A stretch of DNA of 33,964 nucleotides from Pilasporangium apinafurcum (lineage: Eukaryota; Oomycota; Peronosporomycetes; Pythiales; Pythiaceae), in assembly GCA_001600495.1 (NCBI GenBank), contig BCKE01000006.1:466475-500438 (forward strand), in the 5' to 3' direction. The notes under the pieces are model-generated. The model worked only from the letters and a program-made list of their open reading frames with translations, was not told the DNA's origin and ran no database searches. Shown one piece after another: positions 1 through 33,964 of the stretch. Both the position numbers and the translations under genes were made by a program. Numbering within the stretch: position 1 is the first letter of the stretch; every line of letters begins with the position of its first letter.

Positions 1-320
1 TGGGAAATGCTTTCTTGAGATTGTAGCAATAGTTGCACGATTATGCGCTAGCTACCACATCATCATGTCCATTTCGGGATCGACGATTGGTTACAAGGGC
101 AGTAAATTACTTTTTTTTGGCCAATGAAATGAATTTTGAACTGACAACGTCATTTTTAATTATCGAGATTTTTTTGATAACATTTGCAAAAAACAATATA
201 ATTAACTCCCTTCATAAGAACAAAATGTGCTTTAAACCACAAGCTGGAAACAGCAACAAATATTTCCCTTCATTTTTACAATATGAAGACTTTCTCAATC
301 TTTGTAGTTGCATAGTGTAT

Positions 321-425
321 TCACATTGCACTCGAATCCGACACTCTCACCATGCCCTGGTCGTATTCGCCGATGAAAGCAAACGCTGCTTGCAGCGTTA
401 GCCCTTCTTCATCCAGGAAGAACAT
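321..425 (-). pseudogene. N-terminal fragment of a bZIP/START-family gene
   Basis: From an ATG at 425 this strand reads a short peptide containing EEGLTLQAAFAFIGEYDQG. It matches the N-terminal motif LEAALAFIDE(F/Y) of the intact family members at 10045, 14337 and 16681. The frame ends after about 34 residues. No basic region, coiled coil or START-like exon follows in 1-320. I read it as a truncated relic. The match is short, so confidence is moderate. Confidence 0.5.
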
Positions 426-1024
426 TGATTTGTCGAGAAAAAAACTAACACGAAAAGAGCCTGTGCCAGAATGATGTTCACTGTCTTGTTCCATTTCACT
501 TTGCAATGCTCTAATCAGCATACCAAACAGTCATTCTGTAGCTCTTACTAACATTCTTGCTTGCGAAGCCCCTTGTGGAAGAGAAGAATGTTGTTTTACC
601 ACAGTGTGGGAAAATGGGGATGCTGGAGTCATTTCCGGGGTTTAGGAGTAACTCAAGTGCGGCGAGGGCAAGACTAAAAGAGATTGATTGTAAACCTCAC
701 AATCAAAATATTCGCACTCGTTGTTGCCAAAAACGGTTATATAATAATTCATGGATGCATATAATGACGGCTTCATATATTACTAAAAATTGTAGACAAT
801 TACAAAGTATCAGATATTGCCTACATTAGTTACATCTCAGAACTACAAGACAATGATGTGATATGGTCCTGTGAAATACCCCTCTTTGTTTATGATAGAC
901 ATGGAGCCCATACGAAAATTGGAAGGAGCCAAACTCAGGAAAGCGAAAGTGCTAGTGCTGCTACAGAAACAATTCCAATATGTATTATCTATAATCGTGT
1001 ATATCTGTAAATTATTAGTCTACT
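426..1024. other. Intergenic region, nothing recognised
   Basis: This stretch lies between the relic at 321-425 and the 3' end of the first SWEET gene. The only open frames are short, with no recognisable domain or match to other parts of the window. I see no tRNA, terminal repeat or tandem repeat. Confidence 0.4.
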
Positions 1025-1925
1025 TTAATCTCTAACTGTGTTGCATGGCGATGCAAGAGAAGCAAATACCGGACTTTCCGCGTCCAGTTCTTCCGTTGAG
1101 GATGACTCTATGACCATGATTGACAGTGAATCTTGGTCATCTTTTGGAACGATATCATCTCCATCACTATTCGATAGTACAATCTCCAATGGGTGTGTCT
1201 TTGGATTATAGATCCAGTATAAACAAATTTGAGATGCGCCAATGGTCAGAAATACAATGTTTGGGCCAATGATAAACCAATTGTGCTGCAAAATGCCGTA
1301 GGTGAACCACATGACATTGTTCGTGACCGCCGCAAATACCATCAGAATGGGGATAAACTCGGCAGATCTATACTTCAGGACGAGGAAAATCTTCTCCAGC
1401 GGCGCGCCGTATAGCAAGAGCGCCATAATGTCGGCGATGACCCCAGCTGTTCGGTTGACTTGTGCACGCGTTTGGTTTGTATGACCTAAGCCGCCGAGAA
1501 TCGCATACACGCTGACAACTACCAGCACAACGGTGAGCAGGACGAGCACTTTTGCGACGTATTTCTTTTCAGGAGTCCATCGGTAGTAAATGACAAGGTA
1601 GACCAGCACAAGCACATCGCCAAACACGTATTGCGCAAAGATGGGAAAGATGAGGTCAGCGAGATAGCCATAGATCAACCTGAAGAATCAGCAACATCAC
1701 ACATGAACATGTCAAGCACAATTCTAATTTTTTTACTAAACATTTTTTGCGGGTCACATACCATACATGCGACGTGGCCATCATCGCGGCCAGAGGGATG
1801 ATGGAAAGATAGCCGATTTCATGAGTCTTGTAAATTCGGTAGATTGCAGGTGCAGGACTGAGGAGCATCATGATTGATGTTATCCCGACCAAGACCCGAA
1901 ACACATCGATGGCAGCAGAAGTCAT
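1025..1925 (-). CDS. SWEET/MtN3 sugar transporter, SWEET-1
   Basis: Two exons: 1925-1762 (164 nt) and 1679-1025, with an 82-bp GT-AG intron in phase 2; 272 aa. The intron splits the Trp codon of SHVW, giving SHVW-LIYGY at the junction. The first half has TM1 with the [12 protein letters not shown] signature, TM2 ending at SHVW, and TM3 ([22 protein letters not shown]). The second half has the usual [15 protein letters not shown] and [18 protein letters not shown] blocks, so both MtN3 triple-helix bundles are present. SWEETs carry sugars down their gradient across plasma or internal membranes; the substrate cannot be read here. The hydrophilic tail ends in ESPVFASLASP, a motif shared by all SWEETs in this window. 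It is closest in sequence to the gene at 3080-3982. Confidence 0.93.
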
Positions 1926-2008
1926 TGATCAAGATGTTTTGAGAACTTAGTAGCTTGATTAAATGATTGATTGATCTGTGGTCAATCAATGAACGAGACA
2001 GTCAGCGC

Positions 2009-2024
2009 AAATGAAGGAATGAGG
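2009..2024 (-). promoter_or_regulatory. Candidate oomycete initiator of SWEET-1
   Basis: The minus strand reads CCTCATTCCTTCATTT, which matches 13 of 16 positions of the Phytophthora initiator consensus GCTCATTYBNCAWTTT as I recall it. It lies 84 bp upstream of the ATG at 1925. Transcription start data are absent. Confidence 0.35.
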
Positions 2025-3079
2025 CCAACATATCCGTTCGATCAAAAGGCTCTGAGAAGTCCATTTACTTGTCATAATGCCCTCAGCATAGATTGTATCA
2101 CCGCGATTGCGTCCGTCAATATTTTATCTGAATACGAAAAAGAAATGCGAGGGCTCTGTAATTGATCGGTATTCATACTGTATGGATATCCATTGAGTGC
2201 CCGCCTCAGTCTTTGCGTCGCGTGCTAATAGTTGTGAATTTGATTGGTAATGAATCAAAAGACTCGCGACATGATGGGTATTATAAGCGCTTTTCCGTCA
2301 TTATCATCATTGTCGTTGTCACATGGCAGTGATTGTGTCAATCCTGAGCACGTAGATCTTCATGTCTCTTCCACCCTTTCGTACTGATGTCTCAGTAAAG
2401 TGACACTAATGAATTTATTGTTGTGGTTACAAAGCTACGGCTTTTACAACAGTATAGACCGCAGACAACGAGAAAACACTTCCTTCATTTCCGATGAAAA
2501 GATGATGACAAGGAGGTTTTATTCTTTTCCAGACAGAATCCATCCGTGAATTCGAGTTCTTTCATAGCCAAAGAAAAGCGCTGAACAAAATTAGTGAGTC
2601 ACAATGACCGCTTCTCGAGCTCGATACTCTCGGAACAGAGCCGCAAAATCTTGTGTGTTGCGTTTGTCTCGCGCAGATACGAAATATTTCGCTAGCTTTA
2701 GCGTCAATTTACATTATTGTCCGAAAATAAATGTGTTACAGTTTCGAATCGGAACGGAAGTCAAACTGTGTATTAAGATCAAACCACAACCTATATGGTC
2801 AATTGTGTCGCATTTTGAACAGGGTCGTGTTTTACATCGCCAAACTGATACTAATGGACGGAGCCGAGGTTTCACATTCTACACAAGTTCGTGCCCAATA
2901 CTGAGGTGTTTGGATGGTTCATATGCGATTCGCGTCTTAGAACTGTCGCACAAACTGTTGCTATCCATTCAACACACCGCAGTTTATAGTGATCGAAGAA
3001 TCATGAATAAGAATAAGGTACACAGATGTATTCGACTGGGTTTTGTTTTTGCCCGATTGTGCCTCCACGTTTGATGTCC
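2025..3079. other. Intergenic region between SWEET-1 and SWEET-2
   Basis: This holds the distal 5' flank of SWEET-1 and the 3' flank of SWEET-2. A 156-codon open frame at 2604-3074 (+) has no recognisable domain, composition or paralogue in the window and was not called. No repeat or RNA gene was seen. Confidence 0.4.
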
Positions 3080-3982
3080 TTAATTGCGTGAATTATTGAT
3101 TGCTTCCAGAGGCGAAGACAGAGCAGTAAATACTGGACTTTCGTTGTTGTTTATGGGTTCGTCCTTCGGTGACATCACCCGTATCGGCAGGGAATCTTGT
3201 TCAGTTTTTGTAGTATCATTATCCGAAGGCATCGTCAATGGATGTGTCTTGGGGTTGAAGATCCAATACAAACATATCTGAGAGGTACCAACCGTCAAAA
3301 AGACAATATTTGGTGCAATGATAAACCAGTCATGCAGCAAAATGCCGTAGGTGAACCACATCGTGTTGTTTGTGACCGCGGCGCAGACCATCAAGATGGG
3401 GATAAATACCGCCGATCTGTGCTTCAAGACATGAAAAACTTTCTCAAGTGGCGAGCCGTACATCAAGAGCGCCATGGTGTCGGCGATGAATCCTGCCGTA
3501 CGAGTAACTTGTGCACGTGTTTGGTTCGTGTGACCAAGTGCGCCCAAAACTGCATATACGCTGGTGACAACAATCACAACTGCGAGTACAGCGAGTACTT
3601 TGCGCACGTACACCTTCTCGGGGGTCCAACGGTAGTAAATGGCAATGTAGACAAGTACCAACACATCACCAAACACGTATTGAGCAAACACGGGGAAAAT
3701 GAGATCTGCAAGGTAGCCATAGATCATCCTGGGGAAGATTACATATTTCACAAACACAAAAAGGAATTGGTGGATGGTTTAACCAGCTTTCCAGAACAAA
3801 CCTGTAGATTTAGCATACCACACGTGCGAACTTGCCATCATCGATGCCAGCGGGATGATTGAGGTGTGGCCAATCTCATGGGTCTTGTAGATACGATAAA
3901 TAGCGGGGGACGGACTGAGGAGCATCATCACCGACGTGACTCCAACCAAAACCCGAAAAACATTTATTGCAGCAGAGGTCAT
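3080..3982 (-). CDS. SWEET/MtN3 sugar transporter, SWEET-2
   Basis: Two exons: 3982-3819 (164 nt) and 3728-3080, with a 90-bp phase-2 intron; 270 aa. The spliced junction reads SHVW-MIYGY. It has both MtN3 bundles: [18 protein letters not shown] in TM1-loop, [22 protein letters not shown] in TM3, [20 protein letters not shown] and [18 protein letters not shown] in the second bundle. The cytosolic-type tail carries IRVMSPKDE and ends with [12 protein letters not shown]. It shares gene structure and much of its sequence with SWEET-1 in the same orientation, so the two look like a tandem duplicate pair. Long open frames on the opposite strand are antisense shadows. Function is facilitative sugar transport by family; the sugar is unknown. 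Confidence 0.93.
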
Positions 3983-4454
3983 TCTTAATTCGTCTGCGTC
4001 TTTGCTTTGCGATCACGTTTGTTGCCGCGTCAATATAGATTTACTTTTAGGATATTGCTGGTTTATCCTAATTTCAAATTGATGGAAGAAGAAGAGGATT
4101 ATCGGTTTTGCTTTAAGCAACGATTGATCGATCGCAAATGATGGTAGTTCCTGTGCTTACGTCTACCAAGCGTATGTTAAAGAGTTTAGTTTTTCTTACC
4201 AAAGCAACCATGCGAAACGCAAGTTCTTGTGGTTGTTAGTGGTGACTCATGCTACGTATCACTTGGCTTTTCGATGTCTGCTTCCTTCTCTCTTATAAGT
4301 ACCTATTGGGACTGCTAGTGCCGGAGATTTGCCCCATGTACTGAGATAAGATCGTTGATGTTGCGGTACTGAATGCCATGATCAGTCTGAAATGTCACAA
4401 ATATCGAAACCATGACCACCAATTGATGGGTAATTGACATTAGCTACTTGAAGT
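3983..4454. other. 5' flank of SWEET-2, nothing else recognised
   Basis: This is the upstream region of SWEET-2 up to the tip of the Fanzor-type element. No clear initiator, repeat or coding frame was recognised. Confidence 0.4.
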
Positions 4455-4992
4455 TCACTTCAAGAGATCATATGAAATATCAATCGATCAGTAACTCAGG
4501 AAGGAGGACCTTCTCTTTTTCTTTCAGTTCGATTTGACTAACAAAAGCTTGCTAAGACTAAACAACCACAGAATAGACATCTACGACACATGAACTCGAT
4601 GAATATGTGTTCATTCTTGAGAAAGATGTCTCTACTACCATTGACATCTCTATCAAGGACGAACTTCCAGTGAAGACAATCCAAGACTTTCTGGTGCTTC
4701 ATCACGTCACGAATTCTCTCACATTTGAGAACAAGTCTTTCTTCTATACTTTTCCTCACACTCGTATGTGTGATATTTGCCTTTCTTTCGCACCGACACT
4801 ACCGCATCACGCTTTCTGGATAATCATTTTGGCATAGCCATCAGTTGTGTCTCCTCGAGCATCCGTTCTTGAGAAGAANAGAGTTTGTTACAGAGAATTG
4901 GAAGCAGGTTTTTATTGATGTGTATTGGTTTGCTTAAAAAGTCAGGTCAAAGTGTATCGTAGAGGTAGAAGAAATGGAGGATAGAGGATAAG
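4455..4992 (-). mobile_element. Deleted Fanzor/TnpB-type element, copy A
   Basis: The element begins at TCACTTCAAGAG and is almost identical over most of its length to copy B at 25923-26493, differing around 4850-4880. The minus strand from 4759 encodes the end of a TnpB/Fanzor-like protein: a degenerate second zinc-ribbon knuckle (CLHW, where copy E has LHC) directly followed by LDRDVNGSRDIFLKNEH at about 4660-4607. In TnpB and Fanzor this DRDxN motif carries the third RuvC catalytic Asp. A first knuckle (KTCSQ) lies just upstream in another frame and is followed by a stop. The N-terminal segment (DAVVSVRKKG, near 4790) is also out of frame. Most of the expected several-hundred-residue protein is deleted. 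Not functional; ends are approximate. Confidence 0.7.
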
Positions 4993-5350
4993 AACAATCT
5001 TACTTGAACACCTCTCCCGAATTTAGTATTGTCCTGTTTTTTTTTTTGCATGCATTTGCTGTGAGTTTCTTCCTCCGATGAAGACCTTCCAATTCCCATT
5101 CCATCGCATATCAACCTGAGGAAATAGATGCCAGTGGAAAGTTTTGATTGCNAAGGAAGAAGACCTTGAGTTCTGATCTGAAGCCATCCGTTGGAGTATG
5201 AGTTGTTCCGCTTTGGTAAATATACTGGAGATAATGAGGAACAATATTCGGGACTAACTTTGTGACACTTTAGTAAGTTTGTGCCGATTAGTGGCAGGAC
5301 GTTCCCTAGTATTTTTACAAATCGCTTTCTACCATAGTCAGCAACCAAAC
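4993..5350. other. 5' flank of the 5351 gene, with ambiguous base
   Basis: This holds the leader and promoter region of the next gene. One undetermined base lies at 5152. An upstream in-frame ATG exists at 5279, but the start at 5351 was preferred because it begins with the family-type N-terminus. No other feature was recognised. Confidence 0.4.
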
Positions 5351-6923
5351 ATGGCGTTCCTGGAAGACTCGGCCGTAAGCCTAGAAGCAGTGCTGCAGTT
5401 TCTCGAAGATGAATCGATTGCCACTACTTTCAACATAAGCAGCCAGGTACACTCACAAGATTCGAATGAACTACCCACACAACAAGACGAAGAAGAAAAT
5501 GCGCTAGGACTGAATGTTGACATTTGTGAATCAGCGGAGGACCGCTTGTCGCTTCTTTCGTCATTGTATTCGCCGTCTACAGATACAGATATTGCATCGA
5601 TTTCAGCAATTGGTGTCCATCCACATTCTGAGCTACTACCATCACAAACGAACAAACAATTGAAACTAAATAACTCTTCGACTAAGAAATCAACCAAAGA
5701 AAAGTCCAAGAAACCACTCAAATACAACCCCAACAAGGCACGTGATGAACGGCGGCAGGAATTGATCTACTTGCGCAAGAAAGTCCAAGAAATGCAGACC
5801 CAATTGACACAATTACAAGCAAACCCTCGATTGCAGTCTGACAGAAGCGGTCTCGTTTGTAAACCAAATCCTAAAGTCTGGAAAGAGATCGCTACCAATC
5901 AATGGGAGCAGCGTAAGGAAGCCGAACGTGAGAACATTCGGTTAAAACTTGCGCTTGCGAGCCAACTCAAAGTTGCGAGAAGTCTTGAGGCGATTCTGAA
6001 GAAACGAACAACGTTGCGGGTATGTCATGAAGTGTGTTCTTTCCATTTGGAACAGAGATTAGAAATACTTTGTGTTCATGTCTAATAACCCAGGGCATGG
6101 AAGCGTGTGGTCTCAGTAAGCGTTCCAAACGGATATACTTTTCTAACGAGGTCGAACGCACGGATGCAGCGATTTTCAACGAGCTGCTTGCTGGTGTGGA
6201 AATGTCATATCGTGAGGTGGATGTAGTGTTGGAGACTATTGATCTTGGCAAGAAAAAAAGCACATACCGTGATACACACGTCCGCGATGGTGTGAATGGG
6301 GTGTACACAGTGATCTCAGCTTGCAAGGTCATGCCATTCGACTTTGACGCAACCAGTACTGCTGTTTGGCGGCATTTTGCACGCAACAAGGAACGTGCAC
6401 CCTTCCATTCTTATTATCGTAAAGATACAACAGTAAGTTGCTCATTTTCTCATGTTTTTTGCAGCAACGAGTTCTGATACATCTATGTTTACAGGGACTG
6501 AAGTCTACGGAGGATATTATTGCCGAGAACATTGGCATTGAGTTACTTTTGTATAACAACAAAGTCGACTCACGCGTCAAACAAATCCTGCGAAAATATG
6601 TCGAAACAGATCGCGTGGTGATGGTATGGCGATCAATCACTGACAACGTCCATTTCGAGGGTACACCAATATCCGGGGTCCATTTCCACGAAAAAGGGTA
6701 TTGTGTTATCAAACGACCCACGGCCACAGTAAATAACTATTCACTACTGCAAACGTGTTATATTATCACACCGGAATTCACTAGCTCTGCTTTGGACGAA
6801 GACCGCGAAACAATCAGAGAGCTCACCAATTNCNTGTTGAATGGCNNAGCAGCTATGCTTGCTACAACCCACCAAANGATAGAGAATATCCTTATGACTC
6901 AAGCTTTAAGGCGGCAAAACTGA
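5351..6923 (+). CDS. bZIP-like/START-like protein, M96-like family, gene 1
   Basis: Three exons, 5351-6019, 6094-6432 and 6495-6923, with phase-0 introns of 74 and 62 bp; 478 aa. Residues 1-25 carry the acidic-hydrophobic N-terminal motif (SLEAVLQFLEDE). Residues about 118-160 form a basic, leucine-spaced bZIP-like segment (NKARDERRQELIYLRKKVQE). Residues 176-220 are a second charged helix (VWKEIATNQWEQ... RENIRLKL). Exons 2 and 3 give a START-like half with AVWRHFARNKERAPFHSYY and TDRVVMVWRS. Known: the family is expanded in oomycetes; its biochemical role is not established to my knowledge. Inferred: a DNA-binding or dimerising, possibly ligand-sensing regulator. Five ambiguous bases at 6832-6877 leave a few residues undetermined, and the inverted-repeat arm starts at 6878, inside the last exon. 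Confidence 0.85.
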
Positions 6924-6966
6924 TGCTGTTCTTATCGGACATCGCACGGAGTGACCTCAGTTTGCT

Positions 6967-8191
6967 ATGGACGAAAGTGATCTGATCGCAATCCTCGACA
7001 CGATTGTTATCCACAACAAAAACACCTGGGTGGTTCAGCAATGATCAACTCGGTTGCAGTTTTGTGTATCATTTCCACAAAAGAGCAATCGTAGCAGCAA
7101 AGTATTCCTTTTGCGGCCAAGAAACTGGGAAATGAAAAAAACTAAGAAGCTGCTTAACTACCGCTGCAACAAGACGCACGCAGTCAGAACACGAGAACAT
7201 TAAAGTAAAACTCATACCGGGAAGTTAAGTTGACATCGCGAAAAGTCCCGATGCAGTCTCAAACAATAAGAAATGAGAAATGCTGAGGGTATGTCGTATG
7301 ATGCTGATACGGAAACACTATGACTGCATTTACTGTATTAGTATATGTATCTCGCTCTGTTCACTCCGAACATGGAAGTATGTGGTCTCGGTATGCAAAT
7401 TAAACGAGTCTATTCTTCAAACGTAGTCGAACAAACCAATGTGGTCATCTTTAACGAGCCGTTTGATAGCACGAAGGTATTGTACCGCGAGGTAGACACT
7501 GTGTTGGAAGCCGTCGGTTTTGGCTCGGACAACCTCCAAGTCATGTAGTGCCCAATTTCACGATTGGGTGAATGGTATGTACATAGTAGTCTCTGTCTCC
7601 AAAGCTCATCTATTCAGCTTTGACTCAGTCATTGCCGCTGTCTGGAACCATTTGGCATGCAGCACAGACTATACTCCTTCCCGTTCGTACTGTCAAAGGA
7701 TGCAACAATACGTCTCCGCCACTAAAAAAATTCGGAGCTACTTGACTTTTACCAATCTGTGTGTGTTAGAAAGACCACAGACAAAGCAATCTCTGGAAAT
7801 ATAGGCACGGTACTATTTGTGTAGAATAGCAAAGCAAACATGCGCTTCAAGCGAATCCTACAGAAGTACATCGAGGAGGATCGTATTTTGGTCGTGTGGT
7901 AGACAATAATAGACGATGCTCATTTCGCAGATATACTGACGTTCAGTGTACAGTTTCATGGCAGAGGATGTTGCGTTATCCAACTGTCTAGCGCTGCATC
8001 AAATGAGTATTCACTGATACTGCAATTATGATATATCGTCACACCAGAACTCACAAACTGCGGCTTGGAGGAAGAACTTGAAACTATCGAAGAGCTTCAC
8101 TGACTTCGTATTGAATGATACAGTCGCCATGATTACTGGTTGCTATCAAATGGTGGATAATATACTGGTGGCTCAAGCCATGGAATTGTAA
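6967..8191 (+). pseudogene. Decayed bZIP/START-family gene
   Basis: Colinear with the intact gene just upstream but broken throughout. An ATG at 6967 opens a family-like N-terminus (MDESDLIAILDTI) that soon hits stops. Near 7190-7305 the end of exon 1 is still visible (EHENI followed by GTATGTC at the expected donor). Exon 2 remains as NMEVCGLGMQIKRVYSSN and YREVDTVLEAV, then a stop at 7546-7548, and resumes in another frame as HDWVNGMYIVVSVSKA and AVWNHLACSTDYTPSRSY. Exon 3 remains as KYIEEDRILVVW followed by a stop, then further stops. It is probably a tandem duplicate of gene 1. An identical copy lies in the other inverted-repeat arm. Confidence 0.82.
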
Positions 8192-8792
8192 TACGAGGAA
8201 CAAGAAATGATGTACTTTTAGCTGTCCTATTATTTGTCCCACCCATCATATCTCTCTTGTCAAGCAAAATCCAGACATCGCATTAACGCATCATCAGTAC
8301 GCTCTCTCTTGATCTCCATAATCTGTACAAGATACTAGTCAGCAACGTACTGATTTGTAGTAATACCAAACGGATTTGTGATACACACGGCTGAGATGGC
8401 ATGACTGCTGACGCATCGTAAGTGAAGCTCGCCACAAGAATGTGCTTTCTATTTCTTTTCACTCAACAAAAGTGAGACAAGACATTGTCAGAATATCTTC
8501 AGCCAAACTGAAATGAACTGTAGGCTTCTCCTGACCAACGGACCAGTCGTGTACGTCAGTACCTTCGACACCAATCGCGCGACATGAACAGACACCAAAA
8601 GTTTCGTTCATTCTAACTGATATGCACCAAAACTTCGAGAATGACCAAATGTGTCATTCGGCAATTTGCCTTGCATTGTTCAACTCACTTCCATTTCCAA
8701 GCGTCCGTTCCTTTCAATGCACTTCAAGTGCCAACAGCGTTTTTCTTCCCAGAACAGTCAGCTGAGATTTTCAAGGATAAACTAATACCAAG
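8192..8792 (+). other. Intergenic region and promoter of SWEET-3
   Basis: Between the pseudogene end and the SWEET-3 ATG I see no coding frame or repeat. A candidate initiator lies at 8652-8667. A second pyrimidine-rich CTCACTTCCATTTCC at 8684-8698 could also serve. Confidence 0.4.
8652..8667 (+). promoter_or_regulatory. Candidate oomycete initiator of SWEET-3
   Basis: TGTCATTCGGCAATTT matches 14 of 16 positions of the oomycete initiator consensus GCTCATTYBNCAWTTT as I recall it, 126 bp upstream of the ATG at 8793. The identical site occurs at 32175-32190 on the minus strand in the duplicate. Confidence 0.45.
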
Positions 8793-9755
8793 ATGTCATC
8801 TGTGATCGTAAATATTTTCCGTGTATTGGCGGCGCTTACGTCGCTCATGATGATTCTCAGCCCTTCGATAGTTGTCTATCGGATACATAAAACCCATGAA
8901 ATCGGTCATACATCGATCATCTCACTAGTCTTGGTGCTAGCCAATTGTCACATGTGGTAAGTACAAGGTTCAATGGTTGTATAGATTTTTTTTCTTACGA
9001 TATGTCACTAAGCTGATATCTTCTTGTTATTCAGGATGATGTTTGGATACCTCGAAGGCAACATCTTCCCTGTGTTTATCACTTTCATAGTCGGAGATTT
9101 CATTACACTCATCTACCTGATCGTCTACTATCGATGTACAACTGAACGTGCTTATGTGCGCAAAGTGATTGGTGTTGTGGTCGTCGCGCTCTCGATCGTC
9201 AGTGTGTATGCGCTGCTGGGTGGCTTGGGTGTCACTCACCAACAACGCCATCAAGTCACCAATACGATCGGGTACACTGCCGCGTGTGTAGCATTGCTGC
9301 TCTACGGCTCACCATTCGAAAAGGTATTCCAAGTGTTAAAGCACAAATCCGCTGTCTTCATCCCTATTCACATGGTGATCGCTGGAACAACCAACAATGG
9401 AGTCTGGGTGGTCTACACCACTTTATCAAGCAATTGGTTCATGTTCGTACCCAATGCTGTCTGTTTTGTTCTGGGTATTATCCAGATTATCTTGTACGTC
9501 ATCTACAATCCCAAGACCCATCCACTCATCACTCCAGACAACATACCAAAGACTGATGCTTCAACGACCACCGTTGAAATTGTGCTCTCACCAATGGCGG
9601 ATGACCTCAGAGGCAGCAAATTCTTCAGTGAGAGCCCAAGCTTTCACGCCATTCAATCACCACTTGTGCCACTCAACAGCGAAAGAGGTACTGTAACTCG
9701 TAGTGCAGCAGAAGTAGTCATAGATGTAGATTTCCCTAGTGATGACGACCAGTAA
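8793..9755 (+). CDS. SWEET/MtN3 sugar transporter, SWEET-3
   Basis: Two exons, 8793-8956 (164 nt) and 9035-9755, with a 78-bp intron (GTAAGT...TCAG) in phase 2; 294 aa, the longest SWEET here. The junction reads CHMW-MMFGY. Bundle 1 has [19 protein letters not shown] and [22 protein letters not shown]; bundle 2 has [15 protein letters not shown] and [22 protein letters not shown]. It groups with the gene at 24781-25667 (shared CHMW-MM(F/Y)GY, GGLGVT or GGFGVT, and PFEK(V/I)) rather than with the other four. The tail has [11 protein letters not shown], then [15 protein letters not shown], followed by about 30 extra residues ending in an acidic DFPSDDDQ. An identical copy lies at 31087-32049. 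Sugar specificity is not visible. Confidence 0.94.
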
Positions 9756-9830
9756 ACTTTTTTTCTCTTCCTTTGAATTGGAGATATTATCTTTATGTGT
9801 TGCGTATGTCTGCCGTAACATGTAGGAGCT

Positions 9831-9905
9831 TGTCACCTCAAGAGCTACCAAAGTAGGAGATCCTCCTCCCTGAGTTACTCATGCTTTGGCAGCTCTTGAG
9901 GTGAG
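9831..9905. repeat. Palindromic pair of Fanzor-type element tips
   Basis: About 75 bp. TCACCTCAAGAGCTACCAAAG (21 bases, here split as TCACCTCAAGAG + CTACCAAAG) is followed directly by an inverted tip that ends CTTTGGCAGCTCTTGAGGTGA. The middle, about 9854-9884, is the reverse complement of the bases following the tip in copy E (AGTAACTCAGGGAGGAGGAT). Nothing internal to the element remains. The large inverted duplication loses homology at 9853, within this structure. Confidence 0.65.
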
Positions 9906-10044
9906 CGTCATGAAGAATGATGATGATAATCGTATACCAACATTCCGATTTTTATAGTCAGAAAGGATTTTATTGGTGGAAATTATCCATTTTCATCTCT
10001 TACACCAATGACGAGCTCTACATTCATCAAAAGAGAAGTGCAAA

Positions 10045-11385
10045 ATGACAACGATAGATGACGACGACACAATGCTGGAAGCAGCGCTGGCGTTCATTGA
10101 CGAGTTCCACGACGGAACCATAGCAGCCAAGAAGACATATACAGACGCGAATATCAACGTGTGTGGGCGTTCATCACGCGCAAAAAACGACTCACGCGAC
10201 CGCCAAAAACGCGAGATTGTGCGCCTGCGCGCAGAAGCAGAAGAATTAGAAACCTGTGTGCGCCACTTGCGCGCACAGAGACGTGAGGGTTCTACACTAG
10301 CTGTAACAGGAGATAGTGGAGGTATTAAGCTGTCCAAGGCGCAATTGGCGTTGCTCTGGAAGGACATGGCGTGGTGGAATTATCAATTGCGACAGGAGTC
10401 GGAAGCCGAGAACGAGCGGCTGCGCGGTCAATTAGCGACACAATTGAAGATTACCAAGGAACTGGACAAAATCTTCCGCAAGCAAGCCTTCACTACTAAT
10501 GTACGTGTGTTAATATCTGCATTTCGTTGTGGACTATTAGGTTGATTTGTATATTCTAAAATTCTTCTAATGTGTTAAAGGGTCCACGAACCGTTCGTTG
10601 TCAGATAACACTGGACATGAACGATATAATGAGGGTTTCTCATGAGCTCGTTGAGGTGCTAACATTCTTATATCTAGACACTGATCGTGTCTTTGCGGCC
10701 AACAATTTGGACAATAAAGTCCTCCCGTTCACGGATAAGAAAATCCAACAGAGATCACCAACACGGACTGAGATCGAGATAATAGATGCCATGGTCCTCC
10801 CTTTTGCGTTCATGAACATTGGTGAGACGTTTTGGCATAAACGTGTTACGCGTTGCGAGCATAATACGTGTATTTTTGTGAATGTAAGTGTTCATGCTGT
10901 TAAATCGAGGGCATATATGTGGCCACTCATCCAATTATATACCAATATATGAATGAATATAGGACGTCGATGGCTCGGGAAATACCATGTCTCGCATGTA
11001 TGCGGTGGAACACGAACAAAACGGTGTCAATGTTACATTGCATGGCCACCATATCTTTCGTCGATACATCGAACAAAAGCGCTATATCATCGTTCATTCT
11101 GGCCGGATCTACCTCGATCGAATCGAGAACAAACCAGTTAGTGGGATCGAAGTGAACGAGAAATGGTGGCTCGTGATCCATAGACCAGACGCATCACAGC
11201 CCAACGTCTCGGTCCAACAAACATGTGCGCAGATCACGATGGACATAGCGCACCACATCCCAAACCGCACCAAAGTTGCAGCAATGCTGACCGAGTTTAT
11301 AGTCAATCGACTCACAAAAGGGTCCGCGTTATCTGCACACCTGCTCTTGGGAAGTGAAGTATACAAGCCGCAGAAGTATTCATAG
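10045..11385 (+). CDS. bZIP-like/START-like protein, M96-like family, gene 2
   Basis: Three exons, 10045-10500, 10581-10883 and 10963-11385, with phase-0 introns of 80 and 79 bp; 393 aa, the shortest intact member. Residues 9-22 carry MLEAALAFIDEF. Residues 50-78 are the basic/coiled-coil segment (RDRQKREIVRLRAEAEELE). Residues 104-145 are the second charged helix (LWKDMAWWNYQLRQESEAEN). Exon 2 has LYLDTDRVF and the conserved hydrophobic core of the START-like half (VLPFAFMNIGETFW). Exon 3 starts DVDGSGNTM and contains GHHIFRRYIEQKRYIIVHSG and EKWWLVI. Exon 3 is 423 nt, the same as in genes 3 and 4, which makes these three one subgroup. Role inferred only from domains. Confidence 0.88.
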
Positions 11386-11636
11386 AGCTAACTATAATTA
11401 TAAGCAAAGTTTTTTACGAGCATACTATATAACTTTTCCAGCGATCGCCTACTTTTTCATGCAGGAGAAATGAATTCCTCTCGTCGTTATTGTCGATAAC
11501 ACGTGACTCGTGCCAATTCAAATCTGCATCGGAAAGGCAACACTTCATTGTCAACACTGCCGACGTATATTACACTAGTACCTGTTCGCTATGGAGAAAT
11601 TAGATCACGATCGACTTCGCAGCAACTCCTGCAATA
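11386..11636. other. Short intergenic region
   Basis: This AT-rich 3' flank of gene 2 leads into the pseudogene that follows. Nothing else was recognised. Confidence 0.35.
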
Positions 11637-11980
11637 TGACAATGCTGATGGGAGAGAAGGATGTAGTGACACTAGCGGCTGTGCTTACATCCAGCGACAA
11701 GTTCGACGACGATATCGAAGCAGTAGAGAACACGTACGTAGACCCAAAGGAGACAACCAGTAATAGTAGATCATACAGAAATAACGATACATCCAACTGA
11801 CTGAAGCGCGAAATTGGGTCTCTGCTGACTGAAACAGAAGAATTGGAGGCGAGCGTTGCTCGCACAGAGGTGTGGAGCATTGATAGTAGCAGTGAAGAGC
11901 GATAGTAGTGATGGAGGTATCAAGCTGTTCAAAGTGCAGGTAGTTTCACTCTGGAAGAAATTATCTTTTCACTAGGTCAT
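11637..11980 (+). pseudogene. Truncated bZIP/START-family gene, exon 1 only
   Basis: From ATG 11637 it reads MTMLMGEKDVVTLAAVL, like the N-terminus of gene 4 (MTMLSEEVETLEAAL). After a stop near 11800 it continues LKREIGSLLTETEELEASV, and then, with further stops and a frame change, GGIKLFKVQVVSLWKK. These correspond in order to RQKREIVRLRAEAEELE and GGIKLSKAQLALLWKD of gene 2. Exons 2 and 3 are absent. It is a broken tandem copy. Confidence 0.75.
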
Positions 11981-12403
11981 TAGTATGTATCGCTAGTGCT
12001 AACTTTACCTTTTCCGTGTAATATTGAGATTGACTCTTTCAGTCGAACAGAGCTGTATCTCATATGCACATTCTTCCATTAGACCACTAGTCTGAGTAGC
12101 TGTCGTTTAATCATTATCTTTTGTGCGGTATCAATATCTGTCTGGATGTTGCTATGCATTTTCTGGAGCACACAGGGTTTTATCATTGGTATGTTCACGA
12201 AAGAGAGTAACCACAAGTTTATTCTCCAAGCTGAGATGATCCTATAACTATTTACTGACTATGTGAAGTGGAGAGAGCAATGGTGGTACCTGCCAAGCGA
12301 TGCGGAATGTTGGTTCTCATCCTCTCAAGAAGTCATCAATCAGAGATCGAAGTGATTGACTTCGACCTGTGGTATCACAGGTCAAACGAACACAACTAAC
12401 CAA
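11981..12403. other. Intergenic, nothing recognised
   Basis: This stretch may hold eroded downstream exons of the broken copy at 11637, but I could not align any of it convincingly to exon 2 or 3 of intact members. Confidence 0.3.
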
Positions 12404-12660
12404 ATGAGGCAAATGGTTCTCAACGACGATCAGGTTCTGGACGCTATAGTGGCATTTGTTGACGCTTTCCATTATCGAAGATTATTATCACAGACAGTAA
12501 GTAGCAACTATCCAACTGAGAAAAATGGAGGTAATCAGAATGGGCTCTTGACTACAGCAAATACCACCAAAGTCACATGCATATCATATACACAGAAGCA
12601 CGACCACAAGAAATCGATCTTGCGATTAACTCAAGAATAAACTCCTATGTTTGCGCACAG
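12404..12660 (+). pseudogene. N-terminal fragment of a bZIP/START-family gene
   Basis: The frame contains NDDQVLDAIVAFVDAFH, a variant of the family N-terminal motif. About 60 residues later comes QKHDHKKSILRLTQE, which resembles the start of the basic segment (RQKREIVRLRAEAE) of gene 2. A stop follows at once, and no second helix or START-like exon is recognisable. The 12660-12938 stretch after it contains a weak possible exon-2 echo (IENALLARM near 12787) that I do not count. Confidence 0.6.
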
Positions 12661-12938
12661 ATGTAGTCGAATCAAAAAAGTACCTTCGGTAAGTTGTGAG
12701 ACTCACCGATGGTGAAGATATAATGATACAACTATCTGTACCCATGCTACCTCGTGAAAAGTATGTGATTGGGATGCGATAGGTGATTGAAAATGCTTTA
12801 TTAGCGCGAATGCACTATCTAGTGAAAAAAGATACATTTGTTTGGTTTGTAATAACTGTACTGCGAAGAAAAGCTGATGGATCTTGCTAAGGATGATATG
12901 CCTAAGATGCCAAAAATTGTTTCTCATCGATGAAATAG

Positions 12939-14337
12939 CTAAATTGAATTAACTTGACGTCTTAAGAGTGAACTCTCAATCTTTTCTAGTTTTGCCTGCA
13001 CGCCACCTTGCATCATGTGAGTGACATAGGCAATCATAATCTTGACGTATCTGTCCATGCTGGGGGTTTTGGTCGCTGCATCGATCGTGTACAAAGCACA
13101 GAAACGGAAAACGCATATCTCTTCCACGGCGTTAGGCTCTTTCTGTAAGACGAACCAAAGTTTTTTGTTCATGCAGATGGCGTCGACTGGTTTGTGGTCT
13201 ATCGCCACGGGTTCAGCTTGCCCTATGCTCACGATGACAATTCGATCCTTCTCCATGTACTTTCGAAAGCTCCCACTACCTCGTACATTGAGCGTAACGT
13301 CCCCGCTTTGTTCCACTAACGCATATTTGCGATACATTGTATTCCCAGTCGCATCTACTTGCTAAGGCAAAGACGAAGAATTAGCATGGTTGACAAAACA
13401 ATGTGCGATATTGGAAAACCTACGTACACATTGATAAGAAAACGAATTCGTTCTACATTGATTCCAAATGGCCGCGCCAACGTCGAGAAAACTAAACGGT
13501 ATGATGCCGGAGCACGTGACTTCGACTTTTGTCTGGATAGGCGAGACCTGATAGATTGTACAATTCGAGAAAGGTGGAGTTTGGTTGTACATGTCACTTG
13601 CTATAAGGGCATTCTCTGTGTCGATATACATCACCGCCAATCTGCTTTCAAGCTCGGCAAACACACTGGACGAAATGCTTGGATTCATCCCATCACCTTT
13701 GAATTTGGATCCTCTATTGAATGGCGATGCTAGACGCTATCATTGAAAAAATCAGCGCATATGTCAAGGCTAAGGTAATCCACTAAGCTCTCGTCCTTAC
13801 CTTCTCTGCGAGGACGCGTCTCCGCAACAATAATCGATGTAGGGTCTTTGCCACCTTCATCTCTTGTGCCAGTTGTTCGCGCAATTTCGTATTCTCTGTC
13901 TCAGCTGCTCGCCGCGCTCGATAATGCCGTGCTACCAGGTCTTTCCATACTGATGAAAACTCGATAGCCATCCCATTACGCGAAGAAGATGGTAGTATGT
14001 AAGACATTGTATTTGGAACCAACTTCTGTTGCTGTAGCTCACGGACGCGTTGTTCGAGTTCCGAAACCTCCAATCGCAAGCGCAAAATTTCTTGCTTTTG
14101 GTGGTCACGCCACTGGTTACGCCTTGGTCGCTTTACATTCATCTTCTTCCTCTCATCTTGTGAGTTGTTAATGCTCACAGCTGTTGTGTCGATACCATTA
14201 AATACGCCAGTAGAATCACTGGATTCATTACTATCACTAGTACGATCCACATCATTTTCGGCGTCCAGTTCCGCTTCGAATTCATCGATAAACGCCAGCG
14301 CAGCCTCTACAACCGTCGTGTCTTCTGAGTTCGTCAT
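12939..14337 (-). CDS. bZIP-like/START-like protein, M96-like family, gene 3
   Basis: Three exons, 14337-13801, 13736-13428 and 13361-12939, with phase-0 introns of 64 and 66 bp; 422 aa. The start at 14337 was preferred over an in-frame ATG at 14445 because it opens with the family motif VVEAALAFIDEFEAE. Residues about 66-105 are a basic plus leucine-repeat segment (QWRDHQKQEILRLRLEVSEL). Residues 129-170 are the second charged helix (VWKDLVARHYRARRAAETEN). Exon 2 (103 codons) has MYIDTENALIASDMY and IIPFSFLDVGAAIWNQC. Exon 3 opens QVDATGNTMYRKYALVEQSG and has EKDRIVIVSIGQ and KLWFVLQK. Exons 2 and 3 equal those of gene 4 in length. It is the first of five family members in a row on this strand. 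Confidence 0.88.
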
Positions 14338-14457
14338 ATTGAGCCCACACTTTCCAGGAATGTTTGTGAGTTGTGCCTGCGTGATTGCCCAATAAAAACT
14401 GAGTTGATGGGGTAAGCTCCATGGACAAGGGCGATTACGAAGCATACACTCTCATTT

Positions 14458-14880
14458 CGTATTCTTCGACCAGACTTTTCTGAAAAATTACTCTCGGTTT
14501 GCTGAAGCATGAGCTGGACGCCATCGTGCAGTTTGCGCATCACCTAGGTGATCAACATCTTGACCTGTTCGTTCATTTTATGGATGCTTGTTGCAATTTT
14601 AATTGTGATTTAGGTGTATAACTGAGGCAAACAAACATTCAGCATCTTTGAGTCTGCTTGTTGAATAACAAACCACTTCTACTCGTTATAATAGATCCCC
14701 TTGAAGGTCTGTCCACAGATTTCGACGGACTTTACTCTTCCCAAACAGATAATCATCAGATAATCGTCCTCAATAATCTAGTGTTATCCTGGATATTGAC
14801 GATGAAATTCGATCGTTACCGGTCGAAACCAAATCTTCTGCATAAAGTGCTGCCGGATTCGTTCAGTTGCAGCGAAGGAA
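14458..14880 (-). pseudogene. Isolated decayed exon 3 of a bZIP/START-family gene
   Basis: Reading the minus strand from about 14750, the frame gives GRVKSVEICGQTFKGIYYNE, a stop, then KWFVIQQADSKMLNVCLPQLYT, a stop, and further on NEQVKMLIT, a stop, and VMRKLHDGVQLMLQQTE. These align in order with exon 3 of gene 3 (GQAEPVAIDHKPV, KLWFVLQK, DRYVKIMIAYVTHMMQGGVQAKLEKIE). Exons 1 and 2 were not found upstream. The relic abuts the 5' end of gene 3. (Peptides over 20 residues are described here in shorter overlapping parts of one frame.). Confidence 0.72.
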
Positions 14881-15217
14881 AAAAGCAAAATGAGTGAGCA
14901 CAGAAGTATCGAGTATTTCAAGCACCTAAAAACGCGGTCAATATAATCGTCTAATTACACCCTTTCAAGTCTTTATTGTGTCACTATCCGAATAGCCTTT
15001 AGAGAAGCAGGAGATCGAGACGAAGTTGGACAAGTACTCCAGAAACATTGTTATTCTTTGCTAAGGAGAAATATCAGCTGGATGAATTGATCCTATGAGA
15101 GCTCCATACACAGTCACGTGCATCAAAGTGATAAACATAGCATTAATGCCTGCACTGAGATATATAACCACACACATCTATGTGCTTGATCAACTCCCCC
15201 AAATCGACTAAACGATG
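14881..15217. other. Intergenic, nothing recognised
   Basis: This is the 3' flank of gene 4. No coding frame, repeat or RNA gene was seen. Confidence 0.35.
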
Positions 15218-16681
15218 CTAACAGACCGCCTGACCGCGAAGTAACACGTGCTCTGCCTGCTGCAGTGTGAACGTAGTGTTAGTCACCACATTGTTTCCTA
15301 AATGCTTAGCCAATAACTTTATTTCTTCCTGCACAGCTGGGGTGTCAACAACCCCATCGATTGTAAGCTGTGCGCAAACCTGAAGGACACTCACGTTTGG
15401 CAGCAAGTCGCTAATACCACGGATGACAAACCAGAATTTTTCGTGAAACATGACCCCATTCATAGGAGTCCCATGTAGAACCAGAGGTTTCACACGGCCA
15501 ACACTGACAAGAACTACTCGATCTTCCTCGACGTACTTCTGAAAAATGTGATGGCCACGAGTTAGAAACAAGGAACCGCAGTGCCCCTCTCCTTTTGGCT
15601 TACAGCTTCGAGTGAATATATCCTCGATATCCTTTGGTGCCTACAAATGGATGCAGAATGAATTGAGCCTGTTAGAACAGTGAGAAAAAAAACCACGCCA
15701 ACAAGTTTTCGCACCTCTCCGTCAGAGCGTTGTTGATGATTGCCAAGCATGCGAATGCCATACCATACTGCCAAACCCACATCCTTAAACCCAAACGGAA
15801 CGACTCTCGTATCTACCACATCAATGCGTGTCTGAATTGTCGAAAGCTTATTGATTGACGTTCTTGTAAACGGAGATTCAATGTGATTAAGTCCGTATGT
15901 CTCAAAGACGCGGTTAGTGTCGACATACAGCTTGACTAATCCTTGTTTGAGTTGCTCAATGGTAGCGTTGTCTGCATCCATTTCGTTTGCAAAGTCAATT
16001 CTACAATGTGGTGACAGTAGATTCTATACATACCAAGAGAACATTAACATGATTAATGATTAATATCCATAATGCCCAAACGAAAACAATACGTACATTT
16101 TTCAACGCCATTTGCTGCTGCACCATCCTTTCCAGTCTCCTCGCTAACCTCAACTGACGTGACAGCTGTGCTCGCAATTGCGTATTCTCCGTTTCCGCTG
16201 CTTTACGCAATTCGTAATGGCGTGAAGCAACATCTTTCCACACCGAGATCAGCTGCACTTTCATTTTCTTTTCTGGGTCTTCGATACTTTTACGTGGCAT
16301 GATTGTTTTGTTTCTACCAACAGGCAATCGGATGCGGTGTTTGCATTTCACCAGCCGCTGTAAATGTTGCACGCGCTTTTCAAGATCTACCACCTCTGAT
16401 CGTAATCGTATGATCTCCAATCGCTGGGGATCTGATCTACCCTTGCTGGTTTTGTTGCTGATCGTAGATTCAAATTTCTTATGATGACGCTGTGCTTGGT
16501 CATTCATTGTGTGCTCATATATGAGCCCACTGCTGGCGGCGTTTTGTCCAACACAGCAGTCTAAATGCGTATCGCTCCATATGCTGTCCATCCTGTCAGT
16601 CGACTCCACTTCGGCGTCATATTCGTCGATAAACGCCAGCGCGGCTTCCAGCGTTTCTACCTCTTCGCTCAACATTGTCAT
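15218..16681 (-). CDS. bZIP-like/START-like protein, M96-like family, gene 4
   Basis: Three exons, 16681-16097, 16023-15715 and 15640-15218, all phase 0, with introns of 73 and 74 bp; 438 aa. The acceptor of exon 2 (TATAG before AATCTACTG) was chosen because it is the only one that keeps the frame. Residues 5-25 carry EEVETLEAALAFIDEYDAE. Residues 82-112 are the basic/leucine segment (SDPQRLEIIRLRSEVVDLEK). Residues 147-190 are the second helix (VWKDVASRHYELRKAAETEN). Exon 2 has LYVDTNRVFETYGL and VVPFGFKDVGLAVWYG. Exon 3 has RGHHIFQKYVEEDRVVLVSV and EKFWFVIRG. The upstream sequence contains GCCATTTCTGAG just before the ATG, a weak initiator-like string. Confidence 0.88.
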
Positions 16682-17245
16682 CTCAGAAATGGCACAAGGT
16701 TCGTCCTAATTTCTTGTGAGTGTACCAACATATTGGTACAAACTCTACATATCGAATTTAAGAATCGGATTACTGGAAGAATTGGCCCATAATCCATTTG
16801 GATCATACGAATGCTGATTGGCTGTTTCGATTATATTTATCCAATAATTTGCTTTCAATGTAAAGGAATGATGGTAAAAAATCAGAGTGTAGGCTCTATG
16901 CTGTTTCTAAAATGATTCTTTTTAAATCGATATAGGATTATATATGAATTTATATTTGAATCAACTACTCCTCACGAGTTTGTCATTTAAGCAGTATATG
17001 ATTTCGATGTGCTTTGATTTTTCTCGGGCTATTGTAATTTGCATTAGCTTGCTAGTGCGGAAATCGACCTACACATTGATTGTTTCGAAGAAATGCAAAG
17101 TAAACAAACAAAGATCGACCCTGAGTTACCAAATGGTAGCTCATATGATTTTTTTCAATATTTACCATATATTGGATATTAGTGAGACTCAATGACAAAC
17201 AATCCAAATAAATGGCACATGCATGGTCTTTGATTCCCTTTATTG
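16682..17245. other. AT-rich intergenic region
   Basis: This lies between the 5' end of gene 4 and the 3' end of gene 5. It is AT-rich, with short spurious frames on both strands. I see no transposon end or paralogous sequence. Confidence 0.35.
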
Positions 17246-18955
17246 TCATCGCAACACTTGTGTATCAATGTCTGCTCCTGTTGTTGTTGTTGCAACTCTA
17301 AGTTTAGCATTATGGAGAACTTGGTCCATTAGATCGTTTTCAATCATTTGATGACTTGCACCAATGGTTCCAGCGACCGATTTCAGTAAGAATTCCGTCA
17401 CTGCTCTTAGCTTCTGCTCTCGATCTTGGATTTCTCCATACACCATCGGATAAATCATATAGCAGGTCTGAATGAGCGTATGATCTGGGGTGCGCATCAC
17501 GACCGAGTAGCTTCGCTCTGGCAAAAGAATACCGTTTGCAGCAACTGCTGACACCTCAATCGCTTCGCCATGAGCTCGCCAAGCAACCACAACGCGGTCT
17601 TCCTGTTCGAATTTCCGTGTGATCTGCCACACACGGAAATCGCCTTTACTTCGACCACCATCAAGTCGAAGACCAAAACTTTCTGTGATGGTGTCCGCTG
17701 CTGAGTCCACTTCCTACAAACATAATGACCAATAACAAAATACTAGATGATAAAGAACGATGTCTTGATCATAGCAACAAAATGGAATAAAACGACGCAT
17801 ACCGTTGCCTTCTTTTCATAGTAAAACCGTGTGGGAACGCGATCCATGGCTTGAGCAAAGTGTCTCCAGACTGCTTGTCCTGTTGACTGAAGATCAAATG
17901 GAACAGCTTTGTTCGCCACAATGACCAAATACGGTGCTCCGCTTGTTTTATCGTACCGCACTTTTGCGCTCTGATACGATTCTTTTAGACTAGCCTTCCC
18001 ATTCATTTTAAGCACTTCGTCTACATCTGACAACGAGTTTTCGAAACCTGTGCGCAGTTTCTCGAAAATCACTTCATCGTTCTCAAATGAGTCGATTCGT
18101 TCCAGAACCCCATGGATTTTGTGGCCGTGAATAGCTTCCAAATTCTAACGTTATCGAAAAGAATAAAAAAAGTGAGACCATAACACACACGCAAATACGA
18201 ATGAGGGCAAAGTCTACCCGCAAACTCGTTTGGCGATGCAGCAACTTCTCTAGATTCTTTGCCAGCTTCATTTGCGTATTCACAACCAGTTTCAGCCTGA
18301 TATTCTCCAATTCGGCGCGCTGGCGTTCATTATACTGACGAGCGGCAATTTCTTCCCACAAACAACTAAAGTTTTTCTGCTTCTTGGCCCAGGACTGCAA
18401 TTTGCGACGTCGTCGAGCAAACTCGGCAACTTCGCTCCAACGAAGTAGATTCAACGAACTTGTTTCCTTTACGGCAAAAATTGGAAGTGCTTGTGATGAG
18501 GATGACGATACAGATGACTCATTTGGCGCGTCAGTGCCCTTGAGTTGCCTCAGTTGTAATTCAAGGCTCTGGACCATCTTTCGTAAAAAAATGAGTTCTT
18601 CGCGACGTTCGTTGCGCGCCTTGTTTGTGTCGTACCCTGCAGATTTCTTTTTCTTTTGTTTGGCAGCCGAGTAATCTCCATTATTGACCAGCATTTCATC
18701 CACTACCACATCAACTGTTGTTGTTGTTGTTGTCATTTGATCCTGAAAATTTGCGGTACTGTAAGGCGGGGTGAATGAGAGGCCAAATCTGGTGTCCAGC
18801 ATGGCTGTAAACGAATTGTCGCCTATTAGCATGTCAGCACCGTCCAGAGCGCCGCCATCAAAGCTAGTAGGGAGTGGCCACTGCGCAGCGGCGTCACAGT
18901 CGCTGAGAAGAGCGAATAACAATGCTTCATCGTCGTCATCTAGCGAGTGGCTCAT
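17246..18955 (-). CDS. bZIP-like/START-like protein, M96-like family, gene 5 (long form)
   Basis: Three exons, 18955-18218, 18144-17803 and 17713-17246, phase 0, with introns of 73 and 89 bp; 515 aa. The N-terminus is acidic (LDDDDEALLFALLSDCDAA). A Thr run lies near residues 75-80. Residues 98-140 are a lysine-rich basic region plus leucine-spaced helix (NKARNERREELIFLRKMVQ). Residues 198-243 are the second helix (CLWEEIAARQYNERQRAELE). Exon 2 has SLSDVDEVLKMNG, VPFDLQSTGQAVWRHFAQAM and FYYEKKA. Exon 3 has DRVVVAWRAHGEAIEVSAVA, SYSVVMRTPDHTLIQTCYMI and SHQMIENDLMDQVL. Closely related to gene 6, with exon 2 the same length. The family is oomycete-expanded; function is inferred from domains. 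Confidence 0.88.
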
Positions 18956-19058
18956 TCTGGTAATACTTTAGCAATAGTAATGATACTGGTGACTGATTGG
19001 GTGTTTATTATCTATGTATCTATAGGTTTAGGGATTACACATCAACCGTTATTGTTTG

Positions 19059-19736
19059 GGTCCGACTTGACTAACAAAAGCTAGCTGAGATTAGACAGCC
19101 ATGGAATCGACATCTACAACACATAGACTCGATCAATTCAGACGAGTAGCTGCTCATTCTTGAGAAAGATGTTTCTAGTAGCGTTGGCATCTCTATCAAG
19201 GACAACTTTATAGTCAACACACTTCAAGACTTTCTGATATCAAACATCTTCTTCAGAAATTGTTTCTGTTCCTTCATTCGATACAAACTCACTTTCAGAG
19301 CACTGTTCGGACTTGCTTTGCCTGTCCTACGTCGTTTTATCCTTTTCAAGTCTCAGAAATCAAAGTGTTCTGACCATTCATGCCTCTCTTCCATTTTTTT
19401 CTGGCAATGATGACGTTAACACAAGATCAGAGATCTTCTTTAACTTTTTGCACCTTCATGTCTTCATTATTGTCTTGATAGACTTATTGGTCAGTGTGAA
19501 CCACGCCTTGGACACCACACTCTTTACAGATTTGTGCAAAGAGTCCATACCCAAATCGATCTTGGACGATAACTGTGATCGTTGAGATCTGCTCTCTACG
19601 TGCTATCGTTACCAATCTGGACGGTCTTGTCTTGCTGCCGATTGCATGGAGAAAATATGTTACGTGGTCACTTTGATCGAGATTGTTGAAGTGCTTGATG
19701 TCTTCATACACTAATATATGTAAAAACTGGAAAATG
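19059..19736 (-). mobile_element. Fanzor/TnpB-type element fragment, copy C
   Basis: It lacks the TCACCTCAAGAG tip and starts at GGTCCGACTTGACTAAC, which occurs in copy D at about 29503. It is nearly identical to D for about 450 bp. The minus strand encodes KVLKCVDYKVVLDRDANATR followed by NIFLKNEQ, with the DRDANATRNI motif at 19197-19168. Further from the tip it keeps a conserved frame with KTRPSRLVTIARREQISTI at about 19635-19579; the diverged D copy reads KTRPSGLVATAHRKHISTI. The far side is cut by the MULE-like element at 19737. Several stops and frame changes lie between the blocks. Confidence 0.68.
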
Positions 19737-20340
19737 GGATTATAAAAAAATAGGACATTCCAACAATAAATAAAAGAAATAGGACACATGTATACCAACT
19801 ATCTGGATCCCGTATAAATATAGGATTATGATATTTCTACCCCCTTTTTTTTTATATATCTACCCCTCAAAGTGCAAAAGATGGTAGAGTTTACTTCAAA
19901 ACACAGTATCATGTGTCTTTTGCCTATTTAGTATTACCACACATCGATGATCGGCCGACCATATTGTTCGTACCGTAGTGTGAACGCACTACACGCAAAG
20001 AGAATCCCTTTTGCTACGCTAACTCAAATAAAAAATCGAAAAACTCCTTGGCTGATCCGTAGCCCATGAAGAACTCACTTGTCTTCTCCATTTTTATTGC
20101 TTTGTTGTCCTACCCAATCACCAATGATAACCAAGTCTCGTTGTTTGTGGGCTAGCATATTTTGGCATCCATTCTACCATCTTTCGCACTTTGAGGGGTA
20201 GATATATCAAAAAAGGGGGTAGAAATATCGCAACCCTATATTTATACGGGATCCAGATAGTTGGTAACATGTGTCCTATTTCTTTTATTTATTGTTAGAA
20301 TATCCTATTTTCAATTATAGTGTCCTATTTTTTATAATCC
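19737..20340. mobile_element. MULE-like element with long terminal inverted repeats
   Basis: 604 bp flanked by inverted arms, 19737-19887 (left) and 20174-20340 (right). The arms share GGATTATAAAAAATAGGACA, the block CCAACTATCTGGATCCCGTA and TATCTACCCCTCAAAGTGC; the right arm has about 20 extra bases. Inside, the minus strand from about 20085 reads MEKTSEFFMGYGSAKEFFDF, continues LFELA, then has one stop and QKGFSLRVVRSHYGTN. This resembles the FAR1-type DNA-binding segment at the N-terminus of many Mutator-like transposases (xxFYxxYAxxxGFsvRxxrS). No catalytic transposase is present. I see no perfect 9-bp target duplication. It is inserted into, or recombined with, Fanzor copy C. Confidence 0.7.
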
Positions 20341-20477
20341 TTTAGAAAATTCATTAGAGAACTAAATAGGACCAAAAACCCATTTTCACATAACTGTAAA
20401 TTTGGACTGTAATTATTTTTTTACCGTGGACAGATACCGTCTGTACCATGTAATAGAGCAATGCCAGATGCCCACTG

Positions 20478-22194
20478 TCATCGTGTAACTTGCGTACCAC
20501 CCTCTTCTCCTTGCATTTTTGTTGCTTCTAGTTTGACATTCCGAAGCACTTCGTCCATTAGATCGTTTTCGATCATTTGGTGGCTTGTGTTGATGGTTCC
20601 GGCGATGGATTTTAGTAGGAACTCGGTTACTGCCGTCAGTTTACGTTCTCGGTCTTGGATTTCGCCATACACCTCTGGTTGGATGATGTAGCAGGTTTGA
20701 ATGAGCGTATGGTCAGGAGTTCGTATGACGACCGAATAATCTCGTTCCCGCAAGATTATGCCATTTGTCGGAACGGCCGATATCTCGACGGCCTCACCAT
20801 GAGCTCGCCACGCGATCACGATGCGGTCGTCTTGCACAAATTTCTTCATAATTTGTTTCACACGGAAATGGCCTTTACTTCGACCTCCATCGATTTGAAG
20901 ACCAAAGCTTTCTGTGATGGTGTCGCCTTTCGTGTCAATTTCCTACATATGGTAACATGGGATACCCAACCAAAATGAAACACAATAATTAGCTGAAACG
21001 TTACACGAGTAGTATAATTCACTAATGGTATACAAGAGACGCTTACCTTCGCCTTTTTTTCATAGTAATATCGTGTGGGTACACGATCCATGGATTGAGC
21101 AAAGTGTCGCCAAACGGCATTTCCAGTTGATTCAAGGTCAAATGGAACGGCTTTATTGGCAACAATGATCATAAACGCCGCACCAGTAACTTTATCTTGA
21201 CGCACGTGCGCATTCCGGTATGATTTATCTAACCCAGCAGCTCCATTCATCCCGAATACTTCATCTACATCAGATAAAGAGTTTTCAAGATCTGCACGCA
21301 GTTCGTTGAAAATCGTTTCATCATCATCGACGGAGTCAATTCGTTGTAGGAATCCGTGAATTTTATGACCCTGAACGGCTTCTAAGTTCTACATACAAAG
21401 ATAAGCAAAATAAATGAGTAAATGTGGCAGAATGAAAAATAATAAGTGTATAAGGTAGAGAAATGCACCTTCAAACTCGTTTGACGATGCAGCAGTCTCT
21501 CGAGACTCTTCGCCATCTTGATCTGTGCGTCCATAACGAGTTTCAACCGAATGTTTTCCAGTTCAGCGCGCTGTCGCTCTCTAAATTGTCGTGCAGCAAT
21601 TTCCTCCCACAAGCAGCTGAAATTCTGCTGATTATGTGCCCACAACTGCAACTTCCGATGCCGAACAGCGGACTCGACTAGTTCACTTCGAGACCGTGGA
21701 GTGATCTCCTCCGCAGCTAGTACTGGTAGTAGTCGTGACGGCGATGACGCGGGCGCATCACGTGACGTACTACTACCATCTTTGAGTTGGTTCAATTGTG
21801 ACTCAAGGCTTTGGACTGTCTTGCGCAGAATAATGAGCTCTTCGCGACGTTCGTTACGCGCCTTGTTAGAGTTGTACCCAACGGGCTTCTTTTTCTTCTT
21901 TTTAATGGCTGAATTGCCATCGGTACTGATCAGCATTCCGGTACCAGCAGCTGCAACTGCTGATGCCATTTGTTCTTGAGTGTTTTGCCCATCGTCGATT
22001 GAGGCAGTTGGCGCGAAGGCGAGGCCGTATTTGATGTCGAGCATCGCTTCGAACGAGTCTTCGCCAACTCCTCCAGTTTCTACATCGCCAAATGCACCGT
22101 CGTCAAAGTTGAATGTGAGCGGCCACTGCGCGACATCTTCGTATTCACTGAGAAGAGCCAATGCTTCTTCCTGGTCTTCTAGCGAGAAGCTCAT
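20478..22194 (-). CDS. bZIP-like/START-like protein, M96-like family, gene 6 (long form)
   Basis: Three exons, 22194-21469, 21388-21047 and 20942-20478, phase 0, with introns of 80 and 104 bp; 510 aa. The start at 22194 was preferred over 22248 by alignment with gene 5. It has an acidic N-terminus (LEDQEEALALLSEYEDVAQW), a poly-Lys stretch and basic/leucine segment at residues about 97-135 (NKARNERREELIILRKTVQ), and a second helix (CLWEEIAARQFRERQRAELE). Exon 2 opens NLEAVQGHKIHGFLQRIDS and has VPFDLESTGNAVWRHFAQSM. Exon 3 has DRIVIAWRAHGEAVEISAVP, RTPDHTLIQTCYII and SHQMIENDLMDEVL. Both upstream regions of genes 5 and 6 contain CCAATCAGTYAC 40-50 bp before the ATG. Genes 5 and 6 are a duplicate pair split by the transposons at 19059-20340. 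Confidence 0.88.
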
Positions 22195-22419
22195 TGCGGT
22201 TCGAGTTGCGATTGGCAACACCAGTAACTGATTGGATTCTGTGCTCAATGTTTTATAGGGCTAGGTATTATGTCACGGTATATCAGAACATACCGCAACT
22301 GCATAAACTGAACAGAATGCAAAAGGGTAATTGTATAATAATTTACCGTTTACAGTAAGAGCGGTATCCACCAAATTTTTTTACAGGGACACCAACTTCT
22401 CCTTCACCTACAGCGCTCA

Positions 22420-24123
22420 TTAACTATTGGGTTGCCCCGCTTTGATCGCATTCTCTCGAAGCAATACGTTTTCAATCTCTTGGTGATCCAGTTCAATAGA
22501 ATTGCTCATAAAATCGATCATGATATCAGTGATCGCGTTTATGGCCTTAGATTTTGTGGCCATCAGTTCAGGTGTGCTTTCCAATGTGATGAGTTTTCGG
22601 TACTGCAATAGTGTTGTCTGAGATGCTGTAGTGGATGAAGGATCTGTGCATTTCTCCGTGCTGGGTCGTCGCATGATGAGCCATGATTTTTCACGGAATT
22701 GTACCCCTTGAAGAGATTGACCTGCCACTTCAACAGGTTCTACAAGTGTAGAAAACACCATCACTACTCGATCATTTTCGTCGTATTTGCGCATTGTGTT
22801 CTTCCCCCGTACGTTCACGGTAATTCCGCGGTCCTGAAACTCCATACCATAGCTTCTTGCAATTGTGCCATTATTAGTTACAAATCTCTACAGATAACGA
22901 ACACACAACTGCATGTTGAAGTATGAAATCGAAAAATACACCAAAGAACCATAGGCAACGCGCCACGTACCTGATGATAGTAGCCTTCATAGCACGTACA
23001 CTCATGTGCGGCATGCCGCCATAGAGCCCTTCCAGCATCGTGTACTTGGAAGGGAGTGTGTTTATTTTCCAGCAGTTCGATAGTCGTCTGTGTAGATGAT
23101 AGCCGAATCACTTGTTTGCTGCAAAAAGGTGATTCTTTTTGTGCTAATCCACTGGAGATTAATGCATCGTCAGCATCGACGTACAATTGACCGAGAGAGT
23201 CGATAAGTTCGTCCATCACTTTGCTCTCTACCGTCGGGTCCACTTCGTACAGTTGTTGAACACGGCTTTCATGCGTTAATCGGCCACCTCTCTACTCAGC
23301 AATCAGGTACCACAAACATTAGAAAGCAAGCAGACAAACAGGGAGCAATATAAAAACCTACATCATGCCGAGATTTGGTGTTCAGGATTTTTTCGAGGCG
23401 ACTAGCGATCCGCAACTGTTCTGCCACCATGTTCTTCAACTTGACATTCTCGACCTCGGCTGCCAGCCTTAATTTCTGTTGACGAGCCGCCGTGTCAGCC
23501 CATAATGATAATGCCCCCGATGTTTCTTGTTTAGATACTTGCTTGTCATCCCTGTCACTTTCGTTAGCTGCTGTATCTGTCAGTAAATGGGGTGGACGAA
23601 AAGGTCCATTCACCGTCAGAGATCCGCTTGCTATATGCTTGGTTCGGTTACGTAGTTCGGTAAGTCTTTGCTCCAATTCAGTGGCTTCAACACGTAAACA
23701 TTCTAACTCATGTTTCTCTCGATCGCGTGTGCCATTCAATCCCGAGGGTGCACCGAAATCGGCACGAGGTCGTCTGCGCACGGGCGGCGAGGAGCCACTG
23801 CGTCGCAGAGCTGTTCGAGGAGTTCTACCAGTCGGTCGAACTGTACGCGCAATCGTGCTCGTAGTTACGGCATTCTTCGTAACGTTGCTATCACTGCTGA
23901 TATTGCTATGTACGGATGTCGTGGGGCTCGGTGCTTCGGTTTTCACAGTGAGGAAATCAAGAACAGGAGATAAAGTAACGCCGCTGTCAAACGAAGGCGA
24001 AAGCATCACCAGCGCGTCCCTCTCTCCGTCTTCTTCGATGGGAGACGGTCCATGTTCGTCTAGCAATGCTAGTACAGCCTCCAGCGTCTCAGTTTCTTCA
24101 TTCTCCAGCAGCGGAAACTCCAT
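22420..24123 (-). CDS. bZIP-like/START-like protein, M96-like family, gene 7
   Basis: Three exons, 24123-23362, 23291-22971 and 22887-22420, phase 0, with introns of 70 and 83 bp; 516 aa. The N-terminus has EETETLEAVLALLDEHG. Residues 93-122 are a Ser/Pro/Arg-rich basic tract. The leucine segment at about 130-160 (RDREKHELECLRVEATELEQ) lacks the NKARNERR form of genes 1, 5 and 6. The second helix is at about 208-254 (LWADTAARQQKLRLAAEVEN). Exon 2 has LGQLYVDADDALISSGLA and GRALWRHAAHECTCYEGYY. Exon 3 has RGKNTMRKYDENDRVVMVFS and SWLIMRRPS. It is the most diverged intact member here and ends the array. Nuclear localisation is plausible from the basic tract but unproven. Confidence 0.86.
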
Positions 24124-24780
24124 TTGCCCTGTCGATTGTTCTCTCGCCGTTCTTCCTTTCCGCTGTTACTGTTGTTGGTTGGCTTTACCGAAATGACATG
24201 CATTCTCGATACGGAGATGTACAGTAGGTAGTTAAATGCTGGCCTCTATTGTGCTAACTGCAACTCGGAGACATTTGGCAAAAGATGGTTCAAAGCCATT
24301 TTTTGGGAAAGCTGATGTCTAACTACAGAAAAAAGACCAATGCCAATTCCATGGGATTTGGGACCACGAACGCTCATTTGCTAGACTTCCTACAATTATC
24401 AAATCCAATAAGCCGAATGTACCGCTAACGGCGGCGCAAGAGTAAGATCAATGCCTTCCCGTAAGGTTGGCTTTGATAGTGACCAGGGGACAGCATCAAT
24501 GTGGATAACTTGGGGCTTATATTATCTCCTTTTGTAGCTGTGCACCGTTTTTTGTAAAAAATTGCAGCCGAGATCTCATCGATCGAATGTGCGTCATCCA
24601 GACAACAGGCCACAATTAAAGAGGATACTTTGTTTGATTAGATACGGTACGGTTGTTTTGAAGCCATCTACGGCAGCCTGGTAAACGCCAATATTTTCGT
24701 TTTGCTTTTGTATAATTTACATTTTTAATGCATGCATTTCTGTAAATCACTGGTGTTTATGGCCATTTCTAAAGTTTGCT
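24124..24780. other. Intergenic between the bZIP/START array and SWEET-4
   Basis: This combines the 5' flank of gene 7 with the 3' flank of SWEET-4. A 62-codon frame at 24425-24613 (-) has no recognisable content. No repeat was seen. Confidence 0.35.
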
Positions 24781-25667
24781 TTATGTTGAATGCAGTGGAG
24801 CAAGTGGTGAGTGCATGGCGCTGAAGCTTGGGCTTTCAATAGCAAACTTGACGCTCGATCGATCATTCGTTGGAGAGAGCACAATGGAGACAGAATTGTG
24901 ATCTTCATTTTTTGGACCATCGTGCAACGCATCACTTGCATCAAATGGGTGCTTCTTGGGGTGATAGATATAGTATACGCAGAGCTGCGCAATACCGAGC
25001 GTTAAGCATACAGCGTTGGTTACAAGCATGAACCAATTACGGTCCATAGGTGTGTAAATCACCCACAGAAAATTGTTGGTGGAGCCAGCGACCACCATTG
25101 TAATAGGGATAAACACGGCGGATTTGTGCTTGAGGACTTGCTTGATTTTCTCAAAAGGAGAGCTGTACAGTACCAGTGTCACACATACGGCGATGTAGCC
25201 GATCGTATCACCTGTTTCGTGTTTTGTTTGACCTGTGACACCAAACCCACCGAGGAATGCGTAGATACTGACAAGTCCCAGGAAACTCACGGTAAATGCA
25301 ATCACTCGGCGACAGTATTGACGCTCTGGGGTCCATTTATAGTAGATTGAAATGTAGATCAGCGCAATGAAGTCCCCCAAACCAAACGTGACAAAGACGG
25401 GAAAGATGTTGTCACTCAAGTAGCCGTACATCATCCTATCATCACCGTAGGTAATTAGGCAACCCGAATGATCAATAAGAGACAACGATACAATTTTGCG
25501 TACCACATGTGACAATTCCCCAACACCGATACAAGCGAGATGATCGATGTATATCCGATCTCGTGGTGCTTGTAAATGCGGTACACCGCCGGAGACGGGC
25601 TCAGGATCATCATCATCGACGAACAAGCCGTCAACACGCGGAATACATCAACAATTTCGAACCCCAT
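24781..25667 (-). CDS. SWEET/MtN3 sugar transporter, SWEET-4
   Basis: Two exons, 25667-25504 (164 nt) and 25435-24781, with a 68-bp phase-2 intron; 272 aa. The junction reads CHMW-MMYGY. Bundle 1 has [19 protein letters not shown] and [20 protein letters not shown]; bundle 2 has [20 protein letters not shown] and [20 protein letters not shown]. In the PN motif of bundle 2 the usual Pro is Thr (VTNAV rather than VPNAV). The tail carries [11 protein letters not shown] and [18 protein letters not shown] at the very end. It belongs with SWEET-3 on shared residues. Function is family-based sugar facilitation; the changed bundle-2 residue may or may not matter. Confidence 0.93.
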
Positions 25668-25922
25668 CTACAAATTATTTGATTATCGACGCTTTGAATT
25701 TGTTGAAAATGCCAGTTAGTGATTCTAGCACATGGAGCAAAAAAGGAAATGAACCAAAAATGCCCACATGAAACACCGTTTCACGTGATGTCTCTTCGAG
25801 CTGTGCATATTGTTTTCTTTCCCATCGTCATTCAAAACCCAAAGCATCCAATCTTTAGGATTGGATGTCGTCACGCAATCTTCCAATAGCATTAACATAA
25901 TCTATTAAATTTAGTATTAACG

Positions 25923-26493
25923 TCACCTCAAGAGATCATATGAAATATCAATCGATCAGTAACTCAGGAAGGAGGACCTTCTCTTTTTCTTTCAGTCCGA
26001 TTTGACTAACAAAAGCTTGCTAAGACTAAACAACCACAGAATAGACATCTACGACACATGAACCCGATGAATATGTGTTCATTCTTGAGAAAGATGTCTC
26101 TACTACCATTGACATCTCTATCAAGGACGAACTTCCAGTGAAGACAATCCAAGACTTTCTGGTGCTTCATCACGTCACGAATTCTCTCACATTTGAGAAC
26201 AAGTCTTTCTTCTATACTCTTCCTCACACTCGTATGTGTGATATTTGCCTTTCTTTCGCACCGACACTACCGCATCACGCTTTCTGGATAATCATTTTGG
26301 CATAGCCATCAGCTGTATCTCTTTGGGTATGCACTGTCATTGCTTCGCGTCTGTTGTTAAAAATAAGGATAGCGGAGAAAAGAGTTTGTTACAGAGAATT
26401 GGAAGCAAGTTTTTATTGATGTGTATTGGTTTGCTTAACAAATCAGATCAAAGTGTATCGTAGAGGTAGAAGAAATGGGGGATAGAGGTTAAG
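25923..26493 (-). mobile_element. Deleted Fanzor/TnpB-type element, copy B
   Basis: 571 bp from the tip TCACCTCAAGAGATCATATG to about GATAGAGGTTAAG. Over most of its length it is almost identical to copy A. The minus strand from 26227 encodes KHQKVLDCLHWKFV followed by LDRDVNGSRDIFLKNEH, with DRDVNGSRDI at 26122-26093. As in copy A, the first zinc-ribbon knuckle (KTCSQ) and the segment DAVVSVRKKG lie upstream in another frame, directly joined through HTYECEEEYRR. In copy D the same HTYE continues into unrelated coding sequence, so A and B look like internal-deletion derivatives. It lies between SWEET-4 and SWEET-5. Confidence 0.72.
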
Positions 26494-26582
26494 ATGGACG
26501 CTAAATATTACAATTGCATATTAAATGGTGGGTGGTCGCTCGTTTTTCATAGTATTCAGATCAACGTGTGTGTTGTTTCTCA

Positions 26583-27475
26583 TTAGCCATTGAGTGGCTC
26601 TAGAGGCGATCGCATATCAGTGAAACTGGGACTTTCTTGATACATATTCTCTTTTGGTGAGAATGGGATTGTGATTGTCACTTGGTCATCTTTTCCGGTA
26701 GCGTCTTCACCGATCGTATTGGTTGGCTTGAGTGGATGTGTTGAGGGGTGGAAGATCCAATACAAGCAGATCTGGGAGATACCAATGGTCAAGAACACGA
26801 TGTTTGGAACAATGATGAACCAGTTTCTCGTCAGCAAACTGTAGGTTAACCACATCGCATTGTTAGTTGATGCTGCAACGACCATCACGATTGGGATGAA
26901 CACGGCCGACCGATGCTTTAAAACATCAAAGACTCGTTCCAGTGGTGAACCGTACAGCATAAACGACACGAAATCAGACATGTAGCCGGTCGTGCTGGCG
27001 ACTTGTGCACGCGTTTGATTGGTATACCCAAGACCAGCGAGAATAGCGTATATGCTGACTATGGTGAGACCAGTGGCAGCAACTGCCAGCACTTTACGCG
27101 CATACGCACGGTCTGGTGTCCAACGGTAGTAGATCGAAATGTATGTCAACGAGATGATATCACCAAACACGAATGTGCTAAACAATGGGAAAAAGATATT
27201 GGCATAGTAACCATAGATCACCCTACATACACAGACGTAGACAATTGTGAGTGAGGCACGCAAGTATCAATTTTCTAGAATAAATCTAACGCATTTATAT
27301 ATGAGACGTACAATACATGCGAGTTGGCCAACATAGAAACTATGGGAATTATGGAAGTATGGCCGATCTCATGGGTCTTGTAAATGCGGTAGATTGCCGG
27401 AGACGGGCTGAGCAACATCATCACTGATGTTGAGCCCGCCAACACCTTGAACACTGTCACGGTCGTTGACGTCAT
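26583..27475 (-). CDS. SWEET/MtN3 sugar transporter, SWEET-5, with Trp-to-Leu change
   Basis: Two exons, 27475-27312 (164 nt) and 27222-26583, with an 89-bp phase-2 intron; 267 aa. Exon 1 ends in TT rather than TG, so the split codon encodes Leu: SHVL-VIYGY where the other SWEETs here have W. Otherwise intact: [78 protein letters not shown]. The tail has [10 protein letters not shown] and ends [17 protein letters not shown]. Like SWEET-6 it starts VTVFKVLAG, so the two are close tandem duplicates. Sugar transport is the family function; whether the Leu affects it is unknown. Confidence 0.91.
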
Positions 27476-28152
27476 TTGGAAATAAGTTAAGGAGACGTGA
27501 ATAAAATAATAATGGCTGGTACGTCGCGCCTGATGAATGGCTTTTGCCTGTTGGAGAGTGCTTTGTCACATTGTGGGATGAGCACGGTCATCATAAGTAA
27601 CTCATCAAAGCTGGAGTACGGATTTGTTGTCGCAATCAGTACACTCAACACTCTTTAAATAGATAGCCCTTCTTGAGAAAAATGAACGACGTACGTTGTC
27701 CATACGATTTTTTTGACATGGTGCCATGTGTCATGCAAAAGTTCTCATGGTGTTATATATTCTACAAGGATGGCTGCAACATGGATAACTGCACTAAGCA
27801 ATCATGCGCAACCATAAACCGATGCCACAGTTATAGAAGCGTCAAATATTGAAATTGAGTTTGGAGTCGTTCCTAAACGTAACTCAATACCACCAGCGGT
27901 CTGTTCAGCTGCCCTCGGATTCGGACGATTGACAACATTTTTGCAATCGGCGCTGCCGTGTATTTTCCGTTTTACAGTAGAAGGGCGCATGCTATATACA
28001 GATCCGCTTGCAATCTCTGAGCTCATGTTGCTTTAGCTTCAGCAACATCACAGAAAGCAAAACGCACACAAAGCAATTGAAAGTATACTATCTTACATTT
28101 TTTTAAAACTACTTTATAGTATTTCTGAACTGTGGTTACCGCGTGCTTGCCT
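27476..28152. other. Intergenic between SWEET-5 and SWEET-6
   Basis: This is the promoter side of SWEET-5, with a candidate initiator at 27568-27583, plus the 3' flank of SWEET-6. A 74-codon frame at 27802-28026 (-) and an 81-codon frame at 28023-28268 (-) that overlaps the SWEET-6 end show no domain. Confidence 0.35.
27568..27583 (-). promoter_or_regulatory. Candidate oomycete initiator of SWEET-5
   Basis: The minus strand reads GCTCATCCCACAATGT, which matches 14 of 16 positions of GCTCATTYBNCAWTTT (recalled consensus). It lies 92 bp upstream of the ATG at 27475, a typical distance for the compact leaders seen in oomycete genes. Confidence 0.45.
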
Positions 28153-29029
28153 TTATGTGTTGATTGGAGCAAGAGGGGATCGAACGAGGGCGAAGTTTGG
28201 GCTTTCCTGAGTCTGATCAGCCTTGGGAGAGACGATGATCGAGATCGTACCGTGATCGCCCTTGTCAACTTGGTTCTCCATTGGTGTCACCAATGGGTGC
28301 GTCTTTGGGTTGTAGATCAAATACAAAATGATCTGCGAGAAACCAATCGTCATAAATACCATGTTGGGGATGATGATGATCCAGTTCGTTAGCAGCATCC
28401 CGTACGTGAACCACATGATATTGTTGGTGACGGCAGCGACAACCATCAAGATTGGGATGAACACAGCGGACTTGTTCTTTAAAACATGAAAGATTTTTTC
28501 CAAAGGAGAGCCGTAAAGCATGAACGCCACGCAGTCAGCAATGTATCCTGACGTTTTGTTGACTTGTTCACGAGTTTGATTTGTGTGGCCTAAGCCACCG
28601 AGAATGGCGTAGATACTGACAATAGCAATCCCAACAGTGACCACAGCGAGCACTTTACGAACGTATGCACGTTCAGTGGTCCAACGGTAGTATACCGCAA
28701 TGTACAGTAGCGCCAGCATATCACCAAACACAAACGTGACAAACACCGGGAAGATGAGGTTGTCGAGGTATCCATAGATGAGCCTGGTAAACACAATGCC
28801 CCAAGCACACCAAGTTTAGCCAAATCATGATTTGTGCATTGTTTTCTTTTTTTTTAATAACATACCATACATGCGAATTAGCTAGCAAGGATGCCAGCGG
28901 GATAATAGAAGTGTGTCCAATCTCATGGGTTTTGTGAATACGATAAATAGCAGGTGATGGACTTAGAAGCATCATGACGGATGTCATCCCTGCCAATACC
29001 TTGAAAACAGTCACGGCCGTCGAGCTCAT
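28153..29029 (-). CDS. SWEET/MtN3 sugar transporter, SWEET-6
   Basis: Two exons, 29029-28866 (164 nt) and 28783-28153, with an 82-bp phase-2 intron; 264 aa. The junction reads SHVW-LIYGY. Bundle 1 has [19 protein letters not shown] and [20 protein letters not shown]; bundle 2 has [19 protein letters not shown] and [20 protein letters not shown]. The tail is [13 protein letters not shown] followed by [17 protein letters not shown] at the end. It is tandem with SWEET-5 and SWEET-4 on the same strand, with no sign of damage. Confidence 0.93.
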
Positions 29030-29431
29030 CTTGAATACAATTTGTAATTTGTCTTGTCTTCGATGGAGCTTGTTCAGAAATGCTGCTTTCTTAGTAAAAG
29101 TCAGAGCTCGTTCTTGTGGACGGTTCGGTGACTTCCTGAAATGTGTTTGTGGTAGTTCAACCAGTCGATGTGGTTACGCAATCTTTGGTGGTGGGTGGGG
29201 CGCGATGAGACAGATCGTGCTGCTTTTCGAATTCTGTTTTACCTGTCGGTCGGTCGAATTCATCTCTTAATTTATCAAAGCTTTTATTTTGCGGTTGGTG
29301 TGAATAGGATTGTCAAAGCGTTTGTTGGTCGGATTTGATCAATATATAAATAAACATTAAGTGAAGTCGGTTGGATGGTAATATTGTAACTTGTCATGAA
29401 TGGAAGCATTTTGATTGTGTACATAAATGAG
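29030..29431. other. 5' flank of SWEET-6
   Basis: This is upstream sequence of SWEET-6 up to the tip of Fanzor-type copy D. No convincing initiator or coding frame was recognised. Confidence 0.35.
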
Positions 29432-30680
29432 TCACATCTCAAGAGATCACGTGAGATATCGAAATAACAGTAACTCGGAGAGGAGGACCTCCTGCTTTTT
29501 TCGGTCCGACTTGACTAACAAAAGCTAGCTGAGATTAGACAGCCATGGAATCGACATCTACAACACATAGACTCGATCAATTCAGACGAGTAGCTGCTCA
29601 TTCTTGAGAAAGATGTTTCTAGTAGCGTTGGCATCTCTATCAAGGACAACCTTATAGTCAACACACTTCAAGACTTTCTGATATCAAACATCTTCTTCAG
29701 AAATTGTTTCTGTTCCTTCATTCGATACAAACTCACTTTCAGAGCACTGTTCGGACTTGCTTTGCCTGTCCTACGTCGTTTTATCCTTTTCAAGTCTCAG
29801 AAATCAAAGTGTTCTGACCATTCATGCCTCTCTTCCATTTTTTTCTGGCAATGATGACGTTAACACAAGATCAGAGATCTTCTTTAACTTTTTGCACCTT
29901 CATGTCTTCATTATTGTCTTGATAGACTTATTGGTCAGTGTGAACCACGCCTTGGATGGTAGCCACGATCGTCGAGATATGTTTTCTATGTGCTGTCGCC
30001 ACCAATCCGGACGGTCTTGTCTTGTTGTACTTGATATCGGAACCAATGTCAGTAATACCTTCACTTTATGGGAAAGCAGTCAATAACAATGCTTTCTGTT
30101 GTACAAGATCGGATACTTGTTTGCATGATGAGATTCGACAAGAATCGATCTTAGCTCTTTATCAATATCGGTGTTGAGATGATGGAATGACATCCATTCC
30201 TTGCTTCAAACGACCAACAATCGATTTAAGAGCATACAGCCATGTTCTTTGCTCACTAGCTCTTGAAATAGCTCTGGCGTTAACCAGTCTTGGAATTCCC
30301 ACCCTCTAATGGTAGTGGCGAACGGTAGTTTATTAAATGCATGTGTACGACACAACGATGCGTCAGTGGTAATACGACAGTCATGGACGCATTCAAGACT
30401 TCCGCTGTCCCACATAACCTCGTATGTGTGATGGTTGCCTTTCTTTCGCACTGATACTACCGCATCACACTTTCTGGGTAAATACTTTGACTTAGTCATC
30501 AGCTGTATCTCCTCGATCATGCACTGTCATCGCTTCCCATTCGTTCTTGAAAAGAAAAATGGCACTGAAAAGAGTTCGTTACGGGTAATTGGAAACAAAA
30601 TTTTATTGATGTAGATCTGTTTACTTCAAAAACCAGGTCAATGCATTCTAGAGGTAGTAGAAATGGGGGATAAAGGTTAA
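29432..30680 (-). mobile_element. Fanzor/TnpB-type element, longest copy (D)
   Basis: 1,249 bp from the tip TCACATCTCAAGAG to TAAAGGTTAA. On the minus strand the element's N-terminal coding segment starts at ATG 30520 and runs open to 30206 (104 aa), with RKCDAVVSVRKKGNHHTYEV, MWDSGSLE and IRGWEFQDWLTPELFQELVS. The C-terminal segment near the tip reads KVLKCVDYKVVLDRDANATR then NIFLKNEQ, with the DRDANATRNI motif at 29641-29612. Between them lies a frame with KTRPSGLVATAHRKHISTI (about 30030-29974). Stops and a deletion of about 56 bp relative to copy C break the frame. Known: TnpB/Fanzor proteins are RNA-guided nucleases whose third RuvC motif is DRDxN. Inferred: this is a defective relative. 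Confidence 0.7.
30206..30520 (-). pseudogene. Open N-terminal segment of the Fanzor-type element protein
   Basis: 104 codons from MIEEIQLMTKSKYLPRKC to a stop at 30206. Copies A and B carry a diverged version of its first 35 residues (EETQLMA..., RKRDAVVSVRKKGKYHTYE) with a stop. The pattern SVRKKGNHHTYEVMWDSG is reminiscent of a Tudor/chromo-like small barrel, followed by an acidic-aromatic stretch (GWEFQDWLTPELF). That reading is my inference and is weak. The frame ends where homology to a longer protein would be expected. Confidence 0.45.
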
Positions 30681-30698
30681 TGCATTGTTCACGACTAC

Positions 30699-31009
30699 GC
30701 AAAATAGACTGTGAGGAAGAGTATAAACAGAGACCTGTTCTCAGTGTGGGAGAATCAACCACGCGATAAAGCACCAGAAAGTCTTTCGGTATCTTCACTG
30801 CAGGCTCATCCTTGATAGATATATCTATGCTGTTAGAAACATACTTCTCAAGAATGAACACTTATTCATCGAGTCTAAGTATCACAGATGGCTATTCCGT
30901 GGTTGTCTAGTCTTATATAATTAGCTTTCGTTAGTCAAGTCAAATCGAAAGAAAAAAGTAGGAGATCCTCCTCCCTGAGTTACTCATGCTTTGATAGCTC
31001 TTGAGGTGA
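30699..31009 (+). mobile_element. Fanzor/TnpB-type element fragment in inverse orientation, copy E
   Basis: This is the C-terminal end of the same element, turned around relative to copy D. The plus strand from 30733 reads TCSQCGRINHAIKHQKVF, then RYLHCRLILDRYIYAVRNI and LLKNEHLFI, without a stop until about 30924. It preserves the complete first knuckle CxxC and the last Cys of the second, but the catalytic motif is DRYIYAVRNI, so the expected DRDxN Asp and Asn are lost. The tip reads out at 31009 (GAGGTGA on plus, TCACCTC on minus). Together with D it forms a head-to-head composite of about 1.58 kb. Confidence 0.7.
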
Positions 31010-31086
31010 CAAGCTCCTACATGTTACGGCAGACATACGCAACACATAAAGATAATATCTCCAATTCAAAGGAAGAGAAAAAAAGT

Positions 31087-32049
31087 TTACTGGTCGTCAT
31101 CACTAGGGAAATCTACATCTATGACTACTTCTGCTGCACTACGAGTTACAGTACCTCTTTCGCTGTTGAGTGGCACAAGTGGTGATTGAATGGCGTGAAA
31201 GCTTGGGCTCTCACTGAAGAATTTGCTGCCTCTGAGGTCATCCGCCATTGGTGAGAGCACAATTTCAACGGTGGTCGTTGAAGCATCAGTCTTTGGTATG
31301 TTGTCTGGAGTGATGAGTGGATGGGTCTTGGGATTGTAGATGACGTACAAGATAATCTGGATAATACCCAGAACAAAACAGACAGCATTGGGTACGAACA
31401 TGAACCAATTGCTTGATAAAGTGGTGTAGACCACCCAGACTCCATTGTTGGTTGTTCCAGCGATCACCATGTGAATAGGGATGAAGACAGCGGATTTGTG
31501 CTTTAACACTTGGAATACCTTTTCGAATGGTGAGCCGTAGAGCAGCAATGCTACACACGCGGCAGTGTACCCGATCGTATTGGTGACTTGATGGCGTTGT
31601 TGGTGAGTGACACCCAAGCCACCCAGCAGCGCATACACACTGACGATCGAGAGCGCGACGACCACAACACCAATCACTTTGCGCACATAAGCACGTTCAG
31701 TTGTACATCGATAGTAGACGATCAGGTAGATGAGTGTAATGAAATCTCCGACTATGAAAGTGATAAACACAGGGAAGATGTTGCCTTCGAGGTATCCAAA
31801 CATCATCCTGAATAACAAGAAGATATCAGCTTAGTGACATATCGTAAGAAAAAAAATCTATACAACCATTGAACCTTGTACTTACCACATGTGACAATTG
31901 GCTAGCACCAAGACTAGTGAGATGATCGATGTATGACCGATTTCATGGGTTTTATGTATCCGATAGACAACTATCGAAGGGCTGAGAATCATCATGAGCG
32001 ACGTAAGCGCCGCCAATACACGGAAAATATTTACGATCACAGATGACAT
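31087..32049 (-). CDS. SWEET/MtN3 sugar transporter, second copy of SWEET-3
   Basis: Two exons, 32049-31886 (164 nt) and 31807-31087, with a 78-bp phase-2 intron; 294 aa, identical to the protein at 8793-9755. The promoter region, including the initiator-like site (32175-32190), is duplicated too. Features are as for SWEET-3: CHMW-MMFGY junction, [23 protein letters not shown] and [15 protein letters not shown]. Either a very recent segmental duplication or an assembly duplicate of the same locus; the sequence alone does not tell. If real, gene dosage of this transporter is doubled. Confidence 0.9.
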
Positions 32050-32650
32050 CTTGGTATTAGTTTATCCTTGAAAATCTCAGCTGACTGTTCTGGGAAGAAA
32101 AACGCTGTTGGCACTTGAAGTGCATTGAAAGGAACGGACGCTTGGAAATGGAAGTGAGTTGAACAATGCAAGGCAAATTGCCGAATGACACATTTGGTCA
32201 TTCTCGAAGTTTTGGTGCATATCAGTTAGAATGAACGAAACTTTTGGTGTCTGTTCATGTCGCGCGATTGGTGTCGAAGGTACTGACGTACACGACTGGT
32301 CCGTTGGTCAGGAGAAGCCTACAGTTCATTTCAGTTTGGCTGAAGATATTCTGACAATGTCTTGTCTCACTTTTGTTGAGTGAAAAGAAATAGAAAGCAC
32401 ATTCTTGTGGCGAGCTTCACTTACGATGCGTCAGCAGTCATGCCATCTCAGCCGTGTGTATCACAAATCCGTTTGGTATTACTACAAATCAGTACGTTGC
32501 TGACTAGTATCTTGTACAGATTATGGAGATCAAGAGAGAGCGTACTGATGATGCGTTAATGCGATGTCTGGATTTTGCTTGACAAGAGAGATATGATGGG
32601 TGGGACAAATAATAGGACAGCTAAAAGTACATCATTTCTTGTTCCTCGTA
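32050..32650 (-). other. Duplicated 5' flank of the SWEET-3 copy
   Basis: Mirror of 8192-8792, including the candidate initiator at 32175-32190. No other feature was recognised. Confidence 0.5.
32175..32190 (-). promoter_or_regulatory. Candidate initiator of the SWEET-3 copy
   Basis: Identical to the 14-of-16 match at 8652-8667, 126 bp upstream of the ATG at 32049. Confidence 0.45.
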
Positions 32651-33875
32651 TTACAATTCCATGGCTTGAGCCACCAGTATATTATCCACCATTTGATAGC
32701 AACCAGTAATCATGGCGACTGTATCATTCAATACGAAGTCAGTGAAGCTCTTCGATAGTTTCAAGTTCTTCCTCCAAGCCGCAGTTTGTGAGTTCTGGTG
32801 TGACGATATATCATAATTGCAGTATCAGTGAATACTCATTTGATGCAGCGCTAGACAGTTGGATAACGCAACATCCTCTGCCATGAAACTGTACACTGAA
32901 CGTCAGTATATCTGCGAAATGAGCATCGTCTATTATTGTCTACCACACGACCAAAATACGATCCTCCTCGATGTACTTCTGTAGGATTCGCTTGAAGCGC
33001 ATGTTTGCTTTGCTATTCTACACAAATAGTACCGTGCCTATATTTCCAGAGATTGCTTTGTCTGTGGTCTTTCTAACACACACAGATTGGTAAAAGTCAA
33101 GTAGCTCCGAATTTTTTTAGTGGCGGAGACGTATTGTTGCATCCTTTGACAGTACGAACGGGAAGGAGTATAGTCTGTGCTGCATGCCAAATGGTTCCAG
33201 ACAGCGGCAATGACTGAGTCAAAGCTGAATAGATGAGCTTTGGAGACAGAGACTACTATGTACATACCATTCACCCAATCGTGAAATTGGGCACTACATG
33301 ACTTGGAGGTTGTCCGAGCCAAAACCGACGGCTTCCAACACAGTGTCTACCTCGCGGTACAATACCTTCGTGCTATCAAACGGCTCGTTAAAGATGACCA
33401 CATTGGTTTGTTCGACTACGTTTGAAGAATAGACTCGTTTAATTTGCATACCGAGACCACATACTTCCATGTTCGGAGTGAACAGAGCGAGATACATATA
33501 CTAATACAGTAAATGCAGTCATAGTGTTTCCGTATCAGCATCATACGACATACCCTCAGCATTTCTCATTTCTTATTGTTTGAGACTGCATCGGGACTTT
33601 TCGCGATGTCAACTTAACTTCCCGGTATGAGTTTTACTTTAATGTTCTCGTGTTCTGACTGCGTGCGTCTTGTTGCAGCGGTAGTTAAGCAGCTTCTTAG
33701 TTTTTTTCATTTCCCAGTTTCTTGGCCGCAAAAGGAATACTTTGCTGCTACGATTGCTCTTTTGTGGAAATGATACACAAAACTGCAACCGAGTTGATCA
33801 TTGCTGAACCACCCAGGTGTTTTTGTTGTGGATAACAATCGTGTCGAGGATTGCGATCAGATCACTTTCGTCCAT
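32651..33875 (-). pseudogene. Decayed bZIP/START-family gene, duplicate copy
   Basis: Mirror of 6967-8191 with the same stops and frame breaks (for example the exon-2 remnant ending at 33294 and the resumed frame HDWVNGMYIVVSVSKA). Because the damage is identical in both arms, the gene decayed before the segment was duplicated, or the duplication is an assembly effect. Confidence 0.82.
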
Positions 33876-33964
33876 AGCAAACTGAGGTCACTCCGTGCGA
33901 TGTCCGATAAGAACAGCATCAGTTTTGCCGCCTTAAAGCTTGAGTCATAAGGATATTCTCTATC

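Follow-up and report, generated by a model that had tools for sequence, protein, structure and literature searches.

Deletion derivatives and fragments of a probable IS607-type Fanzor2 family in the genome of Pilasporangium apinafurcum

Five relics of one family in the window

What are the repeated sequences that, within 33,964 nt of contig BCKE01000006.1 of the oomycete Pilasporangium apinafurcum (the window, i.e., the whole stretch of DNA analyzed here), encode pieces of a zinc ribbon followed by DRDxN, and what moved them? Fanzors are eukaryotic relatives of TnpB and Cas12, and a preliminary description of the window, made from its letters, recognized five copies (A to E) as a decayed Fanzor family. 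We found that copies A to E are deletion derivatives and fragments of one Fanzor family, very likely of the IS607-type Fanzor2 kind, and that no copy in the window can encode a full-length recombinase or Fanzor.

Copy A (4458..4987, minus strand) is an internally deleted element, with the left end at 4987, TTAT outside it, and TGAA behind the right end at 4458. Mapped on the element of the long genomic copy L011 described below, to which all element positions refer, it consists of positions 74-246 (gapped) fused to 2226-2483, plus a long right-end tail; its decayed Fanzor C-terminus, up to the stop codon (4538..4764, minus strand), carries the second zinc knuckle CLHW and DRDVN. Copy B (25926..26488, minus strand) is of the same deletion class, with TTAA at its left end (26488) and TGAC after its right end (25926), and is 94-99% identical to A in the compared stretches, with different flanking DNA. 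In copy C (19046..19636, minus strand), the recombinase/Fanzor N-terminal part (element 912-1306) is fused to 2296-2486; we looked for a left end of this copy and found none, and its short right end, ...CAATAACGG, is followed by TTGA. Copy D (29437..30676, minus strand) comprises element positions 78-361, 624-987, 1031-1306 and 2296-2480, between a left end at 30676 flanked by TTAA and a long right end at 29437, and includes a remnant of the IS607-type serine recombinase (29951..30313, minus strand; element 624-987) recognized by DNA similarity to the L011 element. Copy E (30707..31006, plus strand) is a Fanzor C-terminal fragment (TCSQCG...LHC...LDRYIY) with a long right end. Beside copy C, a 65-nt inverted repeat (19793-19857/20202-20266; 92% complementary, arms 344 nt apart) is possibly another small transposon.

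The preliminary description read variants of LDRDxN in all five copies. Translations of A to D contain the motif, the minus strand giving LDRDVNGSRDIFLKNE in A (DRDVN from 4654) and B (26122) and LDRDANATRNIFLKNE in C (19197) and D (29641), but copy E, which reads CSQCGRINHAIKHQKVFRYLHCRLILDRYIYAVRNILLKNE in an open frame at 30727-30924 of the plus strand, has LDRYIY and has lost DRDxN. The first CxxC (TCSQCG) and LHC ascribed to E were confirmed in the plus-strand frame, as was CLHW in A and B. Similarly, the proposed relationship of the tips to TCACCTCAAGAG holds for A, B, D and E, but not for C, which has a different, shorter right end terminating in ...GGACCCAAACAATAACGG at 19046. With at most one mismatch, CTCTTGARGTGA occurs 5 times in the window, versus 0.43 expected from shuffles: in A (4455), B (25923) and E (30998), and as a pair at 9833/9893; D, with a 2-nt insertion in its tip (TCACATCTCAAGAG), is missing from these sites. 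A 72-nt near-perfect hairpin at 9833..9904, to which no strand is assigned, consists of two right-end tips plus a portion of the tail (folding z -6.8). The open frame had been placed 150-250 bp from the tip, whereas the measured distance from stop codon to tip is 80-145 nt in the minus-strand copies (A, 80; B, 80; C, 92; D, 145) and 35 nt in L011. Both proteins are incomplete in every window copy, and all copies had already been called defective in the preliminary description. The RuvC-I region is missing from all of them, and the zinc ribbon and DRDxN are partial in A to D. The two window peptides scanned, A/B and C/D, fell under the Pfam cut-off (E 0.0093 and 0.013), so that the Fanzor identity of the window copies rests on their genomic relatives.

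Copies D and E form a compound, in which the right-end half of E is inverted beside the left end of D. The D/E junction aligns continuously with locus L005 on contig C24 (73% over 592 columns); thus, the compound itself recurs. The segments 6878-9853 and 30989-33964 are inverted copies with 1 mismatch in 2,976 nt, each with the same sugar-transporter-like gene, and the latter reaches the end of the window, which is a scaffold gap (N from C6:500439). This inverted copy is probably an assembly artefact, and the outer flank of E, which lies within it, may thus be artefactual too. The Fanzor relics are hosted by a cluster of MtN3/SWEET-like sugar transporters (1025-3757, 9024-9755, 24781-28794 and 31087-31818); PF03083 was matched by all 3 sugar transporter genes scanned, and 3 other window proteins scanned had no match.

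A long genomic copy with a Fanzor and a recombinase

A search for a full-length copy in the genome (36.47 Mb, 136 contigs) led to L011 on contig C62, an element 2,486 nt long that has an open frame of 504 codons. Behind its left end comes the recombinase, with an HTH-like piece at 594 and catalytic motifs at 888-1004; the Fanzor starts at about 1000 and has RuvC-I at 1816, the zinc ribbon at 2230, RuvC-III at 2332 and its stop at 2451, and the right end is at 2486. The motifs CAIDPGV (RuvC-I), EHYTTKTCSQCG, CPHC and LDRDVNAARNI are all present, with a complete CxxC...CxxC followed by DRDxN, and the protein matches the NCBIfam guided_TnpB model (5.8e-43, 147.6 bits, cut-off 100) as well as the Pfam families PF07282 (3.7e-21) and HTH_OrfB_IS605 (2e-10). 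The preliminary description had named another enzyme class in a full-length copy, for example a DDE transposase, or long copies without upstream RuvC motifs as findings that would speak against it. The product of the long relative is instead of the TnpB/Fanzor class, RuvC-I lies ahead of the zinc ribbon, and the family was rightly described as a decayed Fanzor.

The best solved relative of L011 is the mimivirus TnpB-like protein L79 (PDB 9b0l; 6.2e-25). The alignment pairs CAIDPGV with CGIDPGL, DRDVNAARNI with DRDENAAKNI and also the glutamate seven positions ahead of the first zinc cysteine. This is the alternative RuvC-II glutamate next to the zinc ribbon (Ealt): EHYTTKTCSQC of L011 aligns with the NEYLTTKTCSNC region of L79, and the canonical RuvC-II spot of L011 reads LLPTF, aligned with FLEKF of L013. 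PMC10711439 gives DPG together with a glutamate moved just before the zinc ribbon as the signature that separates Fanzors from ordinary TnpB. In all four PDB searches made (two with other families of the genome and one with a mixed profile), L79 came out on top, and none of the listed matches was a chain named Fanzor. L011 appears to be Fanzor2-like, in an element that has an IS607-type recombinase gene as well.

PF07282 has at least 150 matches in the genome (852 candidates, of which 150 were scored), all listed ones above the curated cut-off and other Fanzor families included, and a 54-residue piece of copy A likewise has at least 150 (436 candidates, 150 of them scored). These numbers are not a matter of chance, and we conclude that the zinc-ribbon/RuvC-III fragments of the window are Fanzor. 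An excess at third codon positions was seen in all three groups of copies (0.236, 0.266 and 0.274 for 5, 16 and 9 copies), a weak signal in copies picked by protein similarity. None of 8 pattern matches in viral contigs was confirmed as a viral relative.

In L011, a broken IS607-type serine recombinase overlaps the start of the Fanzor. PF00239 has 8 matches in the genome, weak to fair, and 4 of these (on C62, C55, C1 and C17; E-values 2.3e-5 to 2.5e-3) overlap or directly precede, by coordinates, Fanzor frames of the L011 family. The transpos_IS607 model matched all 3 catalytic pieces (6.8e-15 in the C55 copy, 7.2e-9 and 2.6e-8), with bit scores of 55, 35 and 34, all under the cut-off of 110; for the same pieces, the Pfam resolvase model was above its cut-off in one, below it in another and did not detect the third. 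The N-terminal HTH piece matched no family in the NCBIfam and Pfam scans; by eye, it resembles the helix-turn-helix of IS607. The recombinase frames are broken in every copy sampled. An IS607 serine recombinase, TnpA, is thus present beside the Fanzor frames, with weak scores, and its overlap with the Fanzor, taken together with L79 as the best relative, points to a family of the IS607-type TnpA plus Fanzor2 kind.

Deletion classes, flanking TTAA and mode of spread

We mapped 30 sequences, 25 genomic and 5 from the window, picked from search matches rather than at random, on the L011 element. Deletion derivatives made up 25 of the 30 and fell into five junction classes: about 245/2226 in 14 (A, B and 12 of the other 28), 760/2056 in 4, 162/887 in 4, 1306/2296 in 2 (C and D) and 140/2108 in L047 only. 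E and L038 map by their 3' part only, and the five-class deletions are absent from the mapped part of L064, L076 and L077. Every deletion class retains the last ~190 nt. Since the same junction recurs at different loci, the derivative must have moved after it formed, with duplication as a further possibility for C and D. Additionally, 15 of 17 further short copies show both ends and measure 495-505 nt; the other two, L086 and L089, failed the tip thresholds and were excluded.

The left end reads CCTTTATTCCCCC or CCTCTATCCCCC. The right end comes in two forms: the short one of the long copies and C, given above, and a long one, seen in A, B, D, E and numerous short copies, the tail of which is about 60 nt longer, ends in CTCTTGAGG and frequently precedes TGAGG or a similar sequence. 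Left and right ends are alike over 8 nt, CC(T/G)TTATT. Directly outside the element, TTAA was found at 14 of 30 left ends (33 minus the flankless L059, a false match at window position +30438 and one of the duplicates L037/L038) and at 10 of 17 short right ends (21 minus L042, L050, L051 and L054, which have the long right end), and at other offsets examined in 0 or 1 copies each. By contrast with the short right ends, all 19 long right ends listed lack TTAA immediately behind the matched tip, and the long right ends of A, B, D and E have no TTAA there either. In the set of 28 paired copies that have a short right end (13 from the original ends and 15 from the further short copies), 15 are flanked by TTAA/TTAA, 2 by TTAT/TTAT and 8 by TTAA on the left only, the remaining 3 being L021 (TTAT/TTAA), L040 (TTAC/CTAC) and L046 (ACAT/TTAA); hence, in 13 of 28 the flanks are not both TTAA.

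The four bases ahead of the left TTAA are mostly pyrimidines, and the right side has no mirror-image purine run: the frequency of T is 0.49 at left positions -10 to -5, versus 0.26 for A at right positions +5 to +10 (n = 42 and 30, p = 1.2e-5). The 42 left flanks were 27 of the 30 (without L005, L006 and L007, which have shifted tips) plus 15 from the further short copies, and the 30 right flanks were 16 of the 17 (without L015) plus 14 of 15 (without L094), the register of L085, L088 and L091 having been shifted by one or two bases on visual inspection. This one-sided motif fits a target motif on the left side and argues against a symmetric TTAA integrase. Searches with 11 joined flank pairs revealed no empty site, each pair matching its own halves only. 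At L015 (C26, 1358-1402), two family elements lie right end to right end, seemingly with one common TTAA.

According to PMC6188088, IS607 elements lack inverted repeats and target duplications, whereas here many copies have TTAA on both sides and CC(T/G)TTATT is common to left and right ends; in view of the matching odd flanks, a 4-bp duplication is conceivable. TTAA suggested a piggyBac-like (DDE) element that captured a Fanzor2, of the type called Fanzor2*, in which TTAA would be a genuine 4-bp target duplication and the recombinase gene would be a passive relic. Such an origin would account for TTAA on both sides of 15 of 28 paired copies, for odd flanks that agree (TTAT/TTAT in L017 and L084, and TTAG/TTAG in L036, which has a long right end and is outside the 28) or read TTAC/CTAC (L040), and for the loss of the recombinase N-terminus in one deletion class (4 of 30); Fanzor2 within cut-and-paste elements is on record in a section of PMC10711439. 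However, the genome has just 2 piggyBac transposase matches (3 candidates), and within ~1.5 kb on each side of these two loci no TTAA-bounded inverted end pair is alike at more than 7 of 14 bases, a lone TTAACCTTT at L067:3412 having no partner. Furthermore, the flanks of L021 and L046 disagree, and a pyrimidine-rich left flank without a mirror image on the right is unexpected for a palindromic TTAA target entered in random orientation. After the searches for transposase, ends and recombinase, piggyBac was demoted as carrier, and we regard this origin as unlikely.

Spread by segmental duplication on scaffold C6, without transposition, appears a little less probable still. Over 300 nt, A and B have 99% identity, and C and D are just as close; every match to copy A that reaches 83% or more over 140 nt or longer (6 of 46, A included) is on C6, which suggests local spread; but the flanks of A and B differ on both sides from the element ends onward, and one deletion junction recurs on several scaffolds. 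That the motif belongs to an unrelated zinc-ribbon protein or arose by chance, as the window peptides, under the Pfam cut-off on their own, might suggest, can practically be dismissed in view of the genomic matches to the piece of A and is contradicted by a long copy with RuvC motifs. What we observe is the anatomy of the copies, junctions common to several loci and TTAA outside left and short right ends, and it is very likely that the copies in the window descend, as dead derivatives, from a family of IS607-type transposons in which tnpA, the serine recombinase gene, overlaps the start of tnpB, here Fanzor2. In such a family, full-length elements would have supplied TnpA, which would have moved DNA bearing both ends into YYTTAA-like sites, and shortened derivatives could have multiplied beside their parent elements. 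Fanzor, loaded with RNA read from the last ~190 nt and the neighbouring chromosome, might then have cut emptied donor sites by a TTAA-like motif, with the element being copied back.

Relation to known systems and a possible guide RNA

The family is most likely a decayed, high-copy IS607-type Fanzor2, a known kind, distinguished by its uncommon flank motif and its wealth of deletions. With Fanzor2/TnpB of IS607-type elements such as mimivirus L79 (9b0l), it shares a DPG RuvC-I, the glutamate before the zinc ribbon, CxxC..CxxC, DRDxN and a neighbouring IS607-type recombinase gene, but it differs from them in the at least 150 matching places, the predominance of deletion derivatives among the mapped sequences (25 of 30) and the TTAA that borders many copies on both sides. 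Judging by Table 1 of PMC3627910, which has one entry for each of three Phytophthora species, the Fanzor2 elements of that genus are alike in their stramenopile hosts and Fanzor2 type. The Fanzor2* cut-and-paste transposons, as presented in a section of PMC10711439, also combine a Fanzor2 with ends resembling inverted repeats and with a target motif that is repeated, but here an IS607-type recombinase gene is still recognizable. GtFz1, for which PMC10432273 gives TTAAN as the TAM, likewise has TTAA beside its target but is a Fanzor1. With at least 150 matching places, a long open frame, a recognizable recombinase and several deletion classes that have defined ends, this genome makes it possible to derive from natural insertions the target motif, the limit of the putative guide-RNA region and the course of loss, and to ask whether short copies supply guides in trans.

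TnpB/Fanzor systems encode guide RNAs in the right-end segment, and by analogy a guide RNA from the right end is plausible here. All five deletion classes keep the last ~190 nt, although retention of this segment would also be expected for recombinase binding sites. For the last 194 nt of L011, folding is more stable than in shuffled sequences (z -2.5). Among 7 long tails folded, that of L042 clearly beats shuffles (z -2.85) and the rest lie between -1.5 and +0.71, with the tails of B (+0.71) and D (+0.37) not beating shuffles. An alignment of 15 right ends showed no covariation gain (term 0.19; compensatory change in 5 of 43 pairs), and Rfam had 0 matches in the window at gathering thresholds. 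With no covariation gain and 1 of 7 tails clearly better than shuffles, a conserved RNA structure at the right end is not supported; these results neither confirm nor contradict the guide-RNA location proposed in the preliminary description. Speculatively, and we think improbably, the 0.5-kb derivatives could be mobile guide-RNA genes: every insertion might express the scaffold plus its own flank as a guide for Fanzor2 made by a small number of long copies, so that a swarm of guides would act in trans in a eukaryote.

Other Fanzor frames were encountered in the genome. At L100 (C135), a 690-aa frame (3684-5756, minus strand) adjoins HTH and DDE_3 frames (2757-3561, plus strand), which we take to be Tc1/mariner-like. 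The 690-aa protein has DPG; at the canonical RuvC-II spot it has a glutamate, within FLEKF, whereas the position of the Fanzor-type glutamate is occupied by alanine, which is unusual against the rule of PMC10711439 cited above; its last third has a broken 88% relative on C7. The same locus carries a 685-aa Fanzor frame with a Lys-rich N-terminus (267-2324), and L023 on C12 has a Fanzor frame that is 41% identical to L011 and has a zinc-ribbon motif of its own that recurs at several loci.
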